Positions 1-64,000 of a stretch of 64,000 nucleotides of DNA are shown here, piece by piece. The position numbers were made by a program, and so were the translations under genes. The stretch spans positions 186,001 to 250,000 of the forward strand of contig CAJXPQ010000001.1 in NCBI GenBank assembly GCA_913058265.1. The letters run 5' to 3'. The DNA is from an uncultured Oligoflexia bacterium. Lineage in GTDB: Bacteria > Bdellovibrionota > Bacteriovoracia > Bacteriovoracales > Bacteriovoracaceae. Numbering within the stretch: the first letter of the stretch is position 1; the number at the start of each line of letters is the position of its first letter. Under the pieces are notes generated by a model that saw nothing but the letters and a program-made list of their open reading frames with translations, was not told the DNA's origin and did no database searches.

Positions 1-1205
1 AAACTCCGGACTTCGAAATGCCAGACTTCTCAGAGGATGAAGGTGTATTCGATACTAATCTTAAGGATCAAGATGACGACCTTAATAGTAGGTTAACTTC
101 ATTTGATACTGAAACTGAAATTAAAAATAATGACTTCAATAGCGAGTTCAATGATGAGTTTGAGGAATCAACAATAGATGAATCATATTTCCCGGAAGAA
201 GACTCTGAGGAAACATTGATTTCAGCTAGCGCTGAAGTTCTATTTGAAGAAGAAGAGAAAGAAGAAGAGAAAGAGTTAAAACAATCAGTACCTGAAAGAA
301 CTCCAATAGAAAGAGAATCCGAAGAAAAGCCTTGGAGTGGTACTCAAAACCTTGATGATGTCACTGAGTTCGGAGAAAAAAGTACATACTCTACTCTTGC
401 ATCAGAGGGGAATCCTCCTTTTAGTGTCATCCTTAAAAACCCAAGATATAAAGAAGATGTTGAAGACATTATAACGATTTTAAAGGAAGTTGAAATCGTT
501 TCAGAAAGTGACATTGAGCAAGTAACAAAATCACTAACTGATGGGCAGTATCTTGTTTCTCGAATTAGTGAATATTGTGCGATCATCCTTTGTCACAAAC
601 TCAGACGTTTTGATGTTGAGATATTAATGGGCCTGACAGAGGAAATTAATCCACCTAAGAGCTATGACTCTGAAGATCGTGGACTACTCACCAAAGCAAG
701 TATACTCAATAATAAGAAGCATCACTTTAATTTCAAAGCAGTTGAAAAAGAAAATATACTTGCAACGACTCTTCCTCAAATTGAAGGTCATATTATCAAA
801 AAACATTTTGGTATTATTACCAGGTCTACTCAAATAAGTGCCAATGAGTTGAAACCTTCAGGAGCTGAGGATGAACTCATTGAGAAAATGCATGATGAGG
901 ATAAGAAACTGATACAAAACTATCGCCTAAAAAGAGAAAATTACCTGGCATCTAACTCCCAACACCCGGGGGACAACTTTGTACATTTGCTAGACGAATC
1001 AACAAAAGGGTCACATTTAGAAGTCGACAATATCTACAAAAACCTTCTAGACAAGCTTAAAGACAATGCTATGAGCAATCGAGCTAATGGACTTGTCGGC
1101 GTTAATTTCATGGTTACACCTCTTCCTCTCCAAGACTTTCAAAGTCATGATACAATATATCAAATACAATGCTCGGGGAATATGGTTTGGATAGAGAAAA
1201 GATAG
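1..1205 (+). CDS. Acidic protein with YbjQ-like C-terminus, 5' end outside window
   Basis: The first ATG is at 18, but the frame stays open to the window edge. The upstream codons (TPDFE) repeat the following residues (MPDFSED), and there is no ribosome binding site before the ATG, so the gene very probably starts upstream. About the first 110 visible residues are Asp/Glu-rich and low in complexity, with no signal peptide, which suggests a cytoplasmic protein with a disordered acidic region. The last ~60 residues (NRANGLVGVNFMVTPLP, then a strand ending CSGNMVWIEK) resemble the repeat pattern of YbjQ/UPF0145-type domains. That match is weak and by eye. Its 3' end overlaps glpD by 37 bases, so the two are probably translationally coupled. 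The function is not recognised. Confidence 0.7.
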   Translation, partial: TPDFEMPDFSEDEGVFDTNLKDQDDDLNSRLTSFDTETEIKNNDFNSEFNDEFEESTIDESYFPEEDSEETLISASAEVLFEEEEKEEEKELKQSVPERTPIERESEEKPWSGTQNLDDVTEFGEKSTYSTLASEGNPPFSVILKNPRYKEDVEDIITILKEVEIVSESDIEQVTKSLTDGQYLVSRISEYCAIILCHKLRRFDVEILMGLTEEINPPKSYDSEDRGLLTKASILNNKKHHFNFKAVEKENILATTLPQIEGHIIKKHFGIITRSTQISANELKPSGAEDELIEKMHDEDKKLIQNYRLKRENYLASNSQHPGDNFVHLLDESTKGSHLEVDNIYKNLLDKLKDNAMSNRANGLVGVNFMVTPLPLQDFQSHDTIYQIQCSGNMVWIEKR

Positions 1206-2578
1206 ATGACATTTATGATACGATTATAATTGGTGGTGGTATTGTTGGTGCTGGCGTTTTTAGAGAGCACTCACTTCATGGACTAAAATCACTTCTACTT
1301 GATCAAGCTGACTTTAATTCCCAAACAAGCCAAGGCAGTTCAAAGATGCTACATGGTGGAATACGCTATCTTGAAAATATGGACTTTGCCCTTGTTTTTG
1401 AAGCCTTAAAAGAAAAAAATCTATGGCTTAAGCTCACACCTCATGTCAGTAAAGAAGTTCCCTTCTATTTACCTATTTATAAAGAAAGTAAGTGGCCACT
1501 TCCGTTTTTACGAATAGGCCTTTTTCTTTATGATCTCTTATCTCTTTTTAAGAATAGCTCACACAAAGTCTACAATAAGAAGAACACATTAAAGGCAATA
1601 CCAGGGCTGAAGTCAGACGGGCTTCGAGGGTCTGGTATGTATTTTGATGGAATAGTGGATGACAGTAAGTTAGGACTTGAATGTATTTACGATGCTTTAA
1701 ATAATCCTAATTGCCAGGCGCTAAACTATAAAAAAGTGATAAAACTAATTAAGAATAATGATCACTATGAGGTTACATATCAAGATGTTCTCTCAGGTGA
1801 AGAAGAAATTAAATTCTCAAAATCTGTAATCATGGCCACTGGACCTTTTACAGATCAAGTTATGAAAAAACTAAATATCCCTTGGGATAATCTGATACTC
1901 CCCTCAAAGGGAACCCATCTTTGGTTAAAAAAAGATGCACTTGCAATCAAAGACGCCATGGTACTTCAAACGGCAGATATGCGTATTATTTTTGTGATTC
2001 CTCAGAGGAATGCGATTTTAGTAGGAACGACTGAAACACCACTAGATCCAAATGAAGAGTTTCTAGACATACAGCCCACAGAAGAAGAAATTACTTACCT
2101 TCTCGAATCGGTAAACGAATACTTCCCTACCTCAAATGTTGGCAAGGATGCAATTCTTTCAAGTTTTTCTGCTGTTAGACCTCTAGTAAGAGCTGGTACA
2201 TCTAGCTCAAAAACATCTCGTACACACAAGGTCCTAGAGCCGCAAGAGAATCTCTTCGTTATTGTTGGTGGGAAATATACGACATTTAGAAGAATGGCAT
2301 TTGATATAAATAAAAAACTATTTAAAAGCTTGGGAATTAAGCACCAGAAAGATATAACTTTAAGACCCCTAAGAACTACATCCGTTGTAAAAGATCCATT
2401 TGGGCAAAAAATAACTCAAGCAAATATACAAGATGTTATTGATAATGAAATGGTCAGAACTCGCGAAGATCTTATAAGTAGAAGGTTATCTTTTCCCTCA
2501 ACCAGACATTTAAATAATGATGAGCTAAGTAATATGCTAGATAATGTTGACTTAAAATCTATACCCAAGTCCAAGTAA
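1169..2578 (+). CDS. glpD: FAD-dependent glycerol-3-phosphate dehydrogenase
   Basis: Oxidises sn-glycerol-3-phosphate to dihydroxyacetone phosphate and passes electrons to the quinone pool; members are peripheral inner-membrane proteins. An N-terminal Rossmann motif (GGGIVGAG, residues ~22-29) binds FAD. The GlpD signature QTSQGSSKMLHGGIRYLE follows at ~50-67. A conserved IVGTTETPLDP-type block lies near 280, and the C-terminal domain has EMVRTREDLISRR. At 469 residues it is a little shorter than E. coli GlpD (501). The ATG at 1169 overlaps the upstream gene; the next in-frame candidate is TTG at 1187. No glpF or glpK is adjacent, so the substrate may come from phospholipid turnover or prey material (inference). 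The last 27 bases overlap the convergent gene. Confidence 0.9.
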   Translation: MLGEYGLDREKIDDIYDTIIIGGGIVGAGVFREHSLHGLKSLLLDQADFNSQTSQGSSKMLHGGIRYLENMDFALVFEALKEKNLWLKLTPHVSKEVPFYLPIYKESKWPLPFLRIGLFLYDLLSLFKNSSHKVYNKKNTLKAIPGLKSDGLRGSGMYFDGIVDDSKLGLECIYDALNNPNCQALNYKKVIKLIKNNDHYEVTYQDVLSGEEEIKFSKSVIMATGPFTDQVMKKLNIPWDNLILPSKGTHLWLKKDALAIKDAMVLQTADMRIIFVIPQRNAILVGTTETPLDPNEEFLDIQPTEEEITYLLESVNEYFPTSNVGKDAILSSFSAVRPLVRAGTSSSKTSRTHKVLEPQENLFVIVGGKYTTFRRMAFDINKKLFKSLGIKHQKDITLRPLRTTSVVKDPFGQKITQANIQDVIDNEMVRTREDLISRRLSFPSTRHLNNDELSNMLDNVDLKSIPKSK

Positions 2579-3622
2579 TAATTTAGGCCCAACCTTTGTT
2601 CTTGTATACTTAGTAGCACTTTCATCTGCAGAGAATTCCTCACCATGTAGACGATACAAGAACTCGGCCCTTACACCAAAGCCATAAGTCGTATAATATT
2701 TAGCAGCAGCGCTGAATGTATGAGAAAGAGTTGATGCATCCAGCGATAAGCTCTCACCATTAAGGTCTTCCTTGCCTGGTGTGTAGGTAGAATTTGCAGA
2801 ACCTAGGGCAAATATATAACCAACAGAATAAATTAATTTATGAACACTAGAAGGTCTTTCAAAAAGATAAAAGTTTCCACCAAATCCAAACTCACTAGAG
2901 TTCTCTTGAACGGTTGCTCCCTGGTAGGCCATAATTGAACTTCTATTTAGACTAAATGAACCTAGAATTGAAATTCTAGAATACCATTTAGTCTCGTCTC
3001 TAAAGTAATACTCTCCACCAATCTTCAAAGAAAGATTATCCTCCGTAGATGTAAACTTAGTATTATTATTACTTCCTGTAGATTCAACAGCATCAGATGA
3101 GTAATAAACCATTCCAAATACTTCTCTATTTTTATTACGAAGACTTGTAATCGTCTCCATCATATCGAGGTCTTTCCTGGTTAAACCTAAAGTATCACCT
3201 AAGTCTTCTGCACCATCCGCAAGTGGAATCCCAAGGTCTCTCGGATCTTTAGAAACAAATGCACCAATGTCTTCTTTCACGAGCATACGAGAATCATCTT
3301 TAGTAATTTTGACTGGAGGAGTAATCTTTAACTTCATGACTTGATCATCTTTAATAAAATCACTAGCAACGACTCTATAAATAGACCACACTGATCTCGT
3401 CGGTGACAGTTTTATACAGACTGCTCTCGCCACAACACCTTCGGAAACATAAAACTTTGCATGGTCACTTTGTTTTAGGCCATCCTCAATTCCTCTATTA
3501 ATTAAGATTGTTTTTTTACTTACAGAAGTATTTACAATTCTTAATGTTAATTTTTCATCTATTTCCAACGCAAAAGTTAGAGTTGAGAATGAAAGTAAAA
3601 TAATAAATAATAACATCTTCAT
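2552..3622 (-). CDS. Predicted outer-membrane beta-barrel protein (paralogue of next gene)
   Basis: A 356-residue protein with a clear Sec signal peptide (charged MKM, hydrophobic core, cleavage near TFA-LE at ~19). After an N-terminal domain of ~120 residues comes a stretch of alternating hydrophobic strands, ending in the aromatic sequence GLGYRF that is typical of outer-membrane barrels. The N-terminal domain shares KTI-x-RG-x-x-D-x-L and the SVW-x-x-YR block with the gene just upstream, so the two are paralogues. The gap between them is 8 bases and they are surely co-transcribed. The function is unknown; an adhesin, porin or secretion-related role is possible but not shown. Its 3' end overlaps glpD by 27 bases. 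Confidence 0.75.
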   Translation of the reverse strand: MKMLLFIILLSFSTLTFALEIDEKLTLRIVNTSVSKKTILINRGIEDGLKQSDHAKFYVSEGVVARAVCIKLSPTRSVWSIYRVVASDFIKDDQVMKLKITPPVKITKDDSRMLVKEDIGAFVSKDPRDLGIPLADGAEDLGDTLGLTRKDLDMMETITSLRNKNREVFGMVYYSSDAVESTGSNNNTKFTSTEDNLSLKIGGEYYFRDETKWYSRISILGSFSLNRSSIMAYQGATVQENSSEFGFGGNFYLFERPSSVHKLIYSVGYIFALGSANSTYTPGKEDLNGESLSLDASTLSHTFSAAAKYYTTYGFGVRAEFLYRLHGEEFSADESATKYTRTKVGPKLLLGLGYRF

Positions 3623-3630
3623 AATATATC

Positions 3631-5124
3631 CTAGAAAAATTTACTTAAACCAATAGCGACTTTGCCTTCTTTATAAGTTGCACGATCTGGGAGGCTACCA
3701 GCATCGTCATTTCTCTCCATTCTTTCGGCCCTGATATCTTCATAACCAAGACTTAAGCGGAAACCATATGTATTTCTGAAGTTATGCTTCAGACCAAAAC
3801 GAAAACCAGGAATTGTAAAAAGTTGATAATTACCAGCTTCCTGGGCAGAGTTATTAGTCAATCTCGCAATTCCGTATCTAGTAAGTAGTGTAAAATAATA
3901 AATATTAGTATCAATAGCACTGGCCCTCATAAAAGGGTACCAATTCACGTGTCCGGCCATACTGTACTCAATACTTTTAACGTTTAAGTTACCACCGAAG
4001 TAAGCATCTCTTGACCTACGGACAGATCCCTCTAAAGTAATGCGCTTAAGGTTTTTGAACCTCTTGAGAAAATATGTTTCAAGTGAGAGTTCAAAATCAT
4101 ATTTATTTTGCTCAGTTGTATCTGAGTCGTTCACATTCTCATTGTTTATAACGTTCATGCCAAATGATGCGAAAGCCTGATAATCATGCTTATAGGCTAT
4201 AATTCCCATTCTTCGCTTCTTCTCTTGGGTAACATTTAAATTCGTAAGTAACTCAGCAAGTTCATCATCAGAGTACCCCTCAGACCAAGCCTCACCTCTC
4301 TCTTTCACGTCCCGATAAAACTTTTCCTCTTTTGCAGCGGTATCTCTTAATTCTCTATCCTGTTGTTCCATATACCTTTGATAAACTGAAGCGGCAGGTA
4401 AGTCGTCCACGGATCTTTCTTGCTCCTTATAAAAACTATTCCTATTAAATAAGGGGTCATTATATTTCTCAAGAAAAGCAACAACCATTTTTTCAAAGGT
4501 GTGAACTCTCTTTCTTTCAGAAAATTGTTTTGCATGCGGGCTCCTGTAAATACCATCTACATAGAGCTTTCCATCAAGCATACGATCTTCCCACTTATCT
4601 ATATCAATAAGGTCAACATCCACACCTAAATGTTTATTCTTTTTATGGGTAATTTCAATCGCTCTGTAATCTGCTTGTTTAATAGCAAGATCATCGCCCC
4701 CTAATAAGAAGTCTTTGACTTCATTCGTGGGATCATCAAGTGTGACAAGGCTTGATCGTTTGATATTTAAGTTCGTTCTTCCTTTAAGTAGTTTTGATTC
4801 TGCAAAAAGCACAAGTTTACTTCCAACTTTTAAGATATTCGGAAGATACTCTTTATAAACTATCCACACTGACTGATTTGTTAGAACTTTTACAGCTCTT
4901 AACTTTGCAACAGGTTTAAATACGAACTTACCTAGATCTACTTCCTCTTTAGTAAGTAGGATTCCGTAGTCATCATCTCCCAGGTCATCAACGACTCCTC
5001 GATCTAAGTAGATAGTTTTTCCGGAAGAGGACATAGATTGAATGATGACAATTGAATCATCAATTGCAAAAGCTGACGAAATTGTAAGGCTTAATATTAT
5101 GATGAATTTTATGCTAATGGTCAT
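3631..5124 (-). CDS. Predicted outer-membrane beta-barrel protein, larger paralogue
   Basis: A 497-residue protein with a Sec signal peptide (cleavage near AFA-ID, ~20). The N-terminal domain has KTIYLDRGVVDDL and, later, QSVWIVYKEYLP, matching the downstream paralogue. A charged central region (~200-310, rich in Glu, Lys and Arg, containing YMEQQDRELRDTAAKEEKF) looks helical and is absent from the smaller paralogue. The C-terminal ~190 residues show amphipathic beta-strand alternation and end in LSKFF, the terminal Phe expected of a Bam substrate. It is the first gene of a two-gene operon, and its promoter must lie in 5125-5309. The function is unknown. Confidence 0.75.
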   Translation of the reverse strand: MTISIKFIIILSLTISSAFAIDDSIVIIQSMSSSGKTIYLDRGVVDDLGDDDYGILLTKEEVDLGKFVFKPVAKLRAVKVLTNQSVWIVYKEYLPNILKVGSKLVLFAESKLLKGRTNLNIKRSSLVTLDDPTNEVKDFLLGGDDLAIKQADYRAIEITHKKNKHLGVDVDLIDIDKWEDRMLDGKLYVDGIYRSPHAKQFSERKRVHTFEKMVVAFLEKYNDPLFNRNSFYKEQERSVDDLPAASVYQRYMEQQDRELRDTAAKEEKFYRDVKERGEAWSEGYSDDELAELLTNLNVTQEKKRRMGIIAYKHDYQAFASFGMNVINNENVNDSDTTEQNKYDFELSLETYFLKRFKNLKRITLEGSVRRSRDAYFGGNLNVKSIEYSMAGHVNWYPFMRASAIDTNIYYFTLLTRYGIARLTNNSAQEAGNYQLFTIPGFRFGLKHNFRNTYGFRLSLGYEDIRAERMERNDDAGSLPDRATYKEGKVAIGLSKFF

Positions 5125-5309
5125 CCTTGTCCTTTAACTTACTAATATATACATCTATTTTTATACCTTTAGCGTCATTTGAAAACCCTTTGCGTTAAAT
5201 AATCTAAAATAAATTAAACATTTAGCTAACCTCACTACTTGTAAAACAATCCTAATTAATCTATAAATCTAGTACATTAATCAACAATTTGTTTTTAAAG
5301 AGGTCATTT

Positions 5310-5546
5310 GTGGCAAAGCGTAAAAAAGAGAAGAAAACCTATAAATATGAGTGCTCACTTACCGGTGAGAGTTATATACTAACTGAAAAAGCTGAAAATC
5401 CTGATGAATTGATGAGTGTTGCCTCTTGGTATGACATGAATGCTGAGATGGATGACAGACCTGACGATGTCAAAAAGAAACTAGGCCTTAAGGCTGAAAT
5501 TCAAGCTGAAGCTGAAGCAGCAGCAACAACAGAAACTCAAGAATAA
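5310..5546 (+). CDS. Small conserved-looking protein upstream of trxB
   Basis: I place the start at the GTG at 5310 because a good ribosome binding site (AAAGAGG, 5298-5303) sits 6 bases before it; the frame opens earlier at a TTG at 5289 that overlaps this site. The product is 78 residues: a Lys-rich start (MAKRKKEKK), then [12 protein letters not shown], a [20 protein letters not shown] block, and an Ala/Glu-rich tail. There is no signal peptide or membrane segment. ECSLTGE resembles a half zinc-binding turn but has only one Cys. The 25-base gap to trxB suggests an operon. I do not recognise the family. Confidence 0.75.
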
Positions 5547-5571
5547 TCACACTTTATTAGAAGGTAAACTC

Positions 5572-6507
5572 ATGGAAACTAGAGAAATTATCATTATTGG
5601 ATCAGGACCTGCTGGTTATACGGCAGCACTATACGCATCACGAGCAGACTTAAAGCCACTTGTTATTATGGGGCACGAGCCAGGTGGACAACTCACAACA
5701 ACTACTGATGTTGAGAATTTCCCAGGCTTTCCTGATGGAATCTTGGGACCAGACCTAATGATGAATATGAAGGCTCAAGCTGAACGCTTTGGTACTGAAT
5801 ACCTAACAACTCATGTTTCAAGTGTAGATCTCTCTAAAAGGCCTTTTGCAATTGAATGTGAAAACGGGGATAAATTTTTAGCAAAAACTGTAGTCATATC
5901 AACTGGAGCAAGTGCCAAGTACCTTGGACTTCCAAACGAGAAAGAACTAATTGGTAAAGGCGTATCTGCCTGTGCAACTTGCGATGGTTTTTTCTTTAGA
6001 AACCAGGTGGTACATATAGTTGGAGGTGGAGACACAGCAATGGAAGAAGCTATGTTCCTATCTAAGTTTGCAAGTAAAGTCACTATCGTACATAGAAGAG
6101 ATACTTTTAGGGCCTCAAAGCCAATGCAACAAAGAGTTTTTGATAACCCAAAGATAGAAATTTTATGGGACCACTCAGTAACGGAAATTATGGCGGACGA
6201 TGGTGGAGTTAATTCAATCAAAGTCACACACTCCACAACTGGTGAAGAGACAGTCCGAGAAACGAATGGTCTATTCATGGGAATTGGACATACACCTAAT
6301 ACTGGATTTTTGAACAATCAAATCGATCTTGATGATCACGGCTTTATCATTACAAAAGGTGAACATCCAGACACTAATATACCTGGTGTATTTGCCTGTG
6401 GCGACGTTCAAGACTCATACTACAGACAAGCTATTTCAGCTGCTGGAACTGGATGCATGGCCGCAATGAGAGCTGAAAAGTACTTAGAATCCGCTGATCA
6501 CGCATAA
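5572..6507 (+). CDS. trxB: Thioredoxin-disulfide reductase
   Basis: An NADPH-dependent flavoenzyme that keeps cytoplasmic thioredoxin reduced. At 311 residues it is the normal size for low-Mr TrxB. It has the FAD motif [16 protein letters not shown] (10-25), the redox-active pair CATC (Cys134/Cys137) followed by DGFFFRN, the NADPH-binding [10 protein letters not shown] (~152) with HRRDTFRA downstream, and the C-terminal FAD segment [10 protein letters not shown] with [21 protein letters not shown] precedes the ATG. It probably shares a transcript with the 78-residue gene upstream. All key residues are present. Confidence 0.97.
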
Positions 6508-6690
6508 TTCACCTTATAAAATATAAGACACGGAAAAAATTACCGACTTAATCAGTTGGAAAATAGCTAAGTATTCAATATAATTTAATCTTCTAACATA
6601 GTCTTAACTCTAATTGACATTCATCCCAATTCACGAAAAAATTAGTATGTAAGCAAGGATGCTTATTTTAATTTCATTGACCAAGGAAGG

Positions 6691-7536
6691 ATGATGAACT
6701 CTCTTTTTAATTACCAAACACTTAAAACTCGCTTAGAAAAAGGGACTAGATCCTTAGTTATCACTCTTAATGGAGATCGACTGAATAACAGCTTTTCCAT
6801 GGAAATGTTATTTGAACTTGAGTCCCTGCTAGCTTGGTGTACAACGAGAGTAGAAATTCACACAATTCTACTACAATCATCAACGAATATTTTCTCCGAT
6901 GGTTATAATCAAAGAGTTCTAAAGAAATTAACAATCGATAAACTACAGAAATTTACTAGAAAGTTGCAACTTATCAATCAGGCGCTAATGTGTCTTCCTC
7001 AAACAGTCATTATTGATATGCAAATGGGAACGCAAAACATAGCAAGTGAGCTAGCTGCCGCATGTGATATTAGAGTATCTAACCGTTCATGTGAAGTCTC
7101 TTTTGAGCACTCCAAACTAGGTTTAATCCCATGCTCTGGTGGAATGATTGGGCTATCACACATCGTTGGTCATGCTAATGCAAAAAATTGGCTTTTATCT
7201 GCAGAAGCAATTCCTTTTAGAAAGCTCGAAGCTAGTGGCTTTGTATATGATTCATACACTATGGATACCAGAGATGAAGTGATACAAAGAATTCTAACAA
7301 GTATTTCAAAGCAATCTCCAGTACAAAGAATCCAAACAAAACTTGGAGTGACAGAAAGCATCCGCCACCAAATGGAAGGAATGTTAAAATTTGAGAGTCA
7401 AATTGCAAATGCCGCCATGGTTACAGAAGATTGGCGCGAAGAGAATGATGACAACTCAATGCCCGCGAAAAGCATAAAGGAAGCAGTTAAGCTAAGTCTT
7501 GTTAAGAATGATAATTCTGAAGATCTTCCTAACTAA
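6691..7536 (+). CDS. Enoyl-CoA hydratase/isomerase (crotonase) family protein
   Basis: A 281-residue cytoplasmic protein with the crotonase fold. After an N-terminal strand (SLVITLNGDRLNNSFS) comes a CoA-binding region, then IASELAAACDIRVSNRSCEVSFEHSKLGLIPCSGG, matching the family pattern of a GG/ELA-x-A-CD-x-R block followed by PE-x-x-LG-x-x-P-x-GG. The oxyanion-hole segment is altered: FSDGYNQ replaces the usual F-x-AG-x-D, and QNIASELA lacks the first Gly. A true CoA hydratase activity is therefore uncertain. The C-terminal ~60 residues are helical and charged. Two ATGs lie in tandem at 6691 and 6694; AAGGAAGG directly abuts the first, so 6694 has the better spacing. Upstream and downstream genes are unrelated. 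Confidence 0.8.
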   Translation: MMNSLFNYQTLKTRLEKGTRSLVITLNGDRLNNSFSMEMLFELESLLAWCTTRVEIHTILLQSSTNIFSDGYNQRVLKKLTIDKLQKFTRKLQLINQALMCLPQTVIIDMQMGTQNIASELAAACDIRVSNRSCEVSFEHSKLGLIPCSGGMIGLSHIVGHANAKNWLLSAEAIPFRKLEASGFVYDSYTMDTRDEVIQRILTSISKQSPVQRIQTKLGVTESIRHQMEGMLKFESQIANAAMVTEDWREENDDNSMPAKSIKEAVKLSLVKNDNSEDLPN

Positions 7537-7636
7537 TCTAATTTACGTATTTCCACATAGAAAAAGACACCCAAATTGAATTCTTAAGAACAGTTTCCTC
7601 AACAAGATAAATCCTATCAAGGAAGGAGACTATTTT

Positions 7637-7783
7637 ATGAATCGCTTTAAGTCGTTATCGAGTCAGTACTTTCGGGCATCAGTACCTCAAAACCTGCCAA
7701 TCACAAAAAGACACACAAATAAGGAATGGCCCGGACTCTGGAAGAACAAAGTAATACTGTTTAAAGTCTTTAAATCCAATTGA
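7637..7783 (+). CDS. Possible small protein, 48 residues
   Basis: An ATG at 7637 is preceded by a strong ribosome binding site (AAGGAGA, 7623-7629) at good spacing. The product is MNRFKSLSSQYFRASVPQNL followed by 28 further residues, rich in Lys and Arg, with two Trp and no signal peptide. It ends at TGA 7781-7783, about 190 bases short of the IS element. It could be a real small protein or the 5' remnant of a gene damaged when the IS arrived. I do not recognise it. Support is the ribosome binding site and open frame only. Confidence 0.4.
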   Translation: MNRFKSLSSQYFRASVPQNLPITKRHTNKEWPGLWKNKVILFKVFKSN

Positions 7784-7972
7784 GCTTAGATAGGAGTTAA
7801 ACTTTCAACTCAAGAGGTTTAAAAAGTGTTTGAGGGCAAGAGTGATTCTAAGAATAGTTTTGCATCTTAGGTTTAAAGAATGCAAAATCGAACAGTTTCT
7901 TTAGTACTTTTTTGTAGCGGAGTTATTCCTAGTAAAAAAGCACCCAAGTTAAATTGGATGCTCATATATTTA
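7784..7972. other. Intergenic DNA between small ORF and IS end
   Basis: About 190 bases with no convincing gene on either strand. The AT-rich sequence contains a T6 run (~7907-7912) and the text CACCCAAGTTAAATTGG near 7940, which loosely resembles CACCCAAATTGAATTC near 7568 (about 18 of 22 aligned bases). I see no terminator or promoter I would defend. Confidence 0.5.
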
Positions 7973-8020
7973 GAGTGAACCCTGTTGATCGGACAATCCT
8001 CCAGCTAATTTCTGAACAAG
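7973..8020 (+). repeat. IS3-type terminal inverted repeat, left end
   Basis: GAGTGAACC at 7973-7981 and TTTCTGAACAAG at 8009-8020, separated by 27 bases. The same two blocks with the same spacing occur inverted at the right end. The inner block lies just outside the stop codon of orfB (8022-8024). The split arrangement suggests two transposase-contact sites per end. Confidence 0.8.
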
Positions 8021-8021
8021 C

Positions 8022-8884
8022 CTAACTAGCTCTATCAGTTAATTCTTTTTCATATGCTAAAGGACTCTTATAACCCAGTGATGAGTGGAGTCTTTTGGCG
8101 TTATATACTTCCTCAATAAAATTTGGAAGCTTTTTTATTACATCCTGTATTGTTTTATATCCTCTAAAATATATCTCTTCATATTTCAAAGTCTTAAAAA
8201 AAGTTTCAATGAAAGCATTCTGAGTCGGACTACCTTTATCTGACATGCTTATTCTAAACCCACATTCCCTAAGGTACTTCACATACTCATGTGATCTATA
8301 CTGAGAGCCTTGGTCACTATGATGAATACAATTTTCTTTTATATCCCTGCGACTTAGTGCCGAGTCCACAGCATTTATACAAAGGGCGTAATCCATCTTT
8401 TTTGATATTGCCCAACCAACTATTACCCTAGAATAAATATCAATAATTGCTGCCAAATAAACAAAACTATTATTAATTTTTATATAAGTAATATCCGTTG
8501 CCCAAGCTTCTCCTATATCTTTAACTTCAATATCTCGAAGGAGATTTTCAAATGGCCGTCCATCATTAAACTTTTTATATACTTGAACTGATTTTTTCGC
8601 CTCACATGAGAACTTTCAATTTCAAACTTCTTCATAAGTCTTAGAACTTTTTTATGATTAATAATATAACCATCAATCCTAAGTTTCTTTTCAATCCTTC
8701 TATACCCATAACCCGGAAAGACTTCGTGGATTTTTTCTATTCGTTCTTTCCAATCAAGGTCAGTATTTTTCTTCTTAGCTTGATAATAATAGCTACTCTT
8801 TGAGATACCCATCAGTTTGCATCCTCTTTGTACTGTTCCCAGTTCTCTGAGGTTATTACTGATAAAGATTCGCTTCTCAGCCAC
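8022..8884 (-). pseudogene. IS3-family transposase orfB, frameshifted
   Basis: The N-terminal part (GTG start at 8884) holds the HTH_21-like segment YGYRRIEKKLRIDGYIINHKK. The C-terminal part holds the retroviral-type integrase core: WATDITYI (first Asp), HHSDQGSQYRS (second Asp) and NAFIETFFKTLKYE (Glu), so the DDE triad survives. The two parts are in different frames. Reading shifts at an A6 run (8592-8597, minus strand). Restoring one A gives a continuous 864-nt, 287-codon frame reading RRKKSVQVYKKFNDGRPFENLL, which fits the family. This is therefore a single-base deletion, or possibly a sequencing error in a homopolymer. In the intact element it would be made as a fusion with orfA by -1 frameshifting. 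Confidence 0.9.
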
Positions 8885-9200
8885 TTTATGTAACTTTCGG
8901 CTTTTTTTAGCATTTTATTTTGAAGATATAAATCTCCAAGCTCTGCTTTTAAGGCCAGGTTCTCTTGCTCTAAAGCCTTTCTTTATAACTCTTTTGCTGA
9001 TTTTATAGCCATTTTGGAGGGTTCGTTTTCTTTATCCCTCCACCTTTAAATTCCTTAACACAAGTCGATACTGCTCCTGCTGATATCTGATACTTTGTAG
9101 CAGCTTGTCTGTAAGTCATCTCTCTGGCCACAACAGCTTCATCAATCGTCTTTCTTACTTCATAGGGCAGCTTATGTGGTCTGCCTGTTGGTATCTTCAT
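8812..9200 (-). pseudogene. IS3-family transposase orfA, broken
   Basis: The intact N-terminal 65 codons (9200 down to 9003) encode a helix-turn-helix protein (GRPHKLPYEVRK, then YRQAATKYQISAGAVSTCV) that binds the element ends. The reading frame is then lost near a short A run around 9010. The rest of orfA is visible in a second frame, with an in-frame TAA at 8983-8985 before a leucine-zipper-like helix, ALEQENLALKAELGDLYLQ. That frame ends at 8812-8814 and overlaps orfB, as in intact IS3 elements. There are thus two lesions in a gene normally ~100-130 codons long. Confidence 0.8.
8901..8908 (-). other. A7G programmed -1 frameshift site in IS3 orfA/orfB
   Basis: Read on the minus strand the sequence is AAAAAAAG, in the orfA frame as CTA AAA AAA GCC. 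Slipping back one base leads without a stop into SRKLHK and then the orfB GTG-start sequence (VAEKRIF). This matches the A6G-type signal by which IS3 elements make the OrfAB transposase. The site is intact although both genes around it are broken. Confidence 0.7.
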
Positions 9201-9243
9201 CTTTAACTCCTCATAGTTATTATAGCTGAGAAGCTAACTTGGT

Positions 9244-9291
9244 CTTGTTCAGAAACTATTGCCTAGAGTGTCTTAAGTTAGAGGTTCACTC
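9244..9291 (-). repeat. IS3-type terminal inverted repeat, right end
   Basis: Read on the minus strand this gives GAGTGAACC (9291-9283), 27 bases, then TTTCTGAACAAG (9255-9244), matching the left end block for block. The 27-base middle is mostly different between the two ends. Confidence 0.8.
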
Positions 9292-9393
9292 CAATTTCTA
9301 CAGTAAAAATACGGACAATACCATCGCTAACTTTCAAGGTTCGACGAGTAATGTTTTCACAAAACATACTGTATTAGACCACGGTGCTTGTAA

Positions 9394-10023
9394 CTAGAGA
9401 ATATTTGCTAAAATCCAATCACGTTGCTTATTAATGTCGACAACAATGGTATCACCACCATCATTACAATCATTCCTAACTTTCGTTATTCCAGATGCAA
9501 TACCAACAAGAGTGTAGCTATCACCTTCTACATAATAAACAGGGCCACCAGAGTTTCCGTTACAAATGGCATCATTTTTCGAGTTATCTTTTAAACGTAT
9601 ACGATCTAGATCAAAACGAAATACTGTATGCCCTTTATTTTTCTTTTTTCCATCTTTCAAAGTAATCGATCTTAAACCATCTCCTACCTGAAGATCATTT
9701 AGTCCGAGATTGATATCGGAAGTAATATCTCCCCTCTCTAAGATAATAAGTGCTAAATCATTACGGACCAACTTAGGATCCCATTCCTCATGAACAATCA
9801 CCTGCTGAACAGAAACAGACCTTCCAGCCACTTTTACAGTCTTTACTGATGAATCATCGACACAATGAGCAGCAGTAATAATAATATCCTCATTATACTT
9901 AAAAGCGGAACATATTAGGCTATTACTAGAAACTTGAATTTCAACGGTGCGATTATTAATTGAGGATTCCTCCTCACATGCAATTAACAACAAGAGAGTT
10001 GAGACTAAAAATAATTTATGCAT
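9394..10023 (-). CDS. Trypsin-like serine protease lipoprotein
   Basis: A 209-residue exported protease of the S1 (chymotrypsin) fold. The signal peptide ends in a lipobox (LLIA-C, Cys16), so it should be lipid-anchored; Glu at +2/+3 gives no inner-membrane retention signal. The catalytic triad is visible: His53 in ITAAHC, Asp89 in RNDLALI and Ser158 in GNSGGP. Cys residues at 38, 54, 154 and near 185 could form disulfides. It lies 105 bases beyond the IS right end and is transcribed toward it, so the insertion lies just downstream of its stop. A role in degrading envelope or prey proteins is possible (inference). Confidence 0.9.
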   Translation of the reverse strand: MHKLFLVSTLLLLIACEEESSINNRTVEIQVSSNSLICSAFKYNEDIIITAAHCVDDSSVKTVKVAGRSVSVQQVIVHEEWDPKLVRNDLALIILERGDITSDINLGLNDLQVGDGLRSITLKDGKKKNKGHTVFRFDLDRIRLKDNSKNDAICNGNSGGPVYYVEGDSYTLVGIASGITKVRNDCNDGGDTIVVDINKQRDWILANIL

Positions 10024-10344
10024 GAATACTCCTAAGAATTTTTAAAAGAGATAGTTTTAATATGTAGATGTTTTAGAAATTAGAGGAATTTGAAGGAAAA
10101 TTTAGGCCGCTCAGAGATCAAGGTTTTATTAGATTCTGTGGGAGATTAGATATATTCATAACTAATCTGAGGTAGGGCTTTAGGTATTTAAGATACCTCC
10201 AAGCGGCTTACATACTATAAAGCAGGAATCGTGCCAAGAATAAGACAGGCCAAGTACCTGAAAATTTATAGAAGCTAGTGGTGCATAAGGAGAAAGGGCC
10301 ACTTTGACCGGAACAAAAAGTCACTAGGCAGAATTTACAGTGAA
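10024..10344. other. Intergenic region without a gene
   Basis: About 320 bases between the response-regulator stop and the protease start, both on the minus strand. No open frame of note. It contains the folded segment at 10104-10209, listed separately. It must hold the protease promoter and the terminator of the five-gene operon, but neither is obvious. Confidence 0.6.
10104..10209 (-). ncRNA. Possible structured RNA or leader
   Basis: Complementary ends AGGCCGCT (10104-10111) and AGCGGCTT (10202-10209) enclose two further hairpins: AGATTAG/CTAATCT (10143-10149 with 10162-10168) and AGGTAT/ATACCT (10182-10187 with 10193-10198). Together this draws a branched fold of ~106 nt. On the minus strand it would sit in the leader of the serine protease gene. 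Such folds can arise by chance, so this is tentative. Confidence 0.2.
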
Positions 10345-10890
10345 TTATTTATCATCTTCGAAGTCAATTGACGTTTCAAGCACATTTTCAAACTCATCCT
10401 GAGGCTCAGTAAGAATCGCCTTCTGGGAATCAATATTACGCTCAAGAAAGCGTTTTGCAGTCTTCTCTAGTATTTGATCCACAATAGCTCTTGGAAACTC
10501 CTCCGCTCTTAGAAGGCCAATTGTTTTAAAGAGTATTTGCCTCGCTGTAAAGGGCTTTACAATAATGTGTCGCACACTACGCTTAATACACTCTTGAGCC
10601 TTCTCTTGAGTTAAGCAACCAGAAACAACAATAACCTTCTGATTTGCATACTTTGGAATTTTACGAAGAGTATCAATAAAATCCAGGCCATCTCTTTTAG
10701 GCATACTTAAGTCAGTGATCACTAAATCAAACTCTTGATTACCTAGCTTTAACATTGCTTGAACGCCATCAGATGCGTGAATCACATGAGTGAACTTCGA
10801 GTATAGACCTAAATACATCATTAATATTCGTGCAATTTTCTCTTCATCCTCTACGATCAATATGGAATAGCTGTTTTTAATTCTATCCAT
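10345..10890 (-). CDS. Response regulator receiver protein
   Basis: I prefer the ATG at 10890 over the GTG at 10902, because TGAGG lies at good spacing before the ATG. The 181-residue product has a CheY-like receiver: acidic pair Glu14/Asp15 in VEDE, phosphorylatable Asp60 in VITDLSMP, switch Ser90 in VVSG, and Lys112 in VKPF. After residue ~125 comes a ~55-residue charged tail with no DNA-binding or enzymatic domain visible. It overlaps the histidine kinase by 8 bases and is the last gene of the operon. It probably takes phosphate from that kinase. The output may be protein-protein contact, perhaps with the partner-switching proteins (inference). Confidence 0.9.
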   Translation of the reverse strand: MDRIKNSYSILIVEDEEKIARILMMYLGLYSKFTHVIHASDGVQAMLKLGNQEFDLVITDLSMPKRDGLDFIDTLRKIPKYANQKVIVVSGCLTQEKAQECIKRSVRHIIVKPFTARQILFKTIGLLRAEEFPRAIVDQILEKTAKRFLERNIDSQKAILTEPQDEFENVLETSIDFEDDK

Positions 10891-12253
10891 TTTTAACCTC
10901 ACCTATGTACTTCTTAACCTCATCAAAGGATTTTCCTGAGAAGTCTCTAAAGATACTATCTGGACTTTTTACAGACTCAGAAAAACTCATAGAAGCGTCA
11001 ACCATATATGAGTCACACAAACCCTGAAAGGTTAGAGGGTTATCCGTGAGGATGAGAACAATATTATCACCAGAGAAATGGTCATAAATTTGCCCCAACT
11101 CAACAACATTATCAGAAAATACGATAAGCTTAGGATCTTCAGTATCTCCTCCTCCACTTAAGTATCTATTTGTCGTAGTAAATGTTTCAAGATCAAGTTT
11201 TGGTAAAGATAAATTTATCTTCGCTCCAATATCTGATGGCAAGATTGTAATATTTCCGTGAAAAGCATTCATGATTTTTTGGCTGATTGCCAGGCCTAAT
11301 CCAGTCCCTTCTCCAGACTCTTTCGTGGTATAAAACATTTCAAATGCTTTTTCTGGATCTTTAATACCAGCGCCAGTATCCGTGACATTAATATTTACAG
11401 TGAAGTCATCCGCTAAAATATGAATCGAAAGTTTTTTCTCTTCAACAAAACTCATAGCATCAGCGGCATTTTTTATTAAATTTATAAGTACTTGTTGTAA
11501 TTTGCCAGCATTTGCAAGAATAAGTGTCTGATCAATTTGTAAATCAAGCTTAATATCCTTAAGTACGCCTAAGCCTTTTACAAAATCAATTGAATCTTTA
11601 ATCACATCAGATAGATTTATAACAGTAAGCACATCTTCTCGATTTCTGGTTAATGCTTGCATATTAGAGATAATCTGCTTAATGCGATGAAACTCTTCCG
11701 CTAAATCAGATAGTTGAATAGAGGCATCGACAAAGTTCTTCTCATCTAAAGAGCTAGATAAAGCAAGCAAACTATCTCCGGCCACAGTTAACGGTGAACT
11801 AATTTCATGTGAAATCCCAGCAATCATCTCACCTAGGGCAGTCAATTTGTCAGATTTTACGATTTGATCGTGTGTAGACTTGAGTTCAATGATTTGTTGC
11901 TTATATTTTTCGTGCAAATGCTTTTCAATGGAGAAGTCCTGCAAATGAATAATCACTTGATTATTCAACGGAATGAACTTAAAAACTACCGTATTTATAG
12001 ATTCAACTAGATTAAGAGCTACCTCAGGGCTTACATAGGGACCATCGCTCTTAAGGGACTTCTGAACACCTTCTAAAAGATCGAAATCAGCGACCACAAG
12101 GAGTTCTAAAATGTTCTTAAAGGCGGTGATTTTTCTTGGTGGAAGTTTGAAGTAGGTAGAACATACAAAATTAAAATAGAGTATATCTCCCTCATGAGAT
12201 ACGACAATGACTGGATTTTGTAAGTGGTCAAAAATATCATATGTTGAGCTCAT
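10883..12253 (-). CDS. Cytoplasmic sensor histidine kinase
   Basis: A 456-residue kinase with no membrane segment. Domains in order: PAS-like sensor (~5-105; NPVIVVSHEGDILYFN), a coiled linker, HisKA with His149 in GISHEISSPLT, HATPase_c with N-box Asn261 in INLIKNAADAM, G1 box DTGAGI (Asp291) and G2 box GEGTGLGLAIS (314-324). A ~100-residue C-terminal extension (from ~355) looks like a degenerate receiver, with strands such as KLIVFSDN and IVLILTDN but no clear Asp site. It follows the STAS gene by 2 bases and overlaps the response regulator. Being soluble, it probably senses an internal signal or the partner-switching proteins. Confidence 0.92.
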   Translation of the reverse strand: MSSTYDIFDHLQNPVIVVSHEGDILYFNFVCSTYFKLPPRKITAFKNILELLVVADFDLLEGVQKSLKSDGPYVSPEVALNLVESINTVVFKFIPLNNQVIIHLQDFSIEKHLHEKYKQQIIELKSTHDQIVKSDKLTALGEMIAGISHEISSPLTVAGDSLLALSSSLDEKNFVDASIQLSDLAEEFHRIKQIISNMQALTRNREDVLTVINLSDVIKDSIDFVKGLGVLKDIKLDLQIDQTLILANAGKLQQVLINLIKNAADAMSFVEEKKLSIHILADDFTVNINVTDTGAGIKDPEKAFEMFYTTKESGEGTGLGLAISQKIMNAFHGNITILPSDIGAKINLSLPKLDLETFTTTNRYLSGGGDTEDPKLIVFSDNVVELGQIYDHFSGDNIVLILTDNPLTFQGLCDSYMVDASMSFSESVKSPDSIFRDFSGKSFDEVKKYIGEVKNG

Positions 12254-12255
12254 GG

Positions 12256-12720
12256 CTATCCCTTTAGAAAATTAAAATATTGCGCTTCAATGTCATCAAA
12301 CTCTAATTCATTGCCATCATCATCTTTTTTAACTGGTGCCTTGCCACCAACGACCTCGCTAGGGAAAATGAGAATCTTTAATTCATTATCTTTCGCTTGA
12401 TTAAAATATGGTGCATAGAAAGACTCAACAACGCCATTAGGATGAATAAATCCAGAAACAATATTCATTTGCTCCACGATTACCTGAGGACAGTTTTTAT
12501 AAATAACTGCATCAAATTTAAAGTTCGATTTTTGAAACTCAATTAAATCCCTAATACCACATGAATTAATATGAGTTATACCATCTAGGTCTAAGATCAA
12601 CTTTTGCCCCTCTAGAGTTTCAAGGGAGGAAAAATCAGAGTCTTCATTGATTTGGCCAGTAAACAAAATGACTAAATCTCCTTCTGTATTTTCTTTTTGT
12701 AAAATCTGCAAGCTCGACAT
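12256..12720 (-). CDS. STAS-domain anti-sigma-factor-antagonist-like protein
   Basis: A 154-residue soluble protein. The N-terminal ~100 residues match the STAS fold: VILFTGQINEDSDF, then LILDLDGITHINSCGIRDLIEF, where the Ser of INSCG sits at the position phosphorylated in SpoIIAA/RsbV proteins. The C-terminal ~50 residues are acidic and unlike the family. Its start overlaps the ATPase gene by one base (TAATG). In a standard partner switch the RsbW-like kinase would phosphorylate it and the SpoIIE-like phosphatase would reverse this. The phosphosite assignment is by motif only. Confidence 0.8.
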   Translation of the reverse strand: MSSLQILQKENTEGDLVILFTGQINEDSDFSSLETLEGQKLILDLDGITHINSCGIRDLIEFQKSNFKFDAVIYKNCPQVIVEQMNIVSGFIHPNGVVESFYAPYFNQAKDNELKILIFPSEVVGGKAPVKKDDDGNELEFDDIEAQYFNFLKG

Positions 12721-13421
12721 TAAATATCCTTTTCGCTAAAAAATAATGCAGTCTCTTTCTGCTTAAATTGTTTTAATCTTTTGTATTTATTTATACGACA
12801 GCTTATAAGCGTCGTAGTCTTCTTTACAACTTCAAAGTGAATCGAGTTCACAGAGTTGACGACCATAAAGAGCCCTAGTCCAGCACCGGATTCTTTTTGT
12901 TCATAGTTGCCACTTTTTGCCACATCCTTTAAACGTGATGTAATATTCTCATTTTTTAAAAGTCCAAAGAAATCCTTTACGGTAATGAAGACATCATCCT
13001 CGCTCTCGATGACTGCTAGTTCGACTGCAAAATAGGTGTCACCTTGAAGATTCAAAATAATGCCATTTCGAACCAACTCAGAAATAACCATAACTAAATA
13101 AGACTTTAGATCAGAGAAGCTATTATCAAAGTGTTTCGTATCCAACCACTTCGAAATAATATTATAGACATCACTAGAACTCTCCCTCTTAAAGCTATGG
13201 GAAAAAATAATATCACCAGAAGGATTGATAGGTTCGGCGCCATACAGGTTTAAATAGTTTAATGGTATTAATTTATGGAAAGTTGAAGGGCCATCTTTTA
13301 ACAGTTCAACCAAAGGCCCTTTATAAATCCAGTTTGGGAGTGTAACGTCGCTTGATCGACTTAGTCCATCGGGAAGGTTGACTTCTTCGTCTTGAATATT
13401 TTTTGTTATATATAGTTTCAT
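12720..13421 (-). CDS. RsbW/SpoIIAB-like HATPase protein
   Basis: A 233-residue soluble protein. The C-terminal half has the GHKL ATPase pattern: N-box MVISELVRNGI (Asn ~123), a degenerate D-x-G box in VKDFFG, and a G2-like loop ESGAGLGLFMVVNSV. The N-terminal ~100 residues are not recognised. Its place between a SpoIIE-like phosphatase and a STAS protein, with one-base TAATG overlaps on both sides, supports a serine-kinase/anti-sigma role in a partner switch. No sigma factor is nearby, so the target is unknown. Confidence 0.8.
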   Translation of the reverse strand: MKLYITKNIQDEEVNLPDGLSRSSDVTLPNWIYKGPLVELLKDGPSTFHKLIPLNYLNLYGAEPINPSGDIIFSHSFKRESSSDVYNIISKWLDTKHFDNSFSDLKSYLVMVISELVRNGIILNLQGDTYFAVELAVIESEDDVFITVKDFFGLLKNENITSRLKDVAKSGNYEQKESGAGLGLFMVVNSVNSIHFEVVKKTTTLISCRINKYKRLKQFKQKETALFFSEKDI

Positions 13422-15151
13422 TATAATACTTCAAGTCCAACAAAGGTGTAATCGTCAGCGATTGGTACTGATTTTATATAATCCTTAAACTCAGTATTAA
13501 CGTTATCAACCAATTTATCAATTGGATCTGATTGCTTAGTAAGCAAAGAGTTTAAAAACTTTCTTTGACCATAAGCTTTACCATTAATATCAACTGACTC
13601 AACGATGCCATCTGTATAAAAGAAGATTTTATCGGTTGTATGCAGTTGTAAATGTGTTTTATGAAAGTGACTCTCACTAAATTCCCCTAGCCTTGGGTCT
13701 ATCTTATCCATAAGAGGCACAATATCAGACTTCGTTACTTCTCCATTATGATTATGTCTTGCAAAATAATATGGAGGATTGTGAGAGGCATTAGAATAGT
13801 TCGCCTCATTTGATGAGTTAGTCACGCAAAGAACAAAAGCTGTAGCATTAAGCTTGTCTGTAGAATGGCAAAAGCTAGCATTTAAGAAGCTCATAATTTT
13901 ATCCGAGTCTGATAAAAAAGAAGGATCCTTTTGACTTAAAAAACGTAAAGAATTAATTGCACTATGAAGAACTGCAGTCATCAAAGCCGCTGGAGTTCCG
14001 TGGCCAGTAACATCTGCAATAATCACTACTGTATAGTCTTGACCTTCGTAAACACCCCACCAGTCTCCACCACACTCAGTAGCAGACTGGTAACGTCCCT
14101 CAATATGACAAGGACCATTCTTATAATTGGTTTTAGGAAAAAATTGCGATTGTACTAGATTGGCCGTCTTTAGCTCTTCCTCTAGTCTCAACTTCTCTTC
14201 CATTTCAAGCATGTAATTATCGATATCATCCGCCATCTTATTAAAAGAGATTGCAAGGAAGCCAATCTCATCGGAAGTTTTAATCTTTGCTCTGGATTTG
14301 AAGTTAGAAGTTAGAAACTCATTAACAGTAGTTGTAAGTGAATTAAGTGGTCTTGTGAAAAATTGAGAGAAGAAAAGAATCACGATAACAAGAATGCCAG
14401 CAATGAGCAGTCCAAAATATATAGAGTTCTCTCTTAATCTCTCTGATGCTGCTACCGCCTTGCTATACTTAGTTGTTGTCATTATATATAGAGACCTGGA
14501 TACTTCACGTGCAGAAACAATTAGATTGTTACCTGCGAGATTATATTTAAAGGTTTGTCCCATCTTAGATTTAGCAATGACGTAATTATAAACTTCATCC
14601 ATATTTAAGGCATCAAGATTTGATACCTGCACGTTATTATGAATAAAGAAATTTTGATATAGCTCACTCTCTTTACTAAAAAATAAACTCTTTGTTAGTA
14701 GAAAACCAAAGGTACTTTTACCTTTTTTAAGTTGAATAACTACAGACGAAGATAAAAAATTTAATCTATTATTAGATTCAAATTCAGTGTAATCGTACAA
14801 ATTTGAAATTTCTTCTTTTGACTTAAAAGTAATAATTTTACTAAGCTTACCAGAATTGGCTTCAAAATAAGCTGAAATAGCTGAGTTCTGTTTTAGAAGC
14901 TCCATCACAAAGTCAGAGTTTACCTCTAATGTTGAAGCCTGCTCAAGGTAGAAATTCACTTGATTTAAGGTGGTTTTGGTTTTATCAGCAGCAGATTGGT
15001 TGTAATCATCAACGGCCTCAAAAACATATGAAAGTTTATCGCTTTTAAATAAATCGACAGCATAGTAGACATAGGCGCTCAGACTTATGGCCATAATACA
15101 TAGCGTGAAAAACACTAGTTTTAAATAGATTGGAACGATAACTTTTTGCAT
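13421..15151 (-). CDS. Membrane PP2C (SpoIIE/RsbU-type) phosphatase with HAMP domain
   Basis: A 576-residue inner-membrane protein: TM1 at ~8-30, a ~210-residue periplasmic sensor, TM2 at ~243-265, a HAMP domain (~266-320; RPLNSLTTTVNEF and TSDEIGFLAISFNKMADDID), a short coiled coil, then the PP2C-type phosphatase. Metal-binding and core motifs are visible: GGDWWG, IIADVTGHGTPAALMTAVL, FFYTDGIVE and IADDYTFVGLEV. It is the first and largest gene of the operon and probably dephosphorylates the STAS protein in response to a periplasmic signal. The divergent promoter region (15152-15213) is shared with the FecR-domain gene. Confidence 0.92.
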   Translation of the reverse strand: MQKVIVPIYLKLVFFTLCIMAISLSAYVYYAVDLFKSDKLSYVFEAVDDYNQSAADKTKTTLNQVNFYLEQASTLEVNSDFVMELLKQNSAISAYFEANSGKLSKIITFKSKEEISNLYDYTEFESNNRLNFLSSSVVIQLKKGKSTFGFLLTKSLFFSKESELYQNFFIHNNVQVSNLDALNMDEVYNYVIAKSKMGQTFKYNLAGNNLIVSAREVSRSLYIMTTTKYSKAVAASERLRENSIYFGLLIAGILVIVILFFSQFFTRPLNSLTTTVNEFLTSNFKSRAKIKTSDEIGFLAISFNKMADDIDNYMLEMEEKLRLEEELKTANLVQSQFFPKTNYKNGPCHIEGRYQSATECGGDWWGVYEGQDYTVVIIADVTGHGTPAALMTAVLHSAINSLRFLSQKDPSFLSDSDKIMSFLNASFCHSTDKLNATAFVLCVTNSSNEANYSNASHNPPYYFARHNHNGEVTKSDIVPLMDKIDPRLGEFSESHFHKTHLQLHTTDKIFFYTDGIVESVDINGKAYGQRKFLNSLLTKQSDPIDKLVDNVNTEFKDYIKSVPIADDYTFVGLEVL

Positions 15152-15213
15152 ATTAACCTAACAAACTTTTTATTTTACTTAATAATATAGTATCCTATTT
15201 TTATAAGAAAACT

Positions 15214-17592
15214 ATGAATATTAAGAAACAACATTACACAATTAATACTGCACTCGTTATGTCGGGCTTAATGCTAATCTTTTATAGCTACTCAAAGCTC
15301 TATCTAAATTCCCAAGACACAGTAGATGGTACTAGAACGGTTGGTTTCCTAAGATTTTACCAAAATGATATCAGGTTAAAAAAATCTTCTCAGTTTCAAT
15401 GGGAAGATATTTATAAATCGAACTCAGAAATTTCAATTAACGATCGATTATTCTCTAACGCTGCCTCTAGTGCAACGATCAGTTTAAACTCAGGCAATAA
15501 GCTTAACTTGAATGAACAATCCTTGATTAGAATGAGAAGTGAAAACTCAGTTCTTATAGAAAAAGGGGCCATTACTCTCGACTTATCCAAGAATGCTGCC
15601 CCACTAATACTACTTATAAATAATAAAAAAGTATCTCTTAAAGCTTCGACTGATAGCAAAGTCGTTATTACAAAAGGTATCGATACGAGTATTGAAGTAA
15701 AGTCCGGAATGGTCAAAGTACTTCAAAAAAATACATCATTAGATTTACTGCCTGATCAAAAAGTCATTCTAAATAAGAACCAAGAAATAAGCGCAACACA
15801 GCTTTTGTCTCCAAAAGGACAAACATTTTTTATACAGTCAGAATATAAGGTCATTGACTTTAAATACGAACCTGTAAGATCAAAAGAAGATTTATGGCTT
15901 TCAAAAGACATTAATTTTAGCGAGCTCATTCCCCTTCAAAATAAAAACAGTAGAGCAAAACTTAGGCCAGGCAAGTATTTTTGGAAGGTCAATAATACCG
16001 ATGCTGAATTCTTTCAAATTGTTAAAGAGATCTCTTCACCAAAAGATTTTTTACTTAAAAACCAAACAATTATTTATACATATAAAAGCTCCAGTAATGT
16101 TAAATTTAAAACTAGTCAGATCAAGGAAGCTCCTCCTTTAATTATTGAAACTTTTGATCGTAACATGAACTCTATCGACCAAATTCAATTGAGTAAAAAA
16201 AGTATTTACACTCAAAAATTTGAAGTCGGTGAATATTTTTATCGCAGTAAGTATGCGTCGCAATTTATTAAGTCAGGCTGGAGTGATAAATATAAATTCA
16301 CCGTAGCAAAGAAAGAATATACTTTAGGAAAACCCCTCATAATTGAATTAAGTCGCCCCAACCAAGAGGTTAAATTTTCATGGGATAAAAAAGCACAAGA
16401 CCTAAGCCTTTTTGAGCTAGCAACTGATCAGAGTTTTAAAAGTATTATAAAGAGTAAAAGGATACGAAGTAAAAACTTCACTCATATTACATTTCCAATT
16501 GTAGGAACGTTTTACTGGAGAACACGGAAAGTTGAAGCCAATGGAAGTCTTTCCGCGCAAGCCCCTATCGAAGTCATTATAAAGCCCACACCACCACCAG
16601 AAAAGCCTAAAAGATTACCCAACTTAAAGATTAAACTTAAGCAGCAATCAAGCACATCTCACTATATAAGAAAAATGATTTCATTTGTGTTTGACCTCTT
16701 TATTCCTATTTCTTATGCAGCCGATAAGAATGAAGCCTCTATTTCATTTCCGAGAATTAAAGATGCTAAAACATACGAAGTTGAAATATATCAGGACAAA
16801 AATCTACAAAAGTTAGTCAAAAGAATTAATACAAAAAGGAACTCATTTACATGGTCCCCCAAAAAAGAAGGACAATACTTCTGGAGGATACGTTATACAG
16901 ACTTCTGGAAAAGAGTCTCCGAGTTCTCAGAGCTCTCAAAATTACGTATTGAGTTTGAAAATAACAAGAAAACTGAAACAAATAAAAATATTGTACCAAA
17001 GAAAACATTTGCAAATAGTACAGTAAGCTTTCAAACGGGGCCCTCACAGATTTCCTTCTCTCAAGGAAAAAATCCGAATATAGACATTGAGGGACAACAT
17101 TATAATGCTTTTAAAATTAATTATAACAAACCGATAGATTTCTATTATCTTAAAGATCTTCGAGTCTCTTATGCCAGTTATGCAGGTAAAGTTTTTGATG
17201 ATCAAGACTTTAACTTACGGGAGCTGGAACTATCCTCACAATTAAAAGTCTTTCCTATCTCTGCGCTGGTCCATTTTAAGCAATATACCCAATTTGAATA
17301 TAATGATTCCGAGGTGGAAAGTGGTGGAACTGAGATTATATATTCAATAGGTAGCATGTATGAGAAAACTCTAAAAGTTGGCAAAAACCAGATAATCACT
17401 GGAAATATCAATTATCACCTACTGGGAGCTCAGCAATATCAACTTGGGCTAAGTTATGATTATTCCTACACAAATCAATTAAATGTACTTGCGACATCAA
17501 CCTACGTTAATGCCAACACAAACAGCGCTGACTTTGATACAAGTATTCAGTATTTTCAACTACTTATTGGTCTAAAATATAAACTCAAATAA
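15214..17592 (+). CDS. Large FecR-domain envelope protein with repeat modules
   Basis: A 792-residue protein with one N-terminal membrane segment (~12-29), so it is exported and perhaps anchored. A FecR-like domain (~75-195) shows the pattern ...LNSGNKLNLNEQSLIRM... and VKSGMVKVL. Four modules each contain a GxYFWR-like strand (residues ~253, 339, 431, 553), which suggests Ig/FN3-like repeats. At ~489-503 there is a hydrophobic segment, ISFVFDLFIPISYAA, that looks like an internal signal peptide. The C-terminal ~190 residues have beta-strand alternation and may form or contact an outer-membrane barrel. No ECF sigma gene is adjacent, so a FecI/FecR relay is unlikely. It is divergent from the partner-switching operon. 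Confidence 0.75.
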   Translation: MNIKKQHYTINTALVMSGLMLIFYSYSKLYLNSQDTVDGTRTVGFLRFYQNDIRLKKSSQFQWEDIYKSNSEISINDRLFSNAASSATISLNSGNKLNLNEQSLIRMRSENSVLIEKGAITLDLSKNAAPLILLINNKKVSLKASTDSKVVITKGIDTSIEVKSGMVKVLQKNTSLDLLPDQKVILNKNQEISATQLLSPKGQTFFIQSEYKVIDFKYEPVRSKEDLWLSKDINFSELIPLQNKNSRAKLRPGKYFWKVNNTDAEFFQIVKEISSPKDFLLKNQTIIYTYKSSSNVKFKTSQIKEAPPLIIETFDRNMNSIDQIQLSKKSIYTQKFEVGEYFYRSKYASQFIKSGWSDKYKFTVAKKEYTLGKPLIIELSRPNQEVKFSWDKKAQDLSLFELATDQSFKSIIKSKRIRSKNFTHITFPIVGTFYWRTRKVEANGSLSAQAPIEVIIKPTPPPEKPKRLPNLKIKLKQQSSTSHYIRKMISFVFDLFIPISYAADKNEASISFPRIKDAKTYEVEIYQDKNLQKLVKRINTKRNSFTWSPKKEGQYFWRIRYTDFWKRVSEFSELSKLRIEFENNKKTETNKNIVPKKTFANSTVSFQTGPSQISFSQGKNPNIDIEGQHYNAFKINYNKPIDFYYLKDLRVSYASYAGKVFDDQDFNLRELELSSQLKVFPISALVHFKQYTQFEYNDSEVESGGTEIIYSIGSMYEKTLKVGKNQIITGNINYHLLGAQQYQLGLSYDYSYTNQLNVLATSTYVNANTNSADFDTSIQYFQLLIGLKYKLK

Positions 17593-17691
17593 AGTTTAAC
17601 TCTCCTATATTCGACAATAAACAACCTAATAAGAATGAGTTTGCCTTCTTGCGCGGTTTTGATTCAAATCTAAGCAATGAGATAATAAATC

Positions 17692-20016
17692 ATGCTAAAA
17701 ACGATTTCTTTGATAACTCTATTCACTTATCTCTTTGTTGCCTGTAAGGAATCTGGTGATTCAGCAGTTAGCGATGCTTTAGATGAAGCGTTTAATACAG
17801 ATCCAACCGCCTCAGGTCAGGTTCAAATTGGACAATGTTATGAAGATCAATACGCGCCAGTGGCAGAAACAATAACAAGAAAATTAGACATCATTCTTGT
17901 GCCTGATACATCAGGTTCAATCAATGAGGAACGTGCGAGTATAGCCAATGGCTTTACATCATTTATAAATAGTTTACCCGCCGAAATAGACTTTAGAATT
18001 GGTGTTGTATTAGGACACGGTCCTAACTCTGCTAGGTCAGGTAAGCTCTATCAGAAAGGTAGTGAGGATCTAGTTCTTGATTCTCAGATACTTGATACTG
18101 CCAGCATTATTAGCGGCCTCCACACCAAGCTTGTAAATCCTGCAACGGATGGAGCGTCCGATGGTGGTGAGATGGGCTTCCTTTCACTAACAGAGGCGAT
18201 AACGACAAACCTTGATCTTATAAGATCTCAAGGTCTATTAAGGGACGACGCTGCTTTAGCAATTGTCTTTATTGCAGATGAACAAGATATTTGTGCAGAC
18301 TTCCCAGAGGGAGTTATTCCTGTTCCAGATCCACAAGGTAAAGAAACAAGCTCATACAATAATCACTGTGTAGACGGTGATGATAATCTTCTCTATTACC
18401 CAGAGCAGTTATTTGAAGAGCTAAACAACCTGCAAGAACAAAGACCATTAATCATTGGTGGTGTCATTTATAATAACAATGAAACGATACCTTTTAATGG
18501 TGAGAACGAAATTGGATATGGATACAAAGAATTAATAGAGTTATCAAATGGAATCTCAGTTGATTTAGCAAATGGTGATTATAATGATGGTCTAGAGAAC
18601 CTAGGTAAGATGGCGCAAGTTTCAGTTAAGCCAGAACAAGACTTTCAACTTTCTACAAATTTACTAGAGCCTTCATCACTTGAGGTCCTTGTTAACGGCT
18701 CACCTGCCAATCATACATATGATGCTGAATTGAATATAGTATCCTTAACCAGTGATAGAGATCCGTTCTCTGTCGTTAGAATTAATTATTGTGAAAAAGA
18801 AGAAGTGTCTAATCAAGTCTTTAAGCTTGTTGCCGGTGGTTCACATACATGTGCTATTTTACATGATGGAAGTCTAAAGTGCTGGGGACAAAACACCAGC
18901 GGTCAACTTGGACAAGGACATACAGATACAATCGGTGATGACGAACTTCCAAGTAGTGCGATGGCAATAAACTTTGGTCAAAAAGTTGTAGATGCTGCAG
19001 CTGGACTCTCACATACATGTGTCCTCTTAGAGGATCAGACTGTGAAGTGTTTCGGAGACAACTCTAGAGGGCAGCTTGGACTCGGTCATATTGACAATAT
19101 AGGTGATAATGAAACTGCGGATACATTTGCATCTGTTCCTCTCGGTACAGCTGTTAAAAGTATTTATGCTGGTACAAGGTTTAATTGTGCTCTTCTCATA
19201 AACCAAGAAGTTAAATGTTGGGGTGAGAATAATTTTGGGCAACTTGGATACGGACATACAGACAATCTTGGTGACGATGAAGACTTATCAAGCTATGGAA
19301 ACCTTGCTCTTGGTGACGATGCAATACAAATGGACATCTCTACGATTAGCTACCATACATGTGCTGTATTAAAGAGCTCTAACTCTTTAAAGTGTTGGGG
19401 TCTTAATAACCAAGGTCAACTGGGTTATGGGCACACAGATAATCTTGGAGATGATGAAACACCTGATAGTTACGGAGCTGTATCTTTTGGGAATGAAGTT
19501 CTACAAATAGCAACTGGAGCGTCTCATACCTGTGCTCTAAGTTCAGGACAACAAGTAAGATGTTGGGGTGCCAATTCAGTCGGTCAAACAGGCTTTGGAA
19601 GCAACACAACTATTGGTGACGATGAGGCGGCTGATTCAGCTTCTTACCTTGATTTTAATGGTATTGGTATATCAATGGTTGCAACTGGTAATACTCATAC
19701 ATGTGCTATCGGGACAGATGATTCACTTCACTGTTTTGGCCTTGCAGTGTTAGGTCAACTTGGTCACGGAAATAAAAATAATATTGGTGATAACGAATCA
19801 ATAACTGGGAATTCGAAAGTAGAAATTGATATCGCATTATCCCAAGTGGCATTAGGTCTTCACCACACATGTGCATTAACAAAAGATGAAGGTAGAGTTA
19901 TTTGTTTTGGTCTTAATTCATTTGGCCAATTAGGATATGGAAATAAAGCTAATATCGGAGACGATGAAATACCTTGGGAATTTGTAGCAGTCCTAGCCCC
20001 AGAAGAATCCCCATAA
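17692..20016 (+). CDS. Lipoprotein with VWA domain and seven RCC1 repeats
   Basis: A 774-residue surface protein. The lipobox is LFVA-C (Cys18). A von Willebrand A domain spans ~63-320 with the MIDAS motif DTSGS (Asp72, Ser74, Ser76), and a ~50-residue beta linker follows. The C-terminal ~390 residues hold seven RCC1-type propeller repeats. Each carries a pair of Cys (HTCA...KCWG) and most end in GDDE or GDNE after GQLG-x-GH. Seven repeats are enough for a closed propeller, and the Cys pairs would suit disulfides outside the cytoplasm. It is probably an adhesion or protein-binding factor (inference). The last 68 bases overlap the convergent glycine-rich gene. Confidence 0.85.
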   Translation: MLKTISLITLFTYLFVACKESGDSAVSDALDEAFNTDPTASGQVQIGQCYEDQYAPVAETITRKLDIILVPDTSGSINEERASIANGFTSFINSLPAEIDFRIGVVLGHGPNSARSGKLYQKGSEDLVLDSQILDTASIISGLHTKLVNPATDGASDGGEMGFLSLTEAITTNLDLIRSQGLLRDDAALAIVFIADEQDICADFPEGVIPVPDPQGKETSSYNNHCVDGDDNLLYYPEQLFEELNNLQEQRPLIIGGVIYNNNETIPFNGENEIGYGYKELIELSNGISVDLANGDYNDGLENLGKMAQVSVKPEQDFQLSTNLLEPSSLEVLVNGSPANHTYDAELNIVSLTSDRDPFSVVRINYCEKEEVSNQVFKLVAGGSHTCAILHDGSLKCWGQNTSGQLGQGHTDTIGDDELPSSAMAINFGQKVVDAAAGLSHTCVLLEDQTVKCFGDNSRGQLGLGHIDNIGDNETADTFASVPLGTAVKSIYAGTRFNCALLINQEVKCWGENNFGQLGYGHTDNLGDDEDLSSYGNLALGDDAIQMDISTISYHTCAVLKSSNSLKCWGLNNQGQLGYGHTDNLGDDETPDSYGAVSFGNEVLQIATGASHTCALSSGQQVRCWGANSVGQTGFGSNTTIGDDEAADSASYLDFNGIGISMVATGNTHTCAIGTDDSLHCFGLAVLGQLGHGNKNNIGDNESITGNSKVEIDIALSQVALGLHHTCALTKDEGRVICFGLNSFGQLGYGNKANIGDDEIPWEFVAVLAPEESP

Positions 20017-21079
20017 AGAATTGATAGAGAAAACCATACTCATTCGCAATTTTGTAGCTACAACTATATTCTATATCAGACTCAAGTCTCAAGCCGTCAC
20101 CTAAAATAGGGTCCATTATAGAGGGTATTGTGGATTGAAATGCGAGTGGATTTGTTACCGCTCCAGTGTATGTACCAGAAAGGCTATCAACACGAATTCG
20201 CCCTGATCCACCATTACCTCCAGCACCACCAGTGTCAACAGAGATACCACCAGAGCCACCATTACCATTTATCGCTGAGACTGTTCCCGTTATATTTACA
20301 CCTTGAGCTCCGATAATATAAATGGCACCACCAGAGCCGCCACCGCCGCCGCCGCCGCCGCCAGAGCCACCACCAGCACTTCCGTTACTACCATTACTAC
20401 CGTTGCTTAAAACACTACCAGAAATGGTGACAATACCCTTAGCGATAATGATGACACCACCGCCTCCAGCACCACCAGTACCGCCAGACTCTTCAGCAAG
20501 TATTCCATCATCACCAGAGCCGCCAGCACCACCGCCAGCTCCCCCAGTAAAGTTACTTACAAAGTCACTTTCAGGAAAATAGCCTGCTGCTGGAATTGCT
20601 GCACCAGTTCCGGCAGTTCCACCTGATGTTCCACCAGAAGTACCCGCTGTAGGAAGTACAGCTGTTCCAAATCTCGCACCAGAACCGCCGCCACCGGCCG
20701 CACTTACACCGGCACCACCGTTCACTGCATTTTGCCCACCGAGGCCCTGTCCACCATTATTTGAAGTTCCATTGACTCCATTACAAGTCCCAACAGGACA
20801 AGATCCACCTGCAGTTCCACCAGGTCCAGGAGTTGTGCCTACTGCAGAAAGACTAAGTGTTCCATCTATTGTGACATCTCCCTGAGAGCGAATAATGATA
20901 TAGTCGCTGGCACCATTAAAATTTATCGTTTGCCCGCCAGATACATTTACAGAAGAGCAATTGTAGATACGCTGTGACTTTGAACTGGTAGTCCAATTAC
21001 AAGTTTCACTACCATCACCATAGCTTAGTTGTCCGTAAGCCTTGAAAGTCATACATAAAAGTATAATGATTAATTTCAT
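19949..21079 (-). CDS. Glycine-rich exported protein with C-terminal membrane anchor
   Basis: A 376-residue protein: signal peptide (~1-16, KAYG-QL), a Cys-containing beta segment (~20-70; NFNGASDYIIIRSQGDVTID), then ~220 residues of Gly/Ser/Asn-rich low-complexity sequence broken by short hydrophobic strands such as GVIIIAKGIVTISGSV and AIYIIGAQGVNIT. After a ~60-residue region comes a transmembrane helix (FLYQFFMGILLGLGLLQIP) and a basic tail (KVFHRLRY). The Cys/TM/basic end resembles a C-terminal sorting signal, but no sortase or exosortase gene is in view. The strand-Gly rhythm suggests a stacked beta structure. Surface role inferred. Confidence 0.75.
   Translation of the reverse strand: MKLIIILLCMTFKAYGQLSYGDGSETCNWTTSSKSQRIYNCSSVNVSGGQTINFNGASDYIIIRSQGDVTIDGTLSLSAVGTTPGPGGTAGGSCPVGTCNGVNGTSNNGGQGLGGQNAVNGGAGVSAAGGGGSGARFGTAVLPTAGTSGGTSGGTAGTGAAIPAAGYFPESDFVSNFTGGAGGGAGGSGDDGILAEESGGTGGAGGGGVIIIAKGIVTISGSVLSNGSNGSNGSAGGGSGGGGGGGGGSGGAIYIIGAQGVNITGTVSAINGNGGSGGISVDTGGAGGNGGSGRIRVDSLSGTYTGAVTNPLAFQSTIPSIMDPILGDGLRLESDIEYSCSYKIANEYGFLYQFFMGILLGLGLLQIPKVFHRLRY
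20336..20362 (-). repeat. GGC triplet run inside glycine-rich gene
   Basis: A short run of CCG/GCC triplets (GGC on the coding strand, about six perfect copies) encodes a polyglycine stretch. It is locally very GC-rich in an AT-rich chromosome. A run like this can slip, changing length by whole codons. Confidence 0.8.
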
Positions 21080-21136
21080 AGATAAATTTTAGCAATGATA
21101 TCTCTATAAGAAAAATGATAATTGAAGAAACAATGC

Positions 21137-21161
21137 GGAGCACCTAATACTTAAGTGCTCC
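21137..21161 (-). terminator. Hairpin after the subtilase gene
   Basis: GGAGCAC (21137-21143) pairs with GTGCTCC (21155-21161) around an 11-base loop. It lies 9 bases beyond the subtilase stop. On the minus strand the sequence after the stem is T-rich but has no clean U tract, so it is only a probable terminator. Confidence 0.5.
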
Positions 21162-21169
21162 AATGAAGA

Positions 21170-22846
21170 CTATTTAATATATTGAATTTGGGTAACAATA
21201 AATCCCCATAAAGTGACAGAACTATCCGCCTCAAAGATCAGCTTAATACTATCCCCTTCAGCATACTCTGACTTATAATTGAAACCATCGCCAGAAATAG
21301 AGTCAACTTTTGCACCCTTATTATTTACCACATGGACAAAGTCGTATGATCTTTCAAGGTCATACTTATCAACGATAACTCGCATATATTTTGCACCTGG
21401 AACAGAAAACGTTTTCTCCTTAACAGAATTAATTAAATATGGATGGGCCGACTCAAAGACAGCGACTGTCTTAGTTACCCAATCCGACTCATCTGGCCTT
21501 GAGGGTCTTGGGGTAACAACCCCAGTTAAAAAGTTATAAGCATCAACTCTCCCACTTGAGATAATTTTGCGATCATAGCTTTTATCATAAACAGAAGAAT
21601 CAATTAAAGCATCTCTAATCTCACTTGGCTTTGCTTTTCCAAATTGCGCTAAATATAACCCTATAACACCTGATACATGTGGCGTGGCCATAGATGTTCC
21701 AGAGAAAACAGAGTATTGATTATTTGGAGTTGTTGAGAGAATATTTCTACCAGGTGCCGCCACATGAACTGTATTAGAACCAAAGCACGAAAAACTAGCA
21801 AGAGTATTATTATAATTATGTGCGGCCACAGAGATCACATTATCAACTTGGTAGTTCGAAGGGTAATGTGGAGTATTATTATTATTGGTAGCACTATTCC
21901 CAGCAGCTGCAGTGAAAACAATCCCTGCATTATTCGCTCTAACGATAGCATCCTCTAATGCTTGAGAAGCTCCGCCGCCGCCCCAAGAATTACTCATCAA
22001 ATCAACACCTACTGCAATAGCATAATCAATCGCCATAATAGCATGTTCGGTGGATCCAGATCCTTGATCAGTAAGAAACTTAATACCTACTAGCTCGGCC
22101 TGTGCCATAACTCCGGCAATACCAATTCCATTTCCATGTTCAGCTGCAATTGTTCCAGCACAATGAGTTCCATGCCCGTTTCCATCCATAGGATCACCGT
22201 CTTGATTAGCAACATCATAACCATGGATATCATCGATATATCCATTACCATCATCGTCAACGCCTGCAGTCCCGTTGGCCTCAGCTTCGTTTGTCCACAT
22301 ATTCGCCTTTAAGTCAGGATGATTATAATCAATCCCAGTATCAATAACGGCTATTTTAATTTGTTTACTACCTTTTGTAATAGTCCAGGCTCTTTCAGCA
22401 TTTATATCTGCTCCTGCAACACCTCTTGGTGATGAATTACCACGATCAGACCTTGGCTCATTATTTCCATTGTTTTTTAATCCCCATAGATCTCCATACT
22501 TTGGATCAGTTGTAAGGGTTTTGATTTTTTTTCCAATTGCTCTATAAAGGTAATTAGGCTCAGCATACTCAACCTCTGGGTGTTTAGAGAACTCTTTAAT
22601 CACAGACAAGATATCTTTCTTATTATCTGTCTTAAGAACTGCAAATTTTCCAAAGCTCAAGTCCATAATGTTTTTTATTTTTAAGCTTCTAAAAGTTTTC
22701 GTCTTAACGAGCTTTTTCGCATATTCACCTTTTAGCTTAATTATAATCTCTCCTGGTACATACTCTCCACGAGTCTTTGCGCTAACAGTCGCAGACAATA
22801 AAAAAACGAGTGAAAATGCAACCGCCATAACAAATGTATTCTTCAT
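21170..22846 (-). CDS. Secreted subtilisin-like serine protease (S8) with propeptide and CUB-like tail
   Basis: A 558-residue exported protease. Signal peptide ~1-23 (TVSA-KT). An inhibitor_I9-like/fervidolysin-type propeptide spans ~28-105 (VPGEIIIKLKG ... VEYAEPNYLY). The S8 catalytic domain runs ~115-435: Asp169 in AVIDTGIDYNHPD, His225 in GHGTHCAG, oxyanion Asn317 in AAAGNS and Ser385 in FSGTSMATPH. An Asp-rich DDDGNGYIDD segment (~197-206) is a likely Ca2+ site. The last ~110 residues form a beta domain (AHPYLINSVKEKTFSV ... LWGFIVT) like CUB/P-type accessory domains. It is probably extracellular and used for protein degradation. Confidence 0.95.
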   Translation of the reverse strand: MKNTFVMAVAFSLVFLLSATVSAKTRGEYVPGEIIIKLKGEYAKKLVKTKTFRSLKIKNIMDLSFGKFAVLKTDNKKDILSVIKEFSKHPEVEYAEPNYLYRAIGKKIKTLTTDPKYGDLWGLKNNGNNEPRSDRGNSSPRGVAGADINAERAWTITKGSKQIKIAVIDTGIDYNHPDLKANMWTNEAEANGTAGVDDDGNGYIDDIHGYDVANQDGDPMDGNGHGTHCAGTIAAEHGNGIGIAGVMAQAELVGIKFLTDQGSGSTEHAIMAIDYAIAVGVDLMSNSWGGGGASQALEDAIVRANNAGIVFTAAAGNSATNNNNTPHYPSNYQVDNVISVAAHNYNNTLASFSCFGSNTVHVAAPGRNILSTTPNNQYSVFSGTSMATPHVSGVIGLYLAQFGKAKPSEIRDALIDSSVYDKSYDRKIISSGRVDAYNFLTGVVTPRPSRPDESDWVTKTVAVFESAHPYLINSVKEKTFSVPGAKYMRVIVDKYDLERSYDFVHVVNNKGAKVDSISGDGFNYKSEYAEGDSIKLIFEADSSVTLWGFIVTQIQYIK

Positions 22847-23015
22847 GAATTCTCCTTAAAACTCCATTCTGGAATCAATATTCTTATATTTAGATTATAC
22901 AGTTAATGATCGATTAAATCTCAGGGGAAAAATTCTCAAAAACGAGAGATACCGGACCCAAAGAGTCCAGCGTTAAGTACTAGATATTTTAATGAAAATA
23001 TAAGATCATGTAGCT

Positions 23016-23840
23016 ATGTCAAATATACTAAACAAAAGTAATCACCCAGTAGAAGTTAAAAAGATAGATATAAATGTCTGGACCCTAAGAGATGAGATTG
23101 AATCTGCAATCTCTATAAGACTTAAAGAGCACCCAGATACCCCTTCAAATGAAGTCGATATCAGTGATATTAAAGAATTTTATAACAAAATTTATTCGAC
23201 AAATGATGATGGAGGCGACGCATCAGAGGATAAAGAATCGACGGAAGAAGCTGAAGATAAACCAGAGGATGAAAGCTCTGATCAAGAAGATGCAGAAACC
23301 AAAGACGCTGATGAATCATCAGATGAGTCAACTGAAGAAGGTGCAAGCGACGATGATGACGATGCAGCTGCCGAAATGGCCGCCGCCATGCTTGCTGATC
23401 AAGGTGCAGGGCCAGAAACAGCTCCTGATGATAAAATAAGTTTAGAAAAATACGAAAGAGCTAAACCACCTGAGGAAAAATTACTTAAAGGCTTTATTTT
23501 TTTAGCAGATGTAAATATGCAAGAAATTATGTTTTTCGCAAAATCTGACTTCTTACATGGCCAAACAATAGTCATTGAGTTTTGCCTACCTAGTAATTTT
23601 AGCCAAACAGCTTCAGTTTTGAAGTCTTCCCATATTACAAGAAACTCGAAAGTCATCAGCCCAAATAAGCCAACACATAGGATTCATGCATCTTTCCAAT
23701 TTAGATTTGAGGAAGAGCGAACAAGATTAAGAAAATTTCTTAAATCTGTAGAGCCTGATACACCAGCTTCACCAAAGAAACTTAAAAAGCCATCTGACGG
23801 AGAAGACAGTGACGATGACTTTAACGACTTAGGATTCTAG
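23016..23840 (+). CDS. PilZ-like domain protein with acidic linker
   Basis: A 274-residue soluble protein. A short N-terminal helical part (~1-65) is followed by a very acidic Asp/Glu/Ser linker (~66-150). A C-terminal domain (~155-250) has the PilZ layout: a GFIFLADVNMQEIMFFAKSD strand pair, a GQTIVIEFCLPSNF strand, then IHASFQFRFEEERTRLRKFL. The RxxxR and D/NxSxxG residues needed for c-di-GMP binding are not clearly present, so nucleotide binding is doubtful. The stop codon directly abuts the ATG of the next gene, so the two are co-translated. Confidence 0.65.
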   Translation: MSNILNKSNHPVEVKKIDINVWTLRDEIESAISIRLKEHPDTPSNEVDISDIKEFYNKIYSTNDDGGDASEDKESTEEAEDKPEDESSDQEDAETKDADESSDESTEEGASDDDDDAAAEMAAAMLADQGAGPETAPDDKISLEKYERAKPPEEKLLKGFIFLADVNMQEIMFFAKSDFLHGQTIVIEFCLPSNFSQTASVLKSSHITRNSKVISPNKPTHRIHASFQFRFEEERTRLRKFLKSVEPDTPASPKKLKKPSDGEDSDDDFNDLGF

Positions 23841-24836
23841 ATGCGTTTTACAAGCTTAAGAAGCCGTAGCATTTACTCAACCTGGTTCTGTCTCTCATTC
23901 CTACTATTGCTAATGACTTATCTTGGCTTTATTGAATTCTTCCAAGACTCACGAGTTGAAGTTTCAGCGACTGAATTACTAAAAAATCCTGTTAGATCTG
24001 ACATACTTACAAATGCTGAAACCATACGCTTTAAAAACCGTATCGGTACATTTCTAATCAAAAAAGAAAATGATTTATGGATTCTAAAAGAGCCTAGGGT
24101 AATGCCCGCTCAAGTGCGAACTGTAAATAGTCTTATCCAGTCTCTGAGAGATATTAAGGTACAAACAATTCATGAGTATGAACCTATAAACATTCAAAGT
24201 TTCTCTTTGGACAAGCCGATTATTCAAATTGATCTTACCACAAAGCTAGATGATAATATTTCCATAAAAGTGGGAATCATTAATCCTATTGATAATACAT
24301 CATACATAACGGTAACTGGTCATGACTATATTTTCCAAACAAATATCTTTAAAACAAAAATGGAAAAATATGAGCTAAGTCGATTTATTGACTCTCGAAT
24401 ATTCTCTATGAATATAGATAATGTAAAAGAGTTTAGTCTGTATCGTGCAAAATCAAAAGAGACATTTAATAAGTTATCGCAAAAAAATTCAGTATGGTCT
24501 GCTAAAAAATACAATACAATATCATCAGAGAATACATCTAAAAAATTAACCTCAATACTTAATATAACGACACATATGATTATTGATAAACAAGATGAAG
24601 AACTTAAAACCTTTATTACAAACTACCTCGACAACCCACTCTATCGAATAACAGTTAGGACATTTGATAACAAGCAAGTAACTTATAAAGTCTCTAACCT
24701 TGTGAAGGCGATAAAAGACTTAAAGATTGAGAAGAGACAATACTTTCTAGTTTCATCATCTGACAGAAAATATCCTTATGTTATAAACAAGCAATTTCTC
24801 AATGAATTTGTGATTAAGTACTCAGACCTTAAGTAG
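23841..24836 (+). CDS. Membrane-anchored DUF4340-like protein
   Basis: A 331-residue protein with one N-terminal transmembrane helix (~14-32, WFCLSFLLLLMTYLGFIEFF) and a large periplasmic part. Strand patterns such as LIKKENDLWILKEP and the following VNSLIQSLRDIKV match the DUF4340 layout, in which such repeats are stacked. DUF4340 proteins often accompany ABC-type gliding or auxiliary transport genes, but none is nearby. It follows the PilZ-like gene with no gap (TAG-ATG), so the two probably work together. The 3' end overlaps the convergent methyltransferase by 15 bases. Confidence 0.65.
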   Translation: MRFTSLRSRSIYSTWFCLSFLLLLMTYLGFIEFFQDSRVEVSATELLKNPVRSDILTNAETIRFKNRIGTFLIKKENDLWILKEPRVMPAQVRTVNSLIQSLRDIKVQTIHEYEPINIQSFSLDKPIIQIDLTTKLDDNISIKVGIINPIDNTSYITVTGHDYIFQTNIFKTKMEKYELSRFIDSRIFSMNIDNVKEFSLYRAKSKETFNKLSQKNSVWSAKKYNTISSENTSKKLTSILNITTHMIIDKQDEELKTFITNYLDNPLYRITVRTFDNKQVTYKVSNLVKAIKDLKIEKRQYFLVSSSDRKYPYVINKQFLNEFVIKYSDLK

Positions 24837-25481
24837 TAAACTAAGCCCATCCTCAAACGGGATAAAAACTGATTCCCAGATATCAGAAGCTTTAATAAAT
24901 TCATGCAACTCACGAATATTGGCGGCAGACCTCTTTTTAGAAGCTAGATCAGGGTCAAGAAAGCTCCCACGCCAATAAGAATTATCAACCGCAACTAGAG
25001 AACCTTGACTCATCTTCGGAGCAAGAGCATGAAGGAAGTCCTTATAATTAGATTTCACACCGTCAACAAGAGCAAAATCAACTTCGCTTACACTTTTAAT
25101 AACCTCAAAAGCATCATCTTGGTGATATGACATTTTATCATTCCAACTGTCTGGCCAATTTAGTGCATGAAACTCTTCAACTAAATCATCTCTTTTTTCT
25201 GTAAGAATGAGTTGTTCAATAGTTTGAGCTGATCCATGCATAAACCAAAAAGCACTTTGACCGTAACCCGATCCCATTTCAAAAATAGTTTTAGGTTTGT
25301 TAATTTTCACCATTAAAGATAGTAAACTACCAATATTATTTTTGACAGCTGGAAAGTTATATTTTGATTCAAGGATTTGAAGAGATTGAAATAGATTCAA
25401 CTCTTCCTCAGTAAACTTTGTATAAGGAAGACTATTTGAAAATGAATCTAGTTGTTTGAAGTCAAATGGATAATCACGCAT
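24822..25481 (-). CDS. SAM-dependent O-methyltransferase-like protein
   Basis: About 219 residues from the ATG at 25481; an upstream GTG at 25493 lies inside the terminator stem of rpmG. The SAM-binding motif is FEMGSGYGQSAFWF, then LTEKRDDLVEEFHAL (acidic residue for ribose), an HQDDAFEVI loop, FALVDGVKSNY and LVAVDNSYW. This order fits the O-methyltransferase type 3 (COMT/CCoAOMT) fold, but the substrate is unknown. Its ribosome binding site AGGTGG lies in the 3' arm of the rpmG terminator hairpin, which suggests expression by read-through with coupled control, or from a separate promoter. Confidence 0.85.
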   Translation of the reverse strand: MRDYPFDFKQLDSFSNSLPYTKFTEEELNLFQSLQILESKYNFPAVKNNIGSLLSLMVKINKPKTIFEMGSGYGQSAFWFMHGSAQTIEQLILTEKRDDLVEEFHALNWPDSWNDKMSYHQDDAFEVIKSVSEVDFALVDGVKSNYKDFLHALAPKMSQGSLVAVDNSYWRGSFLDPDLASKKRSAANIRELHEFIKASDIWESVFIPFEDGLSLLLKV

Positions 25482-25508
25482 AAAAAAAGCCACCTATAAA
25501 TAGGTGGC
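25482..25508 (-). terminator. Rho-independent terminator of rpmG, overlapping the next RBS
   Basis: Read on the minus strand: GCCACCTA, loop TTTA, TAGGTGGC, then T7 (25488-25482). The 8-bp GC-rich stem plus U tract is a textbook intrinsic terminator 24 bases after the rpmG stop. The 3' arm holds AGGTGG, the only good ribosome binding site for the methyltransferase ATG that follows the T tract. Confidence 0.85.
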
Positions 25509-25532
25509 CTCCAAATAGTATTAAATATTTAA

Positions 25533-25709
25533 TTACTTAATTTCTTTATGAAGAGTATGTTTTCTTAAAAATGGATTATACTTACTAAGTTCTAATCTCT
25601 CTGGATGCGTCTTTTTATTCTTCGTCGTTGTATAACGAGAAGGTGACTTTCCAATTTTTCTAGCTTCAGTACACTCTAAAGTAACAATAACTCTTGGCCC
25701 CTTTGCCAT
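25533..25709 (-). CDS. rpmG: 50S ribosomal protein L33
   Basis: A 58-residue basic protein beginning [18 protein letters not shown], with [23 protein letters not shown] and a HTLHKEIK end. This is the standard L33 sequence. It is of the zinc-free type: a single Cys remains and the paired CxxC knuckles are absent. A strong GGAGG sits 5 bases before the ATG. It stands alone; its usual partners (rpmB, secE/nusG) are not here. It ends in the intrinsic terminator at 25482-25508. Confidence 0.95.
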
Positions 25710-25835
25710 ATATCCTCCGATTTCATTTACTTCTAATTGCTCTAAATAAGATTGGTAAAGTACTATTTTTATGTTAACTTTGTCAAAATAAAATGATGCG
25801 TTTTTCTATAAATAAATATACAAGGTAAGAATCTA

Positions 25836-26114
25836 ATGTTTGATCTAAATAACTGGAATTACTCACAATACCTAAATGAAGACCTTAAAGCGATTATTAA
25901 CCTTACTGCGCTACCAAATGATGAGGATTGTGAATTTATCTATTCTGTTACCGTTCTAGATAAGCATAATAATGAAATACATCAAAATGACTTCAAAGTC
26001 CTAAATGATGCGTGTGTCTATATAAATACGAAGTACCTTCCCTACTGGGAGTTCAATGAAGCCGTTGAGAAAGAAGAATCGACTGGCGGATGTGGAAGCT
26101 GTGCTGCCCACTAG
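25836..26114 (+). CDS. Small protein with C-terminal CGSC motif
   Basis: A 92-residue soluble protein, acidic, with several beta-strand-like stretches (ECFIYSVTVL region). It ends GGCGSCAAH: two Cys two residues apart plus a terminal His, which could bind a metal or form a redox pair. CAAGGT lies before the ATG. The last 4 bases overlap the lplA stop region on the other strand. Family not recognised. Confidence 0.7.
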   Translation: MFDLNNWNYSQYLNEDLKAIINLTALPNDEDCEFIYSVTVLDKHNNEIHQNDFKVLNDACVYINTKYLPYWEFNEAVEKEESTGGCGSCAAH

Positions 26115-26950
26115 ATAAGTCTATTTTCTTTTGCTGTCTTTAATATACGCTTTTTAGGAAATTCAATTTCTTTTAATTTCCCACCAACTTCTAATGTTAG
26201 TTCAAATTTAGGAGTTTCCTCATAAAGCCACTCATCAGTTTTGAGTAGGCCTAAATAGTCACTATCAATATCTATATCACTGGTTGTTTCGACTAGTGTG
26301 TTACTGCCATAATAGTCGTTAAATGAATTCTTAATCGCATCTGTAAGACTCGACATATTTATACTAATACTTAGCTCGGAAAGATTCACAACTGTCGACC
26401 TATTAGACTTGATACTCTTGGAGACAATCTTATTGTACCTAGGCTTAATATATTTATTCAATTTTTGTAAATTCGAGTCAATAAGAAGTGTGCCATGGTG
26501 AAAGGCCCTGTCTTTTTTTTGTTTAAATGCTGACCCTGAAAACTTTCTGTGGCCATCACCTTCCCGTACAATCAGGTCAGATCTACCAGAAGCTTCAGCA
26601 ATAACAGAGAAACTCTTTAAAGCATTAAGGATAATAAGGTGATTTATATCTTTATGGTGCTCTCTCGTTCCATGAATAAAAGAATAATTTAGATTATGCA
26701 GGTCATGATAAACAGTACCACCACCAGATTGCCGCCTTACCAACTTAACAGAACTCTCTCTCATCTTAAGTAAGTCACATTCTTCAAAAGGATTTTGAAA
26801 TCGACCTAAAACGACACAAGGAGAATTGATATAGAGAAAGATAAACTTTTGATCTTCAGCTATATTCATTAAGAGCTTATTCTCAATCGCTAGATTTTCG
26901 TAAGGGTCATGAGTATGACTTTTGAAGATTTTAATTTGATAGTTATCCAT
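26111..26950 (-). CDS. lplA: Lipoate-protein ligase
   Basis: Attaches lipoate to the E2 subunits of 2-oxoacid dehydrogenases and the glycine-cleavage H protein. The 279-residue product has the LplA/BPL fold: PCVVLGRFQNPFEECD (~45-60), the nucleotide/lipoyl-binding loop RRQSGGGTVYHD (~72-83), NYSFIHG, and RKFSGSAFKQKKDRAFHHGTLLID, where the Lys of GSAFK should contact lipoyl-AMP. The C-terminal domain is present but divergent. In E. coli this enzyme uses free lipoate, so it may salvage lipoate (inference). Confidence 0.9.
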   Translation of the reverse strand: MDNYQIKIFKSHTHDPYENLAIENKLLMNIAEDQKFIFLYINSPCVVLGRFQNPFEECDLLKMRESSVKLVRRQSGGGTVYHDLHNLNYSFIHGTREHHKDINHLIILNALKSFSVIAEASGRSDLIVREGDGHRKFSGSAFKQKKDRAFHHGTLLIDSNLQKLNKYIKPRYNKIVSKSIKSNRSTVVNLSELSISINMSSLTDAIKNSFNDYYGSNTLVETTSDIDIDSDYLGLLKTDEWLYEETPKFELTLEVGGKLKEIEFPKKRILKTAKENRLI

Positions 26951-27053
26951 ATATCAACAGGTTATATTATAATACTGATCAAATCAAACACTACCCGAGC
27001 AAAAGACTAAAGTTTCTGAAATATATACCGAGAAGCCTCATAGGGGGTCATTA

Positions 27054-27701
27054 ATGAAATTCAAAAGCGTCATATCTTTAACAATTATCAACTCTTTACT
27101 ACTTTTCGTTTTTGGTTCTTTATTGGCAAGTTGTAATAAAAAGACATTACCCAAAACGGGCTACTTTACAAAAATTCAAACACCGTCAAGATCTATTGCA
27201 AGCTCGGCACCTGAACAGGTAGAGCTTTATAAAGAATATCAAGATCCGAAGCAGATTATTATATTTTGTTCATTGAGTTCACATAACTATAAGCATTGTT
27301 ATAATAAGCAACTCAAAGAGTCTGTGTCAGAATATATCAGAAGAACAAAAGATCTTCAGGCAGATGCATCTATCGCAATAATTAAATTTTATAATTTTGA
27401 TAAAGTGAACTCACAAATGAATGATCAAGTTCTCCATGTGAAAAGTAAGATTGATACATCCGTTTTAAAGTTGGTAACAAGACAGAAGAAGTTTTGTAAG
27501 CAAAACTCTATAAAAAACGTCGATCGCTGCTTGAAACAATTTAAGAATAGAGATTCAATAGCAGTATTAAATAAATTTCAATATGGTAACCAGTTAAATG
27601 GTCATGAGTACTTATATGTTAAGAATCTTATTGAGAAAGAGTACGAGAAAAAAAGTAAGCAAGCTAAGCTTGATATCTTAAACCTTCCTATTTCTCTTTA
27701 A
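27054..27701 (+). CDS. Lipoprotein of unknown function
   Basis: A 215-residue protein with a signal peptide ending in the lipobox SLLAS-C (Cys ~27). The mature part is basic and mainly helical, with several Cys-containing segments (YKHCYNKQLKE, KKFCKQNSIKNVDRCLKQF) that could form disulfides. A strong AGGGGGT precedes the ATG. The last 14 bases overlap the convergent gene. Family not recognised. Confidence 0.75.
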   Translation: MKFKSVISLTIINSLLLFVFGSLLASCNKKTLPKTGYFTKIQTPSRSIASSAPEQVELYKEYQDPKQIIIFCSLSSHNYKHCYNKQLKESVSEYIRRTKDLQADASIAIIKFYNFDKVNSQMNDQVLHVKSKIDTSVLKLVTRQKKFCKQNSIKNVDRCLKQFKNRDSIAVLNKFQYGNQLNGHEYLYVKNLIEKEYEKKSKQAKLDILNLPISL

Positions 27702-29103
27702 CTCCCGTATCGCAGGGATGTCCAAACAAGCACATTTCATTAATTGTTTTAGCAATGATATAAGGAACAAACTCTTCCCAACCAGGTTCACTATTTCGAA
27801 TCATCTTAAGGACTTTTCTCGAATAAATATGTAAGAACTTATCATTATAACCTTTAAGGTCTTTGATATTTCCTGTGCTTTTAATATATTCCAACAGGTG
27901 CGCTTGCTTACCTTTAATTTCAATCGAGTTTAAATCAATTAATTTATCATTTTCGCCATCCTCTTTGTATGGGTAGAGGTAAACTTTTAAATTATTACGA
28001 AATAATAGACCTAACGCTTCTAAGATTCCTCCAGGCAATTGATTATAATCTTCATCAAATAATTGCATAAAGTTATAAACACCAAACACAAGAGCCATAT
28101 CATTAGGCTTAAACTTTGCGATGTAATTAGTAAGCTTATAGAACTGAGGCATATTTGTAATCAAAACCTTCTGTCCCAAACTTGCAAGTAAATCGACTCT
28201 TGCAAGAAAATCGCTTTGAAGAAGTAGCCCATCTTCTTTTAAGTGATTAATTGTAATCTCTGCTAGGGATACAATTTCATCATTCTTAATATCTGCTTTA
28301 AAATTATCAATACCTGTTTTCAAAATGTCTTGATTTACTTTTGTTGGTGGACGGTAGCTACCACGAGTAACAATAATGTTCTTTCGGTAAAGTTCATCCT
28401 TAGCGAGTTTAATATTACCATCCTCATCAAACATTACAGCGTCAGTATAGGACTTCACTATTAACTGGAGATTTAAAAGACGATTATCGATATGTTCAAA
28501 AGCAGGTCCAGTCGCTTCGATCATATCGATTTCGATATTATTTCTTGAAAGGTTATGCATTAAGCTTTCTATGATAACTTCAATGCTGTCTCTATGGTTA
28601 AAGCAGGTATCGATAATATTAACCCCAAGAATACCGCTGGCCTTTTGTTGCAATAAATTGGTTTGATCATGCATTCTCACATGAAGAACAAGGTCACTAG
28701 GGTATTCACCAGGTACTGTAACAAACCTTAAACCAAGCCAGCCGTGTGGCTCATTAGTTCCGTGAAAGTTTCTAGCTGACACAGTATTAGCGTAGGCAAA
28801 GAAACGTTTCTCTGGAAACTTAATCGTAAGTCTCTCAACAAGTAGGTTATATTCATATGAGGTCATTTTTTTAAGTCTATCTTGGCAAACATAGCGACCA
28901 CTTTTTTCTCGGCCATATATCTCGTCAGAGAATGTCATATCATAGGCAGATATTGATTTAGCAACCGTACCTGAAGCGGCACCAGCTTTAAAAAAGTTAC
29001 CAGCAACATCTTGGCCGGCACCAATTTCAGCAAAAGTACCATATACAGTTTCATCAAGATTAATCTTGAGCGCCTTCTGTTGAGTTGTATGATTTGAATT
29101 CAT
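27688..29103 (-). CDS. Conserved-looking cytoplasmic protein, function unknown
   Basis: A 471-residue soluble protein without a signal peptide or membrane helix. Distinctive stretches are FAEIGAGQDVAGNFFKAGAASGTVAKS near the start, FAYANTVSARNF, PHGWLGLRF and MRNSEPGWEEFVPYI near the end. The high motif density and even composition suggest an old conserved family, but I cannot name it. GAGQDVAGNFF may be a nucleotide- or phosphate-binding turn (speculation). It stands alone, and its 3' end overlaps the convergent lipoprotein by 14 bases. Confidence 0.75.
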   Translation of the reverse strand: MNSNHTTQQKALKINLDETVYGTFAEIGAGQDVAGNFFKAGAASGTVAKSISAYDMTFSDEIYGREKSGRYVCQDRLKKMTSYEYNLLVERLTIKFPEKRFFAYANTVSARNFHGTNEPHGWLGLRFVTVPGEYPSDLVLHVRMHDQTNLLQQKASGILGVNIIDTCFNHRDSIEVIIESLMHNLSRNNIEIDMIEATGPAFEHIDNRLLNLQLIVKSYTDAVMFDEDGNIKLAKDELYRKNIIVTRGSYRPPTKVNQDILKTGIDNFKADIKNDEIVSLAEITINHLKEDGLLLQSDFLARVDLLASLGQKVLITNMPQFYKLTNYIAKFKPNDMALVFGVYNFMQLFDEDYNQLPGGILEALGLLFRNNLKVYLYPYKEDGENDKLIDLNSIEIKGKQAHLLEYIKSTGNIKDLKGYNDKFLHIYSRKVLKMIRNSEPGWEEFVPYIIAKTINEMCLFGHPCDTGVKEK

Positions 29104-29261
29104 AATCCTACTCCGATTATTTAACTAGTTGAAATATGGTTTAAATTATACGTCTAACGTTTATTTAAGTAAATAAATGACAGAAAATTAACTAAAGATT
29201 ATCGTATTTAGTGTTATAATAAATAGTGTAAGCAGCCGATAAGCCCATTAGGAGGCTCTAT

Positions 29262-29369
29262 ATGATCTACTTAGCAAGCACAGCAGGATTACTTGGAATG
29301 ATTGGACTATCGTTCTACCTTAAGAATAAGCGACTTAAAAAGGCCGTTATCTTAGTTCGTAAAAAGTAA
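29262..29369 (+). CDS. Small membrane peptide, 35 residues
   Basis: The ATG at 29262 has a perfect AGGAGG (29250-29255) six bases before it. The product has one hydrophobic helix (IYLASTAGLLGMIGLSFYL), then KNKRLKKAVILVRKK, so it fits a single-pass inner-membrane peptide with a basic cytoplasmic tail. The stop is 5 bases from the pepN stop on the other strand. The strong ribosome binding site and clear topology argue that it is real. Function unknown. Confidence 0.6.
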   Translation: MIYLASTAGLLGMIGLSFYLKNKRLKKAVILVRKK

Positions 29370-29373
29370 GGAG

Positions 29374-31968
29374 CTATAGGCTTAAATTCTTAGTTACTAT
29401 CTCATTGACGTCAGTGGACAAGCCTTTTGTGGATAATATTCTGTCCATTTGAGCTTTAAGAAGTTTACCTCTAGTCGAGTCTAATCGATCAAGATAATTT
29501 AAACGTCGAGCAAGTCCAGCAGCAATTTGCGGATTAACCTTATCTAATTCAAGGATACAGTCTGTATAGAATTTATATCCAGAACCATCAATTGCATTCA
29601 TTTGAACTAAGTTGCCCACAGCAAACTGAGAATAAAGTGACCTAATATGATTTGGAACTTTACTATCAAATATATCAAGCCCAGCTATGGCCAGAAGCTT
29701 ACTAGGACTAGCATCACTTGCAAGGGCATTGGCGGACATCCATTTTTGCATCACGAGAGTTTCATCTTTCCACTTATTATAAAAAGAACTGAGGACTTCA
29801 TCACGATACTTATTATTAAAAAGTGTGAGTTTGCTCAGAGCAGAAAATTCATCAGTCATATTTCCCGCAGTTTTAAATTCATTGTAGAGAGTTAAGTAAG
29901 ACTTATCTGATTCAGTATATAATAAATAATTGAGAACAACTGATTTTAAATCTCTCTTCCCCATCGCTGCTGTTGATATTGAAAAATCACCTTTATCAAG
30001 ACAAGATTTATAGAGTGAAAAAAGTTGGCTTTCAAAGTTAGATGCAACAAGCTGCTTAAATCTATGAATAGCTTGAGGTAGATGATCAAAATCATAAACA
30101 GCTAGTTTATTTATGAGCTCCGATAAGCTTGGGGAGGTCAAAACAAGTGCTTTAAAAGCATTATCTAGTTTTTCATTATCTAAAACTCTTGAGAAAGCCT
30201 CTTTAAAGTCAGATGTAAGCTCAGGAGTCTCTCCTTTCTTCATTATTGACATGAGGCCGTTAATTTCAATTTCATAGATCTTTTGTGCCGAATCGTATTG
30301 ATTAAAAGAATCTGATTCGAATGACATAAGAACGTTTAAGTCTTTAGCAAAAAGCTTATGATTAATAATAACTGGTGCGGCAAATCCTCTGTTGAGAGAA
30401 AGAATTGGTTCACTTGGAATATTAGAGAACTTAAAAGTCTTCTTCAGCTCATCGATAATGTAACGTCCATCATCAGATATCTCGACCTTGTTTCCGTTGC
30501 TCAAGAATATCGCCATATGGAACGGCATATAGAGGCAGTCAAACTTTGCATTATTTGTTTTAGTAAACTGTGACACTTCGATAGTTAATTCTTTGGTTTT
30601 AGCATCATAGTCAGAATGTATATTAAGTTCAGGTGTACCATTTTGGTCATACCAAACTTTAAAATGCTCAAGACTTACTCCACTAACATCGCTCATCGCC
30701 GAAGCAAAATCCTCAGTAGTGACAGCTTCCCCATCGTGTCTTTTAAAATAGAGATCCATACCTTTTCGAAAATTATCTTTTCCAATGAGGGTGTGAATCA
30801 TTCTGATAACTTCAGCACCTTTTTCATAAATTGTTGCAGTATAAAAATTATTTATCTCTGAGTAGGCCTTTGGCTTTATCGGATGACTAAAAGGACTAGA
30901 GTCCTCTTGAAATTGAGAAAGTTTTAGTCTTCTGACATCAACAATTCTTTTTACAGGGCGAGATAACATATCTGCTGAAAACTCTTGATCACGGAAAACC
31001 GTAAGACCTTCTTTTAGAGTTAATTGAAACCAATCCCTACATGTGACTCTGTTTCCAGTCCAATTATGGAAATACTCATGCCCGATAACTCCCTCAATAC
31101 CTTGGAAGTCAGTATCTGTAGCAGTCTCTTTCTTAGCAAGAACATAGGCAGAGTTAAAAATATTCAATCCCTTATTCTCCATCGCTCCCATATTAAAAGA
31201 GTCAACCGCCACGATCATGTATATATCTAAGTCGTACTCAAGACCATAAACATCCTCATCCCACTTCATAGAGTTAATAAGTGACTGCATGGCATGTTCA
31301 CATTTATCCTCATTACCCGGATCAACATAAATTTCTAGTTTAACGTTTCTTCCAGATGTCGTTATGTATTGATCTTTAATGACTGATAAATCTCCAGCAA
31401 CTGCAGCAAATAAATAGGCAGGCTTTTTATGGGGATCTTCCCATGTAGCAAAGTGTCGGTTATTTTCTAGATCGCCAGTTTCAACTGGGTTACCGTTTGA
31501 TAGAAGCTGCGGATAAAGTTTCTTATCTGCCCTAATAGTTGTTTTAAAACTGGCCATAACATCAGGACGGTCCTGGTAATAAGTTATTCGTCTAAAACCT
31601 TCCGCCTCACATTGAGTACAATAAATGCTCCCAGACTTATAGAGACCTTCTCCAGTAAAGTTTGTATCAGGATTAATTTTGACTGTTGTTTCAAGTACAA
31701 AAGGGCCATCTAGCTTTAGAATATTTAGTGAGAACTCATCTTTAGAATAAAAATCATGATCAAGTTTTTTACCATCAAGTTTAATCTCTAAAAGCTCAAG
31801 CTCTACCCCGTTAAGTAATAACTCTGTTCCAGGGTTATTTGTATTAGGTATGTAGCGAGTCTTAGCAGTGACATAAGTATGATCGCCATTAATATCGATG
31901 TCTAAGTTTATAAATTCGGCCCAAAAATGAGGCTGAGTATAATCTGTAAGATATATATCTTTATTCAT
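29374..31968 (-). CDS. pepN: Aminopeptidase N (M1 zinc metallopeptidase)
   Basis: Removes N-terminal residues from peptides in the cytoplasm. At 864 residues it matches E. coli PepN (870). The substrate-anchoring motif GAMENKGLNIF (~265) and the zinc site HEYFHNWTGNRVTCRDWFQLTLKEG (HExxH-x18-E) are complete. The C-terminal ~400 residues form the helical M1 domain. It lies 42 bases after ctaB in the same direction and may be read from the oxidase transcript. In a predator it would serve to recycle prey peptides (inference). Confidence 0.97.
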   Translation of the reverse strand: MNKDIYLTDYTQPHFWAEFINLDIDINGDHTYVTAKTRYIPNTNNPGTELLLNGVELELLEIKLDGKKLDHDFYSKDEFSLNILKLDGPFVLETTVKINPDTNFTGEGLYKSGSIYCTQCEAEGFRRITYYQDRPDVMASFKTTIRADKKLYPQLLSNGNPVETGDLENNRHFATWEDPHKKPAYLFAAVAGDLSVIKDQYITTSGRNVKLEIYVDPGNEDKCEHAMQSLINSMKWDEDVYGLEYDLDIYMIVAVDSFNMGAMENKGLNIFNSAYVLAKKETATDTDFQGIEGVIGHEYFHNWTGNRVTCRDWFQLTLKEGLTVFRDQEFSADMLSRPVKRIVDVRRLKLSQFQEDSSPFSHPIKPKAYSEINNFYTATIYEKGAEVIRMIHTLIGKDNFRKGMDLYFKRHDGEAVTTEDFASAMSDVSGVSLEHFKVWYDQNGTPELNIHSDYDAKTKELTIEVSQFTKTNNAKFDCLYMPFHMAIFLSNGNKVEISDDGRYIIDELKKTFKFSNIPSEPILSLNRGFAAPVIINHKLFAKDLNVLMSFESDSFNQYDSAQKIYEIEINGLMSIMKKGETPELTSDFKEAFSRVLDNEKLDNAFKALVLTSPSLSELINKLAVYDFDHLPQAIHRFKQLVASNFESQLFSLYKSCLDKGDFSISTAAMGKRDLKSVVLNYLLYTESDKSYLTLYNEFKTAGNMTDEFSALSKLTLFNNKYRDEVLSSFYNKWKDETLVMQKWMSANALASDASPSKLLAIAGLDIFDSKVPNHIRSLYSQFAVGNLVQMNAIDGSGYKFYTDCILELDKVNPQIAAGLARRLNYLDRLDSTRGKLLKAQMDRILSTKGLSTDVNEIVTKNLSL

Positions 31969-32010
31969 GCTAACTCCCTAATTCAGACAATAATAGCAAA
32001 CAATAAATCA

Positions 32011-32895
32011 TTATGAAACTTGAAATAGTATAGGAATCCAACGATCGATAAGTGGTGCAAAAAGAAAGGCGAGCATAGAGAAGTTCGTAATGAGAAAGAA
32101 TGGTAACCAAGCTTTTTGTTCAGTAGCATTCCAATACCTTAGGTAGGCCCATACCATTAAAACACAGAATGGCAGTACTAAACAAAAGTAAGCGTAGGAG
32201 TAATCTACAAAGAATGGGCTCATAATCCCAAGTAATACATAGGCCCATACATAGAAAGAAATATGGTACTTAGTTCTTCCTTCTCCAACAACAGCCGGTA
32301 AAACGGGAAAGCTTCCCCTTTTATAATCATCTGCATATCTAATCGCCAAAGACCAGAAATGAGGCATTTGCCATAGGAACATAACTAAGAATAAATATAT
32401 TGGTGGCGGAGAAAAAATATCTGTATTAAGTGCTGAATAACCAAGAACTCCTGGCAGAGCACCTGGAACTGCGCCAGGAACAGCAGCAAAGGCCCAGTTT
32501 TTCTTCCAGAACATAGTGTAAAAACCATTATACATAAGAATTATAGAAGTACCGATGAGGCAGGTCACAGGATTAATACCATAAAGAATCGCAAGGCCAA
32601 CAGTTATAAAACTAATACTTATGGCAAAACCGCTGCGACGTGAGAGAACACCTTTCACAATTGGACGGATCTGTGTTCGCTCCATCTGGGTATCATTAGC
32701 AACCTCTTGAACCTGGTTGAGGGATAAACTACCTGCAGAAATAAAGAAAGTTCCCAAAAGGAATCTTATAAGGTGAAAAATATCGAAAGATTGCTCAACT
32801 GTGAAGGCAATGCCGTAACCAGCAATAGCGCTAATCACAACAAATTTAACGATACTCATTTTAAAAAATATACTTAAATCACTTGCCTTGAGCAT
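32011..32895 (-). CDS. ctaB: Protoheme IX farnesyltransferase (heme O synthase)
   Basis: Adds a farnesyl group to heme b, giving heme O, the precursor of heme A. The 294-residue, multi-pass (about nine helices) UbiA-family protein has the first prenyl-diphosphate site NQVQEVANDTQMERTQIRP (N-x4-D-x4-R pattern) and the second region YADDYKRGSFPVLP. It follows ctaF with no gap and ends the oxidase cluster. ctaA, the next enzyme in the path, is in the same operon. Confidence 0.95.
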   Translation of the reverse strand: MLKASDLSIFFKMSIVKFVVISAIAGYGIAFTVEQSFDIFHLIRFLLGTFFISAGSLSLNQVQEVANDTQMERTQIRPIVKGVLSRRSGFAISISFITVGLAILYGINPVTCLIGTSIILMYNGFYTMFWKKNWAFAAVPGAVPGALPGVLGYSALNTDIFSPPPIYLFLVMFLWQMPHFWSLAIRYADDYKRGSFPVLPAVVGEGRTKYHISFYVWAYVLLGIMSPFFVDYSYAYFCLVLPFCVLMVWAYLRYWNATEQKAWLPFFLITNFSMLAFLFAPLIDRWIPILFQVS

Positions 32896-33177
32896 CTATC
32901 TAAAAAATAAGTCTAAGTAAGAAAGACCTACAAATAAAAGTAAAAATCCAAGACCACATAAAGCGATAACTCTATTCATTATCCCTTCGTATTTAAGATG
33001 CATAAACCAGCCAAAAACAATAGTGGCCTTGACACAGGCTATAAACATAGCAAGTACAAGGTTACCATTTTCACCTAAATGGATATACTTTGCTGTCAAA
33101 ACTGTAACAGCTGTCAAAAACACAAGTGTCGAGAGTGTTATGATATTCGTTTTTAAAGGTACTATATGATGTGACAT
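32896..33177 (-). CDS. ctaF: Cytochrome c oxidase subunit IV (caa3 type)
   Basis: A 93-residue inner-membrane protein with three predicted helices. The conserved middle, FIACVKATIVFGWFMHLKYEG, is typical of prokaryotic COX4 (CtaF/CyoD family). It is a small accessory subunit needed for stability. It lies 13 bases after ctaE and abuts ctaB. Confidence 0.9.
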   Translation of the reverse strand: MSHHIVPLKTNIITLSTLVFLTAVTVLTAKYIHLGENGNLVLAMFIACVKATIVFGWFMHLKYEGIMNRVIALCGLGFLLLFVGLSYLDLFFR

Positions 33178-33190
33178 TATAAACTCCGTC

Positions 33191-33889
33191 TTATATTAAA
33201 TACATTAATGGGAATAAGAATATCCAAATGATATCTACAATATGCCAGTAAAGACCAACGCCTTCTACTGCTGTATAATATTTAGGACTAAACTCATCAT
33301 TTTTAATTCTTTTAATAATCCAAAACATAAGTCCAATACCAATAAGAATATGGATCCCGTGGAGACCAGTCATTGCAAAGTAGAGAACAAAAAATAGTCT
33401 AAGATTTGCAGGGTCAGCAGTAATGATACCTTGAGATGACTCTCTAAGCTGTGACATAATATATGTCATATCTGGATTCCACATATCAAAGCCTGGGAAC
33501 ATTCCGTGATGAACTTTAGCTGAGTATTCAAAATACTTAACAATCAAAAAGACAAATGCACACGCGACAGTGACATAAATTAACTTCAAAGCTTTTTTAT
33601 TATTTCCACTCATTGTCTCAGTCACGGCCTGAGCCATTGTAAAAGAAGAGATTAGAAGAACTAAAGTATTCAGTGCACCTAGTTGCCAGTTCAGTGAATC
33701 GCCACCAACAATATACATATCATGAAATTTAAATCTGTATAGGAAGTATCCTACAAAGAGACCACCAAACATCATGATCTCTGTTGCCATAAATAGCCAG
33801 ACACCTTGCTTACCAGCTTCGTGTTGTTGATCTAAGCTATCAAAATGATGAGCTGCCTGTGTTTTCTTATCGTAACTAGCGGTACTCAT
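33191..33889 (-). CDS. ctaE: Cytochrome c oxidase subunit III
   Basis: A 232-residue protein with five to six helices. Family marks include [20 protein letters not shown] near the start, [12 protein letters not shown] and the end [16 protein letters not shown]. It is of the short, five-helix type usual in caa3 oxidases. It overlaps ctaD by 14 bases, so translation is coupled. Subunit III has no redox cofactor and stabilises subunit I. Confidence 0.95.
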
Positions 33890-35474
33890 AAGGTCTCCCT
33901 GTAACTGTTGGAATTTCAGTAAAATTTTCGTGAATTGGTGGTGAATCTATTGACCACTCAAGTGTTGTTCCACCCCATGGATTCTTCTCAGTACAAGGTA
34001 TCCCTTTAAACATTCCTCTAACCATAACATAAATTGCAAGAATAAAGCCTGCTGCTACAATCCAAGATCCAACTGTTGAAGTGATATGATAAGGAGCAAA
34101 GACACCGTCGTACGTGTGATAACGTCTAGGCATTCCTTGAGATCCCATAATAAACTGAGGGATAAACGTTAAGTTGAATCCAACAAAAGTCATAATCGCT
34201 GAAACTCTACCAAGTGTTTCATCATACATTTTTCCAGACATCTTTGGAAACCAGTAGAATAGCCCAGAGAAAAATCCCATAAGTGCACCACCTAACATAG
34301 TGTAGTGAAAGTGAGCAACTACAAAATATGTATCATGAAGATGAACATCAACAGAGAATGCCGCAAGAAAAAGTCCTGTTACACCACCAATAGTAAAGAG
34401 TGATAAAAAGTTGATAGAGTAAAGCATTGGAGTATCAAGTTTAACTCTCCCCTTATACATTGTTGCAACCCAGTTAAACATCTTGATTGCTGTTGGAACA
34501 CCAACAAGCATAGTAAGGATAGAGAATATCTTACCTAAGAATCCAGACTGACCAGATACGAACATATGGTGACCCCAAACTAAAAATGAGATCGCTGAGA
34601 TTGCAAGAGATGAATAAGCAATCGCCTTATAACCAAAAATTGTTTTCTGAGAGAAGGTCGATATAACCTCAGACACGATTCCCATCGCTGGGATAATCAT
34701 AATATAAACAGCTGGATGAGAGTAAAACCAGAAGAAATGTTGAAATAAAACTGGATCGCCTCCCATAGAAGCATCAAAGATTCCAATACCAAAAGTTCTT
34801 TCAAAGATTAATAAAAGTAACGTTATCCCAAGTACTGGTGTAGCAATAACTTGAATGATTGCAGTTGCATAAAGAGACCAAACAAATAGCGGTAGTCTCA
34901 TCATAGTCATACCAGGCGCTCTTAACTTATGGATAGTAACAATAAAGTTAACTCCGGTAAGTATAGAAGAAAAGCCCATGACGAATGCACCAAGTACAAC
35001 AAGTGTGACTGCATCTGAAGACTTGGCAGAGTAAGGTGTATAGAATGTCCAGCCTGTATCTACGCCGCCCCAAAAAAGTGACAAAACTACAATGGCCGCT
35101 CCAATAACTAAACAATACCAAGAACCAAGGTTTAGCTTTGGAAAAGCAACATCTTTTGCACCAATCATTAATGGAAGAGCAAAGTTACCTAGTAACGCTG
35201 GTACACCTGGAATAATAACCATGAAGACCATGATAGACCCATGCAAGGTCATCGCTCTGTTATACATATCTCCAGTCATAAATAATGGCTCTGGAGTTAA
35301 AAGTTCTAATCTTAATAAAACAGCAAATAATCCACCGAATAAAAAGAAGGCCATAATGACAATAAAGTACATTAAAGCAATACGCTTATGATCGATGGTA
35401 GTTAACCATGACCAAAGTCCCTTCTCACAATTGATGTAATTACCACCATGTGAATGTGTATCTGATTGTGACAT
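33876..35474 (-). CDS. ctaD: Cytochrome c oxidase subunit I (A2-type)
   Basis: The catalytic, proton-pumping subunit: heme a, heme a3 and CuB. At 532 residues with 12 helices it has the low-spin heme ligand in TLHGSIMVF, the CuB/cross-linked Tyr segment [18 protein letters not shown], and the paired His of [16 protein letters not shown]. The usual A1-type Glu (HPEVY) is replaced by Ala with a YS pair just before it (YSHPAVY), the mark of A2-type oxidases such as Thermus caa3. It lies 10 bases after ctaC. Confidence 0.97.
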
Positions 35475-35484
35475 TATCTATCCC

Positions 35485-36450
35485 CTACTTAAGTGTTTTA
35501 ATAAATTCTATTAAATGGTTAATATCCTTCTCAGAGAGAAGCCCTGCAAATGAATTCATTTTTGCTGGATAGCCTTTTACGACTTTTTTGTTAGGTGCAA
35601 TAATTGACTCTCTAATATAATCATCATCTGCAGTCACACTATCTGCATTGCTGAACTCCCGTGTTTTTCCATAAAGTCCTTGAAAGCCAGGACCAATGAT
35701 CGAATCTGTCCCAACAGAGTGACAAGTGGCACAGTTTCTTGAGTAAGTTCTAAGACCCAGTTCAACTGGATCCGAAATATTAGCTTCCTTTACTTCTCTA
35801 TTTAACCAACGATCAAATCTTTCTTGAGAAACGACTCTAACAATGGCACGCATTCTCGAATGGGAAGTTCCACAGAACTCAGTACAAAAAACTTTAAAAT
35901 CACCTTTCTTGACTGCAGTAAAGGTAACCCTTGTAGTCATGCCCGGCACAGTATCTCTTTTAATTCTAAAGCTTGGAACATAGAAAGAATGAAGAACATC
36001 CACAGAAGTCATATCAAGAATAATTGGAGTGTTAACTGGTACATACATAACGTTTGCAACATTCACTTCCATATTATTTCTCTTATAAGTAAATTCCCAC
36101 ATCCATTGCTTACCAGTTACATTGATCTTGTAAGCATTGTCTGGAACTTTTTCCATCGCGTTGAAAGAAACAATCCCCCAAACAGCGATACCAAGAAAAA
36201 TAATTGTTGGTATTACAGTCCAAATTAATTCGGCCAAAAAGTTGTGTGGAATGTAGGCAGACTTTTCATTATTGGATCTGTGATACCTAATAATAAAAAA
36301 TGTCATTACCCCCATTAGACCTACAAAACCAATAATACTTATTAGCATTATAAAGTTATACAGATCATCAACTAGATGTGCGTTCTTTGCAGCTTGATCT
36401 GGCAAGGTGAAGCCAAAAAGAGTCTGCAAAATGTCCCCAAGAAATCTCAT
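35485..36450 (-). CDS. ctaC: Cytochrome c oxidase subunit II with fused cytochrome c domain
   Basis: The electron-entry subunit. Two N-terminal helices (~30-55 and ~70-95) are followed by the CuA cupredoxin domain with FCTEFCGTSHSRM (Cys-x3-Cys-x3-His-x2-Met) and HSFYVPSFRIKRD. A C-terminal class I cytochrome c domain has CATCHS (~240) and a Met-containing YPAKMNSFAGLLSE. This fusion defines a caa3 oxidase that takes electrons from cytochrome c through its own heme. Length 321. Confidence 0.96.
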   Translation of the reverse strand: MRFLGDILQTLFGFTLPDQAAKNAHLVDDLYNFIMLISIIGFVGLMGVMTFFIIRYHRSNNEKSAYIPHNFLAELIWTVIPTIIFLGIAVWGIVSFNAMEKVPDNAYKINVTGKQWMWEFTYKRNNMEVNVANVMYVPVNTPIILDMTSVDVLHSFYVPSFRIKRDTVPGMTTRVTFTAVKKGDFKVFCTEFCGTSHSRMRAIVRVVSQERFDRWLNREVKEANISDPVELGLRTYSRNCATCHSVGTDSIIGPGFQGLYGKTREFSNADSVTADDDYIRESIIAPNKKVVKGYPAKMNSFAGLLSEKDINHLIEFIKTLK

Positions 36451-36468
36451 AGTACTTTTCCTTTATTT

Positions 36469-37284
36469 TTATTCTTTTCTCCAAAGTGAAAATAAAAATA
36501 TTCCTAAGATGAGAGCGAATATAAATCCACCAACCCTCATTATATTAAATGCATAAAATGCATATGTTTTCTTATCAGGATCATATTGTAGACAAAAAAG
36601 CATCACACGATCAACTATTGTTCCAATTTTCTCACTTGCTGCTTCAACTAATGACAACCTTAAAACTTTAGGCTGAATTTGAATACCATAATGATAGTAA
36701 GAAAGTCTGCCTTCAGGAGTTACGATATAAGCAGCGGCAGAGTGGGCCCATTGCTCTTCCCTAGGGTCCCAAGCATATTTAAAGCCAATTTGCGATGTTA
36801 TCTTTTTAATACTCTCTTGTGTACCTGTTAAGAAATGCCAACCATCTTTTGTTTCTTCACGGCCGTACTCTTTCAAGTAAGCTGCCTTTTTATTTGCAGC
36901 TAAACGATAGTTTTCATCTGGATCGATAGAGATGGCAACAAAGTCAAATTCATTTCCAACTTGCCACTCAAAATCTTTAAAAGTTTTCATTAGGGAATTT
37001 AAGTGAAGACTACAAAGAGTTGGACACTCGTAATATATAAGCATAAGAAAGACTGCCTTCTTGCCAAAGTATTTCCCTAAGGTAACATCTTTCCCAGCAT
37101 CATCAACAAAAGGAAGCGAAAGATCCAGCTGATCACCTAAGTGCTCATCGATACCAATTTTATCTAACACGACTGGTTTTTTATTTTTCAATGCTTCTTT
37201 GTGAAGATCAAGCGGACCTTTTCCTCCAACAGTAAAACCATTAAACGAAATTATAAATGTTAAAATAAAGAGTACTAATTTCAA
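36469..37284 (-). CDS. sco: SCO1/SenC copper chaperone
   Basis: Delivers copper to the CuA site of subunit II. The 271-residue protein has an N-terminal signal anchor, the thioredoxin-fold copper motif YECPTLCSLHLN (CxxxC), and the later His in WAHSAAAYIVTPEG. A C-terminal transmembrane helix (~247-265, FNIMRVGGFIFALILGIFLF) ends in a basic tail, unlike many SCO proteins, which have only an N-terminal anchor. It lies 18 bases before ctaC. Confidence 0.92.
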   Translation of the reverse strand: MKLVLFILTFIISFNGFTVGGKGPLDLHKEALKNKKPVVLDKIGIDEHLGDQLDLSLPFVDDAGKDVTLGKYFGKKAVFLMLIYYECPTLCSLHLNSLMKTFKDFEWQVGNEFDFVAISIDPDENYRLAANKKAAYLKEYGREETKDGWHFLTGTQESIKKITSQIGFKYAWDPREEQWAHSAAAYIVTPEGRLSYYHYGIQIQPKVLRLSLVEAASEKIGTIVDRVMLFCLQYDPDKKTYAFYAFNIMRVGGFIFALILGIFLFSLWRKE

Positions 37285-37375
37285 GTATCTTCCTGATAGT
37301 TTATTAAGGTTTTATATAAAATAATTCGTGACATCATTATGAGTTTAAAAACCTGAGTAGGCAAGTAATATTTGC

Positions 37376-38431
37376 TTAAACAGCTGAATTCGCTAAGGTA
37401 AATCCCTGGGATACAGGCTTAGTATAAGATAAATAAAGTGACTTAATCGTTAACAATAATAATATCATCGCCCCAATTTGATGCATACTGGCAAGCCACA
37501 CTGGAACATACATAAGCAATGTCGCAACACCCAGTAAAAATTGAACCAGTATCATTATGCATATATATTGCACAGAACGCTTTAATACGAAGTCAGCTTC
37601 TTTTGTAACAACAAACCACATATAGACGCCATATAGGCCGAGAATCCAACCTGTAGTGCGATGAATAAATTGAATCATGACTTTATTTTCTAGGGCATTC
37701 TCAAAAAATCCATCTAGTATAAAAGCAGATGAAGGTAGCCAAGATCGGCCCATCTTTGGAAAAGTATTATGAGTTAATCCCCCATCGAGTCCTGCAACAA
37801 ATGCACCGTAAACTATCTGAAAACAGAGAATGAAAAAGAAAGCCAGTGTAATCTTGCCCGTTTTAGACGAAGAATATAGTTTTCTACCTGGCAGCTTAAT
37901 CTCCAACAGTAGATAGTAAATATAGCCGATAATCAAAAAGGCCAGCGATAAATGGGCCGCCAACCTGAAGTGACTAACATCTGGTCTATCCACCAGGCCA
38001 CTTTTAACCATATACCAACCCATCAGACCCTGCATCCCTCCGAGAACGAAAGCAATGCCAATTTTAACTTTTTGCTTAGTGTTGAGTCTTCTCTTAATAA
38101 CTAGGTATAAAAATGGAAAAAAGAACGCCAATCCAATTAGACGGCCAAATAGTCGATGAAAATACTCCCAGAAAAATATTTGCTTAAATTCTGATAAGCT
38201 CATGCCTGCATTAATTTTCTGATATTCCGGAAAGGCTTTATATTTGTTGAATGTATGGGTCCAATCTTGCTCAGTAAGAGGAGGAATAGTACCCATCAAA
38301 GGTCTCCACTCTACCATTGAGAGGCCGGAGTCTGTAAGTCGAGTAACTCCACCAATAAAAACCATCATAAAAACCATCAAAGCTATTATTATAAGCCAAA
38401 TGGTAAGGAATCTATCGGTGGTTTTAGTCAT
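37376..38431 (-). CDS. ctaA: Heme A synthase
   Basis: Converts heme O to heme A by oxidising a methyl group. The 351-residue protein has eight predicted helices (COX15/CtaA family). Family signatures include FIGGVTRLTDSGLSMVEWRP (~25-44), the heme-ligand region EYFHRLFGRLIG (~90), and the second-half FIHRTTGWILG and MHQIGAMILLL. It follows the cytochrome c gene by 1 base. A 91-base gap separates it from sco, still in the same direction. Confidence 0.95.
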   Translation of the reverse strand: MTKTTDRFLTIWLIIIALMVFMMVFIGGVTRLTDSGLSMVEWRPLMGTIPPLTEQDWTHTFNKYKAFPEYQKINAGMSLSEFKQIFFWEYFHRLFGRLIGLAFFFPFLYLVIKRRLNTKQKVKIGIAFVLGGMQGLMGWYMVKSGLVDRPDVSHFRLAAHLSLAFLIIGYIYYLLLEIKLPGRKLYSSSKTGKITLAFFFILCFQIVYGAFVAGLDGGLTHNTFPKMGRSWLPSSAFILDGFFENALENKVMIQFIHRTTGWILGLYGVYMWFVVTKEADFVLKRSVQYICIMILVQFLLGVATLLMYVPVWLASMHQIGAMILLLLTIKSLYLSYTKPVSQGFTLANSAV

Positions 38432-38432
38432 A

Positions 38433-38819
38433 TTATTTTAGTGTGGTAATTTTACCTTTAGGTTGTTTTTTCTTAGCATCAATATACTTAAGTATTGCAA
38501 CAACTTGCGCTTTAGTAACTTCTTGCTCCGCCATCATTTGAGGCTTGTACAATTCATATACTTTCTTAGCGATAGGATCAGCTTTTTCATAGCCCTCTTC
38601 CTCTTCGTCACCATTAATCATCCCCTCAGGATAGTTGATAAATTTGACAATCCAATCAACCTTTCTTCGCTTAGAAAGACCAGCGAGATCGGGACCAATC
38701 TTATCTCCACCACCAATAGTATGACATGTGGCACAGACTTTACCGAAGTACTTTTCTGCATCAAAAGCAAAAGTACTGAGTGAAAAACACGTAACAAAAA
38801 GAAGAATACTTAATTTCAT
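38433..38819 (-). CDS. Small periplasmic class I cytochrome c
   Basis: A 128-residue exported cytochrome with a signal peptide (~1-18) and one heme site, CATCHT (Cys29, Cys32, His33), followed by IGPDLAGLSKR. The sixth ligand is probably in PQMMAEQEV. An acidic patch (GDEEEEGYE) may dock a partner. As the first gene of the oxidase operon it is the likely electron carrier for the caa3 complex (inference). The region 38820-39006 holds its promoter and that of the divergent lipoprotein. Confidence 0.92.
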   Translation of the reverse strand: MKLSILLFVTCFSLSTFAFDAEKYFGKVCATCHTIGGGDKIGPDLAGLSKRRKVDWIVKFINYPEGMINGDEEEEGYEKADPIAKKVYELYKPQMMAEQEVTKAQVVAILKYIDAKKKQPKGKITTLK

Positions 38820-39006
38820 TAAAAACTCCTGACAATTTTAATAAATATAAAGCTATAATAGCCTTTTTTATCCGATTTGAACATTAAAATCATTATAGAC
38901 AATCCTTCACAAATAAACATGATTTAGATTAGATTTGAAAAAGCATTAAGATTCTTTATTAGACGCCGAATAGATACTGTTAGTTTCAAAAGAAAAGGAA
39001 TTCGTT

Positions 39007-39666
39007 ATGAAATTTTTAGCCTACTCGATGATGAGCTGTATGCTTTTCATCTCTACCTCATGTATGAACCAAGAAGATGGTGAATACATTCCCGGACTAA
39101 AAGGTCCAAATATCAACATTCAAGATGGTAAAGTACTATTATCAATTGAACTGGTTGCTGTTGATATTGATGGGGGTCTTACCTTCCCTATTCCAAAGTT
39201 AAAAAACTCCGCACTAACTATCGGGCCAGCAATGGATGATGATGGTAACTTCGGTGGGACAATGATTAGAGTTGCATTTGACCCAAAAGATGTTGAAAGT
39301 GATGAGTTTAAAGTAGTACCGCATAATGCACTTCCAGACGGAAGACCATTCCCATTTATTGTTGACGGAACGTTACCTGCACTAGCTCTTCAAATACCGA
39401 AAGCAAAGAATGCAACGTTTTACATGTCTAACAAAATATTTGGATTCTTTTTACCACTTAATCTACCAAAAGATTTTAATGTAAGTGTTCATTACAGAAT
39501 TAAAATCAATGGTAAGAGTTACGGAATTGTTTCATTGATTCACCCAGATGACAGAGATGAGGGAGCAGGAGTAGTTGTTCTTCTAACTCTAGATGAGATA
39601 AGAAAAAATCCAGATGCTCAAAAATTGTTAAAAATGTCACAAAAAAGAAAGTCAGTGTTATACTAA
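39007..39666 (+). CDS. Lipoprotein of unknown function
   Basis: A 219-residue lipoprotein with lipobox FISTS-C (Cys ~19). The mature part is beta-rich (LLSIELVAVDIDGGLTFPIPK, TFYMSNKIFGFFLPLN, NVSVHYRIKINGKSYGIVSL), with a short basic helix at the end. AAAGGA precedes the ATG. It resembles a compact beta-sandwich. Family not recognised. Confidence 0.75.
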   Translation: MKFLAYSMMSCMLFISTSCMNQEDGEYIPGLKGPNINIQDGKVLLSIELVAVDIDGGLTFPIPKLKNSALTIGPAMDDDGNFGGTMIRVAFDPKDVESDEFKVVPHNALPDGRPFPFIVDGTLPALALQIPKAKNATFYMSNKIFGFFLPLNLPKDFNVSVHYRIKINGKSYGIVSLIHPDDRDEGAGVVVLLTLDEIRKNPDAQKLLKMSQKRKSVLY

Positions 39667-39678
39667 GTCCATGATTTT

Positions 39679-39718
39679 ACAGGGTGTGTGGGACCTTACA
39701 GGTCCCATATATCCCTGT
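39679..39718 (+). terminator. Long hairpin after the lipoprotein gene
   Basis: ACAGGG (39679-39684) pairs with CCCTGT (39713-39718), and inside that TGGGACCT pairs with AGGTCCCA around loop TAC. With the G-U and A-U pairs between, the stem is nearly continuous (about 18 pairs). AATCTTTT follows, so it is a likely terminator, or a stable 3' end. Confidence 0.65.
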
Positions 39719-39789
39719 AATCTTTTCAATCCGGCACAATCAAGGTCATTCATAAGTTAAAATTAAGTATTAAACTTAATGAGAGGCTT

Positions 39790-40947
39790 ATGCTGAAGAA
39801 AATCATTCCATTTCTTATTTTCGTTTTGCTTGTGTCATGTGGCAAAGATATCGAAGATACAAAGAAGTCGGTAAAGACTGATTCAGGTAGCCCCATCTCA
39901 AACGGCTCAGGTGACAACAATGATAATGTCGACCAAAACTCAATAACGAACATTCAGAAAGACAAACTTATGGAGGCGTTAAACTCAAATGACGTTTCAA
40001 TAGTAGAGACGAGACTTAGAATTAATTCATTTGTTGATTTTCAGTTCGATAACGGTGAAACACCACTAACTTTATCACTTAAAAAATCAAGAGTGAGTAT
40101 TGTAAATAAGATTCTAGATAAATCCAAAAACATGGACTTAGTGAACTCAAAACTGCAATCCCCACTAATACTGGCGATATATAACTCAAGCATTGAGACT
40201 GTCAAAAAAATTCATCTCTTTGGAGCTAATATCAATCTAGCCGAACGCAATGGAGACTTACCTATTGAGATAGCGCTAAACTCAGATAAGAATGAAATGG
40301 CGCTCTACTTCTTAAAGGAAGGATCAAAACTTCCTATGCAGAGATTTGTCTCTAGAGTTAATTTAGATGAAAACTTCAAACCTTTCATTAAGCTTCTAAA
40401 TAATATTAAAGAACATGAATTACCCGCTGAAAAATACCTACATAGGACAATCTCTAAAGGGAATTATCACTTCCTAGAGTACCTTTTAATAAACTTCACC
40501 CTTTATCAAGAAACACTTGTTAAAAGAAATTTTCTTATTCCTGCAATCAAAATTGAAGACCCAATAAAAAGAAATAATATTGTTAAATTATTACTAGGAT
40601 ATGGGGCAGATCCAGATAATACTGAAGGCGTTCCGCCATTAATACTAGCAGTAGAAAATGAAGACTACCCTACCGTAGCATCTCTATTAATTGCGAAGAC
40701 AAATCCTGTCGTCTTAGATGATTTAGGAAAATCACCACTTGATTATGCAGTTCAAAGCTTAAATAAGCCTATACTAAACCTTCTCAACTCTGTCTTGAGA
40801 CGTGTAAGATCTGAAGAGAATAAAGAGAGTATTGATATGATGTATTTCAATGCTTGTAGTATTCTTGATTTTCGGTCAAGAGCTAGACTTTCACGAAGCC
40901 AAAGAACAGTTATAAAAAATTTACAAGTTACTTTAAACTGTGACTAA
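39790..40947 (+). CDS. Ankyrin-repeat lipoprotein
   Basis: A 385-residue lipoprotein with lipobox LLVS-C (Cys ~18) and a Ser/Gly/Asn linker. Ankyrin-like repeats are recognisable by ETPLTLSLKKSRVSIVNKIL, SPLILAIYNSSIETVKKIHLFGANINLAERNGD, then VPPLILAVENEDYPTVASLLIAKTNP and GKSPLDYAVQ. A middle stretch (~195-260) is more degenerate. It is probably a periplasmic or outer-membrane binding protein. Its 3' end overlaps the DNA methyltransferase stop by 4 bases. Confidence 0.85.
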   Translation: MLKKIIPFLIFVLLVSCGKDIEDTKKSVKTDSGSPISNGSGDNNDNVDQNSITNIQKDKLMEALNSNDVSIVETRLRINSFVDFQFDNGETPLTLSLKKSRVSIVNKILDKSKNMDLVNSKLQSPLILAIYNSSIETVKKIHLFGANINLAERNGDLPIEIALNSDKNEMALYFLKEGSKLPMQRFVSRVNLDENFKPFIKLLNNIKEHELPAEKYLHRTISKGNYHFLEYLLINFTLYQETLVKRNFLIPAIKIEDPIKRNNIVKLLLGYGADPDNTEGVPPLILAVENEDYPTVASLLIAKTNPVVLDDLGKSPLDYAVQSLNKPILNLLNSVLRRVRSEENKESIDMMYFNACSILDFRSRARLSRSQRTVIKNLQVTLNCD

Positions 40948-42047
40948 GCATATTTTAAATACGTAAAAGCATTTTCTGCAATCGAATTTCTATCAACAGA
41001 TTTATTAGACTTTAAAGACTTAGAGAATTTTATCTCTTTAATTGATTTTCCTATATGTTTTGCTAAAACAGGTGGAACCGCGTTTCCAATTTGTCTAAAC
41101 TGAGCGGTAACACTGCCTTCAAAAACAAATTTATTTGGAAAGCTCTGGCAAGCCGCAGCTTCTCTAGGAGTTAGATATCTATGATCAATGGGATGATAAT
41201 ACATAGTTCTACTTGTCAAAATAGTCGGCGCAGGCTCAAGTAATGGAAGTCTCTGCAATCTAGTTTGACGAAAACGTCCTTCACTTATTTCATTCCAGTC
41301 GATGGCAAAATGTAGTTTCTTAGGTAGATACTTTTTCTCATCACGCTCGTATCTAATACCGGCTCCAGCGGGAATATGTTTAAGTCTCTTAAGGTCAAGC
41401 TCATTGGATAGCATTGCCTTACTAATGTCATGATTATGCGTAACGCCTCTAGAAGCTAAATTACTAAGAACAGCTTCAACTGTTATTGTTTTTCTTCTTT
41501 GAGATTGCTTTGGGTAAACTGGAACTCCACCCTTTACACCCATAATAATCGCCCTGCGCCTTCTAGAAGCAACACCATAATCATCAGCACTCATCACCTG
41601 AGCATCCATAACATAACCAAGCTTTTCAAAAGACTTGAAAATATTTTTAACAATTAATTCATTCTTTTTTGCAAGCATGCCTGTGACGTTTTCGAATAAA
41701 ATCACTTTAGGCTGAGTAAGCTTCACAATTCTTACAAATTGCTGGAATAGTGAATTTCTCTCATCTTCAACTTCTCCCTTTCCTACTGTAGAAAAACCTT
41801 GGCAAGGAGGACCACCAACGACCATATCAACAGAGTCAATATCAATATATTTGCTCAGGACTCTTTTGTTTAGTTTATGGATATCCATATGTAATCCAGC
41901 GGCTTTTGGGTGGTTTCGCTGAAAAGTTTTAACAGCATCAGCATTAAAATCAACACCGAGTAAGCAATTATGGCCGGCCATTTCAAGACCAGCACTAAAA
42001 CCGCCACAACCACTAAATAGATCAATAAAATTATAGTTATTTTTCAA
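40944..42047 (-). CDS. DNA (cytosine-5) methyltransferase
   Basis: Transfers a methyl group from SAM to cytosine C5. The 367-residue product has all main motifs in order: I (IDLFSGCGGFSAGLEMAG, 8-25), IV (VVGGPPCQGFSTVGKG, catalytic Cys82), VI (FENVTG, Glu119), VIII (RRRRAIIMG region), then a target-recognition region (~190-270), IX/X (LEPAPTILTS, FRQIGNAVPPVLAKHIG). No matching restriction enzyme is adjacent, so it is probably an orphan regulator or a phage-defence remnant. The recognition sequence cannot be told from the protein. Confidence 0.95.
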   Translation of the reverse strand: MKNNYNFIDLFSGCGGFSAGLEMAGHNCLLGVDFNADAVKTFQRNHPKAAGLHMDIHKLNKRVLSKYIDIDSVDMVVGGPPCQGFSTVGKGEVEDERNSLFQQFVRIVKLTQPKVILFENVTGMLAKKNELIVKNIFKSFEKLGYVMDAQVMSADDYGVASRRRRAIIMGVKGGVPVYPKQSQRRKTITVEAVLSNLASRGVTHNHDISKAMLSNELDLKRLKHIPAGAGIRYERDEKKYLPKKLHFAIDWNEISEGRFRQTRLQRLPLLEPAPTILTSRTMYYHPIDHRYLTPREAAACQSFPNKFVFEGSVTAQFRQIGNAVPPVLAKHIGKSIKEIKFSKSLKSNKSVDRNSIAENAFTYLKYA

Positions 42048-42113
42048 AAATTTATCCTGGAAACATCATTAACGTACTAATATTGTAATGTTTTTTGAAA
42101 CTTTCTGTCTAGT

Positions 42114-42413
42114 CTAAAGAATTTTATTTAAAATGCTCTCAATAGCTTCATAGTCTTCATTTAGAATGAAATCTTTCTTTCGAGATGTCTCACCACGCAA
42201 GATTTGAATATCAGAACGCTTCAAATTCAACAGAGTTGAAAGAAACGAGACAACTCTTTTATTTGCTTTTCCATCAATTGGCCGGGACTTAATCTTTAAT
42301 TTTAGTCTCGGAGTTTCACCATAAACTCCAATAACTTCATCCTTGTTTGCGCCAGGTTGAATATAAAGTTTAAGTAACGTCAAGGTTCCGTAGTGATCGA
42401 TAATATTATTCAT
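42114..42413 (-). CDS. DUF167/YggU (UPF0235) family protein
   Basis: A 99-residue protein with the family core YIQPGANKDEVIGVYGETPRLKLKIKSRPIDGKANKRVVSFLS, then RGETSRKKDF. This matches YggU, a small widespread protein of unknown role. It is transcribed away from the glycosyltransferase gene, with a 28-base divergent gap. Confidence 0.9.
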   Translation of the reverse strand: MNNIIDHYGTLTLLKLYIQPGANKDEVIGVYGETPRLKLKIKSRPIDGKANKRVVSFLSTLLNLKRSDIQILRGETSRKKDFILNEDYEAIESILNKIL

Positions 42414-42441
42414 AATTTTATTTTAATGCTAAAATATATAA

Positions 42442-43152
42442 ATGCTAAGTATTATTATTCCAACATTTAATGAGATGGCAAATCAGTACCTAGAAAAGTC
42501 CATCCCCATTCTCATGTGCTGTAAAAATATTGAAATCATAATTGTGGATAGTTATTCAACAGATGGAACTTATGAATTCCTTAAGCAGTTTGACTTAAAG
42601 ATCATTCAAGTAAAAACGACCTCAAGGGCAATTAGACTAAATACTGGTATAAAAGAAGCATCAGCTAAAATGGTTGTCCTTCATCACCCAAGATCTTATT
42701 TATCCACAGATGCAATCGACTTCCTCAATACCTACCAAGATCGTTATGAATGGGGAGCGTTCACTCATAAGTTTGATACGGCTCACCCGCTCTTAAGATT
42801 CACATCTTTTTGGTCTAATTTTGGCCGAGCAAGAAGAGGTATCTTTTATCTAGATCATTGTATCTTTGCAAAGAAAGATTTACTTATAAAAATGAACTAC
42901 ATACCTGAGGTTGATATTTTTGAGGACACTGCCCTCTCCCTAGGATTAAGGAAGCAAGCAAAACATCAACTCCTTCCTTTCGAATCTACAACTTCGGCGA
43001 TCAGATTTCAAAAGAATGGAATGTGGAAACAATCCTACTTAAACCAAAAACTAAAATGGAAATATTATTTTAATATTGATCACAAGAAGATGAATAAAAC
43101 TTATGAATCAGGTTTAACACTAAACACAGATTATAAGGATGAAAGTGAGTGA
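42442..43152 (+). CDS. Family 2 glycosyltransferase
   Basis: A 236-residue soluble GT-A enzyme: SIIIPTFNE at the start, IIIVDSYSTDGTYEFL (nucleotide-sugar site, D-x-S/D pair), SRAIRLNTGIKEASAKMVVLHHPRS in place of the usual D-x-D metal site (HHPRS is atypical), and IFEDTALSLGLRK near the end, probably the catalytic acidic pair. It overlaps the fatty-acid hydroxylase gene by 14 bases, so an operon is likely. The shared task could be glycolipid or membrane-lipid modification (inference). No ribosome binding site is clear; AAAATATATA before the ATG suggests a short leader. Confidence 0.85.
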   Translation: MLSIIIPTFNEMANQYLEKSIPILMCCKNIEIIIVDSYSTDGTYEFLKQFDLKIIQVKTTSRAIRLNTGIKEASAKMVVLHHPRSYLSTDAIDFLNTYQDRYEWGAFTHKFDTAHPLLRFTSFWSNFGRARRGIFYLDHCIFAKKDLLIKMNYIPEVDIFEDTALSLGLRKQAKHQLLPFESTTSAIRFQKNGMWKQSYLNQKLKWKYYFNIDHKKMNKTYESGLTLNTDYKDESE

Positions 43153-43924
43153 GGCATACCTCCTCTGGGTCAGGCCACTTATATTTTTTATAACAATTAT
43201 CTTATGTTTAACTGCAGAGATACTTAGACCAGAGTTTAAGCACGACTATAAATCCAGAGTAAAAACGAACATCTTGCTCTTGTTATTTTCCATTCTCATT
43301 CTAAAAATAGCATTTCCATATGGGCCATATGCTCTTACAGAGAGTACTAATTCTGAGAGTTCATTTCTCTTCTTAAAGTCTCTTCCTTGGTACTTAGATG
43401 CAATTATAACAATTTTAATATTTGATTTAATCATTTATTGGCAACATAGACTTTTTCATACTATTCCATGGCTTTGGAGATTCCATGAAGTTCATCATTC
43501 CGATAAATCAATGGACTTATCCATGGCGGTACGTTTTCATCCTGGAGAGATTGTACTATCCGGATTATTAAAAACTGTTATATTAATGGTTCTAGCACCA
43601 AGGTTAGAAGTTTTTCTCGTTTATGAAAGTATTCTAAGCTCTATGGCGATCTTTAATCATTCTAATATACATATTCCTCCAAGAGTTGAGAGATGGTTAA
43701 GGTACCTGATCGTAACACCACAAATGCATACCCCTCATCATTCTCCAATCAAAGAACTTACCAATAGTAACTATGGAAATTTTTTAAGCATTTGGGATAG
43801 GCTATTTAAATCTTTTACTAACGAATCAAATAATAGTTTTGGTTTAGACCAAGTTTCAAAAAATCAAGCAGATTCAATATTACATCAGCTAGCGCTTCCT
43901 TTTCAACCGCGTTTAAAAGAATAG
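43139..43924 (+). CDS. Sterol desaturase/fatty acid hydroxylase superfamily protein
   Basis: A 261-residue membrane diiron oxygenase with four predicted helices. His boxes are visible: YWQHRLFH (HxxxH), RFHEVHHSD (HxxHH) and MHTPHHSP (HxxHH-like), as in the FA_hydroxylase family. The substrate is unknown; a lipid acyl chain or carotenoid/hopanoid is possible. It is co-translated with the glycosyltransferase. Its 3' end overlaps the convergent VTT-domain gene by 22 bases. Confidence 0.88.
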   Translation: MKVSEAYLLWVRPLIFFITIILCLTAEILRPEFKHDYKSRVKTNILLLLFSILILKIAFPYGPYALTESTNSESSFLFLKSLPWYLDAIITILIFDLIIYWQHRLFHTIPWLWRFHEVHHSDKSMDLSMAVRFHPGEIVLSGLLKTVILMVLAPRLEVFLVYESILSSMAIFNHSNIHIPPRVERWLRYLIVTPQMHTPHHSPIKELTNSNYGNFLSIWDRLFKSFTNESNNSFGLDQVSKNQADSILHQLALPFQPRLKE

Positions 43925-44568
43925 ATTCTTTTAACTATTATGGGGAATAGACTCAATAAAAGAAAAGTACCAAAGATCTCAAGTGAAATTATTCCAGATA
44001 AACTCTCTAGTTTTGAAAGTTGTACTCCTGCATTTACATAAATAGCTGTGCCGGCCAACATTCCTACTTGAGACACAATAAAATATTTAAACACATTAAT
44101 CCTTGTTAGCCCCATGACTAAATTTATTAGAAAAAATGGAAACAGAGGGTTTAATCTTAAAGAAAGCAAATATAAAACACCATCAGTTTCGACTCCTTGA
44201 TTAATAGTGATAAGGATATCTTGATATTTATTTTGAATATAATCACGGAGTAAAGTTCTTGAGATTAAAAAAGCAAGGGTTGCACCAACAGTAGAAGCAA
44301 ATGAAATGATAACGAGGCCATTTAGGAAGCCAAAAATCGCTCCTCCAACTAGGGACATAATAGTTCCACCTGGAATAGAAAGTGCGGCCACAACAACATA
44401 ACTACAAAAAAAGACCAGTATAGTTAAAGTACTATTCTGGGAATAGTAACTACGAAAAATTTCTTGATTACTCTTTATATAATCAAACGTCAGATAATGA
44501 CTTAGTTCGAAAAAATGATATAAAGAATAAAAAACAAATAACCCGACGACTAAGCTCAATTCCTTCAA
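43903..44568 (-). CDS. VTT/TMEM64 (DedA-like) family membrane protein
   Basis: A 221-residue protein with five to six helices. The VTT-domain signature reads AALSIPGGTIMSLVGGAIFGFLNG, then STVGATLAFLISR, with the later LRLNPLFPFFLINLVMGLTRI. Family members act as lipid scramblases or in membrane homeostasis; the exact cargo here is unknown. It stands alone, convergent with the fatty acid hydroxylase. Confidence 0.88.
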   Translation of the reverse strand: MKELSLVVGLFVFYSLYHFFELSHYLTFDYIKSNQEIFRSYYSQNSTLTILVFFCSYVVVAALSIPGGTIMSLVGGAIFGFLNGLVIISFASTVGATLAFLISRTLLRDYIQNKYQDILITINQGVETDGVLYLLSLRLNPLFPFFLINLVMGLTRINVFKYFIVSQVGMLAGTAIYVNAGVQLSKLESLSGIISLEIFGTFLLLSLFPIIVKRIYSFKRG

Positions 44569-44640
44569 TATGAATTCCCTTTAATACTGTAGATCACTAT
44601 TATTACATTTTTTTAAATCATTTAAAGTAACTTTGATAAA

Positions 44641-44669
44641 TTGACACAAAAATCTCAGACTGCTAGCCT
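44641..44669 (+). promoter_or_regulatory. Candidate sigma-70 promoter
   Basis: A perfect -35 box TTGACA (44641-44646) is followed after 17 bases by TAGCCT (44664-44669), a weak -10 match. A ribosome binding site (AGGAG, 44679-44683) and the ATG at 44688 follow. The -10 is poor, so this is only a candidate. Confidence 0.35.
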
Positions 44670-44687
44670 TTAAACACAGGAGAAAAC

Positions 44688-45194
44688 ATGAAATATTTAA
44701 TCTACTCAGTACTTACACTATTGATTGCACAAACCGTAATGGCCCAAGTTCCACCACCTCAAAGACCAGGATACTGTCCATTTATAGAAAATATACAATG
44801 TGAAGACACTGTCATTAAGAATCTTAGTCGATGGGAATATGATGAAGAATACGAATACAGACAAATAAGAAGGGCCTGTGCTGGTAACTACGACGTCAGC
44901 TGTTTAAACGAGCTAATAGCAAACGTCCCAAGATTTGATAGCGACGATCTTAACGAAGTCACAAGACTTGCACGCAGCTGTCAATTAGCAACCTCAAGCT
45001 GTGTCACATTTATTAAAAATAAGATTCCACGTTTTGATTTCAATAGCATTAGTGATGTAACAGAAGTGGCACGAGCCTGTGCCAGAGCTGATGTAAACTG
45101 CATGACTCGAGTTTGTAATACTCGAGGAAATAATTGTAGAAATAAATCTAATCTTATGCGAATCGCACGATCTTGTTATGTACAATGTGACTAG
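44688..45194 (+). CDS. Cys-rich secreted repeat protein
   Basis: A 168-residue exported protein: signal peptide (VMA-QV, ~20), a Pro-rich start, then about three tandem units of ~37 residues. Each unit begins (I/L/V)-(R/A)-R-(A/S)-C-x(5-7)-(S/N)-C and two of them continue to PRFD...(D/S)-(L/I)-x(2)-V. Cys positions are regular, so paired disulfides are likely. AGGAG precedes the ATG, with a TTGACA box further upstream. Family not recognised; the small, rigid fold would suit a secreted or surface binding protein. Confidence 0.8.
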   Translation: MKYLIYSVLTLLIAQTVMAQVPPPQRPGYCPFIENIQCEDTVIKNLSRWEYDEEYEYRQIRRACAGNYDVSCLNELIANVPRFDSDDLNEVTRLARSCQLATSSCVTFIKNKIPRFDFNSISDVTEVARACARADVNCMTRVCNTRGNNCRNKSNLMRIARSCYVQCD

Positions 45195-45206
45195 TAAAGA
45201 GTTGTA

Positions 45207-45707
45207 CTAATAAAACCAATCACTCCAAAAACCGACTTCTTTATCATTTAGTTTTTTTAGAAATATGGTTAGCCAACGAGGCTCTATGGGTTTCTTGCTT
45301 AGACTAAACTTTGAATTATGGATAAGCTTATCCGCTTTGGCGCCATTACAGGGAGCGCAAGCAGCAACTATATTCTCCCAATCAGATGGACCGCCTAGAC
45401 TCTTAGGATAGACATGATCAAGGGTTAAATCTGCTGCTTTAAACTTTATATGACAGTACTGACAAGTAAAGTTATCTCTATAGAAAACATTCATCCTATT
45501 AAATTTAACTGTATGAATATCCCCTATTTTACAGAATAAGCGCATCACCTTAGGTAGCTTGTAAGAATCATTGGTAGATTTAATTTCAATATCTGAATGA
45601 TGTTCAACGACTTCTGCGCGCTCGGTAAAAAATAGTGAAAGCGCTTTCTTCCAGTCAATCATCTGGAGTGGATAATAAGTGGAATCTAAGAGCAAGGTCT
45701 GCCTCAT
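45207..45707 (-). CDS. HNH endonuclease-family protein
   Basis: A 166-residue soluble protein of the broadly conserved HNH type. After an N-terminal half (LLLDSTYYPLQMIDWKKAL) comes the zinc/HNH core: CQYC, LTLDHVYPKSLGGPSDWENIVAACAPCNGAKADK, with the catalytic His in LDH, Asn in ENIV and a second CxxC knuckle. Members stand alone in many genomes and may nick DNA in repair or act on phage DNA; the true substrate is unknown. GGGAG precedes the ATG. Confidence 0.92.
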   Translation of the reverse strand: MRQTLLLDSTYYPLQMIDWKKALSLFFTERAEVVEHHSDIEIKSTNDSYKLPKVMRLFCKIGDIHTVKFNRMNVFYRDNFTCQYCHIKFKAADLTLDHVYPKSLGGPSDWENIVAACAPCNGAKADKLIHNSKFSLSKKPIEPRWLTIFLKKLNDKEVGFWSDWFY

Positions 45708-45850
45708 AATTAACTCCCTAACTCTATTTTACACCGAAATCCCCTCTGAGAGCCAACATACAGCAAAAACCTCCATATTTAAGACGGATTGCATGAAAAA
45801 ACAGTGCTTTACAAGAGATTAAAATCTCAATATGCTATACATCCTCTTAT

Positions 45851-45936
45851 GCGCGGGTGGTGGAATGGTAGACACGCTACGTTGAGGTCGTAGAGCCCGC
45901 AAGGGTGTGAGGGTTCAAGTCCCTTCTCGCGCACCA
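45851..45936 (+). tRNA. tRNA-Leu (anticodon GAG)
   Basis: 86 bases with CCA encoded. The acceptor arms GCGCGGG and CTCGCGC pair (one G-U). The anticodon stem CTACG/CGTAG holds loop TTGAGGT, so the anticodon is GAG, reading CUC/CUU Leu codons. A long variable arm (AGCCCGCAAGGGTGTG region) confirms a class II tRNA, and the T arm is GAGGGTTCAAGTCCCTT. Its 3' end is copied at 47159-47184. Confidence 0.97.
45911..45936 (+). repeat. attL-like direct repeat (tRNA 3' end)
   Basis: GGGTTCAAGTCCCTTCTCGC and the following GCACCA: the T arm, acceptor strand and CCA of tRNA-Leu. It matches 47159-47184 with one mismatch (C45916 versus A47164). Confidence 0.85.
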
Positions 45937-46041
45937 TTCTTTACACACTGTCTATAATTTGATCGATTTCTACAAAACCCAATATGTATTTTAAAATAGT
46001 TAGCTCCCTTTATTTGGCAGTGCTCTTGCGAATGTATCTGT

Positions 46042-47133
46042 ATGAAAAACTTAACTACAAAATTACTTGTAATGTCTATTTCACTCACTCTAGCTGGAAA
46101 TCTATATGCAAAAAATATATGTAGTACTAGCTTACCAACCATTATCTATCTAGATGATGTAGGTACTCAGGATCAGCCTGGAACTAGGATTAGTGGTAGA
46201 GATGATGCCAATGGTGTGCAAGACGTTGGGATACTGCTTAAATGGGAAAAAGAGATGGACCTAATAGCTATTGGCTCAACTAGTAGGTTTGGTAACAAAG
46301 ACCTATCCATGGAATTAGTTAGAAGAATAGTGTCAGCAAATAATCTATCAACTCCTGTTCTTGCGGGAAAAGACCTTATAGACTTTATAACTGTTAAGGC
46401 CAGAGAGATTGAGAGCTGTAATAATGGAAAAAAATTAGACATTGTTATTGGTGGTCATTGGGACGAAGTCATGTGTGCCCTAAGGTCTGATCCCTATATT
46501 GCTGATCTTATAAACATAACAGGGATTGGTAGTTGGAATATTAGAAATCAAGACTATTCAAACCCTAGAGACCTTGCATTTTGCATGAAACCAGGCGAAT
46601 TACTAAACCCTCAAAGAAGTTTTCAGGAGATAAGTTCAATCATGCCTGCAAATAGTATTTTCAGAATTAGTGATAAAAGGACATATCCAGGAACTGTTCC
46701 TGCTGGTATCCGTGACTTCATATGTCCAACGACTAAACACACGCTTCAGTTAATGAATAGAATCTATGATAACGGTATTGCACCGATGCTAAATAAAGTG
46801 CGAGACCCGAGTGATGGTATAATTATAAGTGATATAAGATCACCGTATGTTAAAGAGGCTATCGCCCTTGGTAATCTACAATGCTCCAATGTAAGAAACC
46901 AAAGTACCGGCCTAAAAATTAGAGTTGCTGATTTCTTGGCCGTCGCTCACGTACTCTCTAAAAAATATAAAACTAAAAATAGCGAAACAAAGAAACCTCT
47001 TAACTACTTAAGCAGAGATGAAATATACCCATATATCGAGGGTGATTTGAAATTCAAAAATAAAGTAGATATTGCATTTCTTATGCCCATTATAATGATG
47101 CTTCTTGAAGAGGATGAGCCTACAGCAGAATAA
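46042..47133 (+). CDS. Exported nucleoside-hydrolase-like protein
   Basis: A 363-residue protein with a signal peptide (NLYA-KN, ~24). The mature part resembles the IU-nucleoside hydrolase fold: IIYLDDVGTQDQPG at the place of the Asp-rich calcium site, then MDLIAIGSTSRFGNKDLSMELV and STPVLAGKD (cf. GITTVFGN ... PVYAG), and LDIVIGGHWDEVMCALRSDP, like the GPLTNLALAL block. The usual DTD-x-G-x-DD is altered, so activity is uncertain. It is the only gene in the tRNA-Leu islet. No clear ribosome binding site. A role in nucleoside scavenging from prey is inference. Confidence 0.6.
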   Translation: MKNLTTKLLVMSISLTLAGNLYAKNICSTSLPTIIYLDDVGTQDQPGTRISGRDDANGVQDVGILLKWEKEMDLIAIGSTSRFGNKDLSMELVRRIVSANNLSTPVLAGKDLIDFITVKAREIESCNNGKKLDIVIGGHWDEVMCALRSDPYIADLINITGIGSWNIRNQDYSNPRDLAFCMKPGELLNPQRSFQEISSIMPANSIFRISDKRTYPGTVPAGIRDFICPTTKHTLQLMNRIYDNGIAPMLNKVRDPSDGIIISDIRSPYVKEAIALGNLQCSNVRNQSTGLKIRVADFLAVAHVLSKKYKTKNSETKKPLNYLSRDEIYPYIEGDLKFKNKVDIAFLMPIIMMLLEEDEPTAE

Positions 47134-47158
47134 TTATGACCTTTATAAAAGCACCTGT

Positions 47159-47184
47159 GGGTTAAAGTCCCTTCTCGCGCACCA
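47159..47184 (+). repeat. attR-like direct repeat (copy of tRNA-Leu 3' end)
   Basis: 26 bases matching the tRNA 3' end with one change, and 20 of them continuous and exact including the CCA. The sequence before it does not match the rest of the tRNA, so it is a 3' fragment and not a second gene. Confidence 0.85.
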
Positions 47185-47227
47185 AGAACTTTTCAAATAT
47201 TCAAAGAATTATAATTAAGAGAAATAA

Positions 47228-47851
47228 TTATTCCTCAGAAAACCATCCTGCAAGATGGGTTCTGACTGTGCCATTAACCGGTGGGTTAACTCTATGTTCG
47301 AGCTTATCTGGAAGAACCCTAAACACAACTGCCTGTCCTAAGACATTGTTTCTAATTTTTTTTTCAGAACTATGGTTGGTTTTTTCACGAATGAGAAACT
47401 CTCCCCCCTCGAGTTCAGAGTTATACTTATCATCACAAAGGTTTACGCTAATAGAAAGCTTACGATTTTTAATTCTTCCATCATCATGCCAATCAAGAAG
47501 ATAGTTTTGATCTGTAAATTTGAAAATACGGCAATTAAAATTTGATATCTCTTCATCTGGTAGAAGCTTTGAGATAAAAGCATATAGGCCAGGGTTCTTC
47601 ATCAGTAAGGATACTTTTATGGCATGTTTTTTATTTAATATTTTTTCACGACCTTGAATATCAGGGGCTTCAGGGTAATCAAATTCATGATAGTTTTCAC
47701 TCTCCGAAACATCCTTTAAGAATTTGAGAGTTTCAGGTTGAAATATTTGAGGAAAAACATAGAACCAATCTCTTTCAATTGTCTCTTTTATAACTTGTAC
47801 ACTATCAAGAGATTGAATAGAAAAATGTTTATCTTCAAAATGAGTATACAT
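47228..47851 (-). CDS. 2OG-Fe(II) oxygenase family protein
   Basis: A 207-residue soluble protein of the 2-oxoglutarate/Fe(II) dioxygenase (P4H-like) fold. The facial triad is visible: LDWHDDGR (HxD), then LEHRVNPPVNGTVRTHLAGWF (distal His and the Arg that binds 2-oxoglutarate). The N-terminal part (YVFPQIFQPETLKFLKDV) fits the double-strand helix lead-in. The substrate is unknown. It lies just outside the islet's right repeat. Confidence 0.85.
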   Translation of the reverse strand: MYTHFEDKHFSIQSLDSVQVIKETIERDWFYVFPQIFQPETLKFLKDVSESENYHEFDYPEAPDIQGREKILNKKHAIKVSLLMKNPGLYAFISKLLPDEEISNFNCRIFKFTDQNYLLDWHDDGRIKNRKLSISVNLCDDKYNSELEGGEFLIREKTNHSSEKKIRNNVLGQAVVFRVLPDKLEHRVNPPVNGTVRTHLAGWFSEE

Positions 47852-47986
47852 GGATTAATTATAGCTCTTTTTAGATTCGTGTCAAAAAGGGAGAATCCAC
47901 CAAATATGTATTATTTTCAAAGCCTATGACATTTCACAGCGATGGAGCTAATTTTGTGAAAAATATATTAAAATAGGTAGAAAATT

Positions 47987-49312
47987 ATGAAAATCATCTT
48001 GATCTTGGCGCTTTCATGCTCAAGCCTTGCCTCCGCTACAGCGAAATTTAAACTCATTAAGTCTTCAAACCCAGATGAATACTTAGCAAATCATATAAGT
48101 CTTTTTCTTAATAATGGGGAAATTGTCCACATTGATAAGTCAAAGCAAGAACAGCTTGAGATTATTCGTGATGCGATTCTAAACAATATGACTGTGACTC
48201 TTGAGAGACAGACAAATTTTGAGGATAAGTCAGACATTATAAAAAGTGTTTATGCTTTAGAAACTAGAAATATGTCCGTTGAAGTTGAAAATCAAAATAA
48301 TAAGGAAATGTTCTCTCTAGAAAGATTTAATAGAGTGAACTTTACCAGTTTAGATCCATTAGAAAGAAGTAATATAACGAGACTAAAATCTTATAGCGAT
48401 GCCGAAAGTCTTATGAATACTTTTAATGGTGATACCAGAATGAAGTCAGAATGTTATAACCGTGCCCATATGTGGACCTACGAATCTCTTGCCAAGCAAG
48501 GAATTACCCTAGGTAAGGTTTGGATCTTTTTTACCAGAAAGTATATCAGAGAATTTAGGCATAAGTGGTGGTTTCACGTAGCACCCTATACGAATGTTAA
48601 TGATGATAATGGAAAGTATATTCTTGATAGAGGATTTACAATGATTCCATACAATCTAGAGAACTGGAAAAACATGTTCATCAAGAACAAGGCCAGCTGT
48701 CCAGTTATTAAAGATTATAACCAATACGAAAACGATTATAAGAATGCCTATTGTTATTTAATCTACTCGAGTCAGTATTATTGGCAACCTTGGCAAATTG
48801 AAAATCTCTCTAATAAAAAAGAGCATAGATGGGGTTACAAGGGCTTTGAGTTGAAAAAGGCTTATAAAGATTCCCTTGGTAGAAGACATGGTAAATACCC
48901 CGAACTTAGAGCAAACCCGAACAGTGGAAATTCGACGACGCCCACAAACTCGAGAGTAGATTATAAACGGAGACTAGGTGTTGGAGAACAAGTCTATAAT
49001 ATTCAAAAAGATAATAAAAAAGTTAAAGTCTTATCAGTTCAAAGCGACGGAACATACACTATAAAGTTTCTCGAAGGGCCAAACTCTGGGAGAACAGGTA
49101 ATAACTGGGGAAGACATGCCCTAGCTGTAACAAATGGCTGTACTGGAACAATATGCGTTGGTGATAAGCTAATTAACCCCTCTCAGAACTCAGCAAAAGT
49201 TAGAGTTCTTGCAATTCAATTAAATGGTAACTTTGTACTTGAGTTCTTAAGTGGTCAACACCAAGGTAAAAGAGGAAATAATTGGCTTCGAAGTGAACTA
49301 AGACACCAATAA
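47987..49312 (+). CDS. Secreted protein-glutaminase-like enzyme with two C-terminal modules
   Basis: A 441-residue exported protein. Signal peptide ~1-19. A pro-like region (~20-145) precedes a domain like the Chryseobacterium protein glutaminase: Cys156 in SECYNRAHMWTYE, His197 in KWWFHVAPY and Asp214 in YILDRGF form the expected Cys-His-Asp triad. The enzyme would deamidate Gln side chains in proteins. Two C-terminal repeats of ~50 residues follow (VGEQVYNIQKDNKKVKVLSV ... GRTGNNWGRHAL and VGDKLINPSQNSAKVRVLAI ... GKRGNNWLRSEL), SH3-like and probably binding. Attack on prey proteins is inference. Confidence 0.8.
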   Translation: MKIILILALSCSSLASATAKFKLIKSSNPDEYLANHISLFLNNGEIVHIDKSKQEQLEIIRDAILNNMTVTLERQTNFEDKSDIIKSVYALETRNMSVEVENQNNKEMFSLERFNRVNFTSLDPLERSNITRLKSYSDAESLMNTFNGDTRMKSECYNRAHMWTYESLAKQGITLGKVWIFFTRKYIREFRHKWWFHVAPYTNVNDDNGKYILDRGFTMIPYNLENWKNMFIKNKASCPVIKDYNQYENDYKNAYCYLIYSSQYYWQPWQIENLSNKKEHRWGYKGFELKKAYKDSLGRRHGKYPELRANPNSGNSTTPTNSRVDYKRRLGVGEQVYNIQKDNKKVKVLSVQSDGTYTIKFLEGPNSGRTGNNWGRHALAVTNGCTGTICVGDKLINPSQNSAKVRVLAIQLNGNFVLEFLSGQHQGKRGNNWLRSELRHQ

Positions 49313-49413
49313 AACAAAAGCCTAGTCACCTGTCACAATGTAATTTTTACAAAACCCTCCCTATTTTTTTTAAACCTGCAATAATGTCCAGAAAAGAAAA
49401 TATAGGAAAATAG

Positions 49414-49821
49414 ATGAATTTTATTAAAACATTTTTTATACTAAGCCTTACAATGCTATCCCTGAGTGTTTTCGCCGCAACGAAAACATGTGTATCAGAC
49501 ATACAAGGACAGCAGGTTGTCTTTAGCCTCAAAACTAATTCACCATTTAATATTTCAGTAAATGCAGATGGTGAGGTATCAACAGAAAATAACCAGAAAC
49601 TAGTCAATTTTAATCAAGACAAACAAAACTTCATCTATGTCATGAATACACCAAACGGAATGGTATTTTCCTACAGACTAGACCTAAAGAGAAGTAAGGT
49701 TATTCTTGAAATGATTGAAGGTATCTATAGCGCGAATGAGATTGATTTATCTAAAAATAATGACCTGGCATCTCAGTTTGGTGTTTTTGAAATGCTCTCA
49801 TCTGATATCATCTGCAAATAA
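49414..49821 (+). CDS. Small exported protein of unknown function
   Basis: A 135-residue protein with a signal peptide (SVFA-AT, ~21). The mature part is beta-rich, with one Cys near each end (KTCVSDI and DIICK) that could form a disulfide closing the fold. No clear ribosome binding site (GGAAAATAG). It overlaps the convergent amidotransferase by 49 bases. Family not recognised. Confidence 0.75.
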   Translation: MNFIKTFFILSLTMLSLSVFAATKTCVSDIQGQQVVFSLKTNSPFNISVNADGEVSTENNQKLVNFNQDKQNFIYVMNTPNGMVFSYRLDLKRSKVILEMIEGIYSANEIDLSKNNDLASQFGVFEMLSSDIICK

Positions 49822-50540
49822 CTATCCACAAAGTATTTTACCAATAAATTAGATTCAGGTGTATCTTGAATTGTGTCAATAACGCCTTGGAAATGATCCG
49901 TATTCTCAGTATATTTATCTCGGTAAATACCTAATCTTTGTACAAGACAGGGTTTATCCAACTCAGGATGGAACTGAAAGGCCCAGAATGGCTTATTTTT
50001 CACTTTAAACGAGTGACAGCAGCTGTCTGTATAGGCAAGAAGCTCGCAGCTCTCAGGCAGAGATATCGCCTTCTCCTGATGTACAGAAACAGCAATAAAT
50101 TGATTTTTTATGGATTTATAAATAGGATCAAATTTAGCTTGTTCAGTAAGGGTAATTTTATATGTGCCCATCTCAAAGCTCTCAGTGTCCTTAATGATTT
50201 TACCGCCAAGTGCCAAAACTGCTGCCTGGAATCCAAAACAAGAGGCAAATGTTGGAACCTCTAATTCAATGGCATCAAGCAATAAACTTTTAATGGAGTC
50301 AACAAAGGTGTACTTATCAGGTTCTGAAACAGAAGCTTCAGAAGCACCACCAACAAATAATAGATCAATATTTTTAAGAACAGACTTATCGAACACTGGG
50401 GTTTCAAAAACGTTTAATGTCACAAATTGATCGACACTTAAGTCTGAGTACTTAGCAAAACTTTCAAGTTCTTCTTGTTTTACTTGTTCATCCTCACGGA
50501 TTTGTAAGAGTAAGGCGCTAATATTTGATCTACTTGTCAT
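49773..50540 (-). CDS. Class I glutamine amidotransferase-like protein
   Basis: A 255-residue soluble protein with the GATase-1 fold: VGGASEASVSEPD, the nucleophile elbow FASCFGFQ (Cys101), ALGGKI, and AFQFHPELDKP (His191, Glu193). It resembles stand-alone GMP-synthase-like amidotransferases (YfeJ-type), whose ammonia acceptor or alternative substrate is usually unknown. No synthetase domain follows. Its 3' end overlaps the convergent exported protein by 49 bases. Confidence 0.88.
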   Translation of the reverse strand: MTSRSNISALLLQIREDEQVKQEELESFAKYSDLSVDQFVTLNVFETPVFDKSVLKNIDLLFVGGASEASVSEPDKYTFVDSIKSLLLDAIELEVPTFASCFGFQAAVLALGGKIIKDTESFEMGTYKITLTEQAKFDPIYKSIKNQFIAVSVHQEKAISLPESCELLAYTDSCCHSFKVKNKPFWAFQFHPELDKPCLVQRLGIYRDKYTENTDHFQGVIDTIQDTPESNLLVKYFVDSYLQMISDESISKTPN

Positions 50541-50578
50541 GAATCAATACTACTATTAAGTAGAATTATTCACAACTA

Positions 50579-51385
50579 TTAAGCAGAATGGTCAAAGTAT
50601 TTAACAACATTTTGATCTATGTCCAAAAACATTTCGTACCAGGCACCATCTTGATATATTTCGGCCTGTACGTAGTCATTCACATAAACAAAGTAACCGA
50701 TAAGTTTTGTTCCCTTATAGATTCCATAGATCATATCAAACTCTAATTCTAGAAGGTACTTTGTTTTAAAGTATGAATTTGGATCTCTAGCAATTGCTCT
50801 TTTCTCTTCTTTTGAATAATGGTCATACTCACCACTTTCATAAACATGTTCGAGCCAATCCTTTTCCTTCTCTGAAGTAAGTTTACCAAGAACAGAAACA
50901 AGTCCTGCCTTCAACTGACCTAATTTTACAGGTTTTGTTGAATAACCATCAGGGAGAATATTTATATTAAGTGTTCGTGGAGAACTTTCTATCAAGTATT
51001 CCATGGACGTGTTTGAAGCTGCAATTTCGTCAACAACAGTAAGCTTAAGTGGATCAGCATACAGATAGTAATAATCTTTACTCATACTATTTTGCAGTAC
51101 ACCTAGAACCGATCTGCTATAAATATTTTTTAGTGAGCTATCATCAACTACAACAGATAAACCTTCTTCAAGATCATCATCATAGTACTCTTCGAAATAA
51201 GCATCAATATCAACGACTAATCCAACCTTTGATCCATCTTCTTTTGTCATACTCAGGACACAAGCTTCACCAACAACAAATGGGTCAACCTCACCACAGA
51301 AGACTTCATCGAGAGTAGCATTAAACTTACCTGCAGATGCAGAGATTGATACTGTACTAATGAGAGCTGCAATAAATAATTTCAT
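50579..51385 (-). CDS. Exported protein of unknown function
   Basis: A 268-residue protein with a signal peptide (ASA-GK, ~19). The mature part is acidic and mixed alpha/beta, with EVFCGEVDPFVVGEACVLSM (a Cys pair that may form a disulfide) and several Tyr-rich strands (YDDDLEEGLSVVVDD, KDYYYLYADPLKL). It has the look of a soluble periplasmic or secreted protein. Family not recognised. Confidence 0.75.
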   Translation of the reverse strand: MKLFIAALISTVSISASAGKFNATLDEVFCGEVDPFVVGEACVLSMTKEDGSKVGLVVDIDAYFEEYYDDDLEEGLSVVVDDSSLKNIYSRSVLGVLQNSMSKDYYYLYADPLKLTVVDEIAASNTSMEYLIESSPRTLNINILPDGYSTKPVKLGQLKAGLVSVLGKLTSEKEKDWLEHVYESGEYDHYSKEEKRAIARDPNSYFKTKYLLELEFDMIYGIYKGTKLIGYFVYVNDYVQAEIYQDGAWYEMFLDIDQNVVKYFDHSA

Positions 51386-51547
51386 TTTATCTCCAATACT
51401 TTTTCTTTATTTTTTAAAATCTTCGATTAACTCTGACAAGAAGGTATGTAATTCCTATAGGATTAAGCCCCCTCACAAGGTATTGTCTGGCCTTATGAGT
51501 TGAGCTAAGCCGATATAATCACTATAATGAAAGAAAATGGAGAACAA

Positions 51548-52921
51548 ATGAATATATTGATAGCAGGTGCAAGTGGTTTAGTAGGCAAAGAGCTTGTCAG
51601 GTCATTATCCTTAACTGGTAAGCATAAAATTAGGATCCTAACTAGGTCTAGAGCTGATTATGATAAGCAGCTATCATTTCCGGTAGAAGTCTTTGAGTGG
51701 GAGCCCACAAAGGGATATATAAATCCAAATGCGATAGATGCTGTTGATATCGTTATTAATTTAGCCGGTGCGGGGATAGCAGATAAAAGGTGGAGTGAAG
51801 CAAGAAAGAAACTCATTATAGATTCACGTGTCATGGCGACAAAAGTACTGCTCGATGAAATTAAAAGAACAGGCCATACACCAAAGAAATTTATAAATGC
51901 TTCTGCAATCGGGTTCTATGGTTCAACAGGTGAACGTGATATAGATGAAAACTCTGCTTCAGGTTCAGACTTCCTGGCCGAGACTTGTATTGCTTGGGAG
52001 AATGCACTTCTAAAAGAAGATATTGAGGGTATGAGCAGTTATATATTAAGACTTGGGCTTGTACTATCATCTAAAGGTGGTGCCTTAGCTAAAATGTTAC
52101 CTGCCTTTAAATTAGGAATAGCAGGAAAGATTGCTAGTGGTTCGCAATATATGAGCTGGATACATATTGACGACCTCGTTAAGCAGTTTGAATATATAAT
52201 AAACAACGACTGTAAGGATAAGATTTATAATGCCGTTGCTCCAAAAGCCGCAAGCAATACTCAGTTTACAAAAACTTTAGGTAAGGTGCTTAAACGTCCA
52301 ACTATGATTCCACTGCCAGAGGTCGCTGCCAAGGTTATCTTAGGAGAACTCTCCGTACTTGTAACCCAAGGACAAAAAGTTATTCCCAGAAATTTTCTTG
52401 ATCTCGATTTTCCTTTTAAACATCCAAACTTAGAGGATGCCCTAAGAGATTTGTTAAAATCGGAGCTTAAGGGAGAAAAAATTTTTCATGTCTACCAATG
52501 GATAAATAGAACGCCTGAAGAAATTTTTGATTTCTTCTCAGACGAAAAAAACTTAGAACTGATTACTCCAGAAAGTTTAGAGTTTAAAGTTGTTAGAAAG
52601 AGTACAGAGGCTATTGAGCAAGATACATTTATAGATTATAAAATAAAAATACACGGAATTCCTTGTAAGTGGAAAACCCATATTTCAGATTTTCAAAAGA
52701 ATATAACTTTTGTGGATGAACAAATGATAGGGCCTTACAAGAACTGGAAGCATCGACATAACTTTATCCCCTTAAACGGTGGGACTCTTATTGAAGACTA
52801 TATAGAATATAAAGTCCCATTAGGTGCAATTGGAAATTTAATCACGGGATCTTTTATTAGAAAAGATATTACTAAAATATTTTCTTATCGTCAGAAAGTT
52901 ATCGCCAGAACATTTAGCTGA
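51548..52921 (+). CDS. SDR epimerase (TIGR01777) fused to an SRPBCC domain
   Basis: I prefer the ATG at 51548: TATAAT lies at 51514-51519, so transcripts should start near 51527 (the first in-frame ATG), and GGAG precedes the second. The N-terminal domain (~1-295) is a Rossmann-fold epimerase: NILIAGASGLVGKELVRSL, VINLAGAGIADKRW, INASAIGFYGSTGERDI, then SWIHIDDLV. The C-terminal ~155 residues (VYQWINRTPEEIFDFFSDEKNLELITP ... LIEDYIEYKVP) form an SRPBCC/START-like lipid-binding domain. The fusion is known in TIGR01777 proteins. The substrate is unknown. Confidence 0.88.
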   Translation: MNILIAGASGLVGKELVRSLSLTGKHKIRILTRSRADYDKQLSFPVEVFEWEPTKGYINPNAIDAVDIVINLAGAGIADKRWSEARKKLIIDSRVMATKVLLDEIKRTGHTPKKFINASAIGFYGSTGERDIDENSASGSDFLAETCIAWENALLKEDIEGMSSYILRLGLVLSSKGGALAKMLPAFKLGIAGKIASGSQYMSWIHIDDLVKQFEYIINNDCKDKIYNAVAPKAASNTQFTKTLGKVLKRPTMIPLPEVAAKVILGELSVLVTQGQKVIPRNFLDLDFPFKHPNLEDALRDLLKSELKGEKIFHVYQWINRTPEEIFDFFSDEKNLELITPESLEFKVVRKSTEAIEQDTFIDYKIKIHGIPCKWKTHISDFQKNITFVDEQMIGPYKNWKHRHNFIPLNGGTLIEDYIEYKVPLGAIGNLITGSFIRKDITKIFSYRQKVIARTFS

Positions 52922-54379
52922 TCACCATTTATACTCGAGGGAGATTTCCCACATATTTTCATTAACTGGAATATGAATTTCTCTATTGGAAAAATTTTTG
53001 GGTAAGGCATTTTGGTAACCAGGTGTAGCATCTCCAACCATATCGTATCTAAACTTTGCGCTATAATCTTCGTTACCAACGCCAATTTCAACGTAACTTC
53101 CACTCACTTGTGAACCATCAATATAAAGATCAGTCTTAGCACCACCGCCTAGCCTTGCTGAATTTCGGGAATTTATTCGCCAATCAACAAATGCCCCGGC
53201 ATCAGCTGACACATAACTTGCATCTTCCACGGTAGATCCTCTTAATCTTGTCTCGCCCTGAACATACACTCTAGTCCTGTCAGTTCCTAAAATAGTCCCC
53301 CTTTTACCGAGCTTAGTGTCTACAAACAAGCCATTCTCGCTACCGTCTTGAGCAACATTATCATAGACTCTGGCATTGCCAGGGCTAACTTCGTTAACAA
53401 TATCATGAAAAAAAGTTTGACTAGAGAGAGCTGAAAAACCAGGAATAGACCCGTTATCATTATCTTTATTTAAAGTGTGAATACCACCACCAATACTCCA
53501 ATAAAAAACATCTCCATCTTTTTCTTTTTCAAGTAAAATTCTTCCAAAATTTTCTTCAATAAAATGCTGTGATACATGCCAATTACCTTCCTCATCTCTT
53601 GTGAAGTTAGGACTTAGTGAATCTTGGAAATTTGTATAAAGATTTGATTCATATTCAACTGTTAAATAGTAACCGGTCCCCTCAAGCTTTTTATGTAGTG
53701 AAAACTTTAAACCGTGTGTAAAACCAATATCATCAGCATCACCACCCTCCTGAACATCAAGCATATTATTATCATTTTTAAGGTGGAATACAAAACTTGT
53801 TCCTTCAATTTTATCAAAAATATCGCCCGGTAAAGAGTATAATTTTTCTTCTCCACCTATAATCACTTTCAATATTTTTCTGGCCTCGACTTCACTTTCA
53901 AGATCAAGCCGGATTTTCTTTCCTTTTGAGTTTGTTGTTTGAATCTCTGACAGTGTTTCATTATCCTTTTCACATTTATCATTCAGAGCAATTTCATGAC
54001 CAACATTAATCTCATCTAGCGACAGTAATAATTGAGATACTAAACCTGCTGATAACAAGCTTCTTGCCGTTTCCAGTCCCAGCATCTCCTTGCATGAAAC
54101 TTTCTTCAATTTAAAATCAAGACTCTTTTTTCTATCTCTTTGGCATGTCCAATGGATTGCTTTAAGTTCACCGTCATTTTCACATAGTAGTTTATTTTGA
54201 TAACGCTTATAGACTTCGTCGGCCAAAGACTCCTTACAAGCACTTTCGCTTTTGACTGAATTTTGAAAAATAATAACACTGTCTAGCTTAGCAATACAAA
54301 TGCAGTCGCTAGCAAAGACAGGGTTGGTGAATAGAATTAAAAGTATATATTTAATCACAAATCTTCTTCGGTAAACCAC
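52922..54379 (-). CDS. Predicted outer-membrane protein, LpxR-like C-terminal half (tentative)
   Basis: A 485-residue exported protein: signal peptide (PVFA-SD, ~24), a Cys-rich N-terminal region (~24-130, eight Cys, including CICIAKLD) and a beta-rich C-terminal half ending LEYKW, with a terminal aromatic as in outer-membrane barrels. DDIGFTHGLKFSLHKKL has the D-x-x-(Y/F)-TxGL pattern of DUF2219/LpxR lipid A deacylases, but the later family motifs are not clear. I treat it as a barrel protein of unknown function. Stop meets the SDR gene's stop on the other strand with no gap. Confidence 0.7.
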   Translation of the reverse strand: MVYRRRFVIKYILLILFTNPVFASDCICIAKLDSVIIFQNSVKSESACKESLADEVYKRYQNKLLCENDGELKAIHWTCQRDRKKSLDFKLKKVSCKEMLGLETARSLLSAGLVSQLLLSLDEINVGHEIALNDKCEKDNETLSEIQTTNSKGKKIRLDLESEVEARKILKVIIGGEEKLYSLPGDIFDKIEGTSFVFHLKNDNNMLDVQEGGDADDIGFTHGLKFSLHKKLEGTGYYLTVEYESNLYTNFQDSLSPNFTRDEEGNWHVSQHFIEENFGRILLEKEKDGDVFYWSIGGGIHTLNKDNDNGSIPGFSALSSQTFFHDIVNEVSPGNARVYDNVAQDGSENGLFVDTKLGKRGTILGTDRTRVYVQGETRLRGSTVEDASYVSADAGAFVDWRINSRNSARLGGGAKTDLYIDGSQVSGSYVEIGVGNEDYSAKFRYDMVGDATPGYQNALPKNFSNREIHIPVNENMWEISLEYKW

Positions 54380-54453
54380 TGTAAATCATGAGTTTTTTGG
54401 ATCAATAATATAATTAACTCAACATTCACAAGGATTAAACCGACAAGAATAGT

Positions 54454-54921
54454 ATGGAAAAAGCAATGGCCAGACTAGGTCGCGATAATCATTTAATTAA
54501 CCTTATCAATAGACTTCCAGCACTCACTGTCATTTATGGGTTGCAATGTCTTATTGTTTATAAATTTATTTCAAATATTAATATTGGGGATTTTGCGCTG
54601 TATCTTAGTTTATTTTTAGTAACTTTTGTTTGCAGTCTCTATGTCTACAATAGGCACCATCATGTCCTACTCTATAAGAATCACTTACTACTTTTCTTCC
54701 AACCATTAAGTGTTTCAAGAAAGATTAAATATTCAGATATTGTTGAAGTCATTGCCCCTGAGGTTGAACGTGAATTTGCCTCTATTCTACTTAAGTTAAG
54801 GTCTGAGGAAACAGTGGCACTACATTTTGTAGACTACCCTGTTCAAGTACAAAGTGTCATTAACGAGCTTATCCAAGATTCTATGACTGACCAAACAGAA
54901 AAATTTGATTTGACCGCCTAG
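54454..54921 (+). CDS. Small membrane protein with two helices and a PH-like tail
   Basis: A 155-residue protein. Two helices (~23-42 and ~46-66) are followed by LLYKNHLLLFFQPLSVSRKIKYSDIVEV and further strands (ILLKLRSEETVALHFVDYP), a layout like bPH2/YdbT-type membrane-anchored PH domains. A second ATG (codon 5) also fits. The last 4 bases overlap the convergent esterase. Function unknown. Confidence 0.7.
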   Translation: MEKAMARLGRDNHLINLINRLPALTVIYGLQCLIVYKFISNINIGDFALYLSLFLVTFVCSLYVYNRHHHVLLYKNHLLLFFQPLSVSRKIKYSDIVEVIAPEVEREFASILLKLRSEETVALHFVDYPVQVQSVINELIQDSMTDQTEKFDLTA

Positions 54922-55607
54922 TTTCTGGCCAAGAATTTCCCGCATTTTTGAATGACTTCCATTGGAATTTCATGTGCTCCACTAAAGCCTATGAACTCTC
55001 CCCGATGACCATCTAATTTTAGTAACTCAAACAAGCTCATTGCTTGGGGATAGCCAAGAATTAGATCTTGTTTCCCATGACTTTGGAAGAAAAATAATTT
55101 ATGCTCTGAGCTGACTAGGCTTTCTAACTCTTTTTGCCCTATTAATGTTCCAGAAAAACAAACAAGTCTCTTGATTCTTTCTAAGTTTCTTCCGGCCAAA
55201 TGTGTCGCGACCATTGCTCCTTGAGAGAAGCCTCCAAGAACAACTTCATCATAACTCTCTATTTGAGAGTTTAAGAATTGGTTACATTTATCTAGCGCCA
55301 TTTCAAACTCTGGTGGATACTGAGTTGAAAAGTCACGGTGCTGCCCACTTTGCATCGCCTTTTCTAGCTCAACCATATCAATATTAAACCAGGCCCTACT
55401 CATCATCATATTCATCTCTAAACCAATATGCCCGTTTGGAAAAAACCAGTCATATTCTTGATGACCTTCAATAGCTTCACCTAGTCCAAAGAGATCATAC
55501 ATTGATGCCCCATAGCCATGAAACATTAGAATTGCTTTCTTAGCTTTATTATCAATCTTTAAATAATCTAGTGTTGATTGTTTCTCATTATGAACTATTG
55601 CGCCCAT
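54918..55607 (-). CDS. Carboxylesterase/phospholipase-type alpha/beta hydrolase
   Basis: A 229-residue cytoplasmic hydrolase of the YpfH/Est-like family. The oxyanion region AILMFHGYGAS is followed by the nucleophile elbow GGFSQGAM (Ser128), then QDLILGY (Asp181) and SGAHEIP (His212) as the triad. WFFPNG is typical of the phospholipase/carboxylesterase family. The ester substrate is unknown. It overlaps the convergent membrane protein by 4 bases. Confidence 0.9.
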   Translation of the reverse strand: MGAIVHNEKQSTLDYLKIDNKAKKAILMFHGYGASMYDLFGLGEAIEGHQEYDWFFPNGHIGLEMNMMMSRAWFNIDMVELEKAMQSGQHRDFSTQYPPEFEMALDKCNQFLNSQIESYDEVVLGGFSQGAMVATHLAGRNLERIKRLVCFSGTLIGQKELESLVSSEHKLFFFQSHGKQDLILGYPQAMSLFELLKLDGHRGEFIGFSGAHEIPMEVIQKCGKFLARN

Positions 55608-55641
55608 AGACCTCTCCTATTTAATTTGTCATACTCTAAAC

Positions 55642-56469
55642 ATGAATCAAGGAATATTATATATTATACTTGCAAGTGTTTTCTTCAGTATCATAAATGG
55701 TCTGGTGAAGTATTTCAATACTATTCCTGCAATTGAAATTGTTTTCTTTCGTTCTTTGATCTCATTAGTCATTACTTATTATTCTATAAGAAAGTTGAAA
55801 ATTAAAATTTTTAATGAGCACACTCCACTTTTAATAGGCAGAGGCCTCTCAGGTGCCATTGCATTAAGTTTATACTTCTACACCATTCAAAATATGCCAC
55901 TTGCAACCGCAGTAACAATCCTTTATCTTGCTCCAATTTTCACAGTTCTCATAGCAATGGTGCTAGTAAAAGAATATCCTAAAAAGCTCCAATGGCCTTT
56001 TATCATTCTCGCCTTTATTGGAACTGTTCTTATGAAAAATATAGATACACGAGTCCAGACAGATCACTTCTTTCTTGGAATTACCGCTGCTTTCTTTGCA
56101 GGACTTGCTTATAATTTCATTAGACTTCTAAAGGATAAGGCCCATCACTCACTAGTGATATTCTATTTTCCACTCATAACCATTCCCATAACTTTGCCAT
56201 TTCTTTATGAACACTGGGTTACCCCAACACCTTCTGAATTCCTAGGCTTATTACTTATAGGACTCTTCACTCAACTGGCACAAGTCTTTATGACAAAGGC
56301 GTATATGCTAGAGAAGGCTTCAAAGATTAGCCACTTTAACTACCTCACGAGTTTCTTTGCTTTTTTGACTGGAATTATATTCTTTAATGAACACTTAAAT
56401 ACGCTGAGCTTACTTGGACTACTATTGGTTTTTATTGGAATTGTATTTTCGACACGTTTCTCAAGATAA
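55642..56469 (+). CDS. EamA-family (DMT) transporter
   Basis: A 275-residue inner-membrane transporter with ten helices in two EamA repeats: the first (IIFLLASVFFSIINGLVKYF ...) and the second from ~145 (FLGITAAFFAGLAYNFIRLLKD ...). ATAVTILYLAPIFTVLIA and HFNYLTSFFAFLTGIIFFNEHL are typical. Substrates of such proteins are mostly metabolites or amino acids, not predictable here. It lies divergent from the esterase with a 34-base gap. Confidence 0.9.
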   Translation: MNQGILYIILASVFFSIINGLVKYFNTIPAIEIVFFRSLISLVITYYSIRKLKIKIFNEHTPLLIGRGLSGAIALSLYFYTIQNMPLATAVTILYLAPIFTVLIAMVLVKEYPKKLQWPFIILAFIGTVLMKNIDTRVQTDHFFLGITAAFFAGLAYNFIRLLKDKAHHSLVIFYFPLITIPITLPFLYEHWVTPTPSEFLGLLLIGLFTQLAQVFMTKAYMLEKASKISHFNYLTSFFAFLTGIIFFNEHLNTLSLLGLLLVFIGIVFSTRFSR

Positions 56470-56475
56470 AAAAAC

Positions 56476-57156
56476 TTACTTTTTATTTCCACTCTTCTCA
56501 ACAAAGTCTGTGAGGTACTTCTTAATTGCTTGCATTTCTCTCTTAAGTTGAGGGACTTTAGCACTTACCTTCTCTAAAACGCCTGTGATTTGATGATCCA
56601 TTATTTTAGCGTTAGACACATACTCAATAAGATAATTCTTTTCTGACTCAGCAACGGCAACTCTAATATCTGCGTGATGCTGAACTTTTTGCATTTGATT
56701 TTTGAGTTCCTCAATTTCTAACTTTAACGTTGCAACATCTGCACTTACCTCTGAATTATTGGCGTAGTTCGTTGGAGCTGCTGATGGTTTTGCTACTTGT
56801 TGCGTTGGTACTGGTCTATTTTCTTGTCTTGGCCTTCTAGCTGTTTCAATATTTTCTACATTACTTGGTATTTCAATTTCAATTTCAATGTCTTCTTCTA
56901 GCTCGACTGCTTTGGCGGTAGGTCTCGGCTTTGGTGCTGGTGCTTTAGCTTTAGGTCTTGGTCTTGGTCTAGGTTTTGGTGCTGAGGCTTCATCATCAGG
57001 CAATGGCTTACCTTGCTGCATACTTTGCACAGCTTGACCCACCTCTGATTCGGGTGAGGCAGAAAAAGTTAAATCGACATCAACATCAAGAGCATCGCCC
57101 TTCTTGCCTATTTCTTCTTCATCTTCAAATTCAAGATCTAGATCTTCAATTGCCAT
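56476..57156 (-). CDS. Cytoplasmic protein with Pro/Arg-rich linker and coiled coil
   Basis: A 226-residue protein: acidic start (MAIEDLDLEFEDEEEIG), a Pro/Lys/Arg repeat (PKPRPRPRPKAKAP, ~58-78) that is probably disordered, an acidic block (EEDIEIEIEIPSN), and a C-terminal helical region (~135-220) with heptad-like spacing (TLKLEIEELKNQMQKVQHH). No signal peptide. It may bridge partners in a complex. Family not recognised. Confidence 0.7.
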   Translation of the reverse strand: MAIEDLDLEFEDEEEIGKKGDALDVDVDLTFSASPESEVGQAVQSMQQGKPLPDDEASAPKPRPRPRPKAKAPAPKPRPTAKAVELEEDIEIEIEIPSNVENIETARRPRQENRPVPTQQVAKPSAAPTNYANNSEVSADVATLKLEIEELKNQMQKVQHHADIRVAVAESEKNYLIEYVSNAKIMDHQITGVLEKVSAKVPQLKREMQAIKKYLTDFVEKSGNKK

Positions 57157-57321
57157 TGATAAAATTCCTACGCCAATAAAAATTATGAGATTCTCTCTCC
57201 TTAGTCATATCGGTAATTTAGAAGAAATACTTAATGGTTTTTGTATAATTTAGCCTTATACAGCTTGCTAAACGCTTGTAATTTCAAAGATAATTGTTAA
57301 AATACTTGCAGGAGCTAATAA

Positions 57322-57858
57322 ATGAATGATGATGAAGATGATAAGCCAACTGTAGTTATTGACTTTAATGAGTTAAAAAGTCAGCTAAACGAGGAAGAAG
57401 AGCTCACGGAACAAGAGGATATTGACAATCTTTTCTCAGATGATTTCCTTGGAGTAGAACCTTTAGAAGCTGAAACAACAAACAAAGAAGAAGTATCCAA
57501 TCAAAGTATTTATCTTTTTGATTATCAGAGTGACTACTTCAAAAAAGCGCTTCCCATGTATCTCAACAATCAAAATATGCATATGATTGAGTCTGTAGAT
57601 GATCTTAACAAGGCATTAACAAACGATCCTAAAGCTATTATCCTTTTCTTCTATAATAAGGCCCCAAAAGCTGTGAATATGCTGACACTACAGATAAAGA
57701 GTAAATTTAAAAAAGCAAAAGCGGTTATTATCGCAAAAAATTTATCAGCTGAAAAAGCACAGCTTCACAGTAATAGTAAATATGGAGCTCACTCCTATTT
57801 AAATGATCCCTTCACTTTAAGTGAGCTTTACCAAACAATAAATTTTCTAGAGAAATAA
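57322..57858 (+). CDS. Pseudo-receiver domain protein
   Basis: A 178-residue soluble protein: a ~60-residue acidic N-terminal region, then a receiver-like fold (~60-178): IYLFDYQSDYFKKAL, IILFFYNKAPKAVNM, AVIIAKNLSAEKA and HSYLNDPFTLSELYQTI. The phosphorylated Asp is absent (the third strand ends FFYN), and the Lys of KPF is Asn (NDPF), so it should not be phosphorylated. It probably works by protein contact. AGGAGC precedes the ATG. Confidence 0.75.
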   Translation: MNDDEDDKPTVVIDFNELKSQLNEEEELTEQEDIDNLFSDDFLGVEPLEAETTNKEEVSNQSIYLFDYQSDYFKKALPMYLNNQNMHMIESVDDLNKALTNDPKAIILFFYNKAPKAVNMLTLQIKSKFKKAKAVIIAKNLSAEKAQLHSNSKYGAHSYLNDPFTLSELYQTINFLEK

Positions 57859-57864
57859 GACCCA

Positions 57865-57896
57865 CAATATTGGCCATGGGAGTATGGCCAATATTG
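57865..57896 (+). terminator. 13-bp perfect hairpin
   Basis: CAATATTGGCCAT (57865-57877) pairs exactly with ATGGCCAATATTG (57884-57896) around GGGAGT. It lies 6 bases past the pseudo-receiver stop, but no T tract follows; GGGAGG, a ribosome binding site, comes next. It may be a terminator, a stabilising 3' end or a translational switch for the small ORF. Confidence 0.5.
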
Positions 57897-57910
57897 CTGG
57901 GAGGAAATCA

Positions 57911-58024
57911 ATGGATAAAAAAGCAACTAAATATCCAAAGATTAGTAACCTTTTATACCCTCTGTTCAGAATAAAATATATCGGCAATTTTAGCAGTTTT
58001 AAGGAATTCCAAGATTTTCAATGA
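57911..58024 (+). CDS. Possible small protein, 37 residues
   Basis: The ATG at 57911 follows a strong GGGAGG (57898-57903) at good spacing, 14 bases after the hairpin. The product starts MDKKATKYPK and continues with a hydrophobic-basic middle (NLLYPLFRIKYIG); it ends QDFQ. There is no signal peptide. It could be a real small protein or leader peptide for the cytochrome gene 85 bases downstream. Support is the ribosome binding site and open frame only. Confidence 0.4.
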   Translation: MDKKATKYPKISNLLYPLFRIKYIGNFSSFKEFQDFQ

Positions 58025-58109
58025 TTTGGATCATCTTTAAAATTATGGTCACATAGTGTTATAAGCGTTATTGTTTAAGCAATACTGATACAAGACAAGG
58101 ATAGTTTGT

Positions 58110-59828
58110 ATGTTTAGACTCATCGCAATAACACTAATTTCATTGCACCTACCAGTTTACGCCTCAAGCCCAGACTGGAGCGCTAGTGCCGAACTTCCGG
58201 GTAAGGCCACTTGTGAAATCATACATGGACATGAGGTATGCCTAACAAAAGAAAATAGAAAAAATATATATAATCTCTCAGATAGAGACTTAGAAGAAGC
58301 TTCTCTTAGAGGAGCGGGACACGCACTTAACTACCCTGTAGACGTGACCAGACTCAAATTGCCTACAGAATCAATGGAAAAGTTTTTTAATAGTGATGCG
58401 GACTCACCTCTAAGAAAATTTATTTTTAAGATAGCTTATAAGCTAACTAAGTTTAAATCCTTTGATGATATTTTTAAATGGATGGGTCTTCATGAATATC
58501 CAAAAAGTACTTATGAAGAAGGACCCAATAGAATACCTGAGATGCATGAGCTTGAAGAGTATAGAATGGGAGTTTCACTTTATCACAGTGAAGAGAATTA
58601 CCGATCAATGTCTTTCAGCTGTGCCGCCTGTCATAGTGCCGACTTATTCGGTGTAAAAGTCTTGGGCCTAACAAATAGGTTTCCAAAAGCGAACGAGACA
58701 TTTATTCTTGGAAAAAAATTATTAGGAAGCACTCCTTCAATACTCTTTAAAACTTTAGTCGATCCCTCAAGTCATGATCTTGAACTTTTCAAAGAAGCTA
58801 AGTCAGCAATGAAGTACGTTGAACTCAAAAAGCCACTTGCATTGGGTCTAGACACATCATTGGCACAAGTTGGCCTCTCTCTTTCTCTTAGAGCTGAGGA
58901 CGAATACGCGACTATGAAACCATTTAGAAGGGCAAGAACGAATCAATTAAGAAAAGTCCCTGGAGATTCAAAACCAGCGGTTTGGTGGAATTTAAAATAC
59001 AAAACAAGATGGTTATCGGATGGCTCGATTGAATCAGGAAACCCTGTGCATACAAATTTTCTTTGGAATGAAATAGGTCGAGGTGTCGATTTAAAAGAAC
59101 TTGAGAAGTGGCTTACAAATAATAAAAAAGTTGTAAAAGACCTAACCGCATTTACCTTTAATACAGAGGCTCCTTTATATGATGATTTTTTCCCAAAAGA
59201 CATTAATATTGAGATGGCGATTAAGGGAGAGAAACACTTCCTGAAAAGTTGTAAAGGATGCCATGGTGTCTATGACAAAGGCTGGTCTGAAGAAAATAGC
59301 GAAAGCTTGAGTTATAAAGAAAATATAGCAACAACAAATGTTTGGTATCACAAAAAATCAAAAGTCGTGGATATTGGAACAGATCCCTATCGCCACCAAG
59401 GTATGAAATACTTTGCAAAAGATTTGAATAGATTAAAAATTTCTAAAACTATTGGAACCCAAGTCACGCCACAAAAGGGATATATACCACCACCGTTGGT
59501 AGGTATCTGGTCTAGGTGGCCTTACTTTCATAATAACTCTGCACCAACACTTTATGATGTTATCTCACTTCCTAAAAATAGAACTCAAAAGTACGCAGCA
59601 GTTGCGGCTGATGATAAGCAGTTGGATTTTGACAAAGAAAGAAACGGTTATCCCCCAATTGAAAAAGTTAGAGAGGAATTTCGCAACAATTTAGATTATA
59701 TATTTGATACAAAGATAAAAGGGCTATCAAATATGGGACATAGGAAAATGCTAGTGGATGAGAATGATAAAGAAATCCTAAATCATACTCAGAAATTAGA
59801 GCTTATTGAGTTTCTTAAAACCCTATAG
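58110..59828 (+). CDS. Exported diheme c-type cytochrome, RoxA/RoxB-like
   Basis: A 572-residue exported protein (signal peptide ends YASS, ~20). It has two heme c sites: CAACHS (Cys171, Cys174, His175) and CKGCHG (Cys381, Cys384, His385). Later, GYIPPPLVGIWSRWPYFHNNSAPTLYDVI matches the conserved end of the RoxA-like diheme family (cf. PLNGIWATAPYLHNGSVPTL), related to bacterial di-heme peroxidases. RoxA cleaves rubber double bonds; the substrate here is unknown. AAGGAT precedes the ATG. Its 3' end overlaps the convergent FHA gene by 14 bases. Confidence 0.85.
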   Translation: MFRLIAITLISLHLPVYASSPDWSASAELPGKATCEIIHGHEVCLTKENRKNIYNLSDRDLEEASLRGAGHALNYPVDVTRLKLPTESMEKFFNSDADSPLRKFIFKIAYKLTKFKSFDDIFKWMGLHEYPKSTYEEGPNRIPEMHELEEYRMGVSLYHSEENYRSMSFSCAACHSADLFGVKVLGLTNRFPKANETFILGKKLLGSTPSILFKTLVDPSSHDLELFKEAKSAMKYVELKKPLALGLDTSLAQVGLSLSLRAEDEYATMKPFRRARTNQLRKVPGDSKPAVWWNLKYKTRWLSDGSIESGNPVHTNFLWNEIGRGVDLKELEKWLTNNKKVVKDLTAFTFNTEAPLYDDFFPKDINIEMAIKGEKHFLKSCKGCHGVYDKGWSEENSESLSYKENIATTNVWYHKKSKVVDIGTDPYRHQGMKYFAKDLNRLKISKTIGTQVTPQKGYIPPPLVGIWSRWPYFHNNSAPTLYDVISLPKNRTQKYAAVAADDKQLDFDKERNGYPPIEKVREEFRNNLDYIFDTKIKGLSNMGHRKMLVDENDKEILNHTQKLELIEFLKTL

Positions 59829-61980
59829 CATACTCGGTCTCATTATCAATTAAAGGCTCTAGAACATTGATACGACTTCTCCAGAAATAAGGAAGTGCTT
59901 CCTTGGTAGATTCGATCGTAGTCATATTAAGCTTATTTAAATTGATAATACTCAAAGCAGATAAATATCTTCCACCATTATCATCTGAATTATAGCCAAT
60001 AGTGATTAGCTTATTGATGCTAAGATCTTCAAACTCTTTATATTTAGTTAAAATCTCAGTGTTAAGTAAAGGTATCAGCGATAGTGAAAGCTGAAACTTA
60101 GGCCATGGAAGATCGTAGTCAATATAGTTAGACTTTACAAATTTCCGATAATTAGACTTTGAATTATATTTCCTAAAAATACCTATATAATCTTTCCGCT
60201 CACTTCGCAAAACATCAGGGTGGTTACTTAATTCAAACTTACTCTTAATTTCATTATTATTAACAACGAGATAAATGGTATCTTTTAAAATAGACGCCCC
60301 ATCATGACTCTTCAATCCGTACAAAGTTGCAAGCTCGGAGCACAGAACTTTCTCTTCCTCAGTTAGACACTTAATTTTATCAATATATTTAGTGTATTGA
60401 TCTAAAAACTTTTGTTTCGTATATTTAGCAAGCTCTATCTTATTAAAGTCAAATAGATGAGAATCACCTAGTTGCTGTAAAAAACCTTCTTGATTTGTAA
60501 ACAGACGAGATGAAAACAAATCAGATAAACGCTTTCTATAAAAGTTACCATCAATTAGAAAAGAGTAATTATCAAGGTCAGTTCTTAAGTATCCTTTAAA
60601 ATCAAAGGTTGTTTCATCATTTGTTGTTTCTAAAGAGACGATTTCAATATACTTAAGTTTATTCTCTTTCATAAATTCCAAACGATCATTTCGAAACAAC
60701 TCTAAAGAAGTGGTAAGAAGCGGTTGGTACCGAACATAAAGGTCGTCATCTTCCACAAGAAGACTTAAACTTTTATTAGTCAAAAAGCTCTCTTTAGTCA
60801 GTATTCCTTTATAATTAGCATCTAATAATTCTTCAGCGACATCCTCTTTAATAGGTAGTTGCCTCTTAACAAACATTTGAAATAGAGCATTCTGATCTGT
60901 GAATAAAATTAGTGTATCACCTTTAATTGAATAGCCTTCGAACTCTGAACGAGTTTGCTCAGGAGCATATTCATCACAAATGACCTTAAGTTTAGGAGTA
61001 GTACAAAGACCTAAGTTTAAAACTTCAGTATATCTTTTGCTAAATCTCTTAATATTCTTGTCTGTAATAGGACTAAACTTAATTTTTTGTTTAACCGCTG
61101 CTGCAATTTGAGACTTCTTAAACTCTGCTAACTTATTAACCTTGTAATATCTAAAGTAGTAAATAAAAGAGAACAGGAATAATGTGAAGCAAAGAATAAA
61201 CAAACCTTTTGGTGTGATTAAGGATGTTCCTCTTTTTGCGCTTGGGTTAGCTCTTTTTCTTTTCTTAGATTTTTTGGTTTTAGATTTTTTACTAGATGTT
61301 CCTCGAGTAATGACTCGATTTTGTGTGATCTCACCTATTTGAGGTTTACTCGTGATACCAGATGGCACAAAGATTTCAGGTTTATACTTTTCTCTATCTA
61401 CTTTTTTTTCACTCTCAAACTTAGCTTTAATTTCTTGGGCAATTTTTTCTTCATCTGAAATAAAATCATCAGCAGCAAGCTCTTCCTCATCGCCCAGTAT
61501 CTCTTCATCTAAAGTTTCTTCATCTAAACTATTAATCCCGGGCACTGGAGGTAGATCTGGTGGTAGATCATCGTCCTCTTCTACGTATTCAATTGAGTCA
61601 GCTTCATCTGAAGTCTCGTTTAATTGGTTTAGAAAGTCTGGGGTTATAATTGCAGTTGCTTCATCCAAGCTTTGAGTTTGAACTTCAGTCACTTCGTCTA
61701 ATTTAGTTATGAATATCCCGCCAATTTCAATGGGAAAGAAAGAGGAGAACTCGAAGGCTTTACCTACTTCAACAGGAACATCATTTACTAAAGTAGGGAA
61801 ACGATTTGTTAGAATTGTGGCAAAAACATCATCATTTTTAGAAATAAGTCGAAGGTGTTGATCGTCTACTCCCTCAAAGGCGAGGCAAATATCACAGCTC
61901 TCACTAGAACCAATAACGACTTCGTTATCATCAAGCTCATATTCCTGAATATCGTCACCAATTTCGACTTGTAATCTCAT
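59815..61980 (-). CDS. FHA-domain membrane protein with duplicated periplasmic domain
   Basis: A 721-residue single-pass protein. An N-terminal FHA domain (~1-95; VVIGSSESCDICLAFEGVDDQHLRL) lies in the cytoplasm, then a long acidic linker with PPDLPPVPG, a basic patch (KKSKTKKSKKRKR, ~231-243), and one helix (~258-277). The ~440-residue periplasmic part has two similar segments: YTEVLNLGLCTTPKLKVICDE ... GDTLILFTDQ, and YTKYIDKIKCLTEEEKVLCSE ... KDTIYLVVNN, so it contains a duplicated domain, each with a Cys pair. The FHA-TM-periplasm order is like YscD/PrgH ring proteins, but no secretion genes are nearby. Confidence 0.8.
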   Translation of the reverse strand: MRLQVEIGDDIQEYELDDNEVVIGSSESCDICLAFEGVDDQHLRLISKNDDVFATILTNRFPTLVNDVPVEVGKAFEFSSFFPIEIGGIFITKLDEVTEVQTQSLDEATAIITPDFLNQLNETSDEADSIEYVEEDDDLPPDLPPVPGINSLDEETLDEEILGDEEELAADDFISDEEKIAQEIKAKFESEKKVDREKYKPEIFVPSGITSKPQIGEITQNRVITRGTSSKKSKTKKSKKRKRANPSAKRGTSLITPKGLFILCFTLFLFSFIYYFRYYKVNKLAEFKKSQIAAAVKQKIKFSPITDKNIKRFSKRYTEVLNLGLCTTPKLKVICDEYAPEQTRSEFEGYSIKGDTLILFTDQNALFQMFVKRQLPIKEDVAEELLDANYKGILTKESFLTNKSLSLLVEDDDLYVRYQPLLTTSLELFRNDRLEFMKENKLKYIEIVSLETTNDETTFDFKGYLRTDLDNYSFLIDGNFYRKRLSDLFSSRLFTNQEGFLQQLGDSHLFDFNKIELAKYTKQKFLDQYTKYIDKIKCLTEEEKVLCSELATLYGLKSHDGASILKDTIYLVVNNNEIKSKFELSNHPDVLRSERKDYIGIFRKYNSKSNYRKFVKSNYIDYDLPWPKFQLSLSLIPLLNTEILTKYKEFEDLSINKLITIGYNSDDNGGRYLSALSIINLNKLNMTTIESTKEALPYFWRSRINVLEPLIDNETEYAIGF

Positions 61981-62028
61981 GAACCTATTTTAATACTGAT
62001 CCAAAAAACATGCAAGCTATTGAAAACA

Positions 62029-63075
62029 TTAAACTAAACTTGAGTACACAGCTAAAGCTTTATTAATTGGTCCATTCTCTTCAGAATAATCTAATAAGTG
62101 CTTATGAAGTTGATCCGAGAAGTCCTCGGAACTTTCTTTTGGTAAAATTGACGGTAAATTATCAATTGCAACCAAAGACAGAGGGACAGGAATATCCGTG
62201 ACATTAATAAGGGGATTATCCAATGTACTCGCCTTAGAATATAGTGGAATCATATTACAATCACTGTCTGGATCACAACTCACATCACTAATCATATTGA
62301 GATTCATGTTTGATGATTCAATGAGTTCCTCAGTAAGGAATGGTGGGCTCGGCCTTAGCGCGAGCACACAATTTATAAATAAATGGTAATTTAAAATATC
62401 TCGATAGGGCCCTGGACTCACAGTATCCTTTTGATCCCATCCGGTTGTAGGCCATCCAAGCTCGTTTAAACAGTCGGTTGCCCCAGAACCACTTCTCCCC
62501 ATACATCCTATAACTAAGGCTTTATGGTTATTGATAGTAGAGTAAGACTTAACAAAATCAATTAAATCTGATTTTATTTTGAATCTTTTCAATGACTTTA
62601 ATTTAGAGAGTACTTCATCTGTTTTATTGAAATAGAATAAGGCTCCAAGTGCCGCTCCAACATATCCTGCCCAATAACCAAAAGCACAGACTCTCCTACC
62701 ATTTTCATTAACCATATACTCGAGATCAATAATTTTGCCATCTCCAGTTTTAAATTTATTTAGAATTTCTCTATATCCATCTTGCTCTTTGAAAACATGT
62801 GCAAAGAAGATATGTCTATGTTTAAAAAAAGAGATATTATCAGGTAAAGCTTTTAGCCCTACGATAATATTTTTTGAGTCTGAATCTACCCAGCTCCCAC
62901 TAGCTACAACCTCACAACCCTGTTGCGCATAATCCTCAATCGGTATTATTGAATCCTTCCAATCTTCAACAATCACTTTGTGACCGGCATCAATTAATTT
63001 TTTACAATCAGCTGGTACTATAGCTCTTCTAAATTCATTTTTTTTTGTTTCTTCCCTAAGCCAAAATGTTTCCAT
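62029..63075 (-). CDS. Saccharopine dehydrogenase (NAD+, L-lysine-forming)-like
   Basis: A 348-residue soluble enzyme of the AlaDH/PNT-like Lys1 family. The N-terminal domain (METFWLREETKKNEFRRAIVPADCKKLIDAGHKVIVED) and HIFFAHVFKEQDGY match Lys1. The NAD domain has ALVIGCMGRSGSGATDCLNELGWPTTGWD, and LTEELIESSNMNLNMISDVSCDPDSDCNMIPLY follows. It interconverts saccharopine and lysine plus 2-oxoglutarate. No other lysine genes are nearby; biosynthetic and catabolic directions are both possible. Confidence 0.88.
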   Translation of the reverse strand: METFWLREETKKNEFRRAIVPADCKKLIDAGHKVIVEDWKDSIIPIEDYAQQGCEVVASGSWVDSDSKNIIVGLKALPDNISFFKHRHIFFAHVFKEQDGYREILNKFKTGDGKIIDLEYMVNENGRRVCAFGYWAGYVGAALGALFYFNKTDEVLSKLKSLKRFKIKSDLIDFVKSYSTINNHKALVIGCMGRSGSGATDCLNELGWPTTGWDQKDTVSPGPYRDILNYHLFINCVLALRPSPPFLTEELIESSNMNLNMISDVSCDPDSDCNMIPLYSKASTLDNPLINVTDIPVPLSLVAIDNLPSILPKESSEDFSDQLHKHLLDYSEENGPINKALAVYSSLV

Positions 63076-63094
63076 TATTTAAGTCCCTTTAAAT

Positions 63095-63120
63095 AAAAAA
63101 AGGCCAATGTTATTGGCCTT
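63095..63120 (-). terminator. Rho-independent terminator
   Basis: AAGGCCAAT (63100-63108) pairs with ATTGGCCTT (63112-63120) around GTT. On the minus strand the stem is followed by a T run (63100-63095). It ends the exported-protein gene at 63147-63563 before the saccharopine dehydrogenase gene, so the two are separate units. Confidence 0.85.
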
Positions 63121-63146
63121 ATAACAAGATTAGAATATCAGTTTAA

Positions 63147-63563
63147 TTATTTCACAATACACTGAGATTTGAAAGTTGTACCATCATTAAACCTTATACT
63201 TGATGATAACGGACCAGGATGATTACCTACAATAGAAATATACTCTAAGTTTGCGCCTTTGTTTACATATTGGACATGAACAACTTCTTCAACACCCATA
63301 GCTCCTTGCGCGTAGGTTTTAATAGTACCAGAAGTCTCAATCACACCCTGACTTTCAACTGAGTCATTACCTTGCTTTCTAGTCGTGATAGAGAAGACAC
63401 CGCTAATATATGTATCATCAGAGTCTTGAACAATAACTCCAACGAGATCGAATTGATTTGATGTATCGATACCAGGTCTTTCACAGATTATATTTAGATT
63501 TGCACTAAAAGCACTAAGACTAATTAAGAAAGTCGTTAAAAATAGAACTAATTTAGATTTCAT
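63147..63563 (-). CDS. Small exported protein of unknown function
   Basis: A 138-residue protein with a signal peptide (AFSA-NL, ~21). The mature part is beta-rich (FDLVGVIVQDSDDTYISGVFSI, VVHVQYVNKGANLEYISIVGN), with Cys27 (NIICERP) and a C-terminal Cys (SQCIVK), probably disulfide-bonded. GGAGA precedes the ATG. A clear terminator follows. It resembles the 135-residue exported protein at 49414 in size and Cys placement. Family not recognised. Confidence 0.75.
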   Translation of the reverse strand: MKSKLVLFLTTFLISLSAFSANLNIICERPGIDTSNQFDLVGVIVQDSDDTYISGVFSITTRKQGNDSVESQGVIETSGTIKTYAQGAMGVEEVVHVQYVNKGANLEYISIVGNHPGPLSSSIRFNDGTTFKSQCIVK

Positions 63564-63736
63564 TTGTTTTCTCCTTGGGTGTGTTCGATATTGTATGGAG
63601 AGGTATGTAACTCAAATACCAAGTCAATACTATTAAAAGAGACAAAGTATGAACTATTTACTCAACGAGTCATTGCACTGGAAAAGATCATTTAATTAGT
63701 GTAGTTTTAGCAAGCTATAACTTTACAAGGAATACT

Positions 63737-64000
63737 ATGAAACTTAATAGACTATCAATTGCTGTATTACTTATGACTTTCTCTGTCTCAGCCTTGGCAG
63801 AAATTAAAGATATATGGCCGAGGATCCCTTTTAATATTCAGGGCGCCAACCTTTGTGAATTTAGAGCAGCATACTCTCAAACAAGGTCTGAGTATATGAG
63901 TGAAATGGTGTTTCATGCTGAAACATTACTTATGGCCGGAGACTTTAATCCTACTCAAACGTTGATGACTATTAATAGAATGTATGAGCAAAACCTCGCT
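63737..64000 (+). CDS. Exported protein, 3' end outside window
   Basis: The ATG at 63737 follows CAAGGAA (63727-63732). The first 88 codons run to the window edge without a stop. The signal peptide is clear: KLNRLSIAVLLMTFSVSALA, cleaved before EIKDIW. The visible mature part has one Cys (ANLCEFRAAY) and a helical MSEMVFHAETLLMAGDF. Function unknown. Confidence 0.75.
   Translation, partial: MKLNRLSIAVLLMTFSVSALAEIKDIWPRIPFNIQGANLCEFRAAYSQTRSEYMSEMVFHAETLLMAGDFNPTQTLMTINRMYEQNLA

Follow-up and report, generated by a model that had tools for sequence, protein, structure and literature searches.

The 64,000-nt stretch analysed here (the window; positions 186001-250000 of contig C1 in the 3.23-Mb draft source genome, G000) carries a tRNA-Leu gene, a second copy of the 3' end of that tRNA and one gene between the two, which raises the question of whether this islet entered by integration and, if so, how a unit with no integrase came to lie there. 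The tRNA genes in the window were called with ARAGORN. The intact tRNA-Leu(GAG) gene (45851-45936, plus strand) contains the presumed attL, the repeated sequence being its 3' 29 nt. As the preliminary description had stated, its terminal 20 nt are duplicated exactly at 47165-47184, 1,248 bp downstream; over the full 29 nt, 27 positions are identical between 45908-45936 and the displaced copy at 47156-47184 (plus strand), the presumed attR. When the whole 3.23-Mb genome was scanned for the 20-mer with up to three mismatches, only these two sites and the 3' end of tRNA-Leu(TAG) on another contig were found. With about 6e-6 exact chance copies of the 20-mer expected in the genome, coincidence is no explanation and the repeat is real. 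Of the two differences in the displaced copy, one changes TTCAA to TTAAA in the T-loop, in line with what is expected of a copy released from tRNA function.

Only one convincing gene lies between the repeats, an ORF of 363 codons at 46042-47133 (plus strand). It is preceded by 105 bp of free sequence (45937-46041, plus strand) and followed by 22 bp (47134-47155, plus strand), and the islet hence has no space in which an integrase could fit. Inspection of the ORF list and searches of Pfam and PHROGs gave no integrase match and no transfer genes in the interior. The content first described, one exported gene and no integrase, was thus borne out, the encoded protein having a signal-like N-terminus. 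On the left, the chromosomal flank includes an HNH-domain gene (45207-45707, minus strand; assigned by Pfam) that is kept beside the tRNA in relatives. On the right lies a 2OG-Fe(II) oxygenase gene (47228-47851, minus strand; also assigned by Pfam) with no close orthologue in seven relatives. This variable right flank also encodes a 441-aa protein with a Gln_deamidase_2 domain (PF18626) at 47987-49312. Composition, proposed earlier as a check, was ordinary in the islet (GC 0.362 versus 0.358), its tetranucleotide distance being exceeded by 272 of 314 windows. The islet is thus host-like and not foreign in GC and tetranucleotide content.

The cargo protein is a near-orphan. The preliminary description had called it nucleoside-hydrolase-like, but no match was found in Pfam, NCBIfam, PHROGs, PADLOC or PDB, and even at E ≤ 1 there was no Pfam match to PF01156 (inosine-uridine nucleoside hydrolase). 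What is left of that assignment is a transitive link: a 642-aa protein encoded on contig C12 (L011) shares a 30%-identical segment with the islet protein and itself weakly matches PF01156 (E 0.0017). A nucleoside-hydrolase likeness is therefore possible, though indirect, and the protein may possibly have a distant nucleoside-hydrolase fold. Two AlphaFold2 models (mean pLDDT 36 and 39) were too poor for a structure search. The gene was absent from the 128 other genomes of the family (about 129 in all) and the 368 other genomes of the phylum that formed the comparison set, many of which are drafts, and nothing was found in collections of phages, plasmids, viral contigs and named genomes at the sensitivity used. 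The lack of matches in the phage, plasmid and viral-contig collections speaks against a phage satellite. The gene has one close relative, a broken paralogue in the same genome (C4:174682-175582; L009:1203-2121), which is 58-61% identical, has lost about 60 mid-gene codons and has undergone a change of frame. The ~45 bp directly upstream of the islet ORF resemble the stretch that precedes this paralogue, and no tRNA repeat is present there. The paralogue adjoins an S74-chaperone ORF and a gene of the endonuclease/exonuclease/phosphatase family.

Comparison of the locus among relatives showed that the left flank is kept up to the tRNA in seven genomes, and in all seven synteny stops at the tRNA 3' end. 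The right flank, from 47185 onward, was collinear in none of the relatives compared. An empty site joining 45936 to 47185, which the preliminary description had suggested looking for, was not found in any relative; since no right flank is collinear, such a site is not demonstrable. Nor were the gene and both repeats seen in all relatives, the outcome that had been held to indicate an old duplication. Among ~30 tRNA-Leu(GAG) loci in relatives, none had a second 3' end at the distance seen in the islet, and several seeming second copies in the family scan proved to be other tRNA-Leu isoacceptors.

Two relatives nevertheless carry altered ends of this same tRNA. In G125 (L046:1731-15918, contig C20), an insertion of ~14 kb beside the same HNH gene splits the tRNA-Leu at the anticodon loop, and the ancestral-type 5' and 3' halves flank a complete tRNA-Leu of another allele, so that the element seems to bring a replacement tRNA. 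In an ORF adjoining that tRNA, HxxR and LGH..Y can be made out by eye in the pattern of a tyrosine-recombinase C-terminus, though the ORF had no match in Pfam or PHROGs. In G002 (L044:10040-10211, contig C8), a 25-nt second tRNA-Leu 3' end lies 86 bp downstream and extends 6 nt beyond the CCA. Together, the split in G125 and the second 3' end in G002 mark tRNA-Leu(GAG) as a hot spot. The duplicate ends in G002 enclose a ~60-bp hairpin-bearing stretch, perhaps the scar of an excised or deleted unit. The orientation of the tRNA relative to the HNH gene is inverted in both G001 and G002.

To place the islet among the other tRNA loci of its own genome, 32 of the 34 tRNAs were examined to see whether the 3' end of each recurs downstream of it. 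Besides tRNA-Leu, one case was found, that of tRNA-Ser(GGA) on contig C6 (L140:15088-15177, minus strand), behind which three integrase-less units, U1-U3, lie in tandem (L140:10561-15177). The 15-nt core of this tRNA, CCCTTGTTCTCCGCC, is repeated 1,061 and 1,977 bp downstream; there is also a third copy, at about L140:10562, that has diverged. The units differ in cargo, which comprises an RDD-family protein in U1, a 207-aa membrane protein in U2, and a 654-aa HELGH-motif protein with a 129-aa protein in U3. They have a common right end (about 76-82% identity over 117-154 nt); a common left end is seen as well in U1 and U2 (81% over 175 nt). A match between the left end of U1 and a locus near a Xer-like gene fell within that gene and was dropped as chance. 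Elsewhere in the genome, two tRNA-Leu(CAA) genes lie 5.7 kb apart in the same orientation (L138:13458-19273, contig C2) with a Fur-like regulator and seeming metal-transport genes between them, and this region may be another island.

Units of this kind are widespread in the Bacteriovoracaceae and are recognised by an arm of ~160 nt that ends in the 3' end of a tRNA wherever one is in reach. The arm was modelled first as R1 and then as R2, built on 30 arms, and the E-values of the models are rough. With R2 at E ≤ 1e-4, arms were found in 67 of 369 phylum genomes, 61 of them among the ~129 genomes of the family and 6 outside it, the latter scoring only about 26-31 bits. The preliminary remark that small integrase-less units in tRNA genes are rarely described in predatory bacteria thus overlooked how common they are in this family. 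Arms ending in tRNA-Glu were found in G030, G031, G032 and G038, and arms ending in tRNA-Ser(GGA) in G000, G070 and G028. A fourth arm in G000 (L177:3023-3178, contig C7), near the contig start, ends in CCCTTCGCTCCCGCCA, as does that at tRNA-Asp in G036; the tRNA to which it belongs was not located among the typed tRNAs, the two at contig ends being untyped. Arrays reach seven cores behind tRNA-Glu(TTC), which is followed in G031 (L173:5566-16512, contig C37) by seven copies of its 3' end, six of them with an arm, and in G030 (L174:4926-13642, contig C166) by four copies. Gene content varies from unit to unit within each array. Between G030 and G031, an acetyltransferase unit shows 91% identity, whereas the units adjoining it differ. 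Cassette units measure about 0.25-3.6 kb, and their cargo includes acetyltransferases, a hybrid histidine kinase, a globin with Rrf2, and an Na/Pi cotransporter. The cargo gave only weak histidine-kinase matches in PADLOC, and a role as defence genes was set aside on that basis.

Two further features recur. An intrinsic terminator follows each of the 13 tRNA ends and cores inspected in the G030 and G031 arrays, and nearly all arms begin with a direct repeat whose copies are 10-11 bp apart. The repeated word varies by lineage (TTGCTCAC, TGTACAC, TTGATCCA, TGTTCCGG and others), but its copies within one arm agree, at a mean of 7.48 of 8 positions versus 4.81 in shuffles (largest 5.21). This agreement is the trace that a lineage-specific arm-binding recombinase would be predicted to leave. 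No dyad symmetry was evident by eye in the aligned arms.

Candidates for such a recombinase lie beside some arms. In four relatives, a tyrosine recombinase of ~400-419 aa is encoded directly 3' of a tRNA, in convergent orientation, and an arm and core close the element 5-7.6 kb away. These autonomous elements occupy tRNA-Ser(CGA) in G040 (L251:2026-11700), tRNA-Glu in G047 and G053 (L264:7890-14146 and L261:3395-8671) and tRNA-Asp in G036 (L267:7986-15564). Their arms were missed by the narrow R1 model and recovered with R2 and wider stretches. A similar integrase is found near an arm in G059 and G073. The alignment of these integrases retains the tyrosine-recombinase residues R, K, HxxR and Y, with some members varying at some positions. 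The source genome has a member of its own, a 447-aa integrase (C1:102097-103437) with close relatives in Bacteriovoracaceae assemblies, which places the family. This integrase belongs to an element inserted at the mutM 5' end (L068:2600-11540; C1:94600-103540). The element is flanked by a 14-bp repeat, has TTGGCAT as the word at each of its ends and holds cargo that resembles that of U3 by inspection. The same arm closes the integrase-bearing elements at tRNA-Ser, -Glu and -Asp, which points to a helper integrase; by adjacency, related integrases may move the integrase-less units. It is quite possible, though we would stop short of calling it probable, that the Bacteriovoracaceae capture genes at tRNAs in a dispersed, integron-like manner, units of arm, core and terminator being moved in trans by integrases of ~400-447 aa and stacked in tandem behind tRNA-Glu, tRNA-Ser and others, the arm words changing together with the lineage of the integrase. 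In that case the tRNA-Leu islet would belong to the same system as a unit that has degenerated or has a different target.

The islet itself has one feature of these cassettes, a repeated tRNA 3'-end core with no integrase inside, and its repeat (20 nt exact, 29 nt in all) is longer than the usual cassette core of ~16 nt. No R2 match was obtained in the window at E 0.1, and with filters off the best arm score was 7.7 bits and off site, the 22-bp right end being without an arm. The terminator scan found no intrinsic terminator on the plus strand after 45936, the end of the tRNA, or after 47184. With neither arm nor terminator, the islet is not a member of the arm-cassette class. It resembles an integrase-less tRNA unit and is better filed as a CIME-like remnant (CIME, cis-mobilizable element) left by another integrase.

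We therefore consider it probable that the islet is an integrase-less unit derived from tyrosine-recombinase integration at the 3' end of tRNA-Leu(GAG), and most likely a decayed, CIME-like remnant. The case for integration is that the exact 20-nt repeat lies at the tRNA 3' end and is specific in the genome, that the gene is absent in relatives and synteny is lost exactly at the tRNA, that the same tRNA is split in G125 and has a second 3' end in G002, and that tyrosine-recombinase integration at tRNA 3' ends is common in the Bacteriovoracaceae. The integration proposed in the preliminary description is upheld by these observations of repeat, cargo, missing integrase, absence and synteny break, but it gains nothing from composition, which is host-like, or from an empty site; also against it, no integrase in the genome is known for this site, and the arm cassettes, its nearest precedent there, have features that the islet lacks. 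The recombinase, the sequence of steps and the later decay are inferred, as follows. Recombination inside the T-arm/acceptor part would have left the tRNA whole (attL) and displaced the former 3' end 1,248 bp downstream (attR). The integrase and most cargo would then have been lost by decay, one exported-protein gene remaining under what may be its own promoter, and the islet could presumably move again only on arrival of a matching integrase. No parent ICE or IME with the attachment site of the islet was seen in the genomes compared.

It is rather unlikely that the islet is instead a functional minimal cassette, a complete mobile substrate excised and inserted by a separate integrase in trans. 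Integrase-less tRNA units with conserved ends are present in the same genome and family, related integrases exist, one of them in G000, and the layout is tight, the gene nearly filling the space between the repeats. Yet even with all filters off there is no arm inside or alongside the islet, the terminator that follows all 13 tRNA ends and cores in the two tRNA-Glu arrays is missing, and no second copy of the unit lies between tRNA repeats, the C4 paralogue having none. An origin with no recombinase at all, in which illegitimate recombination duplicated a tRNA 3' fragment or a rearrangement brought an orphan gene beside the tRNA, would place the islet at a family-wide rearrangement breakpoint, in keeping with a right flank collinear with no relative, the inversion of the tRNA relative to the HNH gene in G001 and G002, and the ordinary composition. 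This origin is unlikely too, for the duplicated piece stops exactly at the tRNA CCA and keeps the same orientation, and in relatives the ends of this tRNA are likewise found split or duplicated. The broken C4 copy shows that the gene family has been in the lineage for some time, as would be the case if the gene were ancestral to the genus, lost in the others, and the repeat incidental; but the 128 other genomes of the family hold no trace of the gene and chance is not expected to produce an exact repeat of 20 nt, which makes that history very improbable.

Taken by itself, the islet would be a minor case of an integrase-less remnant at a tRNA gene, and the wider cassette finding matters more. 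Arm, core, terminator and helper integrase together form a testable sequence definition of a route by which this family of predatory bacteria and its relatives may acquire genes one at a time downstream of tRNAs. They provide a ready explanation for strain-specific orphan genes in such positions, and may offer compact pairs of att site and integrase with distinct arm words.

Among known systems, CIMEs and their tandem accretion have already been described (PMC5704250). The islet is like them in having att-like repeats at the 3' end of a target gene with neither integrase nor transfer genes; it differs in being a single gene of 1.2 kb with no identified parent ICE or IME, and its mobilisation is hypothetical. 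In the additive flexible genomic islands, as far as the available parts of the two reports describe them, variable cassettes likewise lie behind a tRNA with copies of its 3' end between them (PMC10872708, PMC4119200): the last 20 bp of tRNA-Lys recur in fGI-2 of Methylophilaceae (PMC10872708), and fGI1 of Alteromonas is an additive island at a tRNA (PMC4119200). Those parts describe no common attachment arm or helper integrase, whereas units in the Bacteriovoracaceae combine a ~160-nt arm, which contains a paired direct repeat, with a terminator after the core and a family of related integrases. Tycheposons are described as elements at tRNA genes that measure 4-200 kb and carry cargo together with a tyrosine recombinase (PMC10872708). 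They are comparable as tRNA-anchored, tyrosine-recombinase-based carriers, but the islet (1.2 kb) and the cassettes (0.25-3.6 kb) are smaller and have no recombinase, and the islet falls outside that definition. CALINs and integron cassettes also form arrays of small cassettes with no integrase of their own (PMC11389934), but the cores of the arm cassettes are tRNA 3' ends that follow a long arm, with no dyad symmetry evident by eye. SGI1 shares tandem insertion at one attachment site, but is a large mobilizable island (PMC2297512) and not a series of single-gene units that differ in what they carry. The Bacteriovorax/Halobacteriovorax literature covered gave no account of the arm system, most subscription papers lying outside the search. 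Cassette islands at tRNA genes are known; a form of them with a defined arm and a helper family seems to be new.
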